A stretch of DNA of 64,000 nucleotides from IMG/VR virus record IMGVR_UViG_3300023174_000123, positions 21,332-85,331 of that record; one strand, written 5' to 3'. The notes under the pieces are model-generated. The model was given only the letters and a program-made list of their open reading frames with translations. It did no database searches and was not told the origin of the DNA. A program made the translations under genes and the position numbers. Below, piece by piece: positions 1-64,000 of the stretch (positions within the stretch are counted from its first letter, which is position 1; each line of letters starts with the position of its first letter). The DNA is from a virus.

Positions 1-1
1 T

Positions 2-82
2 GTGCGCAGTCCAGCTACCTTGTTGGGTGTGTTGACTCCTACCCAGCCCAACTTCTACGCTGCCAGAAACGTAAAGGCCTGA
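2..82 (+). CDS. C-terminal fragment of an upstream phage protein (partial)
   Basis: An open frame enters from the left edge and stops with TGA just before the next start codon. It encodes about 26 residues ending in Asn-Phe-Tyr-Ala-Ala-Arg-Asn-Val-Lys-Ala. The position directly before the gp4 homologue suggests a head or tail completion or baseplate gene, as is usual around T4 gene 4. The fragment is too short to assign. Confidence 0.45.
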   Translation: MRSPATLLGVLTPTQPNFYAARNVKA

Positions 83-84
83 TC

Positions 85-528
85 ATGGCCAATTTCCGTC
101 AAGGCGTATACACTGTTAGGAATCCTCAAAAATACGTGGGCAAAGGCACCCCCAGATACAGATCGGGCTGGGAGCTTACTTTTATGATGTTTCTTGACAG
201 CAATGACAACATTGTTCAATGGGCTTCAGAAAGCATTACCATACCCTATAGAAATCCCATCACCGGCAAGCAAAGCATGTATGTGCCAGATTTTTTTGTG
301 ACTTACCGTGGACGTGACAATACCACACGTGCCGAACTGATAGAAATCAAGCCCAAAAAACAAAGTCTAATTGAAAGTAAAATGAGCGACCGAGACCGTG
401 CTATTGTGGCAGTCAACTACGCCAAGTGGGATTCTGCAACCAAATGGGCACGGCGCAACGGACTCACATTTAGAGTAATCAACGAAGACATGATATTCCA
501 TCAAGGTAGTCGAAAAACCGGTAAATAG
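85..528 (+). CDS. 4: Head completion protein, T4 gp4 (gp50) family nuclease-like
   Basis: The 147-residue product matches the T4 gp4/gp50 head-completion family in length and order of motifs. It has an N-terminal segment with Arg-Ser-Gly-Trp-Glu-Leu, then Trp-Ala-Ser-Glu, Ile-Pro-Tyr-Arg-Asn-Pro, and a Val-Pro-Asp-Phe-Phe strand followed about 20 residues later by Ile-Glu-Ile-Lys-Pro-Lys. The last two resemble a PD-(D/E)xK nuclease core. In T4 this protein acts on the filled head before tail joining, probably trimming DNA at the portal. The gene starts 2 bases after the upstream stop and lies 3 bases before the next gene, so it belongs to a late structural cluster. The start is the first ATG of the frame. 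Confidence 0.85.
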   Translation: MANFRQGVYTVRNPQKYVGKGTPRYRSGWELTFMMFLDSNDNIVQWASESITIPYRNPITGKQSMYVPDFFVTYRGRDNTTRAELIEIKPKKQSLIESKMSDRDRAIVAVNYAKWDSATKWARRNGLTFRVINEDMIFHQGSRKTGK

Positions 529-531
529 GTC

Positions 532-1029
532 ATGACTCGTCGCCTTGAAGAACTGTTTGATTTGCCACCCAGTGGTAGCACCAGCGAAACCACTGAACCC
601 GAATCTATTCCTGCCACGCAGATAGCACTCAAAGAAATCAATGCTACCATAGACAAAATTGACGAAGCCCTGCCGGCTGTGCGAGGCTTGGATGCGTCTG
701 ACACTGAAATGGATGAAATAGCAGCCAAGGCACAAGAGACCTTTGACAATTTGATGGACTTGGGGTTCAATGTAGATAGTCGTTACAGCGGCGAAATATT
801 TGCAGTGGCTGGCACCATGCTGGGCCATGCGCTCACAGCCAAAACGGCCAAGCTAAACAAGAAGTTGAAAATGGTCGATCTGCAACTGAAAAAGCTCAAA
901 ATGGATCAGGATCGGGCCAGCACTGCCGGAGATGAAGCAGTGGAAACGGCACACGGACAGATATTGAGCCGCAATGATTTGCTAGAGCGTCTGATGGCGT
1001 CTAGAGACCAAAAAGATACAAAAGCATAA
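532..1029 (+). CDS. 16: Terminase small subunit, T4 gp16-like
   Basis: The 165-residue product has an acidic N-terminus (Leu-Glu-Glu-Leu-Phe-Asp-Leu-Pro), a central helical region (about residues 75-110) resembling the gp16 core segment with Glu-Ile-Phe-Ala-Val-Ala-Gly, and a charged C-terminal tail with Lys-Leu repeats. T4 gp16 forms rings that recognise DNA and regulate the gp17 packaging motor. Length and acidic-to-basic layout fit small terminases of marine T4-like phages. It follows gp4 by 3 bases. The large subunit is 12 kb downstream rather than adjacent, unlike T4. Assignment rests on remembered family features, so it is likely but not certain. Confidence 0.65.
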   Translation: MTRRLEELFDLPPSGSTSETTEPESIPATQIALKEINATIDKIDEALPAVRGLDASDTEMDEIAAKAQETFDNLMDLGFNVDSRYSGEIFAVAGTMLGHALTAKTAKLNKKLKMVDLQLKKLKMDQDRASTAGDEAVETAHGQILSRNDLLERLMASRDQKDTKA

Positions 1030-1032
1030 ATA
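1025..1032 (+). promoter_or_regulatory. T4-type late promoter (CATAAATA)
   Basis: CATAAATA overlaps the end of the small terminase gene and lies 18 bases before the ATG at 1051. In T4 this box spans -13 to -6, which would give a start near 1038 and a short leader. Confidence 0.6.
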
Positions 1033-1050
1033 TCATATAGGGATACAAAT

Positions 1051-1659
1051 ATGAAAAAATTTCAAGAATACCTGGCCGAAAGCGAAAGAACCTACCGCTA
1101 TAGGATCAAAATCGTGGGTGACGTAGCACCTGACTTTGTCAAGATGCTGACTGAAAAACTCAAACAGTTTGATCCGGTCAAGATTGGTTCGCCAAAAACC
1201 ACGCCGGTGCAACTCAAGCCTGCTGACTTCCCCAAGCACAGCAATGACTCAGTGACCAGCATGGATTGTGAATTCCGCTATCCAGCCATTGAACCACAGA
1301 TCAAACAGATCGCACAGTTATTGTTCTTGGATCCTAATAGAATCATCATGTTGACCACACCGCACGAAGACAGCATGGACGTCGAGCGTGAAAAGATCGC
1401 GGATCAAAACAAAGATCTGCTCACTGACACAGACTATCCTGCTCCTGACGCTGAACAAAAGGCACTCAGCAAAGATTATTCGGCACCCTATGACGAACAT
1501 GCTGTGTTGAAGAATGCCTATCGCAGTGACTTCACAGTAGCTGGAGGCAAGACACCACCAGCCAAGACTACAAATGATTTGCCTATGGGCACATCAAGCC
1601 CTATGACCAAGGTCAAGCGACCACCACGCCCAGCCACTGGCGCCAACCCAAGAGGATAA
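1051..1659 (+). CDS. Candidate internal head protein with capsid-targeting-like N-terminus
   Basis: The 202-residue product begins Met-Lys-Lys-Phe-Gln-Glu-Tyr-Leu-Ala-Glu-Ser. This closely resembles the T4 capsid-targeting sequence, which is cut after a Leu/Ile-x-Glu by the gp21 prohead protease. A folded N-terminal part (about residues 15-110) is followed by a low-complexity tail rich in Lys, Pro, Thr and Asp, ending Pro-Arg-Pro-Ala-Thr-Gly-Ala-Asn-Pro-Arg-Gly. I infer that it is packaged in the head and possibly ejected. No enzyme motif is visible. Its own late promoter lies just upstream and the next gene follows after 4 bases. Confidence 0.55.
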   Translation: MKKFQEYLAESERTYRYRIKIVGDVAPDFVKMLTEKLKQFDPVKIGSPKTTPVQLKPADFPKHSNDSVTSMDCEFRYPAIEPQIKQIAQLLFLDPNRIIMLTTPHEDSMDVEREKIADQNKDLLTDTDYPAPDAEQKALSKDYSAPYDEHAVLKNAYRSDFTVAGGKTPPAKTTNDLPMGTSSPMTKVKRPPRPATGANPRG

Positions 1660-1663
1660 CAGC

Positions 1664-3574
1664 ATGACATTTTTTTACGACCTAAATAAGAAGTTGGCTG
1701 ACCTGGCCAAGAAACAAGACCTTGTTGAGAGTGCTCAGCCAGTGGCTGAACGTAGCACTGGTGACTACTCGGCCAAGAAAGCTGCTGCGGGCAAAGACAT
1801 TGGTAAGCCTGGCAAGATGTTTTCAAAGATTGCTAAGTCGGCAGGCGAGCGTTATGGCTCCAAAGAGCGTGGCGAGAAAGTTGCAGGTGCTGTATTAGCC
1901 AAACTGCGTGCCAAAGAAAGTGCCGGCAACATGGATGAGAGTGCTCTCCAAGCATACCTGGGTAAAAAGAAATACGGCGAGACTGGCATGAAGGCCCTGC
2001 AGAAAGCCGGCCGTGAAGGCGCCAGCAAAGAGACCATGGCCAAGATCCGTGCCAAACACGACAAGATGGACGAAGAAATAGCCGACGAAGGCAACGCATT
2101 TACAGCCAAGCTCAAGAGCACACCCAAGGGTGGCGAGTTTGAACTGGATGGCAAAAAATACAAAGACACCAGCAACATCGAAGAGAAAAAAGAAACCAAA
2201 AAATCTCGCAGTGCTGGCACAGCATTTGATCCTGAAGTGGCCAAATCAATGTTTGCCACCAAAGACGAGCATCCAAGATATGATGTCAAAGACACAGGCT
2301 ACAGTAAACGTTACACAAGAAAAGAAGAACCTGAAGAAAAAGATGATGTAGAAGTCACGGATCAACCCAAGAAGAAAGGTCGTCCAAAAGGTCCTGAGAA
2401 AGGTCCTGAGCGTGTAACCAAAGGCAGCCACAAGTACAAAATGGTCAATGGCAAGCGTGTCAAGAAAGAAAAGACCGAAGAAGATCTTGACACCGACGGC
2501 GTCATGATGACACGTCCGTCAAACATGAGTTCGGAAGACATTGAAAGTGTCAGCCTGATCAACAAAGGTGAATACGATCGTGAAGGCGAAATGGCCAAGG
2601 ACGATTTGGAAAGTCTTGCCATGGCTGCCAAAGAGTTGCATGCCATTCTTGGCGACGATGAAAATCTGCCTGAGTGGGTCCAAAGCAAAATCACCAAGGC
2701 CTTGGATTATATCAACAGCAGCAATCAATACATGCATCAACAAAAAGATGATGCAGAACCCGTGGCAGAAAAAGCCGTCAGCCAGGCACAACGCAGAGCC
2801 GCTGGCATAGCACATGCCGCACAAAAAGGCGAGATCCCCAAAAGCGAGTTGCGTGGCGCGTCAAAAGAAATGGCCCGGATGCCCAAGGGTGAACTGCACA
2901 AGTTTGCAGCGACCAAAGAAAAAGGTCTTCCAAAGAAAGTCAAAGAAGCCGGCAAACCCGACTTTTTAGATCTTGACAAGGATGGCAACAAGTCCGAACC
3001 CATGAAACAAGCTGCCAAACAAGCCAAAGGCAAGACGAAAGAAGAAGCCGTTGACGAAACAACTGTAGCCGGATCAGTGGCCACAGCACCCACTGGTGGT
3101 AAATCCAAGGGCGGTGTGCAGTTTGGCAAGGGCGTGTATGAAAGCCTGGATCGAAAGTTCCGGCAGGCACTCACAGAAGGCATGAACGTAAGTGTGAACA
3201 TGAACACTGGTCCTGATGGTAATCCCAGCAAGAACATCACTGTCAGTGCCGACGGTGAAGATGCAGAAGCCTTGGCCGCATTGTTAAAGATGGCTGGCAT
3301 GGGCGGTCACGACAACGCAGAAAGCTGTGGCACCTGTGGCAAAGCACCCTGTGGCTGTGAGGAATTAGATGAGAACAGCCCAGACTGGCCCACAAACACA
3401 GAAACCAGCGACAATGCCATGCAGTATTCAGGAGGCCTCAATGGTCCTAAATCAACTGGACAAACAACAGTTCCTGTGATTGCCAGCCAACTGCGTCGCC
3501 AAGTTTCAATGGAAGAGTCAATGGAACTTGAGCGCAATCTGTTCCGTTTATACCAAAACTATAAAGCACAATGA
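1664..3574 (+). CDS. Large basic/acidic head-associated protein with DUF3008-like and AT-hook-like segments
   Basis: This 636-residue protein is highly charged and mostly low complexity. Visible pieces are an AT-hook-like Lys-Lys-Gly-Arg-Pro-Lys-Gly near residue 240, a DUF3008-like segment near residues 370-425 (Ala-Gly-Ile-Ala-His-Ala-Ala, then Gly-Ala-Ser-Lys-Glu-Met-Ala), an EF-hand-like loop Asp-Leu-Asp-Lys-Asp-Gly-Asn-Lys-Ser near 430-440, and a Cys cluster (Cys-Gly-Thr-Cys-Gly ... Cys-Gly-Cys) near 550-565. Its neighbours carry capsid-targeting-like N-termini. A DNA-binding internal head or scaffold-like protein is plausible. Its exact role is unknown. It overlaps the next gene by 4 bases (ATGA). 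Confidence 0.55.
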   Translation: MTFFYDLNKKLADLAKKQDLVESAQPVAERSTGDYSAKKAAAGKDIGKPGKMFSKIAKSAGERYGSKERGEKVAGAVLAKLRAKESAGNMDESALQAYLGKKKYGETGMKALQKAGREGASKETMAKIRAKHDKMDEEIADEGNAFTAKLKSTPKGGEFELDGKKYKDTSNIEEKKETKKSRSAGTAFDPEVAKSMFATKDEHPRYDVKDTGYSKRYTRKEEPEEKDDVEVTDQPKKKGRPKGPEKGPERVTKGSHKYKMVNGKRVKKEKTEEDLDTDGVMMTRPSNMSSEDIESVSLINKGEYDREGEMAKDDLESLAMAAKELHAILGDDENLPEWVQSKITKALDYINSSNQYMHQQKDDAEPVAEKAVSQAQRRAAGIAHAAQKGEIPKSELRGASKEMARMPKGELHKFAATKEKGLPKKVKEAGKPDFLDLDKDGNKSEPMKQAAKQAKGKTKEEAVDETTVAGSVATAPTGGKSKGGVQFGKGVYESLDRKFRQALTEGMNVSVNMNTGPDGNPSKNITVSADGEDAEALAALLKMAGMGGHDNAESCGTCGKAPCGCEELDENSPDWPTNTETSDNAMQYSGGLNGPKSTGQTTVPVIASQLRRQVSMEESMELERNLFRLYQNYKAQ

Positions 3575-4308
3575 AATCGCTAAAAGACTATCTCGTAGAA
3601 AGTGAACAATGGATGAACACACCTGCTGCAGGTGACATCTTTGCGTTTGAACTTCCTGATGAAGTCTTGTGTGAGACCTACGTCATTGAAGTTGCTGATG
3701 ATTGTATCCTACTAGATTCTACACCAGAGATCAACGCAGCCTTGGCCGAATGGGCCACTCTTGAAGACTCCGACGAAGGTGATTCAGGTGTGATCATGGA
3801 AACCATGGGCTACGGCACCTTGGTCGGCGAAGGCGCCATGAAAAAAGAAATGCACGCAGCCGCAGAAGAAATGAGCCTGGAAGATTTCAAAGACCGCTAT
3901 GGTGACGAAGACTGGATTGAAGAATTTTGGCGAGTCAGTAACGGTGTGGATAAAGATATCGACGAAGACCAAGATGCGGCTGTGGTAGCTGGCAAAGAGG
4001 CTGCTATTGATGCCGCACAACGCTTGGCCACCGACGAAGCCGAATATCAAGGCCGCAAAGTAGCCCTGGGCAAGCCCATGGCAGGTGATGTCAAAAAGTT
4101 TAAGGTGTATGTCAAAGATCCCAAGACAGGCAATGTAAAGAAAGTGAACTTTGGGCATGGTGGCACCAGCGCCAAACGTGCTGGCCAAAAGACAATGCGT
4201 ATCAAAAAATCAAATCCTGCACGTAGAAAAAGTTTCCGGGCCCGTCACAACTGTGCCAACCCAGGCCCAAGAACAAAAGCACGCTATTGGTCGTGCCGTA
4301 AATGGTAA
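3571..4308 (+). CDS. Candidate internal head protein with conserved C-terminal DUF5872-type domain
   Basis: The 245-residue product starts Met-Lys-Ser-Leu-Lys-Asp-Tyr-Leu-Val-Glu-Ser, again like a T4 capsid-targeting sequence with a Leu-x-Glu cleavage site. The middle is acidic. The last 70 residues form a basic domain with Phe-Lys-Val-Tyr-Val-Lys-Asp-Pro and a terminal Ala-Arg-His-Asn-Cys-Ala-Asn-Pro-Gly ... Tyr-Trp-Ser-Cys. I recognise this domain (DUF5872-type, from memory) as recurring in large marine phages without a known function. The ATGA start overlaps the upstream stop, indicating translational coupling. Confidence 0.55.
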   Translation: MKSLKDYLVESEQWMNTPAAGDIFAFELPDEVLCETYVIEVADDCILLDSTPEINAALAEWATLEDSDEGDSGVIMETMGYGTLVGEGAMKKEMHAAAEEMSLEDFKDRYGDEDWIEEFWRVSNGVDKDIDEDQDAAVVAGKEAAIDAAQRLATDEAEYQGRKVALGKPMAGDVKKFKVYVKDPKTGNVKKVNFGHGGTSAKRAGQKTMRIKKSNPARRKSFRARHNCANPGPRTKARYWSCRKW

Positions 4309-4323
4309 TCAAGGAAAACAAAA

Positions 4324-4617
4324 ATGGCCGCAAACGTATATACCACACTAGCTAACACAACTGTTTACACAGACAAACTACAGATTGCCACGGCGGCTAA
4401 TGCTGTGACATACCAAGTCTATGCAACCGCATTGGGTTCAGCCGCAGCCGTGGGCAACTTATATTCTACACCAATCACCATTCCGCCCAACACAGTGTTT
4501 GAAGTATATTCAGGAGCTGGCAACAAAGTCACTGTCACCGGAACACCATTTACAGCCCTGGAATTAGGAACCCAAAGTTCTGCTCAATATAGCGTTTTTA
4601 ATTCCGCAGGACAATAA
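4324..4617 (+). CDS. Small beta-rich probable structural protein
   Basis: The 97-residue product has no charged clusters and is rich in Ala, Thr, Val and Tyr. It has alternating hydrophobic strands and a Pro-Pro-Asn-Thr-Val-Phe-Glu-Val-Tyr turn, typical of small decoration or fibre-associated folds. An A-rich ribosome-site region (aaggaaaacaaaa) precedes the ATG. I do not recognise a specific family. Its place among late structural genes supports a virion role. Confidence 0.45.
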   Translation: MAANVYTTLANTTVYTDKLQIATAANAVTYQVYATALGSAAAVGNLYSTPITIPPNTVFEVYSGAGNKVTVTGTPFTALELGTQSSAQYSVFNSAGQ

Positions 4618-4619
4618 CA

Positions 4620-5000
4620 GTGCGTGCCCGAGAATTTGTCTCCGAAGCCAAACGGGGAGGAGCCCGATCTGCACCTGCTCACGAATTTGAACAAGCTCAT
4701 CCTGGCCTAGTCATGCCCGGCGGCAAAGGTGATGTGTATTGGGGCCGCTACTATGATCACTATCGTGTTAGCAGTTTGGCTGGCATGGATCCAGCGGACA
4801 TTGACAAAATAGATGAAATTAATTTTTGGGGCAACTTGCCTGTGTTTAGTGCCTACACTGAATATGATCGCCGCAAACTCAAAGCGATCATGAAAAAACT
4901 TAAAATGAATCCCACAGATGCCATTGGCGACGGCAGTTATGAAACCACAGGCACCAACAAGACCAGTCCTGTCAAGGCCTTTCGAGGCTACACTCGCTAA
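4620..5000 (+). CDS. MRAREF-family small protein 1 (candidate internal virion protein)
   Basis: Starting at GTG two bases after the previous stop, this 126-residue protein begins Met-Arg-Ala-Arg-Glu-Phe-Val-Ser-Glu-Ala and ends with Thr-Asn-Lys-Thr-Ser-Pro-Val-Lys-Ala-Phe-Arg-Gly-Tyr-Thr-Arg. The same head and tail occur in the products at 5876-6274 and 6271-6663, so these are paralogues. The N-terminus fits a prohead-protease-cleaved targeting signal (Val-Ser-Glu before Ala). No catalytic motif is visible. Such MRAREF proteins recur in marine T4-like phages without known function. That is recalled, not checked. Confidence 0.6.
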   Translation: MRAREFVSEAKRGGARSAPAHEFEQAHPGLVMPGGKGDVYWGRYYDHYRVSSLAGMDPADIDKIDEINFWGNLPVFSAYTEYDRRKLKAIMKKLKMNPTDAIGDGSYETTGTNKTSPVKAFRGYTR

Positions 5001-5879
5001 ATGTGCGTGATCGTTGCCAAATGGTTTGACGGCACGGGCTGGGCCGGTGCCAAGAACCGTGACAGAACCTACACACCTGAATTAGATTTCATTGAAAGCA
5101 AAGCTGGCAATGTTGATCGCATGATGATGCATGATCTTGTCACTGGCTATAAAGAAGGTATCAACAGCCAGGGTGTCAGCATATTGAACACCAGCCTGGA
5201 CGTTGGCAACGACGAAACCGAAGTAGAAAGCGGCCGAGTCAAGTCCAGTCCCGACGGGCGGATCATAGCCGAAGCCTTGTCTTTACCCACGGCCGAACAA
5301 GCCGCTGGTTTGTTGATAAAGAATCAATTGTGTGGTTGTACCATGGTGTTTGATCAAGACGACATGATCTTGATCGAAGCTTCAAACTGGGATGGTAAAA
5401 GGCCCTATAGATTCCGGGCACGAAGGATACCTAAAACACAAACAGTGGCCAGGACCAATCACGGCATCTGGATGCCCACAGCTGGCATGCAACGTGACAA
5501 ACGAGATAAACAAAAAACGCTAGATCGCATCAGCAGTGAAAGCCGTTTATTGCTGGCTGAGGAAGTGGTAAAACAAGCACAACGACCCGAAGATCTAGTG
5601 GATGGCATGTGCCGTGTCTACATCAATGACCCGCAACTAAATATACTTAGGACCAGCACAGATGGGCGTAAAATGCGCACAACCAGCCAACAACTGTGTG
5701 TGCCAAAAGAACGAACCTTGTATTGTCGTCCTGTGAGTAGTCACATGAAGTTTGATTTTTGGAGCCTGAATCGCCCTACTACAGATGTGTGGGTTGAGCT
5801 AATGAGCAACAGAGAATTATGGCAGAATGTCAAAGGTGATCCACCTTTTGGCAGTATGCAGTTAAAGGACATGGAATGA
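5001..5879 (+). CDS. Ntn-hydrolase fold protein (C45/choloylglycine-hydrolase-like acylase or amidase)
   Basis: The 292-residue product begins Met-Cys, so removal of Met would expose Cys as an N-terminal nucleophile. Hallmarks of cysteine Ntn-hydrolases follow in order: Asn-Arg-Asp at 19-21, a Gly-Ile-Asn-Ser-Gln-Gly-Val-Ser segment near 52-59, and Arg-Thr-Asn-His-Gly near 152, resembling the Thr-Asn-His motif of the isopenicillin-N-acyltransferase (C45) group. Such enzymes cleave or transfer acyl groups on amides. The substrate is unknown. The gene sits between MRAREF-family paralogues with ATG-stop junctions on both sides, so it is probably co-translated with candidate internal head proteins. 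The family is fairly sure, the role open. Confidence 0.7.
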   Translation: MCVIVAKWFDGTGWAGAKNRDRTYTPELDFIESKAGNVDRMMMHDLVTGYKEGINSQGVSILNTSLDVGNDETEVESGRVKSSPDGRIIAEALSLPTAEQAAGLLIKNQLCGCTMVFDQDDMILIEASNWDGKRPYRFRARRIPKTQTVARTNHGIWMPTAGMQRDKRDKQKTLDRISSESRLLLAEEVVKQAQRPEDLVDGMCRVYINDPQLNILRTSTDGRKMRTTSQQLCVPKERTLYCRPVSSHMKFDFWSLNRPTTDVWVELMSNRELWQNVKGDPPFGSMQLKDME

Positions 5880-6274
5880 GAGCAAGAGAATTTGTAGCTG
5901 AACAACGCTATGGCGCCGCCAAGGATGTACCGGCCAGCGGAAAAAAACTACCTAAATCTCATCGCAGTGCTATCAAAGGCGCAATCAGCATGCCTGACAT
6001 CAGCCAGACCAAACAAGGCGGCAGTCCTTACACACAGTGGCGATTTGGCATAGCCATGGCCGGTGCACCTGATTATCCTACACCACCTGCAGGTGCCTTT
6101 GCCGGCGATCCGCTGTTGGCCACCTATTCGGATGCCGACTTGAAAATCATCAACGCAGCTGCCAAATCAGTGGGAGCTGGTGAAGTCAAGAAGCTCACAG
6201 ACAATCGCAGCACCGAAGCAGACTGGGTCAACAAGACTAGCCCTGTGACAGGATTTGGGGGATACGGCCGATGA
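5876..6274 (+). CDS. MRAREF-family small protein 2 (candidate internal virion protein)
   Basis: The 132-residue paralogue begins Met-Arg-Ala-Arg-Glu-Phe-Val-Ala-Glu-Gln and ends Val-Asn-Lys-Thr-Ser-Pro-Val-Thr-Gly-Phe-Gly-Gly-Tyr-Gly-Arg. The centre has Trp-Arg-Phe-Gly-Ile-Ala-Met-Ala, shared with the next gene, and a helical stretch with Ala-Ala-Ala-Lys-Ser-Val-Gly-Ala-Gly. The ATGA start overlaps the Ntn-hydrolase stop, so the two are translationally coupled. A virion-internal role is inferred from the capsid-targeting-like N-terminus only. Confidence 0.6.
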   Translation: MRAREFVAEQRYGAAKDVPASGKKLPKSHRSAIKGAISMPDISQTKQGGSPYTQWRFGIAMAGAPDYPTPPAGAFAGDPLLATYSDADLKIINAAAKSVGAGEVKKLTDNRSTEADWVNKTSPVTGFGGYGR

Positions 6275-6663
6275 GAGCCCGAGAGTTCATCCGTGAACAA
6301 CGAGAGCTTCCGCCCGAGATCTCGGAACCTTTGCGGTATACATACATACTGCCTGGACTCAGTGCCGCAGATCCTTACAGAAACTACAGATTTGGTGTGG
6401 CCATGGCCCGTGCTAGAAGTGACCGCGGCAAAGATCAAGATCAAGTAGATCACTTTATGCCGCCCTGGGAAGCAGAAACAGCCTTTGGCGAACATGGTGT
6501 GATATCGGGTTTTGATGCCAATGTGGATCCAGTGATCGACATGGCGCTAAAAATGACCAAGACACCCGGGGGCAAAAAGCTGGTCAGCTCGGCTGCTAGT
6601 GAAGAACCCGCCAGCACGGATAAAGTCAGTCCCATCAAACCTTTCCGAGGATATCCTAGATAA
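6271..6663 (+). CDS. MRAREF-family small protein 3 (candidate internal virion protein)
   Basis: The 130-residue third paralogue begins Met-Arg-Ala-Arg-Glu-Phe-Ile-Arg-Glu-Gln and ends Thr-Asp-Lys-Val-Ser-Pro-Ile-Lys-Pro-Phe-Arg-Gly-Tyr-Pro-Arg. It shares Tyr-Arg-Phe-Gly-Val-Ala-Met-Ala with paralogue 2. The start overlaps the previous stop (ATGA), and the stop shares a base with the next start. The trio plus the Ntn-hydrolase form one tight cassette. Function is unknown. Confidence 0.6.
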   Translation: MRAREFIREQRELPPEISEPLRYTYILPGLSAADPYRNYRFGVAMARARSDRGKDQDQVDHFMPPWEAETAFGEHGVISGFDANVDPVIDMALKMTKTPGGKKLVSSAASEEPASTDKVSPIKPFRGYPR

Positions 6664-6962
6664 TGGCCAATCCGCCACCGCCCTACGACGATCTCACGGG
6701 CATAAGCCGTACCGTGATGAAAGACAACGCCCAGGAAACAGTCACAAACTACAACGGCAACGCCAGACCCGCCGAAATGACCGTGAACATCAACACCAAT
6801 GAAATCTACATTGGCAATGCCACTGGAGCACTCACAAAAATCATACAGGTCACCGGATCCAACACCTTTTTGGGCAATGTGCGTGTGGCAAATTCTACCG
6901 CTGGACTCAATCAGCTGTATTTTGATCCGGCCACAGGTGAAATAGTCTACTACCAGCCCTAA
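6663..6962 (+). CDS. Small fibre-like structural protein
   Basis: The 99-residue product has a Pro-rich start and beta-strand-like repeats such as Ile-Tyr-Ile-Gly-Asn-Ala-Thr-Gly and Phe-Leu-Gly-Asn-Val-Arg-Val-Ala. It ends Tyr-Phe-Asp-Pro-Ala-Thr-Gly-Glu-Ile-Val-Tyr-Tyr. The Gly-Asn-Ala/Val pattern resembles the repeats of the large fibre encoded at 7410, suggesting a fibre accessory or a short tail-fibre head. The exact function is unassigned. Confidence 0.5.
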   Translation: MANPPPPYDDLTGISRTVMKDNAQETVTNYNGNARPAEMTVNINTNEIYIGNATGALTKIIQVTGSNTFLGNVRVANSTAGLNQLYFDPATGEIVYYQP

Positions 6963-6970
6963 GCTAAATA
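6963..6970 (+). promoter_or_regulatory. T4-type late promoter (GCTAAATA)
   Basis: GCTAAATA directly follows the stop codon of the upstream gene. The predicted start is near 6976 and a leader of about 16 bases carries an aagga-type ribosome site before the ATG at 6992. Confidence 0.55.
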
Positions 6971-6991
6971 AGCATTAAGGAACCTACGGAA

Positions 6992-7399
6992 ATGAAAATT
7001 GCAGATATCTTAAGAACACTAGCAGCTAATTTGGAACATGCCCAGGGCGGCACACCCGATCCACGCATACAGAATCCAGCTCAATTGATTGATGTAGTTG
7101 CTGTGGCAGACAACGATAAACCCAGCCCCAATGGGACTACGGATTCGGGCAACGACAAGGCACCAGAAAACACATTCCTGCCACCACTACAACAAAAGCA
7201 AGAATTGTTGAAAAAAGCAGTAGGGGTGGAGAATGTGTATGATGATGGCGGGCCAGAACATCAACACGCTGAAGAAACGGCTGAACAAGATGACATGACA
7301 GATGAACGTGATGACATAGTGGATCGTATCCGGCAACTCAGCGGAGTGCCCACAGCCGCTGTGCAAGAACTCAGCAACGACGAAGTATTTGACGACTAA
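6992..7399 (+). CDS. Acidic hypothetical protein upstream of the tail fibre
   Basis: The 135-residue product has a short helical N-terminus (Ile-Leu-Arg-Thr-Leu-Ala-Ala-Asn-Leu-Glu) followed by an Asp/Glu/Pro-rich, probably disordered middle. The C-terminus has Ile-Arg-Gln-Leu-Ser-Gly-Val-Pro. It has its own late promoter and lies 10 bases before the large fibre gene, so it may be a fibre-assembly or virion protein. No family is recognised. Confidence 0.4.
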   Translation: MKIADILRTLAANLEHAQGGTPDPRIQNPAQLIDVVAVADNDKPSPNGTTDSGNDKAPENTFLPPLQQKQELLKKAVGVENVYDDGGPEHQHAEETAEQDDMTDERDDIVDRIRQLSGVPTAAVQELSNDEVFDD

Positions 7400-7409
7400 G
7401 GTGTAGTCT

Positions 7410-10400
7410 ATGAGCTACATCCAAAACTTATTCACCAGCCGAGACAACAACGCCCAGGGCAATACCTATGTGGGCCAAGAAGGCCGCATCTGGTGGAATC
7501 CTGATACCAATGCATTTTACTACAGCGACGGCAACACAGCCGGTGGTATTCCTGTGGGTACTGGCGGCGGCGGTCCTGGTGTGCCTGGTGGTCCTACCAA
7601 CTCAATACAATACAACGCAGGTGGTGGCAGCTTTGGTGGCTCAGCTAATCTAGTAGTTTCAGGAACTGGCCTAAGTGCTGTAGGTAACATCGCAGCGGCC
7701 TGGTTCATAGGAAATGTATCTGCCACGGGCAACATAGCTGGCGGCAACATCTTCAGCAACAACTATCTTTATGCCAATGGTCAGAGCATATTTGCCAACA
7801 TCTCATTGACTGGCAATGTGAATCTGGGCAATCTGTATGTGTCAGACCAAACCATCTACGGCAAGAATCTCAATGCCAACATAGGTCTCAGCCCCGAGGG
7901 TGATGGCTGGGTCACGGTGCCCAAGATCGACATAGATGGCATGACCATTGCCAACACTGGCACTGCACTGCAATTTGATACCGACGCTGGCATTGACATC
8001 CAGTTTGGTCCTGGCACCGGCGGCAACATACTCACGGCCGGAACCATAAAACCCACTGGCAACAATACGGCTGGCCTGGGTGCCGCCGGCAGTCGCTACA
8101 CTGATCTTTGGCTGGGATCGGGCAACATCAATCTCATTGACCAAACTCTAAACCAAAACCAACAGATCTACGCCAATCAAGGCAACTTGATCATTGGCAA
8201 TGCCACAGGTCTTTCATTTGGCAACTTCCTGTTCTATGGCAATGTCATGGCCTTGGCCAATGCCGCAGCCAACATTGAGATAGGCACTGCCAATGCCACG
8301 GGTTGGGTGCAGTTCAATCGTGCCATAGCGGTCAGCACTCAAGTGGGTCAAACAGCCTTTGCTGTGGAACGCGATGGCACTGTAGAGATCAACGTGCCCG
8401 GTGGCATTCCGGGTAACACAGCTGGTGCTCTCAACATTGTAGCCACCGCCGACGGTGCCTATCAGAATGTGACCAACTCGGGTGGTGTCATACATGCCAC
8501 CGGTCCTAACAACAGCATAGCACGTGTGACCATTGATGCCTTTGGCACCTCGGTAGCCAACAGTGTGTTTGGACAATTTATTGGACGTGCTGGACGAGGC
8601 ACTGCCAATGTGCCAGTGGCCTTGCAAGCCAATGATGTCATGGCCAGATTTGGTGCCGCAGGCTGGATTGACAGCACCAACAAATTCGCTCCTCAAGGAC
8701 TGCCCACACCCACGGCCATTGAAATGGTAGCTGCTGAAGCGCTTACAGCCAATACCTTGGGCAGCAAAATCAACATTTATGTCACACCCATTGGATCCAA
8801 TGTTCGCACCTTGGCTACCACTGTCAATGGCAACGGCATCAACTTCCCCAACACAGGTGCTGGGGGCACAGGCAATCTTGGCATAACCTTCCAGGACGGC
8901 TCGTTCCAGAACACGGCCTATTCACCAAGCAATTCGGTCAGCAGTCTCACAGCCGGTGCCGGCATCAACTTGTCCGGCAGCACCGGCAACATAACCATAA
9001 CCAACACTGGTATCCTTGGCGTCAACGGCACACCTAATCGTGTGTTGGTGACCAGCAACGTGGCCGGTGTGGTCACTCTCAGCACACCACAGGATCTCAA
9101 CACCACAGCCAATGTCACACTCTACAGCTTGACCGTGACCGACCTCAGCATCATTGGCAATGTCAGCAATGTCATACCCAGCACCGTGGATGGACCAGTG
9201 GTCTATGTGGCCAACACAGCCACGGTCTACAACAACATCAACAATTCGGGTCTTGTTATCGGCAACATAGCCAACAATGTCAGTGCTGGGATCTTGTACA
9301 AGACCAGCTCCAACACCTGGAATTTTGATTATGGCAATGCCTGGGGTATCACAGCCAACACTGTGTATGGCAACACAGGCCAGTTCAATGACCTTTTGCA
9401 TGTGGGCTTTGGCAATGCCACTATAGATTTCCCCAATGCCAGTCTACAGGCCGATTGCAACATTGACAGCTACAATCAGATCGTTATCCACAATCATTTC
9501 CAGGGAGCCAACGCCAGTTCAGACTTCGTGGCCGTGGCCAACAACGGCGATGACAGCAGTTACTACATAGACATGGGCATCAACAGCAATGTTTACAACA
9601 ATGCAGATTATGCCGTCACTGGACCCAATGATGGATATCTGTATGTGAATGGCGGCAACTTGATCATTGGCACTCAGACTGCCAACAAGACCATAAGATT
9701 CTTCACTGGTGGAACCAATACAGCCACCAATGTGCGTGGTACACTGAGTGATTCAGGACTCAGCATGGTGGGCAATGTGTCGGCCAACAACTTTGCAGGC
9801 AACACAGTGTCAGTGACCACAGTGTCGGCCACCACAGTCACCGGCACTACCGTATCAGCCACAGGCGTGGTCACAGCACCCAGCATCACCGGCGGAATAG
9901 TTTCTACCACAGGCACCATCACTGGCGGCAACTTGAGAACTGGCGGCAGCATATCTGCCACTGGCAATGTTACGGCTGGTAATTTGATCACGGCAACCAC
10001 GGTCATAGACGGTGGGGTCAGTACCACAGGCACAGTCACAGCGGCCAACATCAGCGGAGCCAACATCACGGCCTCTGGCACTGTCAGTGCCATTGGCAAT
10101 ATTAGCACGCCCAATTTGAATGCGTCTATTGCTATTGTGTCAACCCTGCTCAGCATCACCGGCAACATCGACGGTGGCAACCTACGCACTTCAGGCATAA
10201 TTTCAACCACGGGCAATGCCACATTTGGCAATGTGCAGACCACAGGACGTGTCAGCGTCACTGGCAACATTGACGGCGGAAATGTTCGTACCGCAGGTTT
10301 GGTCACTGCCACCGGCAACATCAGCACCGCAGGTTATTTCTTGGGTGACGGTGGCCTGCTCAGCAACATCACAGCCTCAACAGGAACCAAGATTGTAAAC

Positions 10401-11078
10401 GGCACCAGCTGGGCCAACATAGCCGCATCAGGTGGCAACCTGGTCATGGCCATAGCCGGCAACACAATAGGAACCATCAGCGCAGGTGGAGCCAACATCA
10501 CTGGTTACGCCAGTGTGTCAGGCAATGTCACAGGTGGAAACCTTGTGGGACAAAATCTCACCGCAGGTCGTGTGGCCATTGTGGGATCGGGCAAAGAAGT
10601 CAGCGACGATGCAGAATTTACCTACAACAGCTCAACCAATGTGCTCAGTGTGGCCGGCAACATAAATGCCACCAACTTTATTGGCAACCTCATTTCGGCC
10701 ACCAACGTCAGCAACGTGGGCAATTTGTATGTGCAAGGCAATATACAGTATAACCTGAACATTGATGACGGCGGCAATGTCACACAGCTCACAAACAAAT
10801 CTACCGCAGTGACCTGCAACGGTAGGACTGGTCGCATCACCACCAGCGGTGCGGCCTTGGCCGGGGGCACCGAAGTTACATTTGTGGTCAACAATACCTA
10901 TGTTCAGCAGTACGACTTGATCATACTCAACATCAAAGATCCTGTGCGGGCCAACACCTATCTGGCCACAGTGGCCGGAGTGGGCACAAACAGTTTCAAC
11001 ATTATGATTACCAATTTAGACAACAACAGTCACAGCGATGCCATCGTCTTGAGTTTTGCTGTGATACAGGTCCGATAG
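7410..11078 (+). CDS. Large repetitive tail fibre protein
   Basis: The 1222-residue product has an N-terminal domain with Gly-Arg-Ile-Trp-Trp-Asn-Pro-Asp-Thr (about residues 26-34), found in virion-attached fibres, then a Gly-rich hinge near 50-60. A very long region follows, rich in Gly-Asn-Ile/Val, Thr-Gly-Asn and Thr-Val-Thr, characteristic of trimeric beta-helical fibre shafts. Near residue 975 a Tyr-Phe-Leu-Gly-Asp-Gly-Gly-Leu-Leu-Ser-Asn-Ile segment matches a motif common in T4-like marine tail fibres. The C-terminal 120 residues are less repetitive and may form the tip. It probably binds the host surface. No intramolecular chaperone domain is evident. Confidence 0.8.
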   Translation: MSYIQNLFTSRDNNAQGNTYVGQEGRIWWNPDTNAFYYSDGNTAGGIPVGTGGGGPGVPGGPTNSIQYNAGGGSFGGSANLVVSGTGLSAVGNIAAAWFIGNVSATGNIAGGNIFSNNYLYANGQSIFANISLTGNVNLGNLYVSDQTIYGKNLNANIGLSPEGDGWVTVPKIDIDGMTIANTGTALQFDTDAGIDIQFGPGTGGNILTAGTIKPTGNNTAGLGAAGSRYTDLWLGSGNINLIDQTLNQNQQIYANQGNLIIGNATGLSFGNFLFYGNVMALANAAANIEIGTANATGWVQFNRAIAVSTQVGQTAFAVERDGTVEINVPGGIPGNTAGALNIVATADGAYQNVTNSGGVIHATGPNNSIARVTIDAFGTSVANSVFGQFIGRAGRGTANVPVALQANDVMARFGAAGWIDSTNKFAPQGLPTPTAIEMVAAEALTANTLGSKINIYVTPIGSNVRTLATTVNGNGINFPNTGAGGTGNLGITFQDGSFQNTAYSPSNSVSSLTAGAGINLSGSTGNITITNTGILGVNGTPNRVLVTSNVAGVVTLSTPQDLNTTANVTLYSLTVTDLSIIGNVSNVIPSTVDGPVVYVANTATVYNNINNSGLVIGNIANNVSAGILYKTSSNTWNFDYGNAWGITANTVYGNTGQFNDLLHVGFGNATIDFPNASLQADCNIDSYNQIVIHNHFQGANASSDFVAVANNGDDSSYYIDMGINSNVYNNADYAVTGPNDGYLYVNGGNLIIGTQTANKTIRFFTGGTNTATNVRGTLSDSGLSMVGNVSANNFAGNTVSVTTVSATTVTGTTVSATGVVTAPSITGGIVSTTGTITGGNLRTGGSISATGNVTAGNLITATTVIDGGVSTTGTVTAANISGANITASGTVSAIGNISTPNLNASIAIVSTLLSITGNIDGGNLRTSGIISTTGNATFGNVQTTGRVSVTGNIDGGNVRTAGLVTATGNISTAGYFLGDGGLLSNITASTGTKIVNGTSWANIAASGGNLVMAIAGNTIGTISAGGANITGYASVSGNVTGGNLVGQNLTAGRVAIVGSGKEVSDDAEFTYNSSTNVLSVAGNINATNFIGNLISATNVSNVGNLYVQGNIQYNLNIDDGGNVTQLTNKSTAVTCNGRTGRITTSGAALAGGTEVTFVVNNTYVQQYDLIILNIKDPVRANTYLATVAGVGTNSFNIMITNLDNNSHSDAIVLSFAVIQVR
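9771..10335 (+). repeat. Degenerate in-gene repeats in the tail fibre shaft
   Basis: Roughly 20-25-codon units recur with the pattern Ser/Thr-x-Thr-Gly-Asn-x-x-x-Gly-Asn-x-x-Thr. Examples are Gly-Gly-Asn-Leu-Arg-Thr-Gly, Gly-Gly-Asn-Leu-Arg-Thr-Ser-Gly and Gly-Gly-Asn-Val-Arg-Thr-Ala-Gly, with related DNA (aacatcgacggtggcaa type). These are coding repeats of the fibre shaft and may serve for recombination between fibres. Confidence 0.7.
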
Positions 11079-11088
11079 GAACGAAAAA

Positions 11089-11802
11089 ATGAAACGACTA
11101 CTATTCATCGCATTGTTTGCCCCTGTCCTGACTTGGGCACAGATAGCACAACAATGCCCGCAGTTCCTGCCCAATGGTCCTGTGTCCTATCAAGCACAGC
11201 CAGGCGATCAAGAACTCTGCAAAACCAACTATGCTGTTATCCATCGTTGCAACGCCAAGGCTCCTGTGGCTGTGTTTGAACACCTGACCGCAACAGGCAT
11301 GAACGGCCCTGCCAAACGCAGAGACGATTTCCGACCAGATCCTGCTGTGGTCGAGCAATGCCGTGCCAGCCTAGCAGACTATGCCACAGTGGGTCGAACA
11401 CACGATCGCGGACACATGAGTCCGGCAGCTAACAACAGCCAGAGCGACGCCATCATGAGTGAAAGTTTCTTTCTTTCAAACATGCTGGCACAGGTGGCCA
11501 ACAACAATCGTGGCGCCTGGCGCTTGTTGGAAGTGGCTGTGCGCCAGTGGGCCAGCCAACCTGGCACAGATTTCTATGTGATTTCGGGTGGCATATTTGA
11601 TCCAGGACATCTGGTCACAGGCAACGGCTTGGGAATACCTACCCGGCTTTACAAGATTGTGGTTGAACGCAACAGCCGCCAGGTTCAGGCCTACTTGTTT
11701 CCTAACGCACCTATAAGTCCAGCCACGTCTTGGCCACAATATCAGACCACCATGACCGAAATCGAGCGTGCCACAGGTATAAGGTTCAATCTAGGACAAT
11801 GA
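11089..11802 (+). CDS. Secreted DNA/RNA non-specific endonuclease (NUC, beta-beta-alpha metal)
   Basis: The 237-residue product starts with a clear signal peptide (Lys-Arg, hydrophobic Leu-Leu-Phe-Ile-Ala-Leu-Phe, cleavage likely after Thr-Trp-Ala at 16-17). The Asp-Arg-Gly-His-Met-Ser-Pro-Ala motif at 106-113 is the catalytic signature of Serratia-type NUC nucleases, with His109 as general base. A downstream Asn-rich helix (Val-Ala-Asn-Asn-Asn) fits the metal-ligand Asn. Several Cys could form periplasmic disulfides. It degrades nucleic acids non-specifically, probably in the periplasm or outside the cell. It lies after the tail fibre and overlaps the next ORF by ATGA. It looks host-acquired. 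Confidence 0.85.
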   Translation: MKRLLFIALFAPVLTWAQIAQQCPQFLPNGPVSYQAQPGDQELCKTNYAVIHRCNAKAPVAVFEHLTATGMNGPAKRRDDFRPDPAVVEQCRASLADYATVGRTHDRGHMSPAANNSQSDAIMSESFFLSNMLAQVANNNRGAWRLLEVAVRQWASQPGTDFYVISGGIFDPGHLVTGNGLGIPTRLYKIVVERNSRQVQAYLFPNAPISPATSWPQYQTTMTEIERATGIRFNLGQ

Positions 11803-11993
11803 GATTCTCAGAGTTTGGCAGGAGTGTATATCCCAAGTCCAAGTTAAAACCTCTTGCGGGCAGTAATATATCAAAAACAGGCACACATGTGGCCCGTTTC
11901 CAACGCAACAAAAACATCCAACCCGGCACCGAACCTTGGTTCAAATTATGGTTTGCCAAACCTGGCCTCACCGGCGAAAATCCCTATAAGTAG
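11799..11993 (+). CDS. Small basic protein with MRxxEF start
   Basis: The 64-residue product (Met-Arg-Phe-Ser-Glu-Phe-Gly-Arg-Ser-Val-Tyr) is basic and Pro/Lys-rich, ending Gly-Glu-Asn-Pro-Tyr-Lys. I chose the internal ATG at 11799 because it makes an ATGA overlap with the nuclease stop. The longer frame start at 11730 lies inside the nuclease gene. The N-terminus echoes the MRAREF proteins, but no Glu cleavage site is obvious. Function is unknown. Confidence 0.5.
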   Translation: MRFSEFGRSVYPKSKLKPLAGSNISKTGTHVARFQRNKNIQPGTEPWFKLWFAKPGLTGENPYK

Positions 11994-11996
11994 TTG

Positions 11997-13121
11997 ATGT
12001 CAAAAGTTTACTGTGCAGCTCCTTGGCGAGGCTTGCACATCAACCCACGTGGTGATGTCAAAACCTGTTGTGCCGGCGATCCCAACATGTTGGGCAATCT
12101 CAACGAGCACAACATTGAACAGATCCTGCACGGCCCTGTCATGCAGGAAATACGCCAAACTCTGCGGCAAGGCCGCATGCACCCTGAATTTTGCCAAAAC
12201 TGCATACAGGCCGAACGCTATGGCCGCAGTGAACGTGACTGGCACAACCGTCTGAATTCAGGATTTGATCCTGACACTGTGTCTGATCAAGATCATCAAC
12301 CGGTGTTGATAGATGTGCGTTGGAATATCACCTGTAATCTCAGCTGTAACTACTGTGGAGACAAGTGCAGTAGCAAGTGGGCTGATTTAAAAGGTGTTCC
12401 AGTGCGTTCGGGCACCAGACCCTATATCGAACAGGTTTGCGAATACCTGTCACTACATCAACACAGCATACGGCAAGTGGCCCTGGTGGGCGGGGAACCC
12501 TTGTTGCTGAAAGAAAATGAATCAGTGTTGGACGTGACTCCAGATTCAGCTTTGGTCAATTTGATAACCAACCTCAGTGTGGATCTTGACACAAACCGTA
12601 TTTTCCAACGCCTGGCTCAACGACCGCGTGTGGGATGGAATGTGAGCTTTGACAATGTTGGATCACGATTTGAATATGTGCGCCACGGTGGCCGTTGGGA
12701 TCTTTTAGAAAAAAACATACAGAGAATACGGCAGTGTGTGGGACATGAAATTGGTATCCATGCTGTGTATAATGTTTACAATGCCACACGATTAGATGAG
12801 TTTGTGACCTGGGCCAAGAGCCAGCAACTTGACATACACTGGCAAAGCCTGTTCCAACCCGAATACCTGGATCCTCTGCAACTGGGTCCAGGCATACAGA
12901 AACTGGCCTTGCAAGAATTACACAGTGTCCTAGCAAGGTCTGACCTGTCATCGGGCGAGCGAGGATTTTTAGAACAAGCACGTAAAAATCTGGAGCAGGC
13001 CAAATCAGATTCCTTGATCCAGCAGTTCAAATCGCACATCGTAGAAATTGAATCAACATATCATCCAGATCAACAAGGAAAGTTCGCCCAATTATGGCCG
13101 GAACTAAGTACGTTACTATGA
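11997..13121 (+). CDS. Radical SAM protein (twitch/SPASM-like) 1
   Basis: The roughly 374-residue protein contains the radical SAM signature Cys-Asn-Leu-Ser-Cys-Asn-Tyr-Cys (Cys113, 117, 120) and a Gly-Gly-Glu-Pro SAM-binding motif near residue 165. The N-terminal 70 residues carry extra cysteines (Cys-Ala-Ala-Pro-Trp, Thr-Cys-Cys-Ala-Gly, Cys-Gln-Asn-Cys) like the twitch/SPASM auxiliary Fe-S domain, here placed before the core. The substrate is unknown. Peptide or nucleotide modification are options. ATG at 11997 follows the upstream TAG by 3 bases (TTG at 11994 is an alternative). The gene ends with ATGA overlap into large terminase, an unusual neighbour. Confidence 0.75.
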   Translation: MSKVYCAAPWRGLHINPRGDVKTCCAGDPNMLGNLNEHNIEQILHGPVMQEIRQTLRQGRMHPEFCQNCIQAERYGRSERDWHNRLNSGFDPDTVSDQDHQPVLIDVRWNITCNLSCNYCGDKCSSKWADLKGVPVRSGTRPYIEQVCEYLSLHQHSIRQVALVGGEPLLLKENESVLDVTPDSALVNLITNLSVDLDTNRIFQRLAQRPRVGWNVSFDNVGSRFEYVRHGGRWDLLEKNIQRIRQCVGHEIGIHAVYNVYNATRLDEFVTWAKSQQLDIHWQSLFQPEYLDPLQLGPGIQKLALQELHSVLARSDLSSGERGFLEQARKNLEQAKSDSLIQQFKSHIVEIESTYHPDQQGKFAQLWPELSTLL

Positions 13122-14683
13122 GCAAAGACGCCTCTACTCTAGTTAAATCACCCTATCGCAAGCAGAGTTGGACCGATCAGCAACTGGCTGAATTCATGGC
13201 CTGTGCAGATCCTGACACAGGACCGCAGTATTTCATGGACAACTTTTTCTACATACAGCATCCCACACGAGGCAAGATGTTGTACCACCCTTTTGACTAT
13301 CAGAAACGTTTGATAGATACCTACCACAACTTCAGATACAGTATCAGCATGATGCCCAGGCAGACCGGTAAGTCAACGTCGGCTGCAGGTTACCTCCTAT
13401 GGATGGCCATGTTCCGTCCAGACTCGACCATCCTGATTGCCGCACACAAGTACACTGGCTCACAGGAGATCATGCAACGTATCCGTTATGCCTACGAACT
13501 GTGTCCAGACCATATTCGTGCCGGAGTCACCAGTTACAACAAAGGCAACCTGGATTTTGAAAACGGCAGCCGCATAGTTTCAACTACCACAACAGAAAAC
13601 ACCGGTCGTGGTATGTCCATTACCTTGCTGTATTGTGACGAGTTTGCATTCGTGCGGCCCACCATAGCCCGAGAGTTCTGGACATCCATAGCACCTACCT
13701 TGGCCACTGGTGGTAAGGCCATTATTACGTCGACGCCCAACTCAGATGAAGATCAGTTTGCCTTGCTGTGGAAAGGTGCCAACAAATGCGAAGATGCCTA
13801 CGGCAATCCCACTGAATTGGGCATCAACGGATTCAAAGCCTATCGCAGTTACTGGAACGAACACCCAGATCGTGATGAAGCCTGGGCCACTGAACAACGG
13901 GCACAGCTAGGCGAAGATCGTTTCCGGCGTGAGATGAATTGTGAATTTGTAATAAATGATGAGACCTTGATAGCTCCTGCCAAGCTCCTGGATTTACAAG
14001 GGCATGAACCTCTCTACAAAACTGGACAGGTACGCTGGTATCAACGACCTAAAAAAGATCGTACCTACGTGGTAGCACTTGATCCAAGCCTGGGCACCGG
14101 TGGCGATCCTGCGGCCATACAGGTATACGAAGCAGAAACCACTGAACAAGTGGCAGAATGGCGGCACAACAGGACCACCATACCCGAACAGGTGCGTATC
14201 TTGGCCAGCATCTGTGCCCATATCAATGAAACTGTGCAGGATCCTCAACGAGTCTATTACAGCATAGAAAACAACACCATTGGCGAAGCGGCCTTGATCA
14301 GCATAGCTGAGTACGGTGAAGAAAACATACAGGGCTATTTCCTCAGTGAACCCGGCACGGGCGGCAACCGCAGATATCGCAAAGGATTCAACACCACTAA
14401 CAAGCCCAAGTTGGCAGCCTGCAACAAGCTCAAATTGTTGATAGAAACAGCCAGAATGAAAATACGTAGCACGGGCCTGGTCAGCGAGCTCAAAACCTTT
14501 GTGGCTTCAGGCATGGGCTATGCGGCCAAACCCGGCGAAACTGACGATCTTGTCATGAGCACAGTGCTGGCAGTGCGCATGTTACAACTGCTACAAACTT
14601 ATGACAGCACCATAAACAACCAACTGCGTGACCATGGCGATGATATAAAACCGCCTATGCCCTTCATAGCAGTACTACGATAA
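13118..14683 (+). CDS. 17: Terminase large subunit, T4 gp17
   Basis: The 521-residue product is the DNA packaging motor ATPase-nuclease. Walker A is Met-Pro-Arg-Gln-Thr-Gly-Lys-Ser (79-86) and Walker B with the catalytic Glu is Leu-Leu-Tyr-Cys-Asp-Glu (170-175). A coupling motif Thr-Ser-Thr-Pro-Asn follows, and the C-terminal RNase H-like nuclease opens with Val-Ala-Leu-Asp-Pro-Ser near 317-322. It is shorter than T4 gp17 (610), mostly by lacking N- and C-terminal extensions. I take ATG 13118, which overlaps the radical SAM stop as ATGA. An in-frame ATG at 13094 would lie inside that gene. It partners with the small subunit at 532-1029. Confidence 0.93.
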   Translation: MSKDASTLVKSPYRKQSWTDQQLAEFMACADPDTGPQYFMDNFFYIQHPTRGKMLYHPFDYQKRLIDTYHNFRYSISMMPRQTGKSTSAAGYLLWMAMFRPDSTILIAAHKYTGSQEIMQRIRYAYELCPDHIRAGVTSYNKGNLDFENGSRIVSTTTTENTGRGMSITLLYCDEFAFVRPTIAREFWTSIAPTLATGGKAIITSTPNSDEDQFALLWKGANKCEDAYGNPTELGINGFKAYRSYWNEHPDRDEAWATEQRAQLGEDRFRREMNCEFVINDETLIAPAKLLDLQGHEPLYKTGQVRWYQRPKKDRTYVVALDPSLGTGGDPAAIQVYEAETTEQVAEWRHNRTTIPEQVRILASICAHINETVQDPQRVYYSIENNTIGEAALISIAEYGEENIQGYFLSEPGTGGNRRYRKGFNTTNKPKLAACNKLKLLIETARMKIRSTGLVSELKTFVASGMGYAAKPGETDDLVMSTVLAVRMLQLLQTYDSTINNQLRDHGDDIKPPMPFIAVLR

Positions 14684-14686
14684 ATA
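14679..14686 (+). promoter_or_regulatory. T4-type late promoter (GATAAATA), near-leaderless
   Basis: GATAAATA overlaps the terminase stop. With the T4 rule (box -13 to -6) transcription would begin at 14692, two bases before the ATG at 14694, and no Shine-Dalgarno sequence is present. Confidence 0.6.
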
Positions 14687-14693
14687 CACTACT

Positions 14694-16496
14694 ATGGCAA
14701 ATATAACACCCGCCCGCAAACTGTTTGATCTTTTGGTCACCAGAGATTTTGATCCAGAAATCCTGGATGCCGCTGGAAAATCCGCTGCTGATCCTAGCCA
14801 AGCGGAAATATTCAGTTTTGACTTCCGTGCTGAATCCGGCAAGGACTATGGCACTGTTGTGATCATGCTTAGTGATGACGGAGCCCTGGAAGTTTACTGT
14901 GCCGACAACGTGGGCAAAACCATGGAAGGTGCCGATAAAACCGACTGGTTCAACTTTTTAGAGCAACTCAAACATTTTGCCGTGCGCACCAATCGATTAG
15001 ATTTTGGTGTGAAGAATTTGAATCACCTGCGCTACAGCATGCAAGGACAAGCTGCCATCAAAGAAGGCTTGTTTGAGTCATGGCAAGGAAAGAAGGACGT
15101 CAGCTGGAATGCTGGCGCCAACGAAAGCCGACTCATGATCAAACACAAACGCAACCTGGGTGAAGGCGAAGCCAGATTCCGTTATGTAGAAAGCCTGTTT
15201 ATTGAAACAGCCGAAGGAGAACGTTACAAGTTACCTTTCCGCAATCTCACTGCCGGCAAGGCCATGCTGGAACATGTGCGCAATGGTGGCCGTCCTTATG
15301 ACCTACGTGGACAACACATTGCTGAAATGGTCACGGAACTCACTGTGCTGAGTCGATTTAGACGTGCCAATGCTGGCAAGCTGTTAGAAGGTGACACTGC
15401 CCAGCTGGTCGAGCGTGCCAATGTCTACTACGAAAACTTACAAAAAAATCTCAAGAGCTTGACCAACCGCAGAGGTTACCACACATATTTTGAATCATGG
15501 ACTCCCTTGGACGTAAAAGAAGAGACTGTGGTCATAGAAGGACTCAAGCACTTGTTTGTCACACAAAGCATTGATCAGCGGATCGAAGATGCCTTGCCAG
15601 TGATAGCCCGAATACAACAACAGGAAAACGCTATGAAAGAAGCCAACATATTTGAAGCCTGGGCCAATCAGCTCATGGAAGGAACCTGGCAAACACCAGA
15701 CACACCCGAAAAGCAAGCCAAGCTGATCGAACTGCTCAGCCAAGACTTGCCAGTGGGTGCGGATGCTACCAATGCCACCGAACAGTTGTATGATCTCATT
15801 GGTGATGATGAACTGTTTGACCAACTGCAGGAATTGGCCGATCGTGATGCCAATGCCGACGCACGCCAGATCGTGTTGAACCGCATGCAGGAATTGGCAC
15901 ATGATCCTGACATCATGAAGGTCATCACCAGCTTGAACATCGATGACAAGTATGCAATGAATCCGCCTGAGCAGACACCCGCTGATCTTGGCTCAGAAGA
16001 AGACAAGGTTGAAGAAATGTTGGGCGGTGATGCCGCAGATGACCTGATCACCGACATCGAAGTGCCTGAGCAAGGCGAGGAAATGGAAGAAACTGTCAAA
16101 GATCCTGCCACACAGACCGAAGATCCACCAGGTGCTGGCCAGCCAGCCTATCCAGAATATGATCAAGACTTGAGTAGTATCTTGAAACATGCTGGTGTGC
16201 CTGCTCAAGAAAGACCTGCACCAGACTACGAACTAGAAGTGGCCGAAACGGCCAATCCTGGTGTGACCCCGGCCGACATTGACGGTGTGCCCACAGAGGA
16301 ACTTGATGAAGCCAGCCGTTGCAACATGACCGAAGCTGGTGAAAGTTGCCCAGTTCATGGACTCAAAGAGTGTGGCATGTACGAAGCCTCAGCCCTGCAA
16401 GGACAGTATGGACACAGCGGCCGCATGAAACCGGTGGCCCAAGATACTGGATTCTTGACCCGCCTCAAAGAACTAAGCGGCATGATCAAAACCTAG
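14694..16496 (+). CDS. Large conserved T4-like phage protein of unknown function
   Basis: This 600-residue product has a folded N-terminal half (about 1-310) with Ala-Arg-Lys-Leu-Phe-Asp-Leu-Leu-Val-Thr-Arg-Asp-Phe and Met-Gln-Gly-Gln-Ala-Ala-Ile-Lys-Glu-Gly. An acidic, probably disordered region follows (about 430-540). A C-terminal Cys/His cluster (Arg-Cys-Asn-Met-Thr-Glu-Ala-Gly-Glu-Ser-Cys-Pro-Val-His-Gly) may bind a metal. I recall related proteins in marine T4-like phages, always uncharacterised. It sits between gp17 and gp32 with a late promoter, so a virion or head-filling role is possible. No enzymatic motif is visible. Confidence 0.55.
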   Translation: MANITPARKLFDLLVTRDFDPEILDAAGKSAADPSQAEIFSFDFRAESGKDYGTVVIMLSDDGALEVYCADNVGKTMEGADKTDWFNFLEQLKHFAVRTNRLDFGVKNLNHLRYSMQGQAAIKEGLFESWQGKKDVSWNAGANESRLMIKHKRNLGEGEARFRYVESLFIETAEGERYKLPFRNLTAGKAMLEHVRNGGRPYDLRGQHIAEMVTELTVLSRFRRANAGKLLEGDTAQLVERANVYYENLQKNLKSLTNRRGYHTYFESWTPLDVKEETVVIEGLKHLFVTQSIDQRIEDALPVIARIQQQENAMKEANIFEAWANQLMEGTWQTPDTPEKQAKLIELLSQDLPVGADATNATEQLYDLIGDDELFDQLQELADRDANADARQIVLNRMQELAHDPDIMKVITSLNIDDKYAMNPPEQTPADLGSEEDKVEEMLGGDAADDLITDIEVPEQGEEMEETVKDPATQTEDPPGAGQPAYPEYDQDLSSILKHAGVPAQERPAPDYELEVAETANPGVTPADIDGVPTEELDEASRCNMTEAGESCPVHGLKECGMYEASALQGQYGHSGRMKPVAQDTGFLTRLKELSGMIKT

Positions 16497-16513
16497 CATC
16501 TGAACAACCGCGT

Positions 16514-16521
16514 CATAAATA
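16514..16521 (+). promoter_or_regulatory. T4-type late promoter (CATAAATA) upstream of gp32
   Basis: CATAAATA lies in the 158-base gap before gp32, just upstream of a sigma70 promoter. Tandem early/late promoters would allow gp32 synthesis throughout infection. Confidence 0.5.
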
Positions 16522-16524
16522 CAC

Positions 16525-16553
16525 TTGACGCTACGAAATAAAGCGTATATACT
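16525..16553 (+). promoter_or_regulatory. Sigma70-type promoter for gp32 (TTGACG-17-TATACT)
   Basis: TTGACG (16525-16530) and TATACT (16548-16553) are separated by exactly 17 bases. Transcription would start near 16560, giving gp32 a leader of about 95 bases. Confidence 0.7.
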
Positions 16554-16575
16554 AACTCAAGTGTATGCGCTTTTT
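16540..16575 (+). terminator. Hairpin with T-tract overlapping the gp32 promoter
   Basis: A 13-base-pair stem (16540-16552 with 16561-16573, two G-U pairs) closes an 8-base loop and runs into TTTTT. It would terminate transcription arriving from the 14694 gene. Its left arm contains the -10 box of the gp32 promoter, so the two signals are physically merged. Confidence 0.6.
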
Positions 16576-16588
16576 ACTTTAGCATCAC

Positions 16589-16648
16589 AGGCAACGTAAC
16601 ATCTAAACATTTAGATAGGCAACACATAGTAAACTTTAGAAAGGCAAC
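16589..16648 (+). promoter_or_regulatory. gp32 leader: three AGGCAAC repeats and a small hairpin
   Basis: AGGCAAC occurs at 16589, 16617 and 16642, the last one containing the AGG ribosome site of gp32. Between the first two lies an ATCTAAA/TTTAGAT inverted repeat (16601-16616). T4 gp32 represses its own translation by binding its leader. These repeats are a candidate counterpart, but that is inference. Confidence 0.45.
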
Positions 16649-16654
16649 TCAACT

Positions 16655-17638
16655 ATGGCATCATTAGCAGAAATTCGCGCAAGACTAGCCGCCAGCGAAT
16701 CCAAACAAGGCGGAAACTCCACAGGCGGTGACAACTCGATTTACCCACATTGGAACATGGAAGAAGGCCAAAGTGCCACACTCCGTTTCTTGCCTGATGG
16801 TAATTCAAAGAACACATTCTTTTGGCAAGAACGAGCCATGATCCGCTTGCCATTCAATGGCATCAAAGGCGAAGCAGATTCTAAACAAGTTTATGTCCAA
16901 GTGCCATGCATGGAGATGTGGCAAGAGACCTGCCCAGTGCTCACAGAAGTTCGCACCTGGTTCAAGGACAAAGCACTAGAAGACATGGGTCGCAAGTATT
17001 GGAAAAAACGCAGTTATATTTTTCAAGGCTTTGTGCGTGAGAATCCCTTGGCCGATGACAAGAGCCCCGAGAATCCAATCCGTAGATTTATCATTGGTCC
17101 ACAGATCTTCACCATCATCAAAGGCGCACTGATGGATCCAGAACTGGAAGAATTGCCAACAGACTTGTTGCGTGGCTTGGACTTCCGTATCACCAAGACC
17201 AGCAAAGGTGGTTTTGCAGACTACAACAGTAGTAAATGGGCACGCAAAGAAAGCGCACTCACAGAAGCCGAACAAGCCGCAGTAGACAAGTATGGCCTGT
17301 TTGATTTGAGCACATTCTTGCCCAAGAAGCCAAGCGAAGCCGAAGTCAAGGTCATCAAGGAAATGTTTGAAGCATCAGTGGATGGTCAGACCTATGATAC
17401 CGAACGTTGGGGTCAATATTTCCGCCCAGCAGGCGTCAATGCTCCAGCTGGTGGATCTGGTGCCGCACACGCCGACGAAGATGCTCCAGCACCTGCGGCC
17501 CGACCAGCTCCTGCGACATCAAGTAGTTTTGATGAAGACGATGCACCGGCAGTAGCAAGTGCACCAGTAGAAGCCAAACCTTCGACTCAAAAGGCCGAAG
17601 ACATCTTGGCCATGATCCGGGCTAGACAAAAGCAGTAA
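16655..17638 (+). CDS. 32: Single-stranded DNA-binding protein, T4 gp32
   Basis: The 327-residue product begins with the basic N-terminal helix typical of gp32 (Leu-Ala-Glu-Ile-Arg-Ala-Arg-Leu-Ala-Ala-Ser), needed in T4 for cooperative binding. The OB-fold core follows, with Trp/Tyr-rich DNA-contact segments such as Tyr-Trp-Lys-Lys-Arg-Ser-Tyr-Ile-Phe-Gln-Gly-Phe near 113-124. The C-terminus is a long Ala/Pro/Asp-rich acidic tail, used in T4 to recruit UvsX, UvsY and the replisome. Two Cys (near 87 and 95) remain, but the full T4 zinc set (His-Cys-Cys-Cys) is not evident. It is followed by UvsX and UvsY, forming a recombination block with its own promoter. Confidence 0.9.
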   Translation: MASLAEIRARLAASESKQGGNSTGGDNSIYPHWNMEEGQSATLRFLPDGNSKNTFFWQERAMIRLPFNGIKGEADSKQVYVQVPCMEMWQETCPVLTEVRTWFKDKALEDMGRKYWKKRSYIFQGFVRENPLADDKSPENPIRRFIIGPQIFTIIKGALMDPELEELPTDLLRGLDFRITKTSKGGFADYNSSKWARKESALTEAEQAAVDKYGLFDLSTFLPKKPSEAEVKVIKEMFEASVDGQTYDTERWGQYFRPAGVNAPAGGSGAAHADEDAPAPAARPAPATSSSFDEDDAPAVASAPVEAKPSTQKAEDILAMIRARQKQ

Positions 17639-17654
17639 TACATAGTATCATACA

Positions 17655-17678
17655 GCACAGGGGAGAGATCCCTTGTGC
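17655..17678 (+). terminator. Strong hairpin with GAGA loop between gp32 and uvsX
   Basis: Ten base pairs (17655-17664 with 17669-17678, one G-U) close a GAGA tetraloop. The following sequence is ctcttctt, a poor U-tract, so it may be a weak terminator, an attenuator or an mRNA-stabilising stem that sets the gp32 to UvsX ratio. Confidence 0.5.
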
Positions 17679-17701
17679 CTCTTCTTAACTATAGGTGAAT
17701 T

Positions 17702-18760
17702 ATGGGTAAACCATTTGATGTAAGTAAATTTCGAAAAGAAATAACAAAAAGTATTGACGGCCTCAGTATTGGCTTCAACGATCCCACTGACTGGATCAGC
17801 ACAGGCAACTACGCACTCAACTACTTGATAAGCGGAGACTTCAACAAAGGCATTCCACTCGGTAAAGTGACAGTATTTGCCGGCGAGTCTGGTGCTGGCA
17901 AGAGTTATATCTGTAGTGGTAATATTGCTAGGAACGCACAACAGCAAGGTATTTTTGTTGTGTTGATTGACAGTGAAAACGCACTAGATGAGGATTGGCT
18001 CAAGGCCTTGGGTGTAGACACCAGTGAAAGCAAATTGCTGAAATTAAGCATGGCCATGATCGACGATGTGGCCAAAACCATCTCAACATTTATGAGTGAC
18101 TACAAAGCACTACCCGACGGTGAGCGTCCTAAAGTCATGTTTATCATTGACAGCTTGGGCATGCTATTGACACCCACTGATGTCAATCAATTTGATGCAG
18201 GTGAAATGAAAGGCGACCTGGGTCGCAAGCCTAAGGCATTGACAGCACTTGTGCGTAACTGTGTCAACATGTTTGGTAGTTACAACGTAGGCCTGGTATG
18301 TACCAATCATACCTATGCGTCACAGGACATGTTTGATCCTGACGACAAAATTTCAGGCGGACAAGGCTTTATCTATGCGTCAAGTATCGTGGTCGCTATG
18401 AAGAAAATGAAACTCAAAGAGGACGAAGATGGCAACAAGATTTCAGAAGTCATGGGCATCCGTGCCGGTTGTAAAGTAATGAAAACACGCTATGCCAAAC
18501 CCTTTGAAGGTGTGCAGGTCAAGATTCCGTATGAAACAGGCATGAATCCTTACAGTGGACTTGTGGACTTGGCTGAAAAGAAAGGCTTGCTAAAAAAGGA
18601 TGGCAACAGACTCATGTTTGTGACATCGGATGGGGAGATAATCAAACAGTTCCGCAAGGCCTGGGAAAACAACGAAGAAGGATGCTTGGACAAGGTCATG
18701 GCTGATTTTGCAAATCAGAAGGAAACGGTAAGTACTGAAGAAACAGCCACGGAGGAATAA
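17702..18760 (+). CDS. uvsX: UvsX, RecA-like recombinase
   Basis: The 352-residue product has Walker A Gly-Glu-Ser-Gly-Ala-Gly-Lys-Ser at 61-68, a following Ile-Asp-Ser-Glu-Asn-Ala-Leu-Asp segment typical of UvsX/RecA (catalytic Glu near 96), and a Walker B-like Val-Met-Phe-Ile-Ile-Asp-Ser near 144-150. The C-terminal tail is acidic. It catalyses strand exchange on gp32-coated DNA with UvsY as mediator, serving recombination-dependent replication and repair. Its length is close to T4 UvsX (391). The next gene begins 3 bases after its stop. Expression may be tuned by the hairpin upstream. Confidence 0.93.
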   Translation: MGKPFDVSKFRKEITKSIDGLSIGFNDPTDWISTGNYALNYLISGDFNKGIPLGKVTVFAGESGAGKSYICSGNIARNAQQQGIFVVLIDSENALDEDWLKALGVDTSESKLLKLSMAMIDDVAKTISTFMSDYKALPDGERPKVMFIIDSLGMLLTPTDVNQFDAGEMKGDLGRKPKALTALVRNCVNMFGSYNVGLVCTNHTYASQDMFDPDDKISGGQGFIYASSIVVAMKKMKLKEDEDGNKISEVMGIRAGCKVMKTRYAKPFEGVQVKIPYETGMNPYSGLVDLAEKKGLLKKDGNRLMFVTSDGEIIKQFRKAWENNEEGCLDKVMADFANQKETVSTEETATEE

Positions 18761-18763
18761 AGG

Positions 18764-19012
18764 ATGTCAGTAGAATTAAGCCGAGAAATTTGGGACGAAC
18801 TCAAACGTTATGTAAACCCTCAAGATCGTAACGAAGCTGCAGAAACCTTGATCAATGTCCTGATTGACAATGATGTTGATGCCGACGAAATCCGAGAAAC
18901 ATTTAAAGGCGACAGCGAAGTAAAACGTGCCTTGACCAGTTATCTGAAAGATCATGAAGATGAAGAGGATAACGAAGAAGAGGATTACGAGGACGAGGAC
19001 GAGGATTATTGA
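18764..19012 (+). CDS. Small acidic protein between uvsX and uvsY
   Basis: The 82-residue protein has a helical front half (Leu-Ser-Arg-Glu-Ile-Trp-Asp-Glu-Leu-Lys) and an extreme Asp/Glu/Tyr tail of about 20 residues. AGGA precedes its ATG. Its placement between the recombinase and its mediator, with a one-base overlap into uvsY, suggests a recombination accessory. The acidic tail could mimic DNA or bind gp32/UvsX, which is speculation. Similar small acidic proteins occur here in marine T4-like phages (from memory). Confidence 0.6.
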   Translation: MSVELSREIWDELKRYVNPQDRNEAAETLINVLIDNDVDADEIRETFKGDSEVKRALTSYLKDHEDEEDNEEEDYEDEDEDY

Positions 19013-19464
19013 TGTGGTATAGTCGTGTGGTCGCTGATCTGGGTGCTATTCCAGACTTTATAGCCTACTACGAAAACGAGCTGGAAGATGCCAAACGTGA
19101 TGTGCGTGTGGGCGGTCTAATTGAAAAAAACATCAAAGAATTGCCCGGTATCACCGAACACAGATTTAATCAGCTCCAAGAAATTGAAGCCATACTTAAT
19201 CACTTGAATATACAGTTGAGAAAGATTCGTAGAAAACACTTTCAAAAATATCTAGAAGGCTATCAACGTGCCTTGACTTCAAGAGATGCAGAGAAGTATG
19301 TGGATGGTGAGGACGAAGTCATCGACTTTGAAACCATTATCAACGAAGTGGCCTTGTTGCGCAATCGTTGGTTGGGTATCATGAAAGGCCTGGATTCAAA
19401 ATCATGGATGAGCGGTCATATTGTGCGTCTACGCACAGCCGGCATGGAAGACATACAGGTATGA
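19012..19464 (+). CDS. uvsY: UvsY recombination mediator
   Basis: The 150-residue product is helical and basic, with Leu-Ile-Glu-Lys-Asn-Ile-Lys-Glu-Leu-Pro near the N-terminus, a coiled middle containing Arg-Lys-Ile-Arg-Arg-Lys-His-Phe and a Met-Lys-Gly-Leu-Asp-Ser-Lys-Ser-Trp segment near the C-terminus, as in T4 UvsY (137). UvsY loads UvsX on gp32-covered single strands. ATG 19012 shares a base with the previous stop (an in-frame TTG at 19009 is less likely). It overlaps the downstream methyltransferase as ATGA, so the glycan island is transcribed on from the recombination block. Confidence 0.8.
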   Translation: MWYSRVVADLGAIPDFIAYYENELEDAKRDVRVGGLIEKNIKELPGITEHRFNQLQEIEAILNHLNIQLRKIRRKHFQKYLEGYQRALTSRDAEKYVDGEDEVIDFETIINEVALLRNRWLGIMKGLDSKSWMSGHIVRLRTAGMEDIQV

Positions 19465-20216
19465 CTTTTGCCTACCCTGGAGACAGTCATCAACACAGCC
19501 TGAAAACACTAAATGTTCTGTACGAGCATGATGACTTCATGGCCAGCATACGCAACGTGATTGATCTTGGATGCGGTACTGGAGAGGATCTGGTATGGTG
19601 GGCAACAAGAACTACTCGAGACGAAATTCCAGAACCTTTGAATATCCAATGCACCGGAGTAGACCTATCTGCAAAATCTGTATTGCTCAAAAATCATTCC
19701 AACATAATCTACGAACAAACTGATTTTGAACAGGAAATCAAACAGTGTCCAGACGGATTTGATGTCTTATGGTGCCATGACAGTTTTCAATACGCAAAAA
19801 ATCCTTTGCAGACTTTGAGTCGGTGGTGGCACCTAGCCAGCGACGGAGCCATGCTATGTATTAGTGTGCCTATCACTCAAAGAATGCATCGCCGTCAGTT
19901 CGACTACTATTTGTCTAGCGGTTGTTATTATCACTATAGCCTGGTCAGTTTGATTTATTTGTTGGCCACCACCGGTTGGGATTGTAGATCGGGATTTTTT
20001 AAACAAATACCACAAGATCCATGGTTACACGCAGTGGTATACAAAAGCTCACACGAACCCTTAGATCCTGCAACTGCCACTTGGTACCGTTTGTCCGAAC
20101 TCAAATTGGTTCCAGAATCTGCAGATGCCAGCATACATGCTCATGGTTATCTCAATCAGCAAGATTTGGTTTTACCGTGGATAGATCACAGCTTGATGAG
20201 CATGGCTATAAGATAA
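19461..20216 (+). CDS. Class I SAM-dependent methyltransferase
   Basis: The 251-residue product has motif I Val-Ile-Asp-Leu-Gly-Cys-Gly-Thr-Gly-Glu near residues 32-41, an acidic motif II Cys-Thr-Gly-Val-Asp-Leu-Ser near 65-71, and a motif IV-like Phe-Asp-Val-Leu-Trp-Cys-His-Asp-Ser-Phe-Gln-Tyr near 100-111. This fits small-molecule or sugar methyltransferases of the UbiE/type-11 group rather than DNA methylases. I start it at the ATGA overlap with uvsY at 19461. It opens the sugar island, so glycan O-methylation is a reasonable guess. Confidence 0.75.
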   Translation: MTFAYPGDSHQHSLKTLNVLYEHDDFMASIRNVIDLGCGTGEDLVWWATRTTRDEIPEPLNIQCTGVDLSAKSVLLKNHSNIIYEQTDFEQEIKQCPDGFDVLWCHDSFQYAKNPLQTLSRWWHLASDGAMLCISVPITQRMHRRQFDYYLSSGCYYHYSLVSLIYLLATTGWDCRSGFFKQIPQDPWLHAVVYKSSHEPLDPATATWYRLSELKLVPESADASIHAHGYLNQQDLVLPWIDHSLMSMAIR

Positions 20217-20235
20217 ATTCTGGCCATAAACAGCA

Positions 20236-20243
20236 TATAAATA
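20236..20243 (+). promoter_or_regulatory. Perfect T4 late promoter (TATAAATA), leaderless geometry
   Basis: Perfect TATAAATA. By the T4 rule the start site is 20249, exactly the A of the downstream ATG. Confidence 0.7.
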
Positions 20244-20248
20244 TCCAC

Positions 20249-21007
20249 ATGACGACTATAGTAGTAGTAAGCGGTGGATTTGATCCTGTGCATTCTGGGC
20301 ACATCCGACTGATCAAAGCAGCCAGGATGTTGGGTGATCAGCTGATAGTGGGTATCAACAGCGATGAGTGGTTGGCCCGTAAAAAAGGTCGTGCATTTAT
20401 GCCTTGGCAAGAACGACTGACAGTGCTGAACAATCTTAAGCCTGTGGACGAAGTTTACACCTTTGATGACGAGGACGGCACAGCCTGCCACTTGTTGCAA
20501 CAGGTCCGAGCACACTATCCAGAAGCACGTATTGTATTTGCCAATGGCGGCGACCGCACCAAGGACAACATTCCAGAAATGACAGTGCCAGGTGTAGAGT
20601 TTGTGTTTGGAGTAGGAGGCGAGGACAAAGCCAATTCTAGCTCGTGGATATTGCAAGAGTGGAAAGCACCCAGGACCGAACGTGCCTGGGGATACTATCG
20701 TGTGTTGCACGAAGATGGTTCGCAAGTCAAGGTCAAAGAACTCACAGTTTTGCCTGGACAAAGTCTCAGCATGCAACGTCACAGTCAACGTGCTGAACAT
20801 TGGTTTGTAGCTCAAGGTACGGCTACAGTTTATACTATTAACCGGAAAAGTGATGCTGAATTGTTAGGAGAATTTAATCGGCATCAGCACATACATATTG
20901 ATTCTAATGAATGGCATCAGTTGTGTAACGAAACAGATAAACCCTTGCGTGTGGTAGAAATACAATACGGTGAAAATTGTGTGGAAGAGGACATAGTAAG
21001 ACTGTGA
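20249..21007 (+). CDS. Nucleotidyltransferase (RfaE2/cytidylyltransferase-like) fused to a cupin sugar-isomerase-like domain
   Basis: The 252-residue product has two domains. The N-terminal domain (about 1-135) has Gly-Gly-Phe-Asp-Pro-Val-His-Ser-Gly-His at 8-17, the HxGH signature of cytidylyl/adenylyltransferases such as the heptose-1-phosphate enzyme RfaE2. The C-terminal domain (about 145-252) has Trp-Gly-Tyr-Tyr-Arg-Val-Leu, Gln-Arg-His-Ser-Gln-Arg-Ala-Glu-His-Trp and a final Val-Val-Glu-Ile-Gln-Tyr-Gly, matching type II mannose-6-phosphate isomerase or GDP-mannose pyrophosphorylase C-terminal cupins. It probably activates a sugar for the glycosyltransferases that follow. The start was chosen at 20249 because the late promoter ends 5 bases before it. 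The longer frame would overlap the methyltransferase. Confidence 0.75.
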   Translation: MTTIVVVSGGFDPVHSGHIRLIKAARMLGDQLIVGINSDEWLARKKGRAFMPWQERLTVLNNLKPVDEVYTFDDEDGTACHLLQQVRAHYPEARIVFANGGDRTKDNIPEMTVPGVEFVFGVGGEDKANSSSWILQEWKAPRTERAWGYYRVLHEDGSQVKVKELTVLPGQSLSMQRHSQRAEHWFVAQGTATVYTINRKSDAELLGEFNRHQHIHIDSNEWHQLCNETDKPLRVVEIQYGENCVEEDIVRL

Positions 21008-21687
21008 CTCCTTTACCAATCTTTGTGGGCTACGATCCTAGAGAAGCTATAGCCTATCATGTCTGTGTTAACAGTATAATTCGGCATGCCAGCCAGCCGG
21101 TGGCTATCATGCCTGTGGCATTGAACTTGTTCCAGGACTATGAAGAAACACACGGTGACAACAGCAACCATTTTGTTTATACCCGATTCCTAGTGCCACA
21201 TCTCATGAGTTATAGCGATTGGGCTATATTCATTGACGGCGACATGGTGCTACGTGATGACATTGTCAAACTTTGGAGTTTGAGAGAGTATGACAAAGAT
21301 GTCATGGTAGTCAAACACGACTATAAAACACGCATGACAGAAAAATACATGGGGGCCAAAAACGAAGACTATCCCAGAAAGAATTGGTCAAGTGTAATAC
21401 TATGGAATTGTAGTAGCTGGCCCAATCGTAGGTTAACTCCAGAATTTGTGCAAAATCAACCCGGCAGTTACCTTCATAGATTTGCCTGGTTAGAAGATGC
21501 CCGCATCGGCGAATTACCCCGAGAATGGAACTGGTTGCCAGATGAGTATGGTGCTAATCCCGAGGCCAAGTTGTTGCACTATACCTTGGGCACTCCGTGT
21601 TTTCATGAGTTTGCAAACACGCCACAAGCCGAAGAATGGCACCAGGAAAGAATCTTTACTGAACATTGCCAACAACGTGAGATTTAG
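21004..21687 (+). CDS. Glycosyltransferase (GT-A, GT8-like)
   Basis: The 227-residue product begins at GTG overlapping the previous TGA. It has Ile-Phe-Val-Gly-Tyr-Asp-Pro-Arg-Glu near the start, as in many bacterial and phage GT8-like enzymes, and a metal-binding DxD motif in Ile-Phe-Ile-Asp-Gly-Asp-Met near 75-81. Conserved Leu-His-Tyr-Thr-Leu-Gly-Thr-Pro near 198-205 provides the late His. The donor and acceptor are unknown. It lies in a co-directional run with the sugar nucleotidyltransferase upstream. Confidence 0.7.
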   Translation: MTPLPIFVGYDPREAIAYHVCVNSIIRHASQPVAIMPVALNLFQDYEETHGDNSNHFVYTRFLVPHLMSYSDWAIFIDGDMVLRDDIVKLWSLREYDKDVMVVKHDYKTRMTEKYMGAKNEDYPRKNWSSVILWNCSSWPNRRLTPEFVQNQPGSYLHRFAWLEDARIGELPREWNWLPDEYGANPEAKLLHYTLGTPCFHEFANTPQAEEWHQERIFTEHCQQREI

Positions 21688-21690
21688 TAT

Positions 21691-22626
21691 ATGACCTTGA
21701 GAATTGCAGTATATCATCTCAGCGTGCCTCGAAAACCTAATTATGAAAAAACACACATGTTGCAGTTTTTTTCACAAGGTGTAAAACAGGTTGGAGATCA
21801 GGCCATTGATGTGCGAGATTATTCTGTCGTTGACAGTGATGTAGCTGTGATACAAGGTTGGATCAGTGATCAAATTGAGAGCCCACATCTCAAACTTAGA
21901 CAAGAGGTGATAGCGCAACAACTACAGCAAAGACGTTATGTAATCACTGCCGACAGCAACTTGTTCTTGTATTCAAACACTGAAAATCCCTTGCACTATT
22001 TGCGATACAGTGCCAATGGAGTATTTCCTAATACCGGTATATATTTTGACAACAAAGTTGACCCGGCTAGATGGATCCAGATACAGAAAGACCTTAACAT
22101 CCAGTTAAAAGACTACAGGATCGATGGCAGGCATATTTTGATTTGTTTGCAACGCAACGGTGGATGGAGCATGGGCACGACCACGGTTTCTTGTTGGACA
22201 GAGAATGTGTTGGACACTCTTCGTCGACATACCAAAAGACCTATAGTGATCCGAGCACATCCGGGAGATCGCCAAGCTAAACATTATCTTAGATCATTGG
22301 CCGCTTTGTCCGGCCATTACAATTTTGTTATTTCTGAAAACAAGACACTGTTAGAAGATTTACAGGACTGCTGGGCGGTAGTGAATCACAACAGCAGTCC
22401 GGCAGTGGCTGCGGCCATAGAAGGATATCCGGTATTTGTTACAGATCCAGAACGCAGCCAGTGCAAGGAAATTGCCAATGTTTGTCTGGCCAACATTGAA
22501 CGACCATGGTTGCCAGATCGTTTGACCTGGGCGCAAAGATTGGCAATGAGTCATTGGAAGTTTGAGGAGCTCAAGTCTGGTGCGGCATGGCAACACTTGC
22601 GTTGGTTTGTTCGCGATAATCCTTAA
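21691..22626 (+). CDS. Capsule-polysaccharide-type (KpsS/KpsC-like) transferase 1
   Basis: The 311-residue product shows the GT-B-like C-terminal pattern of capsule polysaccharide proteins: Arg-Pro-Ile-Val-Ile-Arg-Ala-His-Pro-Gly-Asp near 185-195, and Val-Val-Asn-His-Asn-Ser-Ser-Pro-Ala-Val-Ala-Ala-Ala-Ile near 230-243. These pieces are shared with the gene at 24811-25659, so the two are distant paralogues. It follows the GT8-like gene by 3 bases. Its last 56 bases overlap the convergent gene on the other strand. Confidence 0.6.
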   Translation: MTLRIAVYHLSVPRKPNYEKTHMLQFFSQGVKQVGDQAIDVRDYSVVDSDVAVIQGWISDQIESPHLKLRQEVIAQQLQQRRYVITADSNLFLYSNTENPLHYLRYSANGVFPNTGIYFDNKVDPARWIQIQKDLNIQLKDYRIDGRHILICLQRNGGWSMGTTTVSCWTENVLDTLRRHTKRPIVIRAHPGDRQAKHYLRSLAALSGHYNFVISENKTLLEDLQDCWAVVNHNSSPAVAAAIEGYPVFVTDPERSQCKEIANVCLANIERPWLPDRLTWAQRLAMSHWKFEELKSGAAWQHLRWFVRDNP

Positions 22627-23290
22627 GACGTTGAGCCCACTGAGATCTTAACAGTTGCATGCTTTCGTGATTGAAGGCTTTTTTGTTGTATCTGCGATCT
22701 AGATAGGTCTGATCTAGATTGTTGCCAGTTACATCATAGCGATCATGTAACACTGTCACTGGAATCTCTAACACGGCACCGGCTTCGTGGCAGATGTTCT
22801 GTATCCAAGTGTCGGTAATTTGTGTGTGACTGATTTCACCAAATAAGTCATTCCAAACTCTGGGAATAATAGGAAATAATGTAAGATTAGGTTTAAAATT
22901 TTGTGTGGTCATGTGCAACATGCCAACAAAATTGTTTTGTTTTTTGATATGTTGATCCCAACCTTGAGTCAGCATAACAGCATCATCATTCCAGATCACA
23001 AACCACTGGCCCTGAGCTTGTTGGGCCATGATATTGTAGTAGCGATTTAATTCCCAGTAACCCCAGGCCGGGCATGGCAATGCTCTACAAGAACCACCCC
23101 AGGCCGAGCAATCAGTACTCCATTTTGAGCTGGAAAAATATTCTATACTGGGCAAATCTGTGTCGTCGTGGGCCACAATTACTTCTATGTTTCCAGGATC
23201 ATCACTCAAGTCAAACAGGCTGGCCATACTTCGTCGCAATAAATCTACGCGATTTTTTGTTGGTATAAGAACGCTGACTAAAATTGACAT
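22571..23290 (-). CDS. Glycosyltransferase family 2 protein (antisense strand)
   Basis: The 239-residue product starts Met-Ser-Ile-Leu-Val-Ser-Val-Leu-Ile-Pro-Thr-Lys-Asn-Arg, the classic N-terminus of GT2 enzymes, and continues with Glu-Val-Ile-Val-Ala-His-Asp-Asp. The catalytic DxD-like element is Val-Ile-Trp-Asn-Asp-Asp-Ala near 98-104. I start at the ATG at 23290, since a late-type box on this strand (23305-23298) predicts transcription at 23292. It is transcribed against its neighbours and converges with the gene at 21691 with a 56-base 3-prime overlap. Confidence 0.7.
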   Translation of the reverse strand: MSILVSVLIPTKNRVDLLRRSMASLFDLSDDPGNIEVIVAHDDTDLPSIEYFSSSKWSTDCSAWGGSCRALPCPAWGYWELNRYYNIMAQQAQGQWFVIWNDDAVMLTQGWDQHIKKQNNFVGMLHMTTQNFKPNLTLFPIIPRVWNDLFGEISHTQITDTWIQNICHEAGAVLEIPVTVLHDRYDVTGNNLDQTYLDRRYNKKAFNHESMQLLRSQWAQRLKDYREQTNASVAMPHQT

Positions 23291-23297
23291 GTTATTA

Positions 23298-23305
23298 TAT
23301 TTAAT
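23298..23305 (-). promoter_or_regulatory. Late-type promoter on the minus strand (ATTAAATA)
   Basis: On the minus strand ATTAAATA predicts a start at 23292, two bases before the ATG of the GT2 gene. It lies back to back with the plus-strand TATAAATA at 23319. Confidence 0.5.
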
Positions 23306-23318
23306 CAAAAACTACGCA

Positions 23319-23326
23319 TATAAATA
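23319..23326 (+). promoter_or_regulatory. Perfect T4 late promoter (TATAAATA), leaderless geometry
   Basis: Perfect TATAAATA. The predicted start site 23332 is exactly the A of the ATG of the following glycosyltransferase, with no room for a ribosome site. Confidence 0.7.
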
Positions 23327-23331
23327 TTCCC

Positions 23332-24030
23332 ATGCGAGCATATGTGATCGGTCTTGGTCGGATTCCAAGTTCTTTTGAAAGTGCTGTCCAGGTATATAAT
23401 ACTTTAAGGTCATATGGACTTGACGTGGCCTTTCATGAAGGAACATACGGTGACGAAGTTGAAGAAATTTTTGCCCAAGAACAACGAATTTTATATCACA
23501 CCAGCTTCAAAGGTAATCCGGTAGACGAGCAATACCGTCAGAGCAGCATGCGTTTTGGAGTCATGGCCTGTTTTCACAGTCATTATCGACTATGGCAACG
23601 ATGTGTAGAGTTAAATGAACCAATACTGATTTTTGAAGATGATGTGATTTTTGAACGGGAGTGGATGCCAGTGGAATGGCAAGATGTGTTGTTGGTTGCC
23701 ACTGGCAAAAGTGTTTATCGAGACGATTGGTATGCACAAAAATTATACCAACCCGAAGGTATTGCTCAAGCAGTGCCACTAAATCGCAAGGTCATGCCCG
23801 GAGCAGTAGGTTATGGATTGACCCCACAGGGCGCTGGTAAACTAACTGAATTTTATAAAACGTGTTTCTTGCCCGCTGACAATGCTATGAATGCCCAGGT
23901 AGTGCAACTAGAATGTCACACCTACCTCATGGGGCGTGCAGCACTCGAAGAAGACGGTAAAAAAAGTCTTACCAAAACTCGTATGTGGAGCAAACTCAAA
24001 AACGCCAATACGCCTCGGGACGAGCAATAA
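23332..24030 (+). CDS. Glycosyltransferase family 25 (LPS-type) protein
   Basis: The 232-residue product has the GT25 central motif Gly-Val-Met-Ala-Cys-Phe-His-Ser-His-Tyr-Arg-Leu-Trp followed by Pro-Ile-Leu-Ile-Phe-Glu-Asp-Asp-Val (about 77-105). In LPS galactosyltransferases this binds the nucleotide sugar. A Gly-Ala-Val-Gly-Tyr-Gly-Leu segment near 160 also fits. It probably adds a hexose to LPS, a teichoic-like polymer or a virion glycan. It converges with the minus-strand gene at 23996 with 35 bases of overlap. Confidence 0.75.
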   Translation: MRAYVIGLGRIPSSFESAVQVYNTLRSYGLDVAFHEGTYGDEVEEIFAQEQRILYHTSFKGNPVDEQYRQSSMRFGVMACFHSHYRLWQRCVELNEPILIFEDDVIFEREWMPVEWQDVLLVATGKSVYRDDWYAQKLYQPEGIAQAVPLNRKVMPGAVGYGLTPQGAGKLTEFYKTCFLPADNAMNAQVVQLECHTYLMGRAALEEDGKKSLTKTRMWSKLKNANTPRDEQ

Positions 24031-24799
24031 CAAGATCTTGTGGGCGGCTGCGTCCTTGTTGTTTTCTTGAGCCTTTCAAATGATCCATAAATCTACCAAG
24101 TTCTGAGTTTATAAAAGGATGTCCAGCTCGCCCAGGTCCTGGCATAGTTGAAGTCAAATTATAAAATTTATGCAGTGCTTGATATTGACGTCGTACCACG
24201 TCCCACACATAACTGTCATGCCATTCGGGTAGATTAAAAATAAGATCTTGATCATACATGGCACGCAGATCCTGTATAAAATTTCTGGTAGCAGGATGAT
24301 CAAGATTATATGCCACCCATCCACATTCGCTATGATACTTTTCTCCGCGACCCAGATAGCCAATCATGGCATCTGGCGCACACAACCGGTCCAGATCCAC
24401 AACATGTATTGGACTATGAGTCACTGTGTCTGCATCCAACCATATCAGCCAACCCTCACTGGTATAATTGGCCACCAAACTTATGGCATAAATCTTGTAG
24501 GCAAACCGCACTGCGTTCCAACGGAAACTTTTTTTAGGATCAAACACTTCTGGCGGTCCTGCCAGTCCATGAGCTAGAGGATTATTCTTGTGTCGTTCAA
24601 CAAAAGAGTTCAGGGCAAAACTCAAGTTCAATAAGTCGTAAACTTGCGTGTTGGATCTTAAAGTTTGTGGAGTGCAATTTTCTGCGCACACAACTAGGTC
24701 AACTTCTGCTGGCCAATGTTGTTCAAATGCGTTGATCATGCGTTGACCATATTGTTTAAGACCGTCGGCATTGAAAGTGGTAACTACAGTATATTTCAC
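23996..24799 (-). CDS. Glycosyltransferase-like protein with DxD motif (antisense strand)
   Basis: The 267-residue product begins at GTG (Met-Lys-Tyr-Thr-Val-Val-Thr-Thr-Phe-Asn). It has Trp-Leu-Ile-Trp-Leu-Asp-Ala-Asp-Thr-Val near 117-126, a GT-A DxD metal site, and Glu-Cys-Gly-Trp-Val-Ala-Tyr-Asn near 158-165. Its 5-prime end abuts the divergent gene at 24811, leaving 11 bases between the starts. A minus-strand late-type box places its start site on the GTG itself. The acceptor is unknown. Confidence 0.65.
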   Translation of the reverse strand: MKYTVVTTFNADGLKQYGQRMINAFEQHWPAEVDLVVCAENCTPQTLRSNTQVYDLLNLSFALNSFVERHKNNPLAHGLAGPPEVFDPKKSFRWNAVRFAYKIYAISLVANYTSEGWLIWLDADTVTHSPIHVVDLDRLCAPDAMIGYLGRGEKYHSECGWVAYNLDHPATRNFIQDLRAMYDQDLIFNLPEWHDSYVWDVVRRQYQALHKFYNLTSTMPGPGRAGHPFINSELGRFMDHLKGSRKQQGRSRPQDLVIARPEAYWRF

Positions 24800-24804
24800 C
24801 TGGA

Positions 24805-24812
24805 TATTTAGT
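24805..24812 (-). promoter_or_regulatory. Late-type promoter on the minus strand (ACTAAATA), leaderless geometry
   Basis: Read on the minus strand, ACTAAATA predicts a start at 24799, the first base of the GTG start codon of the gene at 23996-24799. The box overlaps the start codon of the divergent gene at 24811. Confidence 0.55.
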
Positions 24813-25659
24813 GATCAAAACAGTTGCCTATTTTCCTTCTCAGTTGGCCCAAAACAGTGGACCGGTCTTGTCAGCCATGTTGTCGGCCCTACAACAACAT
24901 GGCATACGTATCTGTGAAAACAGCTATGATGCCGACGCGGCCATAATATGGAGTGTGCTATGGTCGGGCCGCATGGCCGCCAATCAAGAAGTCTGGGTGC
25001 GTTACCGAGATTCCAAGCGACCTGTGATAGTAGCCGATGTAGGTTCCCTATATCGTGGAGAAACCTGGAAGATAGCACTTAACTCGATCACAGCCAATGG
25101 TTGTTATGGACACACAGAAAATCTAGATTGGGATCGTCCTAAAAAACTGGGCATCAGCCAGGCTATCAATGTCTCTAGAAATCCTAGGATCGTTATAGCC
25201 GCACAACATGCCCGTAGTCTACAAGTAGCAGGCCTGGTCAGCATGGAAGGCTGGGTTGTTCAACAAGTGGAACGACTACGCACAGTCACGGACCGTCCTA
25301 TCGTGGTTAGGCCACATCCTAGAAGTCCTTTGGATTGGGCTGGACTGGTTCATTTGCCCCCGGATGTTGTCATAGAAAAACCTGTTAAGGTAGCCAATAC
25401 CTATGACAGCTACAACCTGGCCTTTGATTGCCATGCATTGGTCAATCATAATTCGGGTCCAGGCATACAAGCAGCCTTGGCCGGTACCAGGCCCATTGTG
25501 GACTCCTCTAGCTTGGCTTATCCAGTCAGCATACAATTAGCGGATATCGAACAGCCATATACAGTGGATAGAGACCAGTGGTTGGTAGAAATATGTCATA
25601 CCGAATACACAGTGAAAGAAATCAAGCAAGGCTTATGGATACATCGCCTGGGACTATAG
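24811..25659 (+). CDS. Capsule-polysaccharide-type (KpsS/KpsC-like) transferase 2
   Basis: The 282-residue product begins at GTG (Met-Ile-Lys-Thr-Val-Ala-Tyr-Phe-Pro). It carries Arg-Pro-Ile-Val-Val-Arg-Pro-His-Pro-Arg-Ser near 164-174 and Leu-Val-Asn-His-Asn-Ser-Gly-Pro-Gly-Ile-Gln-Ala-Ala-Leu near 210-223, matching the paralogue at 21691. An N-terminal Asp-Ala-Ala-Ile-Ile-Trp-Ser-Val-Leu-Trp segment fits a Rossmann half. A sugar polymer transferase role is likely. It overlaps the next gene by 25 bases. Confidence 0.6.
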   Translation: MIKTVAYFPSQLAQNSGPVLSAMLSALQQHGIRICENSYDADAAIIWSVLWSGRMAANQEVWVRYRDSKRPVIVADVGSLYRGETWKIALNSITANGCYGHTENLDWDRPKKLGISQAINVSRNPRIVIAAQHARSLQVAGLVSMEGWVVQQVERLRTVTDRPIVVRPHPRSPLDWAGLVHLPPDVVIEKPVKVANTYDSYNLAFDCHALVNHNSGPGIQAALAGTRPIVDSSSLAYPVSIQLADIEQPYTVDRDQWLVEICHTEYTVKEIKQGLWIHRLGL

Positions 25660-26357
25660 ACTGCGCCTGTGTGATTCACGGCGATGCATATTCTTGGCAA
25701 TATGTAGACCGTCTTTACAACATGTTGAAACGCAACATTTCTGCCGACATAACACTGCATGTTTACACCGAGTTTGACAGACCAGTGCCTGCTACATTTG
25801 TCAAACATGTTTTACACCCATGGAATATCCACGGCCCTCGTCAAGGCTGGTGGTATAAAATGCAGTTGTTTGACACGCAACATCATGCTGGGCCTTTGCT
25901 TTATTTTGATTTAGATACAGTTATTGTTTCTAACATAGATTGGATTTGGCAAAGTCCACTCAAATATTTTTGGGCAGTTAGAGATTTCAAATACCTTTGG
26001 GAACCCACTGATTTTGAAATTAATAGCAGTGTAATGTGGTGGGACACACGGCAATTTGATCATGTATGGCAAGCATTCCAACGCCAAGAGCTTAGAAAAA
26101 TCATAAGCCAATATCGCGGCGATCAAGATTATTTGAGCATGGCCATCGGTCCCGATCATCGCAGATTGTTTGATCCAGATCGAATCAAAAGCTGGCGTTG
26201 GCAATGCTTGGACGGAGGATATACGTTTGAAAAGAGATCCTACAAACATCCTGGATTGGGCACTAGAATAGACTCTAAAACCAGCGTATTGATATTTCAC
26301 GGCAATCCCAAACCCGCAGATGTACCCGATCCAGTGGTTTTACAACATTGGCAATAA
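25635..26357 (+). CDS. Glycosyltransferase-like protein (GT-A with DxD)
   Basis: The 240-residue product has Cys-Val-Ile-His-Gly-Asp-Ala-Tyr-Ser-Trp-Gln-Tyr-Val near the start and a metal site Leu-Leu-Tyr-Phe-Asp-Leu-Asp-Thr-Val near 90-98. A Gly-Asp-Gln-Asp-Tyr-Leu-Ser segment near 163-169 is typical of GT8-like or DUF-type phage glycosyltransferases, and a C-terminal Phe-His-Gly-Asn-Pro-Lys-Pro supplies the late His. I chose ATG 25635. The longer frame from 25578 lies inside the upstream gene. It closes the sugar island. Confidence 0.65.
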   Translation: MDTSPGTIDCACVIHGDAYSWQYVDRLYNMLKRNISADITLHVYTEFDRPVPATFVKHVLHPWNIHGPRQGWWYKMQLFDTQHHAGPLLYFDLDTVIVSNIDWIWQSPLKYFWAVRDFKYLWEPTDFEINSSVMWWDTRQFDHVWQAFQRQELRKIISQYRGDQDYLSMAIGPDHRRLFDPDRIKSWRWQCLDGGYTFEKRSYKHPGLGTRIDSKTSVLIFHGNPKPADVPDPVVLQHWQ

Positions 26358-26362
26358 TATTC

Positions 26363-26370
26363 AATAAATA
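26363..26370 (+). promoter_or_regulatory. T4-type late promoter (AATAAATA)
   Basis: AATAAATA predicts a start near 26376 and a 15-base leader carrying caggaga before the ATG at 26391. This late gene is therefore not leaderless. Confidence 0.6.
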
Positions 26371-26390
26371 TCCTGGACAGGAGATTGAAT

Positions 26391-26894
26391 ATGACAAACA
26401 GAACTATTCGAATATGCGGTTGGGGCACAGGTCAAAGTCCGGCCACTGTAACAGCCACGGTAGATGGCGAGCAAGTTTTTGCTGGTAAGATCGATCTGGT
26501 TGAATTACGTGCTGATAATCAAGGAGAATTTACAGCACCAGTACTTTTTACATTTGAGGTGCCCATGGATTTCGTAGGTACCAAACACATGCGAGTAGTA
26601 GTAGAAGATGCCACGGTTAGATTTGCCTATGTGCAAGCCAACTATGTAACTGTAATGGGCAGATCTTCAGGACCTGACATGTATGTAGACTGTTCCGGAT
26701 GCATCGACGGAGTCACAGACGCCAGGAAAAATGTGGTCATTGATGGCATTCTACAAACAGTGGATCGTACCAAGGGCTATGGTGCCTGGCACTGGTTTAT
26801 TGAACCCGGGTCAGTCATGGAGCATGATTTGGTAATATCTGCGGCTTTATTGGACACACTCAACCCCGAACTTCAACAATTACCAACCTGGTAA
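26391..26894 (+). CDS. Beta-rich probable virion or carbohydrate-binding-like protein
   Basis: The 167-residue product (Met-Thr-Asn-Arg-Thr-Ile-Arg-Ile-Cys-Gly-Trp-Gly) looks all-beta, with Val-Thr-Ala-Thr-Val-Asp-Gly-Glu and Met-Arg-Val-Val-Val-Glu-Asp-Ala-Thr-Val-Arg-Phe, like a jelly-roll module. A C-terminal Gly-Ala-Trp-His-Trp-Phe segment adds aromatics. No catalytic signature is visible. Having its own late promoter with a good ribosome site suggests a structural protein. The family is not recognised. Confidence 0.45.
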   Translation: MTNRTIRICGWGTGQSPATVTATVDGEQVFAGKIDLVELRADNQGEFTAPVLFTFEVPMDFVGTKHMRVVVEDATVRFAYVQANYVTVMGRSSGPDMYVDCSGCIDGVTDARKNVVIDGILQTVDRTKGYGAWHWFIEPGSVMEHDLVISAALLDTLNPELQQLPTW

Positions 26895-26901
26895 TATCAG
26901 G

Positions 26902-26930
26902 TTGACCAAATAATCCTGTTTTGCTATAAT
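26902..26930 (+). promoter_or_regulatory. Sigma70-type promoter (TTGACC-17-TATAAT)
   Basis: TTGACC at 26902 and TATAAT at 26925 are 17 bases apart. The start is near 26937. It serves the small membrane protein at 26979. Confidence 0.75.
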
Positions 26931-26978
26931 TGTTACATAATGTAGTTTTTATACAACATTTTTGTAGAAAGGCAAAAT

Positions 26979-27203
26979 ATGAATCAAAAATTAAGAGCAG
27001 GTTTACAAACAGCCACAATCGGCGCATTCTGCGTGGCAGTGACATTTGCTTTCCAATACATGTCTGCCAATATGACCCCTGAGCAGTTTGTGATTGGACT
27101 GGCAGTCATGGGCATAACCGCTTGTTTTTATACGATTTATTCTGTGTTATTGTCTCGTATTGAGTATCAAGACCACTTGAAGAGCATGGTTGACAAGAAA
27201 TAA
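26979..27203 (+). CDS. Small membrane protein with two predicted transmembrane helices
   Basis: The 74-residue product has two hydrophobic segments (about 11-28 and 37-57) joined by a short Met-Thr-Pro-Glu-Gln loop, with basic residues at both ends. The ribosome site is aaagg. It has its own sigma70 promoter and its last codons contain the -35 box of the next promoter. Small hairpin membrane proteins like this can act as holin-like or host-modulating factors. Nothing here decides between them. Confidence 0.6.
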   Translation: MNQKLRAGLQTATIGAFCVAVTFAFQYMSANMTPEQFVIGLAVMGITACFYTIYSVLLSRIEYQDHLKSMVDKK

Positions 27204-27218
27204 TCCATTTGCTATAAT
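27190..27218 (+). promoter_or_regulatory. Consensus sigma70 promoter (TTGACA-17-TATAAT)
   Basis: Both hexamers are perfect consensus with 17-base spacing. The -35 box lies in the end of the upstream coding region. It would drive strong early expression of the AAA ATPase at 27251. Confidence 0.8.
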
Positions 27219-27250
27219 ATTATTATTAAAACAATCAACAAGGAGCTTGT

Positions 27251-28270
27251 ATGTCAACAATCGTGGTCAAATCTGGCAGTTATCGCAACACCCCTGTGAA
27301 TAATGTCACATTCGCCTTGGTCAAGGGTTTTCAAACTGGGGCCAAGGGAGGCTATGTTACCGTGAAAGCAGATGGTTATTTTGGCCCCGAAGTGCCAGAA
27401 GTAGTTCGTATCAAAGTAGACAGCATTGAAGATTTGGAGTTCACCACTGACTCAGTGATTGCAGATCGCCCTGTGGTGACTCAGACTCCTGTGGAGACCG
27501 ATGATGAAGTCATGGATCGTATTGGGCAGAGATTTGAAATCCTGCAAGAAATGACCCGTGCCACCATCGCTGGTGATGTCCGTGCCATGATCGTGGTAGG
27601 CCCTCCTGGAGTAGGTAAAAGTTACGGCGTAGAATACGAACTAGAAAAGTCTGGCCTGTTTGAACGCATCACTGGTCGCAAGATCAAGTATGAAGTGATC
27701 AAAGGTGCCATGACTCCGATTGGGCTCTACTGCACGTTGTACAAACATTCAGATCCCAACAATGTCTTGGTGTTTGACGACTGTGACTCAGTGTTCCAAG
27801 ATGACTTGAGCTTGAACATTCTCAAGGCTGCCCTGGACTCAGGCAAGAAGCGTAGGATCTACTGGAACTCAGACTCAGCCATGTTGCGCAGAGAAGGTGT
27901 TCCTGACTGTTTTGACTTCAAAGGTGGCTGTATTTTCATCACCAACTTGAAGTTTGACAACCTGCAGAGCAAGAAGATGAAGGACCATTTGGAGGCACTA
28001 CAGAGTCGTTGCCACTTCTTGGACTTGACCTTGAACACCATGCGTGACAAGTTCTTGCGTATCAAGCAGATCTTCCGCCAAGGACAACTGTTCAATGACT
28101 ATGACTTTACACCAGAAAAAGGTGAAGAGATCCTGAACTTTATGGATGCCAACAAGGACCGCCTGCGTGAAATGAGCCTGCGTATGGCCTTGAAAATCGC
28201 AGACTTGACCAAGGTGTCTGACACCAACTGGAAGGCCCTGGCTGTATCAACATGTATGAAAAATTCTTAA
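27251..28270 (+). CDS. AAA-family ATPase
   Basis: The 339-residue product has an N-terminal beta domain (about 1-90), then Walker A Gly-Pro-Pro-Gly-Val-Gly-Lys-Ser at 117-124 and Walker B Val-Leu-Val-Phe-Asp-Asp-Cys-Asp near 171-178. A sensor-1-like Ile-Phe-Ile-Thr-Asn-Leu follows near 226. It is not the gp44 clamp-loader type, since the usual arginine-finger SRC motif is absent (though Ser-Arg-Cys occurs near 249). It resembles small stand-alone AAA proteins of marine T4-like phages. The role may be remodelling or loading in replication. It has a strong early promoter and a terminator follows. Confidence 0.75.
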   Translation: MSTIVVKSGSYRNTPVNNVTFALVKGFQTGAKGGYVTVKADGYFGPEVPEVVRIKVDSIEDLEFTTDSVIADRPVVTQTPVETDDEVMDRIGQRFEILQEMTRATIAGDVRAMIVVGPPGVGKSYGVEYELEKSGLFERITGRKIKYEVIKGAMTPIGLYCTLYKHSDPNNVLVFDDCDSVFQDDLSLNILKAALDSGKKRRIYWNSDSAMLRREGVPDCFDFKGGCIFITNLKFDNLQSKKMKDHLEALQSRCHFLDLTLNTMRDKFLRIKQIFRQGQLFNDYDFTPEKGEEILNFMDANKDRLREMSLRMALKIADLTKVSDTNWKALAVSTCMKNS

Positions 28271-28304
28271 TCGTGTGCAAAACGGTTAAGTAATCGGTAG
28301 CTCC

Positions 28305-28327
28305 TGGGTAGACTCAAAAACTACCCA
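28305..28327 (+). terminator. First of two hairpins after the AAA ATPase gene
   Basis: TGGGTAG (28305-28311) pairs with CTACCCA (28321-28327) around an A-rich loop. No U-tract follows directly. It may stabilise the mRNA end together with the next hairpin. Confidence 0.5.
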
Positions 28328-28333
28328 TTTAAC

Positions 28334-28359
28334 ACAGGCACTTAGGTGCCTGTTTTTTT
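28334..28359 (+). terminator. Rho-independent terminator after the AAA ATPase gene
   Basis: CAGGCAC (28335-28341), loop TTAG, GTGCCTG (28346-28352), then TTTTTTT. It closes the 27251 transcription unit. The T-tract runs into the -35 box of the next promoter. Confidence 0.85.
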
Positions 28360-28387
28360 GATCTTTGTCTGATAAGTATGTTATACT
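28358..28387 (+). promoter_or_regulatory. Sigma70-type promoter (TTGATC-18-TATACT), leaderless geometry
   Basis: TTGATC and TATACT (28382-28387) are 18 bases apart. A start 7 bases after the -10 box would be 28394, the A of the ATG of the next gene. Confidence 0.6.
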
Positions 28388-28393
28388 AGTTCC

Positions 28394-28939
28394 ATGCACT
28401 TTGTTTTCCCAGAAAATCTTTCAACAGTCAAGCCGCAAAATCTCTACAAGTGGGCGAGCATCTGGGGCAGCGTGCAAAAAAGATACTATCAAGATCAGGT
28501 GTATCTCAGGCGAGAACGGCAGATAGAAGATTTTATTACCTTGAATCAATTGACGCCGGTGTATGTGGAAAAAGACACAGACGTTTTAAAAAACTTGCAG
28601 TCAGTCTCACACCCGTCACAGGCCCGACTCGCAGTGATCACCGATCAACGCTTTAGTAGAATGCCATGTGTGGGCATAATCGAGCGCATTGATCAGCTTC
28701 TACAGCAGTGCCCTAGACTGTTCCTGTGCTTGAACCGTCACTACATCAATATTGATGACAGTTTCTGTGATCCCACGCTGGATGACAATTTGAATTTGGC
28801 CGTTACTCAGTGGTTGCGTAAAAGTTTGCCGCAGGACAAGATACTAGACCTGAGTTTGGATTATTTAGACCATGGTGATTGGTTTACTTGGGTGGTGCCT
28901 GACCGTATGTATTATATCGAGCGACATGAGATTAGTTGA
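28394..28939 (+). CDS. Hypothetical protein at head of the uvsW cassette
   Basis: The 181-residue product has alternating helices and strands, with Ala-Arg-Leu-Ala-Val-Ile-Thr-Asp-Gln-Arg near 78-87, Leu-Phe-Leu-Cys-Leu-Asn-Arg-His near 108-115, and a C-terminal Asp-His-Gly-Asp-Trp-Phe. No family is recognised. It opens a four-gene run of overlapping genes ending in uvsW, with its own promoter and no visible ribosome site. It overlaps the next gene by 14 bases. Confidence 0.5.
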   Translation: MHFVFPENLSTVKPQNLYKWASIWGSVQKRYYQDQVYLRRERQIEDFITLNQLTPVYVEKDTDVLKNLQSVSHPSQARLAVITDQRFSRMPCVGIIERIDQLLQQCPRLFLCLNRHYINIDDSFCDPTLDDNLNLAVTQWLRKSLPQDKILDLSLDYLDHGDWFTWVVPDRMYYIERHEIS

Positions 28940-29612
28940 ACAAATAATCAAAAACGAGCACAAAGAAAATTTCAAGACTCGATACATCAAGTATCGAGCC
29001 GGAAGACTCAAGCATCAGTATTGGTTGTGGAATCGCAAACAAGATCAAAAAATCATAGACGAATATGATGCCAAGATCTTGCGTAATTGTCAGCCTGGAC
29101 GCACTGCTTTCTTTTCCAGTGCTGGTTACTATCTCAAAGACATTTGGCCCGAGATAGACTCTATTGAAATGTATCCGGAGGTGCAGGAGTTTTATCCTGA
29201 AGTCATAACCGTGGAAAGCCGAAGCCAGTTGGCTGAAATTGTCACAGGCAAATACGATAACTTTGCTGTGGTAAACAATCGTGCCGACCACTGGGTATCC
29301 ACACAGGGCCTGACCCAACACTTGCAAAATTATTCTAGTATCCTGAATCCAGGAGCTCGCGTGTTCTATTCTTTTAGAGACACACAGATACACTATAACC
29401 GTCTCCGTATACAGGCTCGCCAACACTTCATGGACTGGGCCCTGGGCTTGAGTGACATTGGGCTGGATCTAGTCTGGTCTGACCTACAGTTTCGTCCCAA
29501 GATCAAAGACGGCCAGGGCAACTATGATGCCTTTGAAAATCCCGACACAGTCAATGGCAATTTAAAATTTTGGTTTGTTTATCAAGGACAGCCATGGAAG
29601 CCTGAACTATGA
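28926..29612 (+). CDS. Hypothetical protein, possibly methyltransferase-fold
   Basis: The 228-residue product starts at ATG 28926 inside the end of the upstream gene. The longer frame from 28872 is unlikely. The N-terminal 50 residues are very basic. The middle has Ala-Phe-Phe-Ser-Ser-Ala-Gly-Tyr-Tyr and Ser-Ile-Glu-Met-Tyr-Pro-Glu-Val, weakly like a degenerate Rossmann methyltransferase. Tyr-Ser-Phe-Arg-Asp-Thr-Gln follows near 153-159. I cannot assign a function. Its stop overlaps the next gene as ATGA. Confidence 0.45.
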   Translation: MRLVEQIIKNEHKENFKTRYIKYRAGRLKHQYWLWNRKQDQKIIDEYDAKILRNCQPGRTAFFSSAGYYLKDIWPEIDSIEMYPEVQEFYPEVITVESRSQLAEIVTGKYDNFAVVNNRADHWVSTQGLTQHLQNYSSILNPGARVFYSFRDTQIHYNRLRIQARQHFMDWALGLSDIGLDLVWSDLQFRPKIKDGQGNYDAFENPDTVNGNLKFWFVYQGQPWKPEL

Positions 29613-30142
29613 ATCATATAGTTTGCTACACCGGAGGAACCTGTGGAGATCTGATTGCGGCCATGATAGATTCCACCGATGTAGAAGTTAAAAATCGTGT
29701 GATAATGCACGCCGAACAAAGGCAACGGCTTAAAAAACCGCACACCTTTGCCAACGATCAACAAAAGACCGAATACCTTGACACTATATTCCAGACCTAT
29801 AAGAGCGTGCCCAGTCATGATTTGAACTATCACGTGAACAACAGGCATAAATTTATAGCAATCACTGTGCAAGATTTTGCAACCGCTGTGTGGGCAGCCG
29901 AACGATTCAAACTGGTGCATAGACCACATGTGTGGCAAGAAATGACTCGTGCCTGTGGAGCCGACACTGTGGAGGACTATGCACAAATCTTGATTGATTA
30001 TTCCCGCATGGTAGTGCAACATACTGATCAGGTGCTTGAATTAGAACGCATCGTCAAAGGGCATGCCGTGGATGATCTAAAACAATATGTAGACACTGAC
30101 CTTGATCAGGGTTTATACTTGAACTGGTTAAACAGACAATGA
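29609..30142 (+). CDS. Sulfotransferase-like or P-loop-like small protein 1
   Basis: The 177-residue product begins Met-Asn-His-Ile-Val-Cys-Tyr-Thr-Gly-Gly-Thr-Cys-Gly-Asp-Leu. This Gly-rich Cys-containing turn parallels the start of the protein at 41602-42255 (Cys-Phe-Pro-His-Tyr-Thr-Cys-Gly-Gly-Leu). Such openings recall phage sulfotransferase-like proteins, but no clear PAPS site is proven. Ser/His residues and a helical C-terminus follow. The stop overlaps the uvsW start as ATGA. Function is unknown. Confidence 0.4.
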   Translation: MNHIVCYTGGTCGDLIAAMIDSTDVEVKNRVIMHAEQRQRLKKPHTFANDQQKTEYLDTIFQTYKSVPSHDLNYHVNNRHKFIAITVQDFATAVWAAERFKLVHRPHVWQEMTRACGADTVEDYAQILIDYSRMVVQHTDQVLELERIVKGHAVDDLKQYVDTDLDQGLYLNWLNRQ

Positions 30143-31602
30143 GAACAGCAACTATTATCATACGCGACGAAGTCAATATCAAGATTGAAGGTCTTGAGTT
30201 AGATGCTCGTCGTAGTTGTGTCAATGCATTCAAATATGATGTGCCTTATGCACGGTATCTGCCTGCCGTGAGATTGGGTCGTTGGGACGGCAAGGTTTCG
30301 TATTTCCAACTAGGCGGTAGCACTTATGTGAACTTGTTGCCAGAAATCATACCCATATTAGAAAAGTTCAACTACGACATTGAAGTAGATGATCAGCGAG
30401 AATATTCCACCACTTTTGAATTCAAGCAAGTCACTGAAGACAGTTACAGCCATATAGCCTGGCCCAAAGGACATCCGGCCGCAGGTGAACCCATGAAACT
30501 GCGTGACTATCAGGTAGAGATCATCAACAACTTCTTGGCCAATCCACAGTGCCTGCAAGAGGTGGCCACAGGTGCTGGTAAGACTGTGATGACCGCGGCA
30601 CTCAGTGATGCTGTCACAGCCTATGGTCGTAGCATCGTGATCGTGCCCAACAAGAGCTTGGTCACGCAAACAGAAAAAGACTACATCAACATGGGACTGG
30701 ATGTGGGTGTGTACTTTGGCGATCGTAAAGAATGGGGGTGTCAGCACACTATTTGTACCTGGCAGAGCTTGAACGTGCTACTCAAAAACACAAAAAATGG
30801 CACCACCGAGGATGACTGCACCATAGGTGAGTTTATAGAAGGTGTGGCGTGCGTGATTGTGGACGAAGTGCATATGGCCAAGGCCGATGCACTGAAGACC
30901 TTGCTAACAGGAGTAATGAGTCGCATACCCATACGCTGGGGACTCACTGGAACCATACCCAAAGAAAAGTTTGAAAGCGTGGCGCTCTTGGTCAGTCTTG
31001 GTCCGGTAATCAGCAAGCTCAGTGCCAGTGAACTGCAAAGTCAAGGTGTCTTGGCACAGTGCCATGTGAACATCGTGCAGTTGGAAGATCATGCAGAGTT
31101 CTCAAACTATCAAAGCGAGCTCAAATACTTGTTGGAAGAACCCGACAGGCTGAAAACCATAGCTGACCTGGTGCGACAAGTCAATGCCACAGGCAATACC
31201 TTGGTCCTGGTAGATCGTATCGCCGCAGGCCAGGCTCTAGTAGAACAACTCAAGGATGCAGTATTTGTTAGCGGTGCAACCAAAGCAAAGGATAGACAAG
31301 ATGAATATGACGAAGTGGCTGTGGCAGACGGTAAAATCATCGTGGCCACTTATGGCGTTGCTGCTGTGGGTATCAATATACCTAGGATTTTTAACCTGGT
31401 GCTCATTGAACCAGGTAAGTCCTTTGTCCGTGTTATTCAAAGCATAGGACGTGGTATCCGCAAGGCCGAAGACAAGGATCATGTGCAGATCTGGGACGTG
31501 ACCAGTACCTGTAGATTTGCCAAACGGCATCTAACCAAACGCAAGACCTTTTACAAAGAAGCCAACTACCCATTCACACAGGAAAAGTTGCAGTGGAAGT
31601 AG
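30139..31602 (+). CDS. uvsW: UvsW superfamily 2 helicase
   Basis: The 487-residue product has the UvsW N-terminal domain (Arg-Tyr-Leu-Pro-Ala-Val-Arg-Leu-Gly-Arg-Trp-Asp-Gly near 38-50), then motif I Ala-Thr-Gly-Ala-Gly-Lys-Thr at 143-149, and motif II Asp-Glu-Val-His at 242-245. Motif III is Gly-Leu-Thr-Gly-Thr near 273, and motif VI Gln-Ser-Ile-Gly-Arg-Gly-Ile-Arg is near 434-441. T4 UvsW (503 residues) unwinds R-loops and branched DNA and shuts off origin replication late. It ends a cassette of four overlapping genes. Confidence 0.92.
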   Translation: MRTATIIIRDEVNIKIEGLELDARRSCVNAFKYDVPYARYLPAVRLGRWDGKVSYFQLGGSTYVNLLPEIIPILEKFNYDIEVDDQREYSTTFEFKQVTEDSYSHIAWPKGHPAAGEPMKLRDYQVEIINNFLANPQCLQEVATGAGKTVMTAALSDAVTAYGRSIVIVPNKSLVTQTEKDYINMGLDVGVYFGDRKEWGCQHTICTWQSLNVLLKNTKNGTTEDDCTIGEFIEGVACVIVDEVHMAKADALKTLLTGVMSRIPIRWGLTGTIPKEKFESVALLVSLGPVISKLSASELQSQGVLAQCHVNIVQLEDHAEFSNYQSELKYLLEEPDRLKTIADLVRQVNATGNTLVLVDRIAAGQALVEQLKDAVFVSGATKAKDRQDEYDEVAVADGKIIVATYGVAAVGINIPRIFNLVLIEPGKSFVRVIQSIGRGIRKAEDKDHVQIWDVTSTCRFAKRHLTKRKTFYKEANYPFTQEKLQWK

Positions 31603-31605
31603 TGG

Positions 31606-31633
31606 TTGCTCTTGCGAAAATATATGTTATAAT
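31606..31633 (+). promoter_or_regulatory. Sigma70-type promoter (TTGCTC-16-TATAAT), leaderless geometry
   Basis: TATAAT at 31628-31633 with a weaker TTGCTC 16 bases upstream. A start 7 bases after the -10 box falls on the ATG at 31640. Confidence 0.55.
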
Positions 31634-31639
31634 CAATGT

Positions 31640-32140
31640 ATGAGAATATTAACACTGGACAACGAACCATTTGACCTAGATCACTTGCCAGAAGAAGTGG
31701 ATGACATGAGATTTGCTATATTTGACAACAGCGATCCCAAAGATCCTGATTATCATTACATACCTTTGATCTTTCTAGAAAGCTTCACAGCGCCGGCCTT
31801 GGTTTTACGCATCGGTGAATATAGAGTCAAAATGCCCGTGGACTGGCAAATCCTGATCGGCGAGCCCGATCTTGGCGACTTGGAAGTCCTACCGTTGACA
31901 GCTATCAATGATCGCGGATTCAAGGCCTTCCAGTTTAATCCCTTGAGCAGTTTCAGACCCAGTTTTTTGGATGTAGAGATCATTGACGTGTATCAAGAGG
32001 TTACCTGGTATGCGCCCAAACTCAAGAACGGTCAGATGTTGTGTGTGCCTATAGGTGAAGGTCTCAAACCCGACTGCGTATATTTTGTCAAAGATATCAG
32101 CAGAAACTGTGAAGTAGTAAACTATAATCAGGCCTGGTAG
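31640..32140 (+). CDS. Conserved hypothetical phage protein after uvsW
   Basis: The 166-residue product is beta-rich, with Met-Arg-Ile-Leu-Thr-Leu-Asp-Asn-Glu-Pro-Phe, Met-Pro-Val-Asp-Trp-Gln-Ile-Leu-Ile-Gly near 64-73, and Leu-Pro-Leu-Thr-Ala-Ile-Asn-Asp-Arg-Gly near 83-92. I have a recollection of similar proteins next to replication genes in marine T4-like phages, without function. Its stop shares a base with the next start (GTG), suggesting it is produced with the possible clamp-loader subunit. Confidence 0.5.
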   Translation: MRILTLDNEPFDLDHLPEEVDDMRFAIFDNSDPKDPDYHYIPLIFLESFTAPALVLRIGEYRVKMPVDWQILIGEPDLGDLEVLPLTAINDRGFKAFQFNPLSSFRPSFLDVEIIDVYQEVTWYAPKLKNGQMLCVPIGEGLKPDCVYFVKDISRNCEVVNYNQAW

Positions 32141-40196: not shown

Positions 40197-41605
40197 AAGA
40201 CTACGGACTTGAAGTCCAACGCCTATTCTTAGAAATGATGTTGCAAGACGCAGAGAGTTATGTGCGTGTGCAGAACATCTACAATCCAGAAAACTTTGAT
40301 CGTAGTCTGAGACCTGCGGCTGAGTTTATCGCCCGGCACAGTGACGATCACAAGACCCTGCCCACGGCAGACCAGATACGAGCCAGCACTGGTGTTGCAC
40401 TCAATCATATTCCAGATCTCAACGAAGGACACTTTGAGTGGTTCATGACCGAGTTTGAAGGATTTACTAGACGTCAAGAATTAGAACGTGCCATTCTTAA
40501 AAGTGCAGACTTGTTGGAAAAGGGCGAGTATGATCCTGTGGAGAAACTGATCAAAGATGCTGTACAGATATCGTTGACCAAAGACATGGGCACAGACTAC
40601 TGGTCCGATCCCAAAACACGTATCAACAAGTATTTTAATTCAGGCGGACAAGTGTCAACAGGTTGGCCACAGATGGACAAGATCTTGTATGGTGGCTTTA
40701 GCCGTGGCGAACTCAACATTTTTGCAGGCGGATCAGGATCTGGAAAGAGCTTGGTCATGATGAACATAGCACTCAGTTGGTTGCAGGCAGGACTGTCGGG
40801 TGTGTATATCAGTTTAGAACTCAGTGAAGAACTATGTGCCCTGAGAACTGATGCCATGTTGGCCGGCATGAGCACCAAAGAGATACGCAAGGACATAGAT
40901 CAGACTGAACTCAAGGTCAAGCTTGTGAGCAAGAAAGCCGGACAGTATCGTATCAAAGCTCTGCCAGCACAAAGCAACATCAATGACATCCGTAGTTACA
41001 TCAAAGAAGTGCAAGTGCAAACAGGATTGAAAGTGGATTTTGTCATGTGTGATTATTTAGACTTGCTGATGCCTGTGAGTGCCAAAGTCAGCCCCAATGA
41101 CTTGTTTGTCAAAGACAAGTATGTGAGTGAGGAACTACGTAACTTGGCCAAAGAACTCAACGTGTTATTTGTGACAGCCAGTCAGTTGAATCGTAGTGCC
41201 GTGGAGGAAATTGAATTTGATCACAGTCATATCTCGGGCGGTATTTCAAAGATCAATACAGCGGATAATGTGTTTGGTATCTTTACAAGTCGTGCCATGC
41301 GTGAACGCGGCAAGTATCAAATACAATGTATGAAGAGCCGTAGTAGTACAGGTGTAGGACAAAAGATTGACTTGGATTATAACATAGAAACCATGCGTAT
41401 CACTGATCCAGGTGAAGATGCTAGTCCTGTAAATTCTTTCAAAAAGCCAGATATTTTGAGCAGTATCCGTACACAGAGTCGTGCCTTGCCGTCGGCAACA
41501 GACAATGAACAAGAATCGGACTCAATAGAAAACACAGGAAAAATCACAGCAGATGTTCAGAGTGCCAAACTCAAACAATTATTAGGAAAAATCAAAACCA
41601 CATGA
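40190..41605 (+). CDS. 41: Replicative DNA helicase, T4 gp41 (DnaB-like)
   Basis: The 471-residue product begins at TTG within the end of the SGNH-like gene. Walker A is Gly-Gly-Ser-Gly-Ser-Gly-Lys-Ser (180-187), with a DnaB-type Tyr-Ile-Ser-Leu-Glu-Leu-Ser near 206-212. The Walker B region has Val-Met-Cys-Asp-Tyr-Leu-Asp-Leu-Leu near 284-292. Motif 4 has Val-Thr-Ala-Ser-Gln-Leu-Asn-Arg-Ser near 326-334. T4 gp41 (475 residues) is the hexameric fork helicase working with gp61. The rare TTG start follows the inserted gene, suggesting the insertion displaced the original start region. Confidence 0.92.
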   Translation: MLKDYGLEVQRLFLEMMLQDAESYVRVQNIYNPENFDRSLRPAAEFIARHSDDHKTLPTADQIRASTGVALNHIPDLNEGHFEWFMTEFEGFTRRQELERAILKSADLLEKGEYDPVEKLIKDAVQISLTKDMGTDYWSDPKTRINKYFNSGGQVSTGWPQMDKILYGGFSRGELNIFAGGSGSGKSLVMMNIALSWLQAGLSGVYISLELSEELCALRTDAMLAGMSTKEIRKDIDQTELKVKLVSKKAGQYRIKALPAQSNINDIRSYIKEVQVQTGLKVDFVMCDYLDLLMPVSAKVSPNDLFVKDKYVSEELRNLAKELNVLFVTASQLNRSAVEEIEFDHSHISGGISKINTADNVFGIFTSRAMRERGKYQIQCMKSRSSTGVGQKIDLDYNIETMRITDPGEDASPVNSFKKPDILSSIRTQSRALPSATDNEQESDSIENTGKITADVQSAKLKQLLGKIKTT

Positions 41606-42255
41606 ATCTAATTTGTTTCCCTCATTACACTTGTGGCGGATTACTATGTGACATCATGAACAAAACATTTTCTAAAGTTGCATCTAATGGTGGTATCGCT
41701 TCAATATATCATGCACTTGGCAAGATAGGTGATGCAGACACAGAGTTTGTGGATTATGATTCTCAGGATCTGATCAAAAAAATACAGGAAATAAACTGTG
41801 ATCAATCAACATGGGTTGGCACACACTGCTGGCCAGGAAAACTGGATTTGTCAATGTTTAATCGTGTAATAGCAGTAACTACTACCAGTTATCGCAGCAA
41901 GTTGTATCGTTGGACACGAGCTTATCATCATTATTACTTGAAATCAATTCCGTGGACTAGCCTACAAGGGCAACACAGGATTGACAAGGAAAGAGAAACT
42001 GCTAAAAATTATCTCAAATCATTTGATCCTGTGTTTCACCCAAATGTGATCAACATAGAATTTTCAGAGATTGTAGAAAATTCAATCGAGTTTCAACAGC
42101 TGATATACCCAGAAAAAATTAACGATCATCTTGAACGTTGGAAAAGTATAAACAAATTCCTGTATGAAGATAATATCTGGAATGGAATTCCATTCAAACG
42201 TTTTTACGAAGCAGAATCTGAGTGCAATTTAGACAAATATTATGTCTACCAATAA
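41602..42255 (+). CDS. Sulfotransferase-like small protein 2
   Basis: The 217-residue product begins Met-Asn-Leu-Ile-Cys-Phe-Pro-His-Tyr-Thr-Cys-Gly-Gly-Leu-Leu-Cys. It then has Trp-Val-Gly-Thr-His-Cys-Trp-Pro-Gly near 72-80 and an Ile-Ala-Val-Thr-Thr-Thr-Ser-Tyr-Arg-Ser strand near 90-99, the latter like a PAPS 3-phosphate segment. The C-terminal half is helical and basic. It resembles the product at 29609. A sulfotransferase fold is possible but not shown. It overlaps gp41 by ATGA and the next gene by 14 bases. Confidence 0.4.
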   Translation: MNLICFPHYTCGGLLCDIMNKTFSKVASNGGIASIYHALGKIGDADTEFVDYDSQDLIKKIQEINCDQSTWVGTHCWPGKLDLSMFNRVIAVTTTSYRSKLYRWTRAYHHYYLKSIPWTSLQGQHRIDKERETAKNYLKSFDPVFHPNVINIEFSEIVENSIEFQQLIYPEKINDHLERWKSINKFLYEDNIWNGIPFKRFYEAESECNLDKYYVYQ

Positions 42256-42946
42256 GATTTTTTGTTTTGGAGACGGATATGCTCATGGCCATATATGGCC
42301 CGAATGGCCGCAAATTTTACAGGCATTGTTGCCATCGAATCAAGTAGTTGTCAAATCTGGAATAGGTGCCGGTAATGAATTTCTAATAGATCAACTGTTA
42401 AACTCGTCTTGTCAGGGACATTCGGTGATTTTTCAATGGGCTCAAGCCAACAGATTTGATAAATTGCTACAGGATGATCATTGGATGTGCATGGCCAAAC
42501 AAGACCCTGTGTATTTTTTTAATTTTGAAACTAATTTATCTGGCACCTGGTGGCTATCCAGTGCCAGTCAAAATCAAAAAATAAAAGAATATCATAATTT
42601 TTTTGTTCAAAGTCAGCAGGCACAACTGCGTGAAAAAAATCAAAAAATTTTGGTAGAAAATTATCTACAAAATCAAAATTGTGATTACTGGTTTACCAGC
42701 ACACATGAACAGGAACTATTCAGCCAGACCCACGCAGAAAAACATTTACGAGGCAAAGAAGTCCAACCCAGTCCACAGATGCATTTTCACTTTATTGTTG
42801 AATGCATAAAACCTGCTTTGAATCTACAAATAGACAGGGATTTACAACAAAAATTACAAACTTTTATCTTCAACACGGAATGGAAACCTTATGATCCTGA
42901 CCGTGTGGAAATTTGGCAGAATATCTGCACGCAAATAAGCTCTTGA
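42242..42946 (+). CDS. SGNH-hydrolase-like protein 4
   Basis: The 234-residue product begins Met-Ser-Thr-Asn-Lys-Ile-Phe-Cys-Phe-Gly-Asp-Gly-Tyr-Ala. The Gly-Asp-Gly replaces the usual Gly-Asp-Ser, so the nucleophile is apparently lost. Gly-Ile-Gly-Ala-Gly-Asn-Glu near 40-46 fits the Gly/Asn blocks. A Met-His-Phe-His segment near 181-184 supplies His. It could be an inactive or altered relative of the other three. It is AT-rich and overlaps the upstream gene by 14 bases. Confidence 0.5.
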   Translation: MSTNKIFCFGDGYAHGHIWPEWPQILQALLPSNQVVVKSGIGAGNEFLIDQLLNSSCQGHSVIFQWAQANRFDKLLQDDHWMCMAKQDPVYFFNFETNLSGTWWLSSASQNQKIKEYHNFFVQSQQAQLREKNQKILVENYLQNQNCDYWFTSTHEQELFSQTHAEKHLRGKEVQPSPQMHFHFIVECIKPALNLQIDRDLQQKLQTFIFNTEWKPYDPDRVEIWQNICTQISS

Positions 42947-42961
42947 TCTGGCCCTATAATC

Positions 42962-42969
42962 AATAAATA
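42962..42969 (+). promoter_or_regulatory. T4-type late promoter (AATAAATA)
   Basis: AATAAATA predicts a start near 42975. The 16-base leader has aaaaagg before the ATG at 42991. It opens the internal-protein cassette at 43-46 kb. Confidence 0.55.
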
Positions 42970-42990
42970 ATAAAAAGGTCCTGGCACAAA

Positions 42991-43239
42991 ATGCAGAAAA
43001 CAACAAGAAGTCTATTAGAAGAACTGGATGCTATGTACATCGAGCGTGATCAGCGCCACGTCATAGAAAATCGCGCCAGCAATGTGATCGCTAGTGCAAT
43101 ACGCCTGCTAGAGCAGATCGACGAAACTTATCCGGCAGATCAAGCTGAAAATCTCAAAAGAAAACTGCTTAACGCGATCAATCAGCGTGATCCTGCTAAA
43201 TTTACCCGCACAGTGAGACGCACCGATGCAAATTCATGA
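42991..43239 (+). CDS. Small helical protein heading an internal-virion-like cassette
   Basis: The 82-residue product is helical and charged, beginning Met-Gln-Lys-Thr-Thr-Arg-Ser-Leu-Leu-Glu-Glu-Leu. It has Asn-Arg-Ala-Ser-Asn-Val-Ile-Ala-Ser-Ala-Ile near 27-37. No family is recognised. It shares a late promoter and a 14-base overlap with the next candidate internal protein, implying joint late expression. Confidence 0.5.
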   Translation: MQKTTRSLLEELDAMYIERDQRHVIENRASNVIASAIRLLEQIDETYPADQAENLKRKLLNAINQRDPAKFTRTVRRTDANS

Positions 43240-44287
43240 GATTACACTGGCACGTGTAGATGAAGGCGTGCTGAGCACACTTGGCCAAGACATAAAAAGT
43301 GCTGTAACCGAGCCCTTCCAGAAATTCCAGGCTGCTGCCGCCGAACCCGGCGGACTTGCTTCAGCCGGTGGTTATGCCACAGCCATGGACAAATACTATC
43401 GCGGTCAGATAGAAAAACAACAACCAGCAATAGATCAACAACAGGCTCAACGGCTAGCCGCTCAAACAAAACAAAAAGCCAGCGAACTGGCACAACAGTG
43501 GACACAGTATTTGCAAAGCAAGCCCAAGCCCCCAACACGATTGAAGTCGGCACCCACACCCATCAAGCCCACCGGGCAATACGCTACTAAACCGGTGCCT
43601 GGAACCACCATTGACGTCAACGCACCGCCGCAGTTGGGCACCACGGTCAAACCCGTCACAGGACGATCAATGACCGTGCGAGAACAGGACGAGCCCATAA
43701 CCATTGGTGGCCAGACCTTGGATCCAAAGAATCCCAAAGACGCACAAGTTCTAGCGCAGATGCGCACCCAGGGCAAACTACCACAGCCCACGCCCACACA
43801 GGTTCAACCAGCCAAGACTGGGTTTGCGGCAGTTGCGGGACCCACTGCGCCACCGGGTGGAAAAGTGAGATCGTCTGTCACAGCCGCTCCTAAAAATGTT
43901 CTCACAGGAAGCCGAGCTCAAGAATTCCGAGACTGGGTCAACAAGCAGTTGTCAACGCAAGTCACCGGAACCAATCAGACCTTGACTTTGGATCAGGTGC
44001 GCAAGGCAGATCCTGCAGTGGCACAGCAACTAGCACAACTTTTGCCGGCCATAATCACTCAAAATGATACCCAGGCCATAGAACAATACTTTACCATAGC
44101 CATGCAGGCCATGCAACGACTGTCAGCACAGATGCGACAAGGCAGTCGTGCTCGGTATGGCACAGCTGGTGCAGGGGTAAGTCCACTCAGCACTGTGATC
44201 AGTCCACAGGCCATAGAAAGTATCAAGACCATGGCACAAGATCCGGTCAAGGCTCGCGCTATCAAACAAACGTTTGGACTGAAATAA
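43226..44287 (+). CDS. Candidate internal virion protein, Gln/Pro/Thr-rich
   Basis: The 353-residue product starts Met-Gln-Ile-His-Glu-Ile-Thr-Leu-Ala-Arg-Val-Asp-Glu, loosely like a capsid-targeting signal. A long Pro/Thr/Lys/Gln-rich linker spans about 95-225, and a helical C-terminal domain follows (about 230-350), with Ala-Gln-Glu-Phe-Arg-Asp-Trp-Val-Asn-Lys near 232-241. No enzyme motif is visible. It is directly coupled (TAATG) to the nucleotidyltransferase fusion, so the two may act or be packaged together. Confidence 0.5.
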   Translation: MQIHEITLARVDEGVLSTLGQDIKSAVTEPFQKFQAAAAEPGGLASAGGYATAMDKYYRGQIEKQQPAIDQQQAQRLAAQTKQKASELAQQWTQYLQSKPKPPTRLKSAPTPIKPTGQYATKPVPGTTIDVNAPPQLGTTVKPVTGRSMTVREQDEPITIGGQTLDPKNPKDAQVLAQMRTQGKLPQPTPTQVQPAKTGFAAVAGPTAPPGGKVRSSVTAAPKNVLTGSRAQEFRDWVNKQLSTQVTGTNQTLTLDQVRKADPAVAQQLAQLLPAIITQNDTQAIEQYFTIAMQAMQRLSAQMRQGSRARYGTAGAGVSPLSTVISPQAIESIKTMAQDPVKARAIKQTFGLK

Positions 44288-46164
44288 TGCAACTATACGA
44301 AGGTGGCAATGTATTCAAAGATGCCGACGGTCGTAGCCTGACCCAACGCATCAATCAAACCGATGTCAAATCTACCCTGGCATGGTTAGAAGAACTACTA
44401 CCTGGACTGGATCTACAAAACAACACTTTAGGCAGCACTGGTATCAAAGACACTTCGGGCGATCTTGACATTGCTGTTGATGTCAGCCAGGTAACCAAAG
44501 AACAACTTGAAGCAAGACTCAAACAGTGGGTTGCCAGTCATGGATTCAAACCCGATGAGTGGGTGCGCAAGAGTGGCACAGCAGTACACTTCCTTACTCC
44601 AATAAATGGCACACCCGACCAGGGTTACGTTCAAACCGACTTTATGTTCTTGAAAAATGTGCCATGGTCAAAGTTTGTGTTGGGTGCCATGCCTGCCGAT
44701 TCCAAATACAAAGGCAAAGAACGCAACGTGCTCATGAACAGCATAGCCAAGAGCATGGGATATAAATTAAATCAAATCGCTGGCATAGCGGATCGCGTCA
44801 CAGACAAAATCATTTCGGATGATCCAGATGCAGTGGCCAAGATGCTACTGAACAAAACAGCCACACGCCAGGACCTAGCTTCGGTGGAAAGCATACTGCA
44901 AGCTCTTAGCACAGATCCTGAACGCGAATCTAAACTGTCCGACTTCCGTGAACACATGAAGCGTGAGGGCCTGCCATTCTTGGAAAGCGCAGAATTATAT
45001 CGGCCCGTGAGTGATGTGAACTTCCTGGCCAAGCTGAGAGACAGAATTGTAAACCAAGGCATGCAACCCTTGATTGAGCAAACTTTGATGGAAGCTGAAG
45101 CACGCATTCCACACATTGAAGATCTAGTATTTGATCGTGGCACACGTGGTGTAGAAGAAGCCATGCAAATCATAAAGGACGCTGCCGAAGACACTAGAAA
45201 AACAACCACAGTCAAATGGGATGGCAAACCTGCTATAATCTGGGGTAGAGATGAACGCGGACAATTTGTATTGACGGACAAAAGTGGATTTGGTGCCAAG
45301 GGCTATGCAGGTCGTGCCACCAGCATGGCGCAGTTGGCCGGTATCATGAGTCAACGTGGCGGAGAACGTGGCGACCTGATTGGCATTTATGCCAAGCTAT
45401 GGCCCATGTTGGAAGCTGCTACACCTGAAAAGTTCCGCGGATACTTGCAAGGTGACTTGCTGTATACTGAAACTCCTCCTGAAGTGTCGGGCAACTATGA
45501 ATTCAAGCCCAACTTTGTGGAATATCGCATTCCAGCCTCAAGTAAACTGGGACAGGCCATTGGAGCCAGTGAAGTGGGCATAGCCGTGCATACCCGATAC
45601 AAAACTGCCGACGCCACAGCCGAACCTATAAGAAGTGCAAATCTAGATCCAGTGCCAGGCCTGCTCATAATTGAGCCCACGGTCAAAGACATCAAGAATG
45701 TCACACCCAACAAAAAACTCGTAGATCAACTGCGTGCAGTCATCAGCTCGCACGGTGCTGACATCAACAGCTTGTTTAATCCCGGCGAGCTCAGAGCCGC
45801 ACAACTCAGCGATTTGCCAGCACTTTGCAAACGCTACATCAACAGCCGTATCACCACCGACTATGAAAATTTATTACCAGACTTTGGAGCTTGGTTGCAG
45901 AAAAATGTCACACCAAGAAAGTACAACAACATAGTGGAATACCTGCAGAGCCCCAGAAGCAACATGGATGGAATCACAGCCGCGTTCACGGCGTTTTTGC
46001 TACTACATGAAATCAAGATGGACATGCTGGCGCAACTGGATCGCCAACAACCTGGACAAGAAGGCTGGGTTTTGGCCACTCCTGCAGGGCGAGCCAAGCT
46101 AGTCAACAGATTTGGGTTCAGTGCTGGAAATAAAATCTTAAACAACCCCAATTTGGTAACCTAA
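44287..46164 (+). CDS. Fusion of polymerase-beta-type nucleotidyltransferase and KxDG ligase/capping-like domain
   Basis: The 625-residue product has two nucleotidyl-transfer signatures. Residues 49-65 carry Gly-Ser-Thr-Gly and then Gly-Asp-Leu-Asp-Ile-Ala-Val-Asp, the GS...DxD core of polymerase-beta-type nucleotidyltransferases. Residues 310-313 are Lys-Trp-Asp-Gly in the context Val-Lys-Trp-Asp-Gly-Lys-Pro-Ala, the KxDG motif I of covalent nucleotidyltransferases (DNA/RNA ligases, capping enzymes). Downstream Leu-Gln-Gly-Asp-Leu-Leu-Tyr near 382-388 resembles ligase motif III/IIIa. The C-terminal 200 residues are helical. I recall related single-domain proteins (DUF6267-type) in marine T4-like phages. 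A tRNA or RNA repair role is possible. Confidence 0.65.
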   Translation: MQLYEGGNVFKDADGRSLTQRINQTDVKSTLAWLEELLPGLDLQNNTLGSTGIKDTSGDLDIAVDVSQVTKEQLEARLKQWVASHGFKPDEWVRKSGTAVHFLTPINGTPDQGYVQTDFMFLKNVPWSKFVLGAMPADSKYKGKERNVLMNSIAKSMGYKLNQIAGIADRVTDKIISDDPDAVAKMLLNKTATRQDLASVESILQALSTDPERESKLSDFREHMKREGLPFLESAELYRPVSDVNFLAKLRDRIVNQGMQPLIEQTLMEAEARIPHIEDLVFDRGTRGVEEAMQIIKDAAEDTRKTTTVKWDGKPAIIWGRDERGQFVLTDKSGFGAKGYAGRATSMAQLAGIMSQRGGERGDLIGIYAKLWPMLEAATPEKFRGYLQGDLLYTETPPEVSGNYEFKPNFVEYRIPASSKLGQAIGASEVGIAVHTRYKTADATAEPIRSANLDPVPGLLIIEPTVKDIKNVTPNKKLVDQLRAVISSHGADINSLFNPGELRAAQLSDLPALCKRYINSRITTDYENLLPDFGAWLQKNVTPRKYNNIVEYLQSPRSNMDGITAAFTAFLLLHEIKMDMLAQLDRQQPGQEGWVLATPAGRAKLVNRFGFSAGNKILNNPNLVT

Positions 46165-46185
46165 GTCCTGATTTTTACCAAAAGG

Positions 46186-46193
46186 TATAAATA
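46186..46193 (+). promoter_or_regulatory. Perfect T4 late promoter (TATAAATA)
   Basis: TATAAATA predicts a start near 46199. The 35-base leader begins with a GGCC-loop-GGCC stem (46201-46214) and ends with aaggag before the ATG at 46234, an arrangement suited to strong, stable late expression. Confidence 0.75.
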
Positions 46194-46233
46194 AAAGTAG
46201 GCCCATTGAGGCCATATATTAAGGAGATTTATC

Positions 46234-46632
46234 ATGGCATTTATCACTAAAGTTTCTGGCGGATCACAACCAGTATTCAACCTAGACGTATTAAACGGTC
46301 CAATTGCACAATCAGCTAACATTGCTCAACAGGGTCCTTTCAACCCAGCTGGTCCTAAGTTAGACTTCTACACTTTTACAGCTAATGCTGCTATCGGTGC
46401 ACAAGGTGGTGTCAATGGTTTCGTTGCTAACGTGTTACAAGCATTGCAACAGACAACTACTGTAGCTATCGCTCAAGTAACAACAGGTACAACTCTTGCA
46501 GTTGCTACATATCCAACTGGCGCATTTGCTAACGTTGCTACAGCTTTGGCTGCTGCACAATCTGCAAACGGCACAATCGGTATCAGCTCTGCTACTGGTT
46601 CTGCTGAATTCACAAACTTGGCTGATCTATAA
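46234..46632 (+). CDS. Probable abundant virion (decoration or head-fibre-like) protein
   Basis: The 132-residue product is Ala/Thr/Gly-rich with almost no Lys or Arg: Met-Ala-Phe-Ile-Thr-Lys-Val-Ser-Gly-Gly, then beta and helical stretches with Ala-Thr-Ala-Leu-Ala-Ala-Ala-Gln near 104-111. Its codons favour T-ending forms (gct, tct, ggt) unlike neighbouring genes, typical of highly expressed genes. It has a perfect late promoter, a strong ribosome site (aaggag) and its own terminator. This points to a major virion component. It is not the T4 major capsid protein. Confidence 0.6.
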   Translation: MAFITKVSGGSQPVFNLDVLNGPIAQSANIAQQGPFNPAGPKLDFYTFTANAAIGAQGGVNGFVANVLQALQQTTTVAIAQVTTGTTLAVATYPTGAFANVATALAAAQSANGTIGISSATGSAEFTNLADL

Positions 46633-46655
46633 TCAGTTGAATTTGTTCACACATC

Positions 46656-46678
46656 AAACCTGCTTCGGCAGGTTTTTT
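46656..46678 (+). terminator. Rho-independent terminator with UUCG tetraloop
   Basis: AAACCTGC (46656-46663), loop TTCG, GCAGGTTT (46668-46675) and TTTTTT. The C(UUCG)G loop is exceptionally stable. It isolates the 46234 gene as its own unit. Confidence 0.9.
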
Positions 46679-46679
46679 G

Positions 46680-46707
46680 TTGACTTTGTAGCCCAACCTG
46701 TTATACT
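46680..46707 (+). promoter_or_regulatory. Sigma70-type promoter (TTGACT-16-TATACT)
   Basis: TTGACT follows the terminator directly and TATACT is 16 bases on. It is followed at once by a late box, so the gene at 46721 has tandem early and late promoters. Confidence 0.65.
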
Positions 46708-46708
46708 A

Positions 46709-46716
46709 GTTAAATA
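46709..46716 (+). promoter_or_regulatory. Late-type promoter (GTTAAATA), start codon at the start site
   Basis: GTTAAATA predicts a start at 46722, essentially the ATG at 46721. The sigma70 promoter just upstream would give a leader of about 7 bases. Confidence 0.45.
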
Positions 46717-46720
46717 CACC

Positions 46721-46972
46721 ATGGAAGTCAGCAAAGTCACAGAAGTAACCATATTCGAAAGCCCTGACGGCGGACGCACAGTGTATGCCAGAAAACCTGG
46801 CACCATCAAACGAGAGTTGCATTGGCAAGACCCCAACCTGCAACAAGAACTCAAAGAACTAGAAGCACAAAAACGCTGGGTGAACATATTCCAAGCCCGT
46901 AAAGACAATCCCGAACTGGACCGTTTGTGTGAACAGGTTGAACTCATATATGAACTGGGACGACAAGAATGA
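46721..46972 (+). CDS. Small hypothetical protein
   Basis: The 83-residue product begins Met-Glu-Val-Ser-Lys-Val-Thr-Glu-Val-Thr and has Pro-Asp-Gly-Gly-Arg-Thr-Val-Tyr-Ala-Arg near 16-25 and a helical charged C-terminus. The longer frame from 46496 lies within the upstream gene, so ATG 46721 after the tandem promoters is preferred. It overlaps the next gene as ATGA. The family is not recognised. Confidence 0.55.
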   Translation: MEVSKVTEVTIFESPDGGRTVYARKPGTIKRELHWQDPNLQQELKELEAQKRWVNIFQARKDNPELDRLCEQVELIYELGRQE

Positions 46973-47397
46973 GATACATGTGCCAAACCCAATTTGATAT
47001 CACAGCCACTGGAGTCACTGGACATTGCAAGATCACACGCATGCCATTTCGTGACCGTGCTGATCAGGAAATCTGTGACACTGAAAGTTGGAATCGCAGC
47101 CGCAATCAGCAACGAAACTGGGAAACCATAACACAAATCCTAGGCCTGCGCACACAGTTGTTTGATCTTACCGAGCCAGTGGTAGACATCACTGGCACAC
47201 GCTGGATGTTTGAATTTGAAACCGAAAGCGAAGGTATCTATGGCGACGAATCTGACCCTACACAGGTTCTGCGTGCAGATGCAGAAGGTGTGCCCATGTT
47301 GATAGAACTTAACAATCACCCTGACATTGAGCCGTATTTGGTGACCAATGGCCCACGACAGAATATTTGGTTTGCACCAGTATCCATAAATACTTGA
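46969..47397 (+). CDS. Conserved T4-like phage hypothetical protein
   Basis: The 142-residue product begins Met-Arg-Tyr-Met-Cys-Gln-Thr-Gln-Phe-Asp-Ile-Thr-Ala-Thr-Gly-Val-Thr-Gly, an N-terminus I recall from cyanophage proteins of unknown function. Acidic segments and an Arg-Asn-Gln-Gln-Arg-Asn-Trp-Glu-Thr stretch near 45-53 follow. Function is unknown. The gene carries the late box of the next gene in its last codons. Confidence 0.6.
   Translation: MRYMCQTQFDITATGVTGHCKITRMPFRDRADQEICDTESWNRSRNQQRNWETITQILGLRTQLFDLTEPVVDITGTRWMFEFETESEGIYGDESDPTQVLRADAEGVPMLIELNNHPDIEPYLVTNGPRQNIWFAPVSINT
47385..47392 (+). promoter_or_regulatory. Late-type promoter (CATAAATA), near-leaderless
   Basis: CATAAATA predicts a start at 47398, two bases before the ATG at 47400. 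No ribosome site is visible. Confidence 0.6.
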
Positions 47398-47399
47398 TT

Positions 47400-47663
47400 A
47401 TGAGCGAAGCTACAGACATCGAAAAGAAAAGCCTGGAAGCACACGTGGAATTGTGTGCTGAACGCTACAATCAGCTGGAAGGCCGATTTGAACACGTGGA
47501 AGGCAAGATCAACCATCTTGAAACTCTCCTGCGCGAAGTGCATGACATGGTGCAGAGGATGGCTGACAAGCGCACCGACCAGCTGATTGGTTGGGGTGTG
47601 GGCGTAATTGGTGCCTTGCTTGCTACTACTGTTTATCTTATAACACACTACGTTTTACAATGA
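47400..47663 (+). CDS. Coiled-coil plus single-TM protein (XhlA/holin-like)
   Basis: The 87-residue product has an N-terminal coiled coil (about 10-58, with Leu-Glu-Gly-Arg-Phe-Glu-His-Val-Glu-Gly-Lys-Ile heptads) and one C-terminal transmembrane segment (about 62-84, Gly-Trp-Gly-Val-Gly-Val-Ile-Gly-Ala-Leu-Leu). This architecture is shared with haemolysin XhlA-type and some holin or antiholin proteins, and marine T4-like phages often carry such a gene. A lysis role is plausible but no endolysin is seen nearby. The stop overlaps the next start (ATGA). Confidence 0.6.
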   Translation: MSEATDIEKKSLEAHVELCAERYNQLEGRFEHVEGKINHLETLLREVHDMVQRMADKRTDQLIGWGVGVIGALLATTVYLITHYVLQ

Positions 47664-48154
47664 TTAGTCCTGAATTTGATCGCATGTTCCGCCAGGAATT
47701 TCGTGATCTCATGCCCAACATGATCTGGAAAAACGACAACGGGGTATACGAAGTGTTTGACCGTTACAGGATCTCACCGGCCAAAATAGGTTATACAGTG
47801 TTTTGCTCCGCCACAGAAGTGGGCACATTCAGCTCTACTCGTTCGGCTTTGAGCTGGTGCATAGCCGACAAACATCACGCCTACAACACAGCCCGAGAAC
47901 TCCTGGAAACCGACCGCAAATTGGCTTATTTGACCCACGACATAGCCACTCGAGCTGGTATTGGTGATCGTAGCCGTGATCCTATGTTGCGAGAAACTAT
48001 TTTGGCCAAGTTAGAAAGCAAGATCATCCACAAAAAACTCTTGGAAAATCAACTGACCAAATGTGTCAAGTGGGCTAAATATGTTCAACAACGAGGATTT
48101 GAAGATGAAACTCAACGAATTGGCCGTGGCCAACCCAACAAAGCAAGCCGCTAA
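47660..48154 (+). CDS. Conserved hypothetical phage protein
   Basis: The 164-residue product starts at ATG 47660 overlapping the previous stop. It begins Met-Ile-Ser-Pro-Glu-Phe-Asp-Arg-Met-Phe, has Val-Gly-Thr-Phe-Ser-Ser-Thr-Arg-Ser-Ala-Leu-Ser-Trp-Cys near 54-67, and a basic helical C-terminal half. Function is unknown. It overlaps the following scaffold-like gene by 50 bases in another frame, an unusually long overlap here. Confidence 0.5.
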   Translation: MISPEFDRMFRQEFRDLMPNMIWKNDNGVYEVFDRYRISPAKIGYTVFCSATEVGTFSSTRSALSWCIADKHHAYNTARELLETDRKLAYLTHDIATRAGIGDRSRDPMLRETILAKLESKIIHKKLLENQLTKCVKWAKYVQQRGFEDETQRIGRGQPNKASR

Positions 48155-48983
48155 AGTATTTGAAAGCTACTTTGGTAATACAGTTAAATTTGATGCGGTC
48201 ACACCATCTCAGGCCCGTGGCATGCTCAAGCGTGTGCGTGCCATGATTGCAGAACATCGCCGCACTCCAGGATTCCACAACAGTGAGCAAAATCCCGCTT
48301 ATTTGAAATTAGTAGTCATGGAACAAGCTCTGGCAACACAGGCCATGGCACCAGGCGCAGGTTCTGCACCACAGCAAACCCCTCAACAGCAACAGGCTGC
48401 TATGACCTTGCAACGCCAACAAAAGCAACGTCAACTCGACGATGAAGAAAAACAGTTGACCAAACAGGCTCAAGACATAACGGCTAGAAAAGCTGCGATA
48501 CAAAAAGAAAAAGCTATGCTGGAAACACGCAAGAGCTTGAAACAACGACTCAAAGAAGCAAGTGAAGTTCAACAGGCTCAAGTTGTTTTGGCATCACAAG
48601 ACATGGTAGACCAAGTGCAGAAGATGAGTGAACAGGTTTCGGCCATGCAGTTCAAAGACCTACCAGCCTTGGTAGATCAGATCAAGAATGAAGTTGGCGT
48701 AGATCAAGCCATGCAGTTCAACACTGATGCCACAGCGGCCTTGGCAGGCTTGTTGCAAAATCTACAAGGTGCCAAGACACAGTTGGAAGCTGCACTAGGT
48801 GTGGTCACAGGTCAAGCTCCTATTGTACCAGGCGCTGACATGACAGCTGATCAAGGTCTTGGCAGTGAAATGCCAGCCGAATTACCAGCGCCCGGTGAAG
48901 AAGAAATTGATGTCACTGACATTGATGTTGAAGAGCCTGGTGCAGAAACACCAGCCGCATCATTGGGTCGTGCCCGTAGATAA
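48105..48983 (+). CDS. Scaffold-like coiled-coil protein of the head region
   Basis: The 292-residue product starts Met-Lys-Leu-Asn-Glu-Leu-Ala-Val-Ala-Asn-Pro-Thr-Lys-Gln, which I recall from conserved marine phage proteins. It has a helical domain (Phe-Glu-Ser-Tyr-Phe-Gly near 19-24 and Met-Leu-Lys-Arg-Val-Arg-Ala-Met near 40-47), then a Gln-rich segment and a long coiled coil (about 115-170). The C-terminus is acidic with Asp-Val-Thr-Asp-Ile-Asp. This layout fits a scaffold or prohead core protein. The long frame from 48063 starts inside the upstream gene, so 48105 is preferred. Confidence 0.5.
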   Translation: MKLNELAVANPTKQAAKVFESYFGNTVKFDAVTPSQARGMLKRVRAMIAEHRRTPGFHNSEQNPAYLKLVVMEQALATQAMAPGAGSAPQQTPQQQQAAMTLQRQQKQRQLDDEEKQLTKQAQDITARKAAIQKEKAMLETRKSLKQRLKEASEVQQAQVVLASQDMVDQVQKMSEQVSAMQFKDLPALVDQIKNEVGVDQAMQFNTDATAALAGLLQNLQGAKTQLEAALGVVTGQAPIVPGADMTADQGLGSEMPAELPAPGEEEIDVTDIDVEEPGAETPAASLGRARR

Positions 48984-49330
48984 TGTTGATACGTGAGTTT
49001 TTAGATACAAAAGTTGCTCCTGACGCAGACAAAGCAGCGGCCATTACCAAGTTTCTAATTGGGCGTGCCAAAGACGAAAGTGCTCGCAAACAAATGAGTC
49101 AAGATGCTTATATCCAGGCTCTAAAAAGTGTGGGCGTAGAAGTCACTCCGGAAAACTTAGGTGACATGGTCAACCAAGAACCTCTCAAAAACTTGTTAGA
49201 ACCTGTTGAACCCAACTCGGGCGTGGTGCGATTCAAAGGTGATACCGATGTTGCCACGGGCATGAGTGTGGATCAGGCCCGTGCCGTGGTAGATTCCAAC
49301 GCCAAAGCAGCAATGAAACGTCGTCAGTGA
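48983..49330 (+). CDS. Small conserved protein with MxxREFL start
   Basis: The 115-residue product begins Met-Leu-Ile-Arg-Glu-Phe-Leu-Asp-Thr, near to the MRAREF pattern, and has Asp-Lys-Ala-Ala-Ala-Ile-Thr-Lys-Phe near 16-24 and Leu-Lys-Ser-Val-Gly-Val-Glu-Val-Thr near 46-54. A tentative internal head or scaffold partner is suggested by position directly after the scaffold-like gene (TAATG junction). The function is unknown. Confidence 0.45.
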   Translation: MLIREFLDTKVAPDADKAAAITKFLIGRAKDESARKQMSQDAYIQALKSVGVEVTPENLGDMVNQEPLKNLLEPVEPNSGVVRFKGDTDVATGMSVDQARAVVDSNAKAAMKRRQ

Positions 49331-50226
49331 TCAAACACAAATTTTCAAAAATTGAGTTTTATGTGACCAATGTGTGTAACCTTACCTGTGAAGGTTGCAA
49401 TCGTTTCAACAACTACAATTTCGCTGGCTGGCAACGTTGGGCAGATTACGAAGCCGACTATGAGAAATGGTCCGAGTATGTGGACATTGATCACATGGTG
49501 TTGCTGGGCGGCGAACCCTTGTTAAATCCTGACATCATAGATTGGATCTATGGACTCAATCGTATATTTCAAACCAATGTGCAGATACTGTCAAATGGCA
49601 CACGCCTAAACAACGTAAAAGGACTTTACGAAGCGTTACAGTCCAATGGCAATTGGATGGGTATCAGTTGGCACAACCCCAATACCATTGATGAATTTGA
49701 AACTGAAGTCCACAAGTTCCTTCAAGGCAAAATTACAAAAGTAGACAAAGATGATCCCCGCAACGAGTTTGGTTCGCATATTGCCTGGATAGATGAGAAC
49801 AAAGTTGCTATTCCGCTGTGGATACAATATGATTTCTACGACAGTGCAATCAAACGTGACCCGGCCGGCAAGTTCACACTTCACAACAGCAGACCCGAAG
49901 TGGCACACAATAGTTGCGGATTCCACAGACATAAGAACTATCATATGATCAAAGGACGGCTGTATAAATGTGGGCCAGCGGCACTGTTTCCAGAGTTTGA
50001 TAAACAACACGGATTTGATATCTCAGACAAAGACAGAGTTATTTTGAATTCCTACCGACCTTTGTCACCCTATGAATATACACAACGAGGCCAGGATTTT
50101 TTGTCTACCATTGACGATCAATTAGAAATGTGTAAATTTTGTCCAGAAAGTTTAGACTACAAAAACAGATTATTTGCTGTCAGCAAAAAAGAAGCCCGAA
50201 AACAATATACCCTGGAACCGGTTTAG
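49327..50226 (+). CDS. Radical SAM protein 3, upstream of iscU
   Basis: The 299-residue product starts at GTG overlapping the previous stop (GTGA). It has the signature Cys-Asn-Leu-Thr-Cys-Glu-Gly-Cys (Cys17, 21, 24) and Leu-Gly-Gly-Glu-Pro-Leu near 59-64. C-terminal cysteines (Cys-Gly-Phe near 198, Tyr-Lys-Cys-Gly near 215 and Cys-Lys-Phe-Cys near 270) look like a SPASM/twitch auxiliary cluster. Its direct position before IscU and IscA links it to phage-borne Fe-S assembly. The substrate is unknown. Confidence 0.75.
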   Translation: MIKHKFSKIEFYVTNVCNLTCEGCNRFNNYNFAGWQRWADYEADYEKWSEYVDIDHMVLLGGEPLLNPDIIDWIYGLNRIFQTNVQILSNGTRLNNVKGLYEALQSNGNWMGISWHNPNTIDEFETEVHKFLQGKITKVDKDDPRNEFGSHIAWIDENKVAIPLWIQYDFYDSAIKRDPAGKFTLHNSRPEVAHNSCGFHRHKNYHMIKGRLYKCGPAALFPEFDKQHGFDISDKDRVILNSYRPLSPYEYTQRGQDFLSTIDDQLEMCKFCPESLDYKNRLFAVSKKEARKQYTLEPV

Positions 50227-50235
50227 TCAAAACTG

Positions 50236-50264
50236 TTGTAAATACTTACATATAGTGTTATAAT
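50236..50264 (+). promoter_or_regulatory. Sigma70-type promoter for iscU (TTGTAA-17-TATAAT)
   Basis: TTGTAA and TATAAT (50259-50264) are 17 bases apart. The leader carries aggaga before the ATG at 50282. Confidence 0.65.
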
Positions 50265-50281
50265 TTCACTAGGAGAGTCAA

Positions 50282-50665
50282 ATGGCCTATTCAGAAAAAG
50301 TAATCGATCACTACGAAAATCCCAGAAACGTAGGCAAGATGGACGTAGGTGATGTCAATGTAGGCACTGGCATGGTTGGAGCTCCGGCCTGCGGTGATGT
50401 AATGAAATTACAAATTCGAGTTGAAGATGGAATCATTCAAGATGCAAAATTTAAAACATACGGGTGCGGGTCGGCGATTGCGAGTAGTAGTCTCGTCACG
50501 GAGTGGGTCAAGGGTAAAACGCTGGACGAGGCTGGCGCAATTAAGAATGCTGAAATTGCACAGGAACTCGCGCTCCCGCCAGTTAAGATTCATTGTTCGA
50601 TCCTTGCGGAAGACGCTATTAAGGCGGCCATAGAAGATTACAAAAAGAAACACCCCAATGATTAA
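50282..50665 (+). CDS. iscU: IscU Fe-S cluster scaffold protein
   Basis: The 127-residue product is a full-length IscU. It keeps the three cluster-ligand cysteines Cys37 (Pro-Ala-Cys-Gly-Asp, with Asp39), Cys62 (Gly-Cys-Gly-Ser) and Cys105 (Ile-His-Cys-Ser). It also keeps the Leu-Pro-Pro-Val-Lys motif (98-102) used by the host chaperone HscA. It should assemble 2Fe-2S clusters using host IscS and HscAB. It overlaps iscA by 8 bases. Codon use changes after about base 50460 to forms such as gcg and acg, suggesting mosaic origin. Confidence 0.92.
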   Translation: MAYSEKVIDHYENPRNVGKMDVGDVNVGTGMVGAPACGDVMKLQIRVEDGIIQDAKFKTYGCGSAIASSSLVTEWVKGKTLDEAGAIKNAEIAQELALPPVKIHCSILAEDAIKAAIEDYKKKHPND

Positions 50666-50978
50666 TGTGACCCCTAGAGCCGCCAGCAAGATTCTCAGCA
50701 GTTTAGATCGACGCGGAGCTGGCATTGGCATACGATTGGGCACTAGAACTACAGGTTGCTCGGGTTTGGCCTATGTGCTGGAATATGTAGACAATCCCGA
50801 CAGCACAGATTATGTATTTGATAGTGATGGGTTCAAGATAGTGGTTGATCCCAAGAGCTTGCCTATCCTGGATGGCTTGATCATTGACTGGATACGTAAT
50901 GGTCTAAATGAAGGATTTGAATTCTCCAATCCGCAAGAAAAAGACCGCTGTGGTTGCGGGGAAAGTTTCCGAGTCTAA
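50658..50978 (+). CDS. iscA: IscA/HesB-type Fe-S carrier
   Basis: The 106-residue product is an A-type carrier with the three conserved cysteines, Cys34 (Thr-Thr-Gly-Cys-Ser-Gly) and Cys98-Gly-Cys100 near the C-terminus. The start is Ile-Asn-Val-Thr-Pro-Arg-Ala-Ala. It receives clusters from IscU and delivers them to apo-proteins, here plausibly the three phage radical SAM proteins. It overlaps iscU by 8 bases. HesB-type genes are known in cyanophages and pelagiphages, and pairing with IscU is less usual. Confidence 0.9.
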   Translation: MINVTPRAASKILSSLDRRGAGIGIRLGTRTTGCSGLAYVLEYVDNPDSTDYVFDSDGFKIVVDPKSLPILDGLIIDWIRNGLNEGFEFSNPQEKDRCGCGESFRV

Positions 50979-50979
50979 T

Positions 50980-51690
50980 TTGTACAATCCTAAGTTTGAT
51001 TATCAACCCCTGAACAGGGTTACAGAAGACGGACGTAGGCTGTATGACACTCCAGGAGGAAAATTGCCCAGTGTGACCACGGTGTTGGAAAAGACCAAAC
51101 CTGAAGAAAAGAAACAGGCCTTGCAAGAGTGGCGCAACCGAGTAGGGCACGCACAGGCACAGGCTATTACTACGGAGGCTGCTAATCGTGGCACCAGAAT
51201 GCACACTTATCTTGAGCACTATGTCAAAACTGGCGAGCTAAAAGATCAAGGATCAAATCCGTTTGGCTGGGCGTCACATGCCATGGCACAGACTGTGATC
51301 GACGACGGTTTGAAAAATGTGCAGGAATTCTGGGGTGTAGAAATACCTTTATATTTCCCCAAACTGTATGCCGGGACTTCAGACGGTGCTGGTTTGCACA
51401 TGAACGAAGAAAGTATCCTGGACTACAAACAGACCAATAAACCCAAACGCAGAGAGTGGATTGAAGATTATTTCCTACAGTTGGCAGCCTATGCCTTGGC
51501 ACACAACGAAGTCTACGGAACCAACATACGCAAGGGCGTGGTCTTGATGTGTGTGAAACCACCGGTGGACTCACAGGGACGTCCTACAGCACGTCCAGAA
51601 TATCAAGAATTTGTGCTGGAAAACGCCGAATTTGACCACTGGGCTGATGCCTGGTGGCGTAGACTTGAGCAGTACTATCTACTAGTCTAA
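50980..51690 (+). CDS. PD-(D/E)xK nuclease, RecB/Cas4-like exonuclease
   Basis: The product, about 236 residues from TTG 50980, has the T4-like phage N-terminus Val-Thr-Glu-Asp-Gly-Arg-Arg-Leu-Tyr and Pro-Ser-Val-Thr-Thr-Val-Leu near 26-31. The nuclease core is Gly-Thr-Ser-Asp-Gly-Ala (Asp near 131) and Ile-Leu-Asp-Tyr-Lys-Gln (Asp-x-Lys near 146-148), with a QxxxY-like Gln-Leu-Ala-Ala-Tyr after it. These are hallmarks of RecB-family 5-prime exonucleases. An ATG at 50908 would give a 260-residue form overlapping iscA by 71 bases, which I consider less likely. DNA end processing is the likely role. Confidence 0.8.
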   Translation: MYNPKFDYQPLNRVTEDGRRLYDTPGGKLPSVTTVLEKTKPEEKKQALQEWRNRVGHAQAQAITTEAANRGTRMHTYLEHYVKTGELKDQGSNPFGWASHAMAQTVIDDGLKNVQEFWGVEIPLYFPKLYAGTSDGAGLHMNEESILDYKQTNKPKRREWIEDYFLQLAAYALAHNEVYGTNIRKGVVLMCVKPPVDSQGRPTARPEYQEFVLENAEFDHWADAWWRRLEQYYLLV

Positions 51691-51694
51691 ACCA

Positions 51695-51702
51695 GCTAAA
51701 TA
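51695..51702 (+). promoter_or_regulatory. Late-type promoter (GCTAAATA) for the tailspike
   Basis: GCTAAATA directly follows the nuclease stop. It predicts a start near 51708 and a 21-base leader with caagga before the GTG at 51729. Confidence 0.6.
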
Positions 51703-51728
51703 CTGGATAGAATTCAAGGACAACTCAA

Positions 51729-53312
51729 GTGGCCATTGTACAAATATCGCAAATCACAAACCGCAAGGGTTTGGCAGAAAATTTACCACAACTAGCTGGT
51801 GCCGAACTAGGTTGGAGCACTGACACACGCCAATTATACATAGGCAACGGCACTCTTGAAGAAGGTGCCCCAGTGGTAGGCAACACCGAAATCCTGACAG
51901 AATTTTCAGATATTCTAAACTTGTCCACAACCTACACATACAAAGGTGAAGTTGCTGGTTATACAGTGCAAACTGGTCCTACCGCAGGCACACCAGTCAC
52001 TCTGAGCCTACAACAATGGTTGGATCAATTTGCCAGCGTGTTGGATTTTGGTGCAGTAGGCGACGGGTTGACTGATGATACAGATGCTATTAACCGTGCC
52101 TTGTTTCAATTGTTTTGCAGAGAAGCCAACCCACAGATCCGCAGGAGTTTGTTCTTCCCTGCCGGTGTTTATCGTGTGACTCAAAGCATAAACATTCCGC
52201 CCTATGCTACCTTGTGGGGCGAAGGTATAGAAAATTCTATTATACAGTTGGACATCGGCGATGACAGTACCTTGCATGAGTGTGTGGCCCGTTCTGCAGA
52301 CAGTTTACAACAGGTAGGGGTCAACATTGGGTCTGGGGGTGCAACTCCGCCAACCAATGTAACCATAGTCAACATGGGCTTTAGAAGTCTTGATCCCACC
52401 GTGGATGTGTTTATAGTTGAATGCGCAACAAATTACAAGTTCAGCAACGTGAGTTTCGCAGGACCATTGACCACGGCTGATTTGACTTCTTCTGCTGCTA
52501 ACACACAAGCAATCGCTTTCCGGTCCACAGTGGCCTATGTCTGCGATCAGATAGTGTTTGATGGTTGCAAATTTTTTGGCGCCACCTACGGAACCAACGC
52601 CGCCGAGGAAATGCGGTCTGCCACTTTTACCAATGGTCAATTTGATACCTTGTATCAAGGTATAGTTGTCAATGGTAGTATTACAGGAATGCGCATAACG
52701 GGCAATCAATTTGACAACATCTATGCCGAAGGAATCATATTTGGATCTGTCGGCCTTAATGCATCCGGTCACAATATCTTTTATGATGTAGGCAATCACT
52801 TTGGAGGCCCGACCAATCCTAATAGACCAATCATCAGTATTCAAAGCAACAACAATGTCAGTATCAGTGACATGTTTGAACGTGCTGATGCATTTGCCAC
52901 GGTCTGGCCTAGAGTAGACTTGACTGAAACTCAAAGCATTGCCACGGTCAATGGTCGATCCTTGTCTTTGGGATCGTTTACCACACAATCTGCCGAGAGT
53001 GCCAATTTAAATGACAGCGAAAGCAGTCCTGTACCAATTTTTGTCATGCCTGTTGTGGTTGGCAATCTAGTTGTTCGATATACGTTACAGGGCGGTAGCG
53101 GAGGTGGTGCCAATCGCACTGGTACGTTGACTATAGCCAGCAACAGCGTGTCAGGAGTCAGTTATACTGATGACTACACAGAAAACGCTGTCACAGCCAT
53201 TAATTTCAGTGTCACCGAGTCCAGTGGTATTATCACTGTTAGTTATACCTCTGGGCCCTATGGTGCCATCATGCGGTATTCAATTTCATACATTAGCTCG
53301 TTTATATCTTGA
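51729..53312 (+). CDS. Tailspike-like pectate-lyase-fold protein
   Basis: The 527-residue product starts at GTG. Residues 1-60 form a virion-attachment module seen in many phage fibres (Leu-Pro-Gln-Leu-Ala-Gly-Ala-Glu-Leu-Gly-Trp-Ser-Thr-Asp near 19-32). From about 105, Asp-Phe-Gly-Ala-Val-Gly-Asp-Gly-Leu-Thr-Asp-Asp-Thr-Asp-Ala and Pro-Ala-Gly-Val-Tyr-Arg-Val begin a right-handed beta-helix of the pectate lyase 3 / tailspike type. It may depolymerise or bind surface glycans. Catalytic residues cannot be told from sequence alone. It complements the long fibre at 7410. Confidence 0.8.
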   Translation: MAIVQISQITNRKGLAENLPQLAGAELGWSTDTRQLYIGNGTLEEGAPVVGNTEILTEFSDILNLSTTYTYKGEVAGYTVQTGPTAGTPVTLSLQQWLDQFASVLDFGAVGDGLTDDTDAINRALFQLFCREANPQIRRSLFFPAGVYRVTQSINIPPYATLWGEGIENSIIQLDIGDDSTLHECVARSADSLQQVGVNIGSGGATPPTNVTIVNMGFRSLDPTVDVFIVECATNYKFSNVSFAGPLTTADLTSSAANTQAIAFRSTVAYVCDQIVFDGCKFFGATYGTNAAEEMRSATFTNGQFDTLYQGIVVNGSITGMRITGNQFDNIYAEGIIFGSVGLNASGHNIFYDVGNHFGGPTNPNRPIISIQSNNNVSISDMFERADAFATVWPRVDLTETQSIATVNGRSLSLGSFTTQSAESANLNDSESSPVPIFVMPVVVGNLVVRYTLQGGSGGGANRTGTLTIASNSVSGVSYTDDYTENAVTAINFSVTESSGIITVSYTSGPYGAIMRYSISYISSFIS

Positions 53313-53725
53313 TGTGGCCTCAAACTTTTAGTGGTCGGCTGACCAGCTGGAATCTCCTACGAGACCAGTGCCAAAATCTTCCAGCAGAATCTGCTTTGAC
53401 CGAAATTAATCGCTGGTGGTTTAGGGCACCCTGGCGTCCATATTATCTGCATTGGGATGATTTGTCCAATTGGCCAGATCCTTGGCAACTTTTGAACGAT
53501 GACGTCTATTGCGAAGTTGCACGAGGTCTAGGAATCCTGTATACTATAACTTTGCTTGACCGTGCAGACTTGGCACCTGCCGACTTGGTTTTAACACAAG
53601 ATGGTGCTAATTTAGTACAGGTAGGAAAAGAAAAATATATACTTAATTGGGAACTCAACACTGTTGTAAATACCAACCTAGAGTTTCAAATACATCGGCG
53701 GTACCAGCAACAACAAATAGCATAG
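53312..53725 (+). CDS. Conserved tail-associated hypothetical protein
   Basis: The 137-residue product begins Met-Trp-Pro-Gln-Thr-Phe-Ser-Gly-Arg-Leu and is Trp-rich, with Ile-Asn-Arg-Trp-Trp near 31-35, Trp-Asp-Asp-Leu-Ser-Asn-Trp-Pro-Asp-Pro-Trp near 48-58 and Asn-Trp-Glu-Leu-Asn near 114-118. I recall similar proteins in marine T4-like phages after tail genes, without function. ATG 53312 shares a base with the tailspike stop (TTG 53309 is an alternative). Confidence 0.55.
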   Translation: MWPQTFSGRLTSWNLLRDQCQNLPAESALTEINRWWFRAPWRPYYLHWDDLSNWPDPWQLLNDDVYCEVARGLGILYTITLLDRADLAPADLVLTQDGANLVQVGKEKYILNWELNTVVNTNLEFQIHRRYQQQQIA

Positions 53726-53754
53726 CAGTAAACAATTTAAACGAACGAGAAGAA

Positions 53755-56082
53755 ATGACGCAGATCACAGTTGTAAAAAGAAGCGGCGTGAAAGAGCCAC
53801 TATACATTGAGAAATGGCAAGCACAGGTCGCCAAAGTATGTCAAGGGATTGCAGATGTAAGTCAATCCATGGTGGAAATCAAAGCACAGTTGCATTTTTA
53901 TGATGGCATTACTACTCAAGAGATCGATGGTATCACCTTGCGTGCCATTGTGGATCTCATTGATGTGGAGGCCAACCCAGATGTAGGTCACACCAACTAT
54001 CAGTTTGTGGCTGGCAAACAAAGATTATCAATGTTGCGCAAAGATGTGTACGGAAGTTATCAGCCTCCGCATCTGTATGAGATTGTCAAGCGCAATGTCG
54101 AAGTAGGTTTATACACACCAGAATTGCTGGAATGGTATTCAGAAGAAGACTGGAATCGTATGAACGACATCATCGACCATGAAAAAGATGAGGAATATTC
54201 ATATGCAGCTATTGAACAGCTTATTGAGAAGTATCTTGTACGCAATCGCGCTACGAAGGAGATCTATGAGACTCCACAAGTTAGGTATATGGTCGCGGCC
54301 GCTACGGTCTTTCATAAGGAAGAACCTCAATCGGCACGTATGCGTTTCATCCGCGAGTATTACAACTGTGCGTCAGATGGTCTATTTACTCTTGCTACAC
54401 CTGTGCTGGCTGGTCTTGGCACTCCAACTAAACAGTTTAGTAGTTGTGTTCTTATCCGCAGCGACGACGATCTGGATAGCATATTTGCTAGTGGGGAGAT
54501 GATGGCCAAGTATGCGGCCAAGCGAGCCGGCATTGGCCTGGAAGTTGGCCGTTTACGCCCGCTAGGAGCCGCTATTCGCGGCGGCGAAGTCATGCACACA
54601 GGTATGATACCATTCTTGAAGAAATGGTTTGGTGATTTACGTAGTTGTTCACAAGGAGGTATCCGTAATGCTTCTGCCACTGTATTTTATCCTATTTGGC
54701 ACTATCAGTTTGACGATCTTATTGTGCTTAAAAACAATCAAGGCACCGAGGAAACCCGAGTGCGTCATATGGATTATGGGGTTGTGCTTAATGCCATGTT
54801 CTGGAGAAGATTCAAAAACAAACAAGACATAACATTCTTTGATCCCAACGAAGTGCCTGACCTGTATGAAGCTTTTTACAAAGACACAGCACAATTTGAA
54901 GAGTTATATATCAAGTATGAAAAAAGAAAAGACCTTCGCAAGAAGGTGATCGGTGCCGAAGAAGTTTTCAAAGGCGGCATACTTAAGGAGAGAACTGATA
55001 CAGGTCGTATATACTTGGTGTTTATTGACAATGTCATAGACCAGGGACCCTTTGATCCTGAGCACCATACTATCTATCAGTCAAATTTATGCTGTGAAAT
55101 TCTATTACCTACTAAGCCCTTTCGCCGCCTGGATGACGATGCTGGCCGTATTGCTCTATGCACGTTGGGATCAATCAACTGGGGTGCGTTCCGTAATCCT
55201 GAAGACATGCGTCGGGCTTGCCGCATACTGCAGCGCAGTCTATGTAATATACTGGACTATCAAGATTATTTGAGTATCCAGAGCATGCTGAGTAATCAAG
55301 AGATCCAGCCCTTGGGCATTGGTATTACTAATCTGGCATATTGGCACGCAAAACGTGGTTTGCGGTATGGTGAGAAAGATGCCTTGCAAGAAGTCAAGTC
55401 GTGGATGGAACATCAAGCCTACTACTTGACAGAAGCCACAGTTGAGTTGGCCAAGGAACGTGGACCATGCAGTCACAGCGGACTCACACGCTATGGTCAA
55501 GGAAAATTTCCTTGGGAACTTCGCGCACAGGATGTCAATGAATTGGCCAACTTTAAACCAGAACTGGATTGGGAATCACTGCGTGAGAAGATGAAGATTC
55601 ATGGTGTACGTAATGCCACACTCATGGCCGTGGCTCCGGTTGAGTCGTCATCGGTCGTGATTAACTCAACCAATGGCATCGAAATGCCCATGAGCTTGAT
55701 CACAGTCAAGGAATCAAAAGCAGGAAGTTTGATACAAGTGGCTCCAGAGTACAACAAGTTGAAAAATAGATACCAACTCATGTGGGAACAACGAGATTGT
55801 GCAAATTATTTGAAGACAGCAGCTGTGATTGCTGCCTATGTGGATCAAAGTATCTCAACAAACACGTTCTACAATCCTGCGCACTTTGCTGACCGCAAGG
55901 TGCCCACCACTTTGATCGCCACCAACCTCATGCAGGCACACCGTTGGGGTTTAAAAACTTTTTACTACAGCCTAATCAACAAACAAGGATCCAAAGGTCA
56001 AGACGAAGCACCACAGGTCTTGCACACACAAGAACCCGACAGCGACCTCTTAGAGGAAGATTGTCTAGCATGCAAATTATAA
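53755..56082 (+). CDS. nrdA: Ribonucleoside-diphosphate reductase alpha subunit (NrdA, class Ia)
   Basis: The 775-residue product has an N-terminal ATP-cone (about 1-95). The catalytic Cys pair is present as Phe-Ser-Ser-Cys (about 230) and Gly-Ser... Ala-Leu-Cys-Thr-Leu (about 463-467), with the radical site Asn-Leu-Cys-Cys-Glu-Ile near 440-445. The C-terminal shuttle is Asp-Cys-Leu-Ala-Cys-Lys-Leu. It makes deoxynucleotides with NrdB, re-reduced by the glutaredoxin encoded just downstream. Length is close to E. coli NrdA (761). ATG 53755 follows an A/G-rich ribosome site (acgagaagaa). The longer frame lies in the upstream gene. Confidence 0.95.
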   Translation: MTQITVVKRSGVKEPLYIEKWQAQVAKVCQGIADVSQSMVEIKAQLHFYDGITTQEIDGITLRAIVDLIDVEANPDVGHTNYQFVAGKQRLSMLRKDVYGSYQPPHLYEIVKRNVEVGLYTPELLEWYSEEDWNRMNDIIDHEKDEEYSYAAIEQLIEKYLVRNRATKEIYETPQVRYMVAAATVFHKEEPQSARMRFIREYYNCASDGLFTLATPVLAGLGTPTKQFSSCVLIRSDDDLDSIFASGEMMAKYAAKRAGIGLEVGRLRPLGAAIRGGEVMHTGMIPFLKKWFGDLRSCSQGGIRNASATVFYPIWHYQFDDLIVLKNNQGTEETRVRHMDYGVVLNAMFWRRFKNKQDITFFDPNEVPDLYEAFYKDTAQFEELYIKYEKRKDLRKKVIGAEEVFKGGILKERTDTGRIYLVFIDNVIDQGPFDPEHHTIYQSNLCCEILLPTKPFRRLDDDAGRIALCTLGSINWGAFRNPEDMRRACRILQRSLCNILDYQDYLSIQSMLSNQEIQPLGIGITNLAYWHAKRGLRYGEKDALQEVKSWMEHQAYYLTEATVELAKERGPCSHSGLTRYGQGKFPWELRAQDVNELANFKPELDWESLREKMKIHGVRNATLMAVAPVESSSVVINSTNGIEMPMSLITVKESKAGSLIQVAPEYNKLKNRYQLMWEQRDCANYLKTAAVIAAYVDQSISTNTFYNPAHFADRKVPTTLIATNLMQAHRWGLKTFYYSLINKQGSKGQDEAPQVLHTQEPDSDLLEEDCLACKL

Positions 56083-56092
56083 AGAGAACAAC

Positions 56093-57193
56093 ATGAGCCA
56101 AGCACAATACAACCTACATACACGAACAGATTACCTACACCGCAAGATGTTTTTAGATCCTGCCGGTCCGGTAACCATTCAACGCTTTGAAGAAGTCAAA
56201 TACAACAAAGTCGTCAAGTTTGAGCAGGAGGCACGCGGTTTCTTTTGGGTGCCAGAAGAAATTAGCCTGACCAAGGATGCCGGAGACTTCAAAGAAGCCA
56301 GCGATACTGTGCGTCATATCTTTACCAGCAACTTATTACGTCAGACTGCCTTGGATAGTTTGCAAGGTCGTGGCCCCACACAGGTCTTCACACCTGTGGT
56401 AAGCATTCCTGAACTAGAAGCACTCATGTACAACTGGGGCTTCTTTGAAACCAACATCCACAGCCGCAGTTACAGCCATATCATACGCAACATCTACAAT
56501 GTGCCCAAAGAAGAATTCAACAAGATACATGACACCGCAGAGATTGTTGAAATGGCATCGACCATTGGACTGTATTACGATCGCCTGCATATGATCAACT
56601 GCCGGAAAGAGTTGCAGGAAGAGTTTGATGAACACGAACACATCAAGGCCATATGGTTGGCACTAAATGCCAGTTACGGTTTAGAAGCATTCCGCTTCAT
56701 GGTCAGTTTTGCCACTAGCCTGGCCATGGTTGAGAATCGCATTTTCATCGGCAACGGCAACATCATCAGTTTGATCCTACAAGACGAGATCCTGCACAAG
56801 GACTGGACTGCCTGGATCATCAACCAAGTGGTCAAAGAAGATCCACGTTTTGCTAGAGCCAAACAGGAATGTGAAGCTGAAGTGTATGCCATGTATCAGG
56901 ATGTGATCCGCGAGGAAAAAGCCTGGGCTGACTACCTGTTCAAAAAAGGGCCAGTGATTGGTCTCAATGCCAACATCCTGCGTGACTTCGTAGACTATAC
57001 CGCAGTTAATGCACTCAAAGATATTGGGGTCAAGTATCAAGGCGTCGCTCCTAAAACCACTCCCATTCCATGGTTCAACAAGCATGTCAACACCAGCAAC
57101 AAACAAACTGCATTACAAGAAAACGAATCAACCAACTATGTAATTGGTGTCATGAGTGATACCATTGACTACAACGCATTACCTAGCTTATAA
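56093..57193 (+). CDS. nrdB: Ribonucleoside-diphosphate reductase beta subunit (NrdB, class Ia)
   Basis: The 366-residue product is the diiron-tyrosyl radical subunit. Glu-Thr-Asn-Ile-His-Ser-Arg-Ser-Tyr-Ser-His near 119-129 supplies a metal Glu, His and the radical Tyr. A later Glu-x-x-His pair (Asp-Glu-Ile-Leu-His near 223-227) provides further iron ligands. The C-terminal tail (Asp-Tyr-Asn-Ala-Leu) should dock on NrdA. It starts 10 bases after nrdA and is followed by glutaredoxin, completing a self-contained dNTP unit. Confidence 0.94.
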   Translation: MSQAQYNLHTRTDYLHRKMFLDPAGPVTIQRFEEVKYNKVVKFEQEARGFFWVPEEISLTKDAGDFKEASDTVRHIFTSNLLRQTALDSLQGRGPTQVFTPVVSIPELEALMYNWGFFETNIHSRSYSHIIRNIYNVPKEEFNKIHDTAEIVEMASTIGLYYDRLHMINCRKELQEEFDEHEHIKAIWLALNASYGLEAFRFMVSFATSLAMVENRIFIGNGNIISLILQDEILHKDWTAWIINQVVKEDPRFARAKQECEAEVYAMYQDVIREEKAWADYLFKKGPVIGLNANILRDFVDYTAVNALKDIGVKYQGVAPKTTPIPWFNKHVNTSNKQTALQENESTNYVIGVMSDTIDYNALPSL

Positions 57194-57194
57194 T
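57165..57194 (+). promoter_or_regulatory. Sigma70-type promoter in front of nrdC (TTGACT-18-TATAAT)
   Basis: TTGACT inside the end of nrdB and TATAAT across its stop are 18 bases apart. It would give extra transcription of glutaredoxin and the genes after it. Confidence 0.5.
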
Positions 57195-57213
57195 AACAAT
57201 CAAGGAGACGATT

Positions 57214-57438
57214 ATGAAAGCCATAGTATGGAGCAAAGATGCCTGCCCTTTTTGCGATCAAGCAAAAAACTTGCTCAAGTTAAAAGGCATTGAGTTTGAA
57301 GAACGCAACATCAGCTCAGATTGGACACGTGAGCAACTTTTAGAAGCAGTACCCAATGCCCGCACGGTGCCGCAGATATTTTTAGACGAGCAGTTAATTG
57401 GTGGGTTTACGGAATTACGAAAACATTTTAAAGGATAA
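57214..57438 (+). CDS. nrdC: Glutaredoxin (NrdC-like)
   Basis: The 74-residue product has the active site Cys11-Pro-Phe-Cys14, the cis-Pro motif Thr-Val-Pro-Gln-Ile-Phe near 50-55 and Gly-Gly-Phe near 63-65. This is a minimal glutaredoxin that reduces NrdA. A strong ribosome site (aaggaga) precedes the ATG. It is directly downstream of nrdAB and one base upstream of the Sm-like gene. Confidence 0.93.
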   Translation: MKAIVWSKDACPFCDQAKNLLKLKGIEFEERNISSDWTREQLLEAVPNARTVPQIFLDEQLIGGFTELRKHFKG

Positions 57439-57439
57439 C

Positions 57440-57742
57440 ATGAAAGTAGAATTAGATCAGGTTTACACTCTCAAGATCGCCAATGGTGACGAAATAGTAG
57501 CAAAAATCACCGCAGAAGATGATGCAACTTATACCATCAGTCGCCCACTAACCGTGGTTCCGGGGCGAGAAGGCATACAGATGATTTTTGCCTTGTTTAC
57601 TGCAAATCCTGACAAAGCCGTGACTATAAATAAATCACAAGTGAGCCTGATGGCTGTCAGCAGAGATGAAGTGCAAGACAGCTATGTGGAAGCCACAACT
57701 GGGATCAAACCAGTGAGAAACAGCAAAATTTTAATGGGATAA
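57440..57742 (+). CDS. Sm/Hfq-like small beta-barrel protein
   Basis: The 100-residue product (from ATG 57440, one base after the glutaredoxin stop) has five predicted strands beginning Val-Tyr-Thr-Leu-Lys-Ile-Ala-Asn-Gly-Asp-Glu-Ile-Val-Ala-Lys-Ile. This echoes Sm fold motif 1 (Gly-x-Glu/Asp-x-x-x-Ala/Gly). A Gly-Ile-Gln-Met segment follows near 45-48. Phage-encoded Sm-like proteins of this size are known from marine cyanophages. RNA binding is thus possible, but other small barrel proteins look alike. The coding region contains a perfect late promoter. Confidence 0.5.
   Translation: MKVELDQVYTLKIANGDEIVAKITAEDDATYTISRPLTVVPGREGIQMIFALFTANPDKAVTINKSQVSLMAVSRDEVQDSYVEATTGIKPVRNSKILMG
57625..57632 (+). 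promoter_or_regulatory. Perfect late promoter (TATAAATA) inside the Sm-like gene
   Basis: TATAAATA 121 bases before the PAAR gene would let the baseplate cluster at 57746-59990 be transcribed late without the nrd genes. The position inside coding sequence makes chance possible. Confidence 0.5.
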
Positions 57743-57745
57743 AAA

Positions 57746-58036
57746 ATGCCTGGAGTGCAACGAGTAGGTGATTTAAATTCAAAAGGTGGCGTAGCTCTGG
57801 GTCCCGGTCACAATAATGTGTTGATCAATGGCCGACCCGCACTCAAACCCAACACCCCGTTCACTCCACACATTGGATGCAATCCCAAATTCCCTATACA
57901 CTGTGCTGGGGTAGTAGGTGTAGTGGGCGGATCGTCTTCAGTTCGTGCCAATGGTATACCCTTGGTGCTAACTGGTGACAAAGATAGTTGTCGTGATTCT
58001 CGATCTGGTGGTAGTTTCAACGTGCGGGCACGATAA
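57746..58036 (+). CDS. PAAR-repeat tail spike tip protein
   Basis: The 96-residue product has the Pro-Gly-Val-Gln-Arg-Val-Gly-Asp start and Gly-Pro-Gly-His-Asn-Asn-Val-Leu-Ile-Asn-Gly-Arg-Pro-Ala near 19-32, a PAAR repeat. It is followed by His-Ile-Gly-Cys near 42-45, His-Cys-Ala near 52-54 and another Val-Arg-Ala-Asn-Gly-Ile-Pro block. The His/Cys residues fit metal binding at the sharpened tip on the central spike, as in T4 gp5.4. It heads a small baseplate cluster by TAATG coupling. Confidence 0.88.
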   Translation: MPGVQRVGDLNSKGGVALGPGHNNVLINGRPALKPNTPFTPHIGCNPKFPIHCAGVVGVVGGSSSVRANGIPLVLTGDKDSCRDSRSGGSFNVRAR

Positions 58037-59010
58037 TGGCAGTGATAGGCACCCTTAGCAGCGTTAATCTCATTGCCGGTGCAGGCATTCTGGGCAACGT
58101 GGGCGGAGTTCCTATCACAGCCAATGGTGATCTCAGCAACGCCATTTCCTCCTATACATCTGTGTCTGTAGTATCAAGATTTGCTAATATTACACAGTCT
58201 GGATATGTCAATCAAAACGTTGTGGCCAACATATTTCCTGCTTTGACTAATGCAGTACCTTTGGCTTATCAAGGTAATTTAGGCTCGGCTACTTTGACTT
58301 CTACTGTGCTGGCAGAAGTCAACAATATATTAGGCAATGGCGATCTGGGGAAATTTCAACAGGTGTTATCTTCGGCTCAAGGATATGTAAATCAGAATAA
58401 CCGCTTGATCAAAACCACACTCAATGCCACAAATGTCAACAACGTCTTAGGTTTTACCTCACAAGATAATCTCAGCACCGGTGGCATCAGTGGTATCAGT
58501 CAAGCCTTTTCTGCATTTGGTCTTGATTTAGCACAGCTAGGACTGTTGATAGATTTAAATAATCTAAATAGTCTAGGTAGCCCCGCGGCCTTATTGAGAC
58601 AGATTGGAGTCATAGCCAGCACTACACCGGCCTTGAACACTGCCTTGTTGCAAGCGGGGTTACCAGCCGATCTAGTAGAAAATTCCGTCAATGCTGAATT
58701 CAGTGAACGACAAGAAAAAACTATCTACGAAGTCATGACACGGATCAGTGGAGTAGAGCTACAACAGATATTGAATATTTTGAGAGTTACCACCCCAAAT
58801 TTAACCACCATGGCGGACTTGTTAAATCCAGTCAAAATTTTTCCGCGTAGTTTCAATACCTTGACAGCTCCTACTGCCAATGGCTTGCGGGGAATATATA
58901 TCAACGAAGCCGGGGCCGTAAACAGCCGACTAGAAACCGAGTTACCACCTAGTGTGTTGGTGCCACTTACAGGCAATCCTTTGCAAAATATTCCTAAACC
59001 AACAGTATGA
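58036..59010 (+). CDS. Probable baseplate or tail structural protein A
   Basis: The 324-residue product is rich in Asn, Leu, Val and Ala, poor in charge, with Gly-Ala-Gly-Ile-Leu-Gly-Asn-Val-Gly-Gly near 14-23 and repeated Asn-Asn-Ile-Leu-Gly-type turns. It lies directly after the PAAR tip and shares an ATGA junction with the next gene. The cluster order (PAAR then two Asn-rich proteins) fits tail hub or spike-associated components. I do not recognise a defined family. Confidence 0.5.
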   Translation: MAVIGTLSSVNLIAGAGILGNVGGVPITANGDLSNAISSYTSVSVVSRFANITQSGYVNQNVVANIFPALTNAVPLAYQGNLGSATLTSTVLAEVNNILGNGDLGKFQQVLSSAQGYVNQNNRLIKTTLNATNVNNVLGFTSQDNLSTGGISGISQAFSAFGLDLAQLGLLIDLNNLNSLGSPAALLRQIGVIASTTPALNTALLQAGLPADLVENSVNAEFSERQEKTIYEVMTRISGVELQQILNILRVTTPNLTTMADLLNPVKIFPRSFNTLTAPTANGLRGIYINEAGAVNSRLETELPPSVLVPLTGNPLQNIPKPTV

Positions 59011-59990
59011 GCACCTATAGTCAACTGCGCAAAATTATCCCGCCAGATCAGGCCTTGGCCAACAAAGGTCTTCAAGCCGGGTTGGAAGAAGTTAAAAATA
59101 TATTTGACAGCAACTTGCCCAGTCTAGCTGCAGCCACTAGTGGGTTAGAAAGCAATCTAGGGCTGAACGCTATAGAGAATTTAACACAACCATTACCGGC
59201 CAATGTGGTAACCTTTTATACACAGGTCTTGGCCACAGGATCAGGACCAAATGGTTTATTGCTATTAACAGATCTAATAGGCAGTATCACAGGATACAAT
59301 ATTACCAGTCAGTTAAACAATACTACAAGCACATTGAATAGCATGACCAGTGAAGGTGATTTCTTAACCTTGACCAATGGCACCAATGGTGTTTATACTG
59401 TAATGGAAACTACCATCACCGGAGTCTACACTGCAGAGGATCCTATGAGCCCCGGAGACTGGTACACTACAATCCCTGGAGGTTTACCTGGAGCCGGAAG
59501 TTATTATGGAAACAGTTCTGGCAATAGTATAGCCAATGCCTTCAGTGACGGACTAAATCCAGCCATGGTCAGCACTGTGACATCAATAGTCAGTGCCAAT
59601 CCTTCACAGGTGGCCAACACCACTGTCTCGTTCAATGTCATTTGCGATCAATTGATCACCGAACAAACTAATCTGTCTCTTGCCGACATACAGTTTGCCA
59701 ATCTGATACCAAATAATATCCCCTGGAGCCTTGTTTATAGTTTGGCCAACGATGGACTGGATGTAGTCGAAGGCGGCACAGCTTTTGTGTTACAAAGTGT
59801 AGCTAACACACAGACTCAAGGTGGGCAGGCCATTATTAGCACCATGCGTGAAGCCAGAAATCAGGTAAGGTTAAATGAAGCCGGACTGCAAACCGATATC
59901 ACCATCAGCGAAGAATATCCAGAACCTCAAGCAGATTTAGGCACAGCGCAACTCACTGTAACACAGGCATCTGCCCAAAAAATCATATAA
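59007..59990 (+). CDS. Probable baseplate or tail structural protein B
   Basis: The 327-residue product starts Met-Ser-Thr-Tyr-Ser-Gln-Leu-Arg-Lys-Ile-Ile-Pro-Pro. It is Asn/Thr/Leu-rich like its neighbour, with Pro-Gly-Gly-Leu-Pro-Gly-Ala-Gly near 156-163, and ends with an acidic then Gln/Thr segment. Coupling by ATGA to protein A implies a joint structural role. A hub or tail-plug function is inferred from position only. Confidence 0.5.
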   Translation: MSTYSQLRKIIPPDQALANKGLQAGLEEVKNIFDSNLPSLAAATSGLESNLGLNAIENLTQPLPANVVTFYTQVLATGSGPNGLLLLTDLIGSITGYNITSQLNNTTSTLNSMTSEGDFLTLTNGTNGVYTVMETTITGVYTAEDPMSPGDWYTTIPGGLPGAGSYYGNSSGNSIANAFSDGLNPAMVSTVTSIVSANPSQVANTTVSFNVICDQLITEQTNLSLADIQFANLIPNNIPWSLVYSLANDGLDVVEGGTAFVLQSVANTQTQGGQAIISTMREARNQVRLNEAGLQTDITISEEYPEPQADLGTAQLTVTQASAQKII

Positions 59991-60026
59991 TTAGCCAAAA
60001 AAGTCAACGCAGATCCAGGTTACGGC

Positions 60027-60034
60027 GTTAAATA
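60027..60034 (+). promoter_or_regulatory. Late-type promoter (GTTAAATA)
   Basis: GTTAAATA predicts a start near 60040. The leader then opens with an AACACAG/CTGTGTT stem (60038-60058) and ends with aaaggaaat before the ATG at 60079. Confidence 0.55.
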
Positions 60035-60078
60035 TATAACACAGGATACAACTGTGTTTTAACCTAAAGGAAATTAAA

Positions 60079-60264
60079 ATGAAAGCATTATTCGCAATCG
60101 TAGCATCCGTATTCGCACTTTCCGCAATGGCTCAAACAGCACCTGCCAAGAAAGAAGAAGCAAAGCCAGCAGCCGCTGCTCCTGCTAAGAAAGAAGAAGC
60201 CAAAAAGGCTGACGCCAAAAGCGATGCCAAGGCTGCTCCTGCCAAGGACGCTGCAAAGAAGTAA
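60079..60264 (+). CDS. Small secreted Ala/Lys-rich protein
   Basis: The 61-residue product has a signal peptide (Met-Lys-Ala-Leu-Phe-Ala-Ile-Val-Ala-Ser, cleavage likely after Ala-Met-Ala at 16-18) and a mature part of Ala, Lys, Glu, Pro repeats (two Pro-Ala-Lys-Lys-Glu-Glu-Ala blocks). Proteins of this style are common in betaproteobacteria such as Burkholderiales, so it may be host-derived. It would be exported to the periplasm. The function is unknown. Confidence 0.6.
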   Translation: MKALFAIVASVFALSAMAQTAPAKKEEAKPAAAAPAKKEEAKKADAKSDAKAAPAKDAAKK

Positions 60265-60442
60265 TTTAGCCTTTGAGGACGATGATGTCCAATACTACGA
60301 TGAGACCTGCGGGTTTCATGTTGGATATCGTCGCCCAGAACTGGAACCAGTCGAAGAATCTGAACTGTCAGATGAAATACGACTGAGATTGTTGATAGCT
60401 CGAATCCGGGCTATGCAACGATACCAGGAAGTCTGGGGATGA
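60224..60442 (+). CDS. Small acidic hypothetical protein with unclear start
   Basis: The convincing part is the last 57 codons, beginning near 60272 (Phe-Glu-Asp-Asp-Asp-Val-Gln-Tyr-Tyr-Asp-Glu-Thr-Cys-Gly) and ending Gln-Glu-Val-Trp-Gly just before a terminator. No ATG, GTG or TTG lies between the upstream stop and that segment. The nearest in-frame ATG (60224) is inside the Ala/Lys-rich gene and lacks a ribosome site. A rare start codon or a +1 frameshift joining the two frames is possible. Confidence 0.35.
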   Translation: MPRLLLPRTLQRSNLAFEDDDVQYYDETCGFHVGYRRPELEPVEESELSDEIRLRLLIARIRAMQRYQEVWG

Positions 60443-60444
60443 AC

Positions 60445-60469
60445 AAGCCCACATTTTTGTGGGCTTTTT
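60445..60469 (+). terminator. Rho-independent terminator
   Basis: AAGCCCACA (60445-60453), loop TTTT, TGTGGGCTT (60458-60466), then TTTTT overlapping the stem end. It ends the 60079 unit just before the next late promoter. Confidence 0.85.
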
Positions 60470-60475
60470 CTTGGC

Positions 60476-60483
60476 TATAAATA
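60476..60483 (+). promoter_or_regulatory. Perfect T4 late promoter (TATAAATA), leaderless geometry
   Basis: TATAAATA just after the terminator predicts a start at 60489, exactly the ATG of the next small gene. Confidence 0.7.
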
Positions 60484-60488
60484 TTGCC

Positions 60489-60680
60489 ATGATTGAATGG
60501 ATCCTGATCGTGCATTTATCCCTAAGCAGCCCAGATTTTGAAATCTGGGGCGGGTATCGCGAGCACATCAACTGCCTGGCCACTCAGGACAGATTGCATG
60601 TCAGATATCAACAAAAGAAACAACAGATCCGCACCCGTTGTCAGCCTGTGATGGCTGTGCAGTTGGAGCCCAGGAAATAA
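60489..60680 (+). CDS. Small protein with hydrophobic N-terminus and two Cys
   Basis: The 63-residue product begins Met-Ile-Glu-Trp-Ile-Leu-Ile-Val-His-Leu-Ser-Leu, a short hydrophobic stretch that may anchor or export it. Two Cys (near 33 and 54) could pair. The rest is basic and ends Val-Gln-Leu-Glu-Pro-Arg-Lys. I chose ATG 60489 since the late promoter places its start site there. The function is unknown. Small secreted Cys-pair proteins are common in phage accessory regions. Confidence 0.5.
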   Translation: MIEWILIVHLSLSSPDFEIWGGYREHINCLATQDRLHVRYQQKKQQIRTRCQPVMAVQLEPRK

Positions 60681-60698
60681 AGTTAGTAAGCACTAACT
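60681..60698. repeat. Inverted repeat upstream of a sigma70 promoter
   Basis: AGTTAGT (60681-60687), loop AAGC, ACTAACT (60692-60698) lies directly after a stop codon and 7 bases before the -35 box at 60706. It could be an operator or an mRNA end structure. It has no U-tract. Confidence 0.4.
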
Positions 60699-60705
60699 CG
60701 GGCGG

Positions 60706-60734
60706 TTGACCAAAAACTCGCCTTTTTGTATAAT
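60706..60734 (+). promoter_or_regulatory. Sigma70-type promoter (TTGACC-17-TATAAT)
   Basis: TTGACCAAAAA with TATAAT at 60729-60734, 17-base spacing. It drives the small gene at 60766. Confidence 0.8.
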
Positions 60735-60765
60735 AGCAGTATAGTTAATCAAAAGGAGCCACAGT

Positions 60766-60921
60766 ATGTCCAAGAAACATTTCGAACTACTCGCCAGGTA
60801 TATCAACTCAATCATGGATCCCCATGCTCGTCTCCAGGCCGCGGTTGCAGTAGCCAGTGCCTGCAAAGAAGCAAATCAACGATTCGATCAGGACCGTTTT
60901 TTCTCGGCCTGCAACATATAG
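60766..60921 (+). CDS. Small conserved hypothetical protein (51 residues)
   Basis: The 51-residue product reads Met-Ser-Lys-Lys-His-Phe-Glu-Leu-Leu-Ala-Arg and ends Phe-Phe-Ser-Ala-Cys-Asn-Ile. It is helical, with Ala-Ala-Val-Ala-Val-Ala-Ser-Ala in the middle and Arg-Phe-Asp-Gln-Asp-Arg-Phe near 40-46. A strong ribosome site (aaaggag) sits before the ATG and a consensus promoter upstream. Similar short proteins (Phe-Asp-x-Asp-Arg-Phe near the end) recur in phages and plasmids, from memory, without function. Confidence 0.6.
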   Translation: MSKKHFELLARYINSIMDPHARLQAAVAVASACKEANQRFDQDRFFSACNI

Positions 60922-60933
60922 AGTAATCTCCGA

Positions 60934-60988
60934 CCCGGCGCCAACCAGGGTTAGTATGTAATAACATACTGTAAATCCTAAGTCCGGG
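60934..60988 (+). ncRNA. Candidate structured RNA element
   Basis: Three nested pairings lie in the gap between two small genes: CCCGG (60934-60938) with CCGGG (60984-60988), AGGGTT with AATCCT, and a central AGTATGT/ACATACT hairpin (60953-60970). It would be transcribed from the 60706 promoter, after the stop at 60921. No U-tract follows, so it is not a simple terminator. This may be a small RNA, processing stem or regulatory leader. Confidence 0.35.
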
Positions 60989-61018
60989 ACAATGGTTGAC
61001 CATACTAATTAAAGGCAT

Positions 61019-61369
61019 ATGAGAGAATACTTACTAAGCGAATCGGCACAAAAAATCTTGGCATTGCACCGGAGTCCTGAATTCCAACAGATGGATTTCA
61101 GTGATCAATTAGATTTGAGGACTTTAGATCACGAACTGTTAGAGTTGGCAAGATATTTTGAAAGTCTTGACGAAATCAATGACACCTATAAGAAAATGTG
61201 TCATGATTTTTTTTATAGAATGTTTACGACCTGCGATCGCGACGACTCTATAGCTTATTTCAGATTGGCTGTGGTTGATTATCGTTTGCTTGTGTGGGCT
61301 GAAAGTAGTGTGGATGAGTTTGTGTATAAAATACAACCACGTGTAGATCGTTTATGTGGAAGTGGTTGA
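61019..61369 (+). CDS. Helical hypothetical protein
   Basis: The 116-residue product is helical with Met-Arg-Glu-Tyr-Leu-Leu-Ser-Glu-Ser-Ala-Gln-Lys-Ile and Asp-His-Glu-Leu-Leu-Glu-Leu-Ala-Arg-Tyr near 37-46. A Trp and several Tyr lie in the C-terminal half. An aaagg site precedes the ATG. Its end overlaps the next promoter -35 box. The function is unknown. Confidence 0.5.
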   Translation: MREYLLSESAQKILALHRSPEFQQMDFSDQLDLRTLDHELLELARYFESLDEINDTYKKMCHDFFYRMFTTCDRDDSIAYFRLAVVDYRLLVWAESSVDEFVYKIQPRVDRLCGSG

Positions 61370-61394
61370 CCAATAAAGGCATTTCGGTTATAAT
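61366..61394 (+). promoter_or_regulatory. Sigma70-type promoter (TTGACC-17-TATAAT)
   Basis: TTGACCAATAAAGG with TATAAT at 61389-61394, 17-base spacing, for the gene at 61424 (aggagc ribosome site). Confidence 0.8.
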
Positions 61395-61423
61395 GGATGT
61401 ATAGTTAGAAACTAGGAGCAATA

Positions 61424-61690
61424 ATGTATATAGGAATGTTAGAACCCACAGAACAAGAAAAGATCGTGCAGGCCCTGCGTGGCGAACAGTTTGATCGCAA
61501 AATGCATGGTGGCCTGTTTGACCGTGGATCGGCAGATTCATATTATGGTCGTCCCCGTGATCCGCACTGGTGGCCAGAAGGCACTGGGCACGGCAAGCAG
61601 GTCACTGAGCTCAATGAAGCTGAAATTGAAGAATATCTAGCCGGCTACGACTACAACGAGCAGTATGGCGACAAAAAGTCGTGGGATTGA
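61424..61690 (+). CDS. Conserved phage small protein (GGxxDRGSADSYYGRPxDPH family)
   Basis: The 88-residue product contains His-Gly-Gly-Leu-Phe-Asp-Arg-Gly-Ser-Ala-Asp-Ser-Tyr-Tyr-Gly-Arg followed by Pro-Arg-Asp-Pro-His. This motif recurs in many large phages and some plasmids. The C-terminus has Glu-Ala-Glu-Ile-Glu-Glu-Tyr-Leu-Ala-Gly-Tyr and Gly-Asp-Lys-Lys. The family has no established biochemical function that I know. It has its own sigma70 promoter and ribosome site. Confidence 0.75.
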   Translation: MYIGMLEPTEQEKIVQALRGEQFDRKMHGGLFDRGSADSYYGRPRDPHWWPEGTGHGKQVTELNEAEIEEYLAGYDYNEQYGDKKSWD

Positions 61691-61715
61691 CCAAAAAAGG
61701 CCCATTTGTTATAAT
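61687..61715 (+). promoter_or_regulatory. Sigma70-type promoter (TTGACC-17-TATAAT)
   Basis: TTGACCAAAAAAGG with TATAAT at 61710-61715, 17-base spacing. It drives the run of small genes from 61744 to the DNA ligase. Confidence 0.8.
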
Positions 61716-61743
61716 AGTATTATAAACAATAAAGGAGCATAGT

Positions 61744-62079
61744 ATGGCACACAGCGATTTTGCAGATTTATCAGTAGATGAATTACAGAGCTACTACAGC
61801 GACTTTCACAAGGATTTTTACGGGTGGCGTCCACGTGGTGCCACACCTGAGCAGTGGCGTGATCGTGGTTACTTGGTAGCACAGATCAACGGTATCCATG
61901 ACGCATTGGATGCCATGAAGAAGACCGAATCGGGTCGTGCAGAATTGCGTGAGGCCGGTTGGGTCATTGACGATGAACCCGAAGTGATCGACCCAAGAGA
62001 GTACGCTGAATGGTGCGCCGACGCCGATGCAGAGTTTCTTGGTCGGATGCACAGTCGCTATGCTGGGGAGGCACAATAA
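61744..62079 (+). CDS. Conserved phage hypothetical protein (DFYGWRPRG motif)
   Basis: The 111-residue product has Leu-Gln-Ser-Tyr-Tyr-Ser-Asp-Phe-His-Lys-Asp-Phe-Tyr-Gly-Trp-Arg-Pro-Arg-Gly near 14-32, a motif (Tyr-x-Asp...Gly-x-Arg-Pro-Arg) that recurs in large phage genomes next to the family at 61424. The C-terminal half is acidic. Its stop shares a base with the next start. Function is unknown. Confidence 0.65.
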   Translation: MAHSDFADLSVDELQSYYSDFHKDFYGWRPRGATPEQWRDRGYLVAQINGIHDALDAMKKTESGRAELREAGWVIDDEPEVIDPREYAEWCADADAEFLGRMHSRYAGEAQ

Positions 62080-62231
62080 TGGGATTCTACAAAGACATCG
62101 AAATCCAAATCATGGAGTGGCAGGCACGTGGTCGCACCCAGGCGGAAACCTACATCTATTTCAAAGACTACGTGACCCAGGAAGATGTGGCCCGTATCTT
62201 TGCCCGTGAATGTGATGAAGATTTGGTATGA
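62079..62231 (+). CDS. Small hypothetical protein (MGFYKDIE type)
   Basis: The 50-residue product begins Met-Gly-Phe-Tyr-Lys-Asp-Ile-Glu-Ile-Gln-Ile and ends Glu-Asp-Leu-Val. The TAATG junction fixes the start at 62079, and a longer frame from 62010 lies in the upstream gene. A helix-turn-helix-like tail (Thr-Gln-Glu-Asp-Val-Ala-Arg-Ile-Phe) is visible. It is coupled to the next gene as ATGA. Function is unknown. Confidence 0.6.
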   Translation: MGFYKDIEIQIMEWQARGRTQAETYIYFKDYVTQEDVARIFARECDEDLV

Positions 62232-62365
62232 CCGAACAGCAGATTCGCGAGATTGCCAGACAAGCTGGATTCCATATCATAGACAGTGCTATCTGGAGCG
62301 AACTGGCCAAGAGATTTATTGCTGACCTGCTGAAACAAATTGAACAGGAGAAGAACCGTGTTTGA
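62228..62365 (+). CDS. Very small hypothetical protein (45 residues)
   Basis: The 45-residue product begins Met-Thr-Glu-Gln-Gln-Ile-Arg-Glu-Ile-Ala-Arg-Gln-Ala-Gly-Phe and ends Lys-Asn-Arg-Val. It contains Leu-Ala-Lys-Arg-Phe-Ile-Ala, a pattern common in short phage proteins. ATGA coupling on its left and an 8-base overlap with the next GTG support it being real. The function is unknown. Confidence 0.55.
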   Translation: MTEQQIREIARQAGFHIIDSAIWSELAKRFIADLLKQIEQEKNRV

Positions 62366-62576
62366 AGATGATTATGAAGAACGGCCCAGTGCCAATCGCA
62401 AACGCCAGATCTTGGGAAATATCAAAATGACCTTGACCCGAGATCAGATCATGACCTTTGTGGGTGGCTTGCACGAAACACAGATGGAACTGATTGAAGC
62501 CGTGGTCAGCAGTCGCGAGCGCCAGGGTTTTCCTGAAGCCACGGCCGCAATCCGACGTATCATGGAGCGGAAATGA
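62358..62576 (+). CDS. Small hypothetical protein starting at GTG
   Basis: The 72-residue product starts at GTG 62358, with AGGAG 7 bases upstream (a TTG at 62340 is less likely). It begins Met-Phe-Glu-Asp-Asp-Tyr-Glu-Glu-Arg-Pro, with Lys-Arg-Gln-Ile-Leu-Gly-Asn-Ile near 16-23 and a helical end (Ala-Ala-Ile-Arg-Arg-Ile-Met-Glu). It overlaps the next gene as ATGA. Function is unknown. Confidence 0.55.
   Translation: MFEDDYEERPSANRKRQILGNIKMTLTRDQIMTFVGGLHETQMELIEAVVSSRERQGFPEATAAIRRIMERK

Positions 62577-64000: not shown

Follow-up and report, generated by a model that had tools for sequence, protein, structure and literature searches.

A probable jumbo-phage gene predicted to join a PolX-like nucleotidyltransferase to a DUF6267 ligase, with a candidate head-targeting propeptide

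The window analyzed in this study, a 64,000-nucleotide stretch forming part of an 85,331-base IMG/VR record, contains T4-like genes for a terminase, an SSB, UvsX and a gp41-type helicase. Downstream of the helicase lies a gene for a 625-aa protein with two predicted enzymatic modules (Table 1). Contigs carrying close relatives of this protein measure 337 and 344 kb, and the record is therefore probably a fragment of the genome of a jumbo T4-like phage. A phage gene is also in keeping with the lack of any relative in 84,980 scanned prokaryote species genomes. Comparison of the protein and its profiles with the PDB by sequence gave nothing useful, and NCBIfam returned nothing for the protein.

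Table 1. Features of the locus and their positions in the window (the arrow marks a predicted cut)
Feature	Position	Strand	Basis or remark
gp41/DnaB-type helicase, upstream anchor of the locus	40190..41605	+	phrog_19 E 3e-70; synteny
82-aa syntenic marker gene adjoining the module	42991..43239	+	49% identity to L232 gene, 41% to PA5oct gene
353-aa gene for a candidate internal virion protein starting with the propeptide motif MQIHE	43226..44287	+	rapidly diverging; MQI(H/Y)E in relatives
Bimodular PolX-like nucleotidyltransferase/DUF6267 ligase gene (predicted)	44287..46164	+	625-aa ORF
Residues 1-5, MQLYE, putative prohead-protease propeptide	44287..44301	+	predicted cut after E5 leaves Gly-Gly-Asn
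PolX-like palm and thumb (predicted), residues 8-205	44308..44901	+	AF2 model, VIA, Foldseek
GSTGIKDTSGDLD, predicted catalytic D59 and D61	44431..44469	+	D59/D61 invariant
VQTDFMF, predicted third catalytic Asp, D118	44629..44649	+	invariant, including stand-alone jumbo-phage domains
DNA_pol_B_thumb (PF14791) match, residues 147-176	44725..44814	+	E 0.017, below cut-off
Low-confidence inter-module linker, residues 235-271	44989..45099	+	pLDDT <50 at 235-245 and 252-271
DUF6267, predicted ligase fold, residues 273-625	45103..46161	+	PF19782 E 2.4e-33; modeled separately: AF2 pLDDT 89.7, pTM 0.83
Ligase motif I, K310-W-D-G, predicted AMP-lysine	45214..45225	+	invariant in 65-sequence alignment
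Ligase motif III, QGDLLY (D390)	45448..45465	+	G-D-L invariant in 65-sequence alignment
Largely helical insertion separating motifs III and IV, residues 476-587	45712..46047	+	AF2 secondary structure
Ligase motif IV, QEGWV (E592)	46057..46071	+	E and G invariant in 65-sequence alignment
Ligase motif V, KLVNR (K604)	46096..46110	+	K and R invariant in 65-sequence alignment
Neighbor with MKLNE↓LAV start	48105..48983	+	homologue of MS-detected PA5oct EST35_0237
Neighbor with MLIRE↓F start	48983..49330	+	family keeps M-x-(L/I)-x-E

A sequence-only reading of this gene had noted two nucleotidyltransferase signatures in one protein, and both were found exactly as described and conserved: Gly-Ser...Asp-Leu-Asp, in GSTGIKDTSGDLD at residues 49-61, and Lys-Trp-Asp-Gly at residues 310-313. 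The degenerate DNA pattern for TVKWDGKPA matched the window once, with 0 matches expected from shuffles, and a chance origin of either motif is ruled out. In 57 IMG/VR homologues (62-90% identity), G49, both aspartates of the DxD (D59 and D61), D118, K310, W311, D312 and G313 were invariant, and S50 was at least 90% conserved.

The whole-protein AlphaFold2 model, for which 57 aligned relatives served as input, had a mean pLDDT of 82, and the folds that the two signatures had led one to expect were predicted for both halves. Family X polymerases (pol lambda, beta, mu, TdT and AsfvPolX) dominated the 50 Foldseek matches listed for the N-terminal half, the others being ligases and one PolX-containing NHEJ complex; the match to 3pmn had an E-value of 3e-3 and a probability of 1.00, and that to AsfvPolX a TM of 0.54 by target. 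Folds outside the Foldseek matches listed, such as those of RtcB or the CCA-adding enzyme, are still conceivable. VIA-align superposed residues 1-201 on the palm and thumb of PolX, reaching a Z of 10.6 over 181 residues (pol lambda), and the alignment with pol beta spanned pol beta residues 139-335. The thumb match to PF14791 is the sole one in the whole 85-kb record and recurs, likewise below cut-off, at the equivalent place in a 344-kb relative. The triad D59/D61/D118 was invariant throughout the fused family and the stand-alone forms, which share 21-53% identity with the first row of the alignment. The last of these residues, in VQTDFMF, corresponds to the third catalytic Asp of a polymerase-beta-type site and went unmentioned in the sequence-only reading.

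At the level of sequence, no PolX family profile exceeded its own cut-off on the 625-aa protein or its homologues, a profile search of the PDB gave no PolX match, and comparisons of the N-terminal half with human pol beta (hhalign, P 0.067) and with an RlaP sequence (profile-profile comparison) were not significant. Since kinship with PolX is unproven by sequence comparison alone, we term this half PolX-like only; the model supports a family X-type palm with a conserved three-Asp site and, less firmly, a thumb.

The C-terminal half matched DUF6267 (PF19782) with 116.5 bits against a Pfam curated cut-off of 27 (residues 275-615), and the same domain was matched by all 57 homologues. In an alignment of 65 C-terminal halves from three phage clades, with identity down to 22%, few residues were invariant, and the ligase motifs were among them: K310-W-D-G-x-P-A (I), G389-D390-L (III), E592-G593-x-V595 (IV) and K604-x-V-x-R (V). 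Motifs III-V, which a ligase reading would place after residue 313, are thus all present and invariant in the three clades. With VIA, all 50 of the best-listed matches of residues 268-625 were RNA or DNA ligases (covalent nucleotidyltransferases), and the Foldseek matches listed were mostly ligases, with weak E-values (best 0.017). The best VIA match was a Naegleria nick-sealing RNA ligase with a Z of 7.9 (180 residues, rmsd 4.0 Å), which exceeds the value of about 6.4 for DNA ligases, although a Z of 7.9 falls in the range of chance arrangements and scores below 8 are unconvincing alone. We accept a ligase fold for this half because the list of ligases was unanimous and the motifs are conserved, and the prediction is supported to that extent. 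The protein ends soon after motif V, with no OB or other C-terminal ligase domain, and no NAD+-type ligase profile matched the 625-aa protein. Hits to DUF6267 by tblastn came from hundreds of records of cyanophages and Pelagibacter phages, and the domain had no mention in the part of the literature covered by our search.

Stand-alone versions of the N-terminal domain were retrieved with the N-half query from Atu_ph07 (Agrobacterium), Phosso (Sinorhizobium) and PA5oct-group Pseudomonas phages, together with a weak match in Prevotella Lak phages. At the gp41-helicase locus of four jumbo phages, each half has a gene of its own: a KxDG ligase-like gene lies directly upstream of the stand-alone N-domain in Atu_ph07, Phosso and a 462-kb IMG/VR phage, and three positions upstream, within one block, in PA5oct. 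Sub-threshold matches to RNA_ligase (PF09414) came from three of these split-form ligases, and one of the three showed such a match to DUF6267 motifs IV-V as well. When DUF6267 was compared with the split-form ligases by hhalign, motifs IV-V and PN-x-x-x-Y lined up, but the similarity was no more than suggestive (P 9e-4, probability 22%). Queried with the window model, a viral structure library yielded the PA5oct ligase-like protein and an Atu_ph07 protein that UniProt calls an RNA ligase. Fused relatives retain the gene order gp41 helicase, 82-aa gene, (variable gene), module; in Phosso, L232 and PA5oct, too, the module is flanked by the helicase and the 82-aa gene. As the two enzymes are neighbors in several lineages and a single protein in another, there is good reason to think that they cooperate.

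The N-terminus of the window protein resembles the short propeptides of T4 virion proteins. The T4 gp21 prohead protease cuts after L/I-X-E, and the capsid-targeting propeptides it removes are short (PMC9026906). From 139 fused homologues we collected 48 distinct N-terminal peptides preceding GGN, and these read (L/I/V)-x-E↓GG, with Glu at P1 in all 48 and Leu or Ile at P3 in 46 (Val in the other two); P2 and P4 each take 12 different residues. Stand-alone N-domains without a propeptide start M-GG or M-SG, so that cleavage after E5 would give nearly the same mature start, and the Glu appears dispensable for the fold. The Pelagibacter-phage DUF6267 proteins have (L/I)xE ahead of (D/E/G)KNTHLEH, whereas those of cyanophages start M(A/S)KNTHLEH with no propeptide. 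The start M-x-(L/I)-x-E is shared by three neighbors in the window's cluster, and their relatives keep it.

A suitable protease is available in the lineage, as Peptidase_S77 prohead protease was found over cut-off in all five of the relatives' records tested, including that of a 337-kb phage whose protein is 89% identical; the failure to find the S77 protease or gp23 in the 85-kb fragment itself is uninformative. In PA5oct, the stand-alone N-domain EST35_0231 is annotated as "structural protein, ESI-MS/MS", as are most of the genes around it, and the ligase-like gene has no MS-detected mark. Within this one genome, (L/I)xE starts showed no significant excess (9 versus 5.7 ± 2.2), and the packaging claim thus rests on conservation in relatives. 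The suggestion that the enzyme might be packaged with DNA is accordingly strengthened by the propeptide, the gp21-type protease of relatives and the MS-detected PA5oct domain, and we infer that the window protein is packaged in the head, cut after E5 and injected. The upstream gene proposed as an internal virion protein is consistent with that role, being rapidly diverging and bearing the same propeptide motif. The assignment to a late cassette is reasonable: the syntenic PA5oct block consists mostly of MS-detected virion proteins, but the locus starts just after the gp41-type helicase.

Our preferred explanation, to which we give a probability of roughly 0.5, is that the protein is a head-packaged, injected enzyme that fills or extends ends and seals them in DNA repair. 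In the simplest view that unites the two halves, filling precedes sealing. The N-module (about residues 8-205, with D59/D61/D118), a minimal PolX-like unit, would add nucleotides to a 3' end; the C-module (about residues 273-625), an ATP-type ligase core, would be adenylylated on K310 and, once charged with AMP, would seal a 5'-phosphate to the filled 3' end. The five-residue propeptide would take the enzyme into the prohead, where a T4-type prohead protease would trim it to the Gly-Gly-Asn start. After injection with the genome, gaps, nicks and broken ends could then be filled and sealed before phage gene expression. The computed support for this explanation comprises both folds, the active-site residues, the propeptide pattern, the neighborhood and the split forms, and from these we infer the enzyme activities of nucleotide addition and ligation. 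A T4-type DNA ligase is encoded elsewhere in the phage (window 63217-63807), which suggests that the PolX-like/DUF6267 enzyme is not the replication ligase; the idea that DUF6267 stands in for an absent DNA ligase was rejected for this phage on the same ground.

The least certain part of this explanation is the choice between DNA and RNA. DNA gaps are a more likely substrate than tRNA, given the PolX fold and the precedents of PgVPolX and ASFV, but the RNA-ligase-like C-half and the pairing of RlaP with RNA ligases in phages favor RNA. The repair of RNA or tRNA ends, as the sequence-only reading proposed, would have the N-half restore lost nucleotides and the C-half ligate, countering anticodon nucleases or other RNases, possibly from within the particle. 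In its favor, the C-half is nearest to RNA ligases among the matches listed, the best being a nick-sealing one; the split-form ligases show the sub-threshold PF09414 matches and the UniProt name described above; phages do pair RNA ligases with the polymerase-beta-type RlaP enzymes (PMC7824862); and the presence of a DNA ligase in the phage suggests another substrate for a second one. We nevertheless consider this role doubtful, since the N-half matches DNA polymerase X in structure, apparently including the thumb, the RlaP model PF10127 matches nothing in the record or in close relatives, no tRNA genes lie in the window, and neither a kinase nor a phosphatase partner was identified next to the gene in this genome. 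The N-half as RlaP itself was dropped, as the search that gave no PF10127 match here does find a separate RlaP elsewhere in Atu_ph07. The two-function reading is supported in part, as to both predicted folds, their conserved catalytic residues and packaging; its RNA or tRNA substrate is not supported.

Polymerase-beta-type and KxDG folds serve varied transfers, and the chemistry might be different altogether, such as nucleotidyl or adenylyl transfer to acceptors other than nucleic-acid ends, for example when a host protein is AMPylated or a host target tagged with a nucleotide upon injection. Packaged T4-like enzymes such as Alt do modify host proteins (PMC9026906), and motif V is followed by no OB domain; this is improbable, however, as the four motifs (I, III, IV and V) are retained and a polymerase-beta-type domain is again partnered with a KxDG ligase elsewhere in phages. 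It also seems improbable that the protein is an ordinary early or middle replication-repair enzyme that stays outside the head, its (L/I)xE start being fixed and unprocessed. The locus does begin beside the gp41 helicase, and the M(A/S)KNTHLEH proteins of cyanophages lack the propeptide, but P2 and P4 vary over 12 residues where P1 and P3 do not, the fold does not require the Glu, as the M-GG starts of stand-alone N-domains show, and the PA5oct homologue of the N-domain was found in virions.

Several known systems share parts of the design proposed for this fill-and-seal enzyme. The PF19782/phrog_455 proteins of T4-like cyanophages and Pelagibacter phage HTVC008M have ligase motifs identical to those of the C-half but lack the PolX-like half. 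Bacterial LigD of NHEJ, like the phage protein as predicted, holds a polymerase and an ATP-dependent ligase in one polypeptide. The LigD polymerase is of the primase (AEP) type, and Ku and nuclease domains were not seen in the phage protein. A likeness in architecture also exists to PgVPolX of Phaeocystis globosa virus, a haptophyte giant virus; the protein is a fusion of PolX with an NAD+-dependent DNA ligase for which gap filling and sealing have been demonstrated (PMC5537341). Both are viral, with an N-terminal PolX or PolX-like core and a C-terminal ligase in one chain; PgVPolX, however, has 1093 aa, with a lyase domain of 8 kDa and a ligase of the NAD+ type, whereas the phage protein has 625 aa, a predicted palm and thumb only, an ATP-type-looking DUF6267 ligase core and a putative head-targeting propeptide.

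In ASFV, the virion nucleoid holds DNA polymerase X and a DNA ligase (PMC12172490), an arrangement that resembles the one proposed for the phage in placing a minimal PolX together with a ligase in virions, and AsfvPolX is among the structural matches; these are two separate proteins of a eukaryotic virus, and no sequence relationship to the phage protein was detected. A 129.7-kDa NAD-dependent DNA ligase has also been reported in virions of the haptophyte virus PkV RF02 (PMC11953307). The repair pairs of RlaP and RNA ligase in jumbo phages (PMC7824862) likewise combine a polymerase-beta-type nucleotidyltransferase with a covalent ligase, but in the phage protein the two are joined in one chain, the N-domain is PolX-like and unmatched by the RlaP model, and the gene belongs to a virion locus. 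T4 Alt and IPI-III carry the same type of short N-terminal propeptide ending in L/I-x-E and are capsid-targeted and injected; the propeptide has 4-8 residues in the phage family versus 7-65 in T4 virion proteins (PMC9026906), and the cargo here is a predicted polymerase-ligase.

PolX-ligase fusions and virion-carried repair enzymes are already known. What appears to be new is a phage version with a DUF6267 ligase, a minimal polymerase module and a putative five-residue prohead-protease propeptide, occurring both split and fused at one conserved locus; no description of such a phage polymerase-ligase was found in the part of the literature that was searched. Extended beyond this genome, our tentative suggestion is that jumbo T4-like phages may pack and inject a single-chain gap-filling polymerase-ligase, trimmed by the prohead protease, that would repair genome damage or breaks inflicted by the host before phage expression, with the DUF6267 proteins of hundreds of marine phages as the ligases for that use. 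The analysis provides DUF6267 with a testable function, that of a ligase, and identifies a PolX-like domain as the partner to which it is fused in one lineage of jumbo phages. Should packaging be confirmed, tailed phages and ASFV, and possibly haptophyte giant viruses, would have arrived independently at virions that carry a ligase alongside a gap-filling polymerase, and the phage protein would represent a natural compact fill-and-seal enzyme of about 600 aa with a very short head-targeting propeptide.

The phage carries a separate T4-type ATP DNA ligase gene (PF01068, E 5e-24), which lies close to the end of the record and is overlapped by spurious minus-strand ORFs. At the locus of the main protein, an 82-aa protein of unknown function (window 42991-43239) is kept in jumbo phages with hosts ranging from Pseudomonas to Sinorhizobium. 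Six further window ORFs have T4-like propeptide starts, three of which (4620-5000, 5876-6274, and 6271-6663) share MRAREF, and from these N-termini the six are candidate internal head proteins.

Features in the window and in phage loci L148, L144 and L145 (slash, predicted cut by a T4-type prohead protease)
Feature	Source	Position	Start
T4-type ATP DNA ligase	window	63217-63807	
PD-(D/E)xK nuclease-like gene	PA5oct, L148	4647-5666	
PD-(D/E)xK nuclease-like gene	HTVC008M, L144	3926-4984	
PD-(D/E)xK nuclease-like gene	P-RSM6, L145	9653-10831	
ORF	window	1051-1659	MKKFQEYLAE/S
ORF	window	3571-4308	MKSLKDYLVE/S
ORF	window	4620-5000	MRAREFVSE/A
ORF	window	5876-6274	MRAREFVAE/Q
ORF	window	6271-6663	MRAREFIRE/Q
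ORF	window	61019-61369	MREYLLSE/S

In Agrobacterium phage Atu_ph07, several tandem genes with QLxE-type N-termini directly follow the stand-alone N-domain gene (locus L149, 5794-9956); by eye, these look like T4 Alt-kind ADP-ribosyltransferases, and a Pfam scan of two of them returned no ART match. The nuclease-like genes, located near the ligase or N-domain, likewise have this look by eye, and Pfam gave no match for them.

Near DUF6267, the Pelagibacter phage HTVC008M (L144 6721-9170) encodes a zeta-toxin/kinase-like P-loop protein starting LKE/G and a cytidylyltransferase-like protein with DUF5824, while in cyanophage P-RSM6 DUF6267 is followed by a CTP_transf_like gene. Because the 591-aa "cytidyltransferase-like" protein of S-PM2 matched the AlphaFold model of the main protein, DUF6267 may, considered beside these neighbours, have been joined repeatedly with nucleotidyltransferases.
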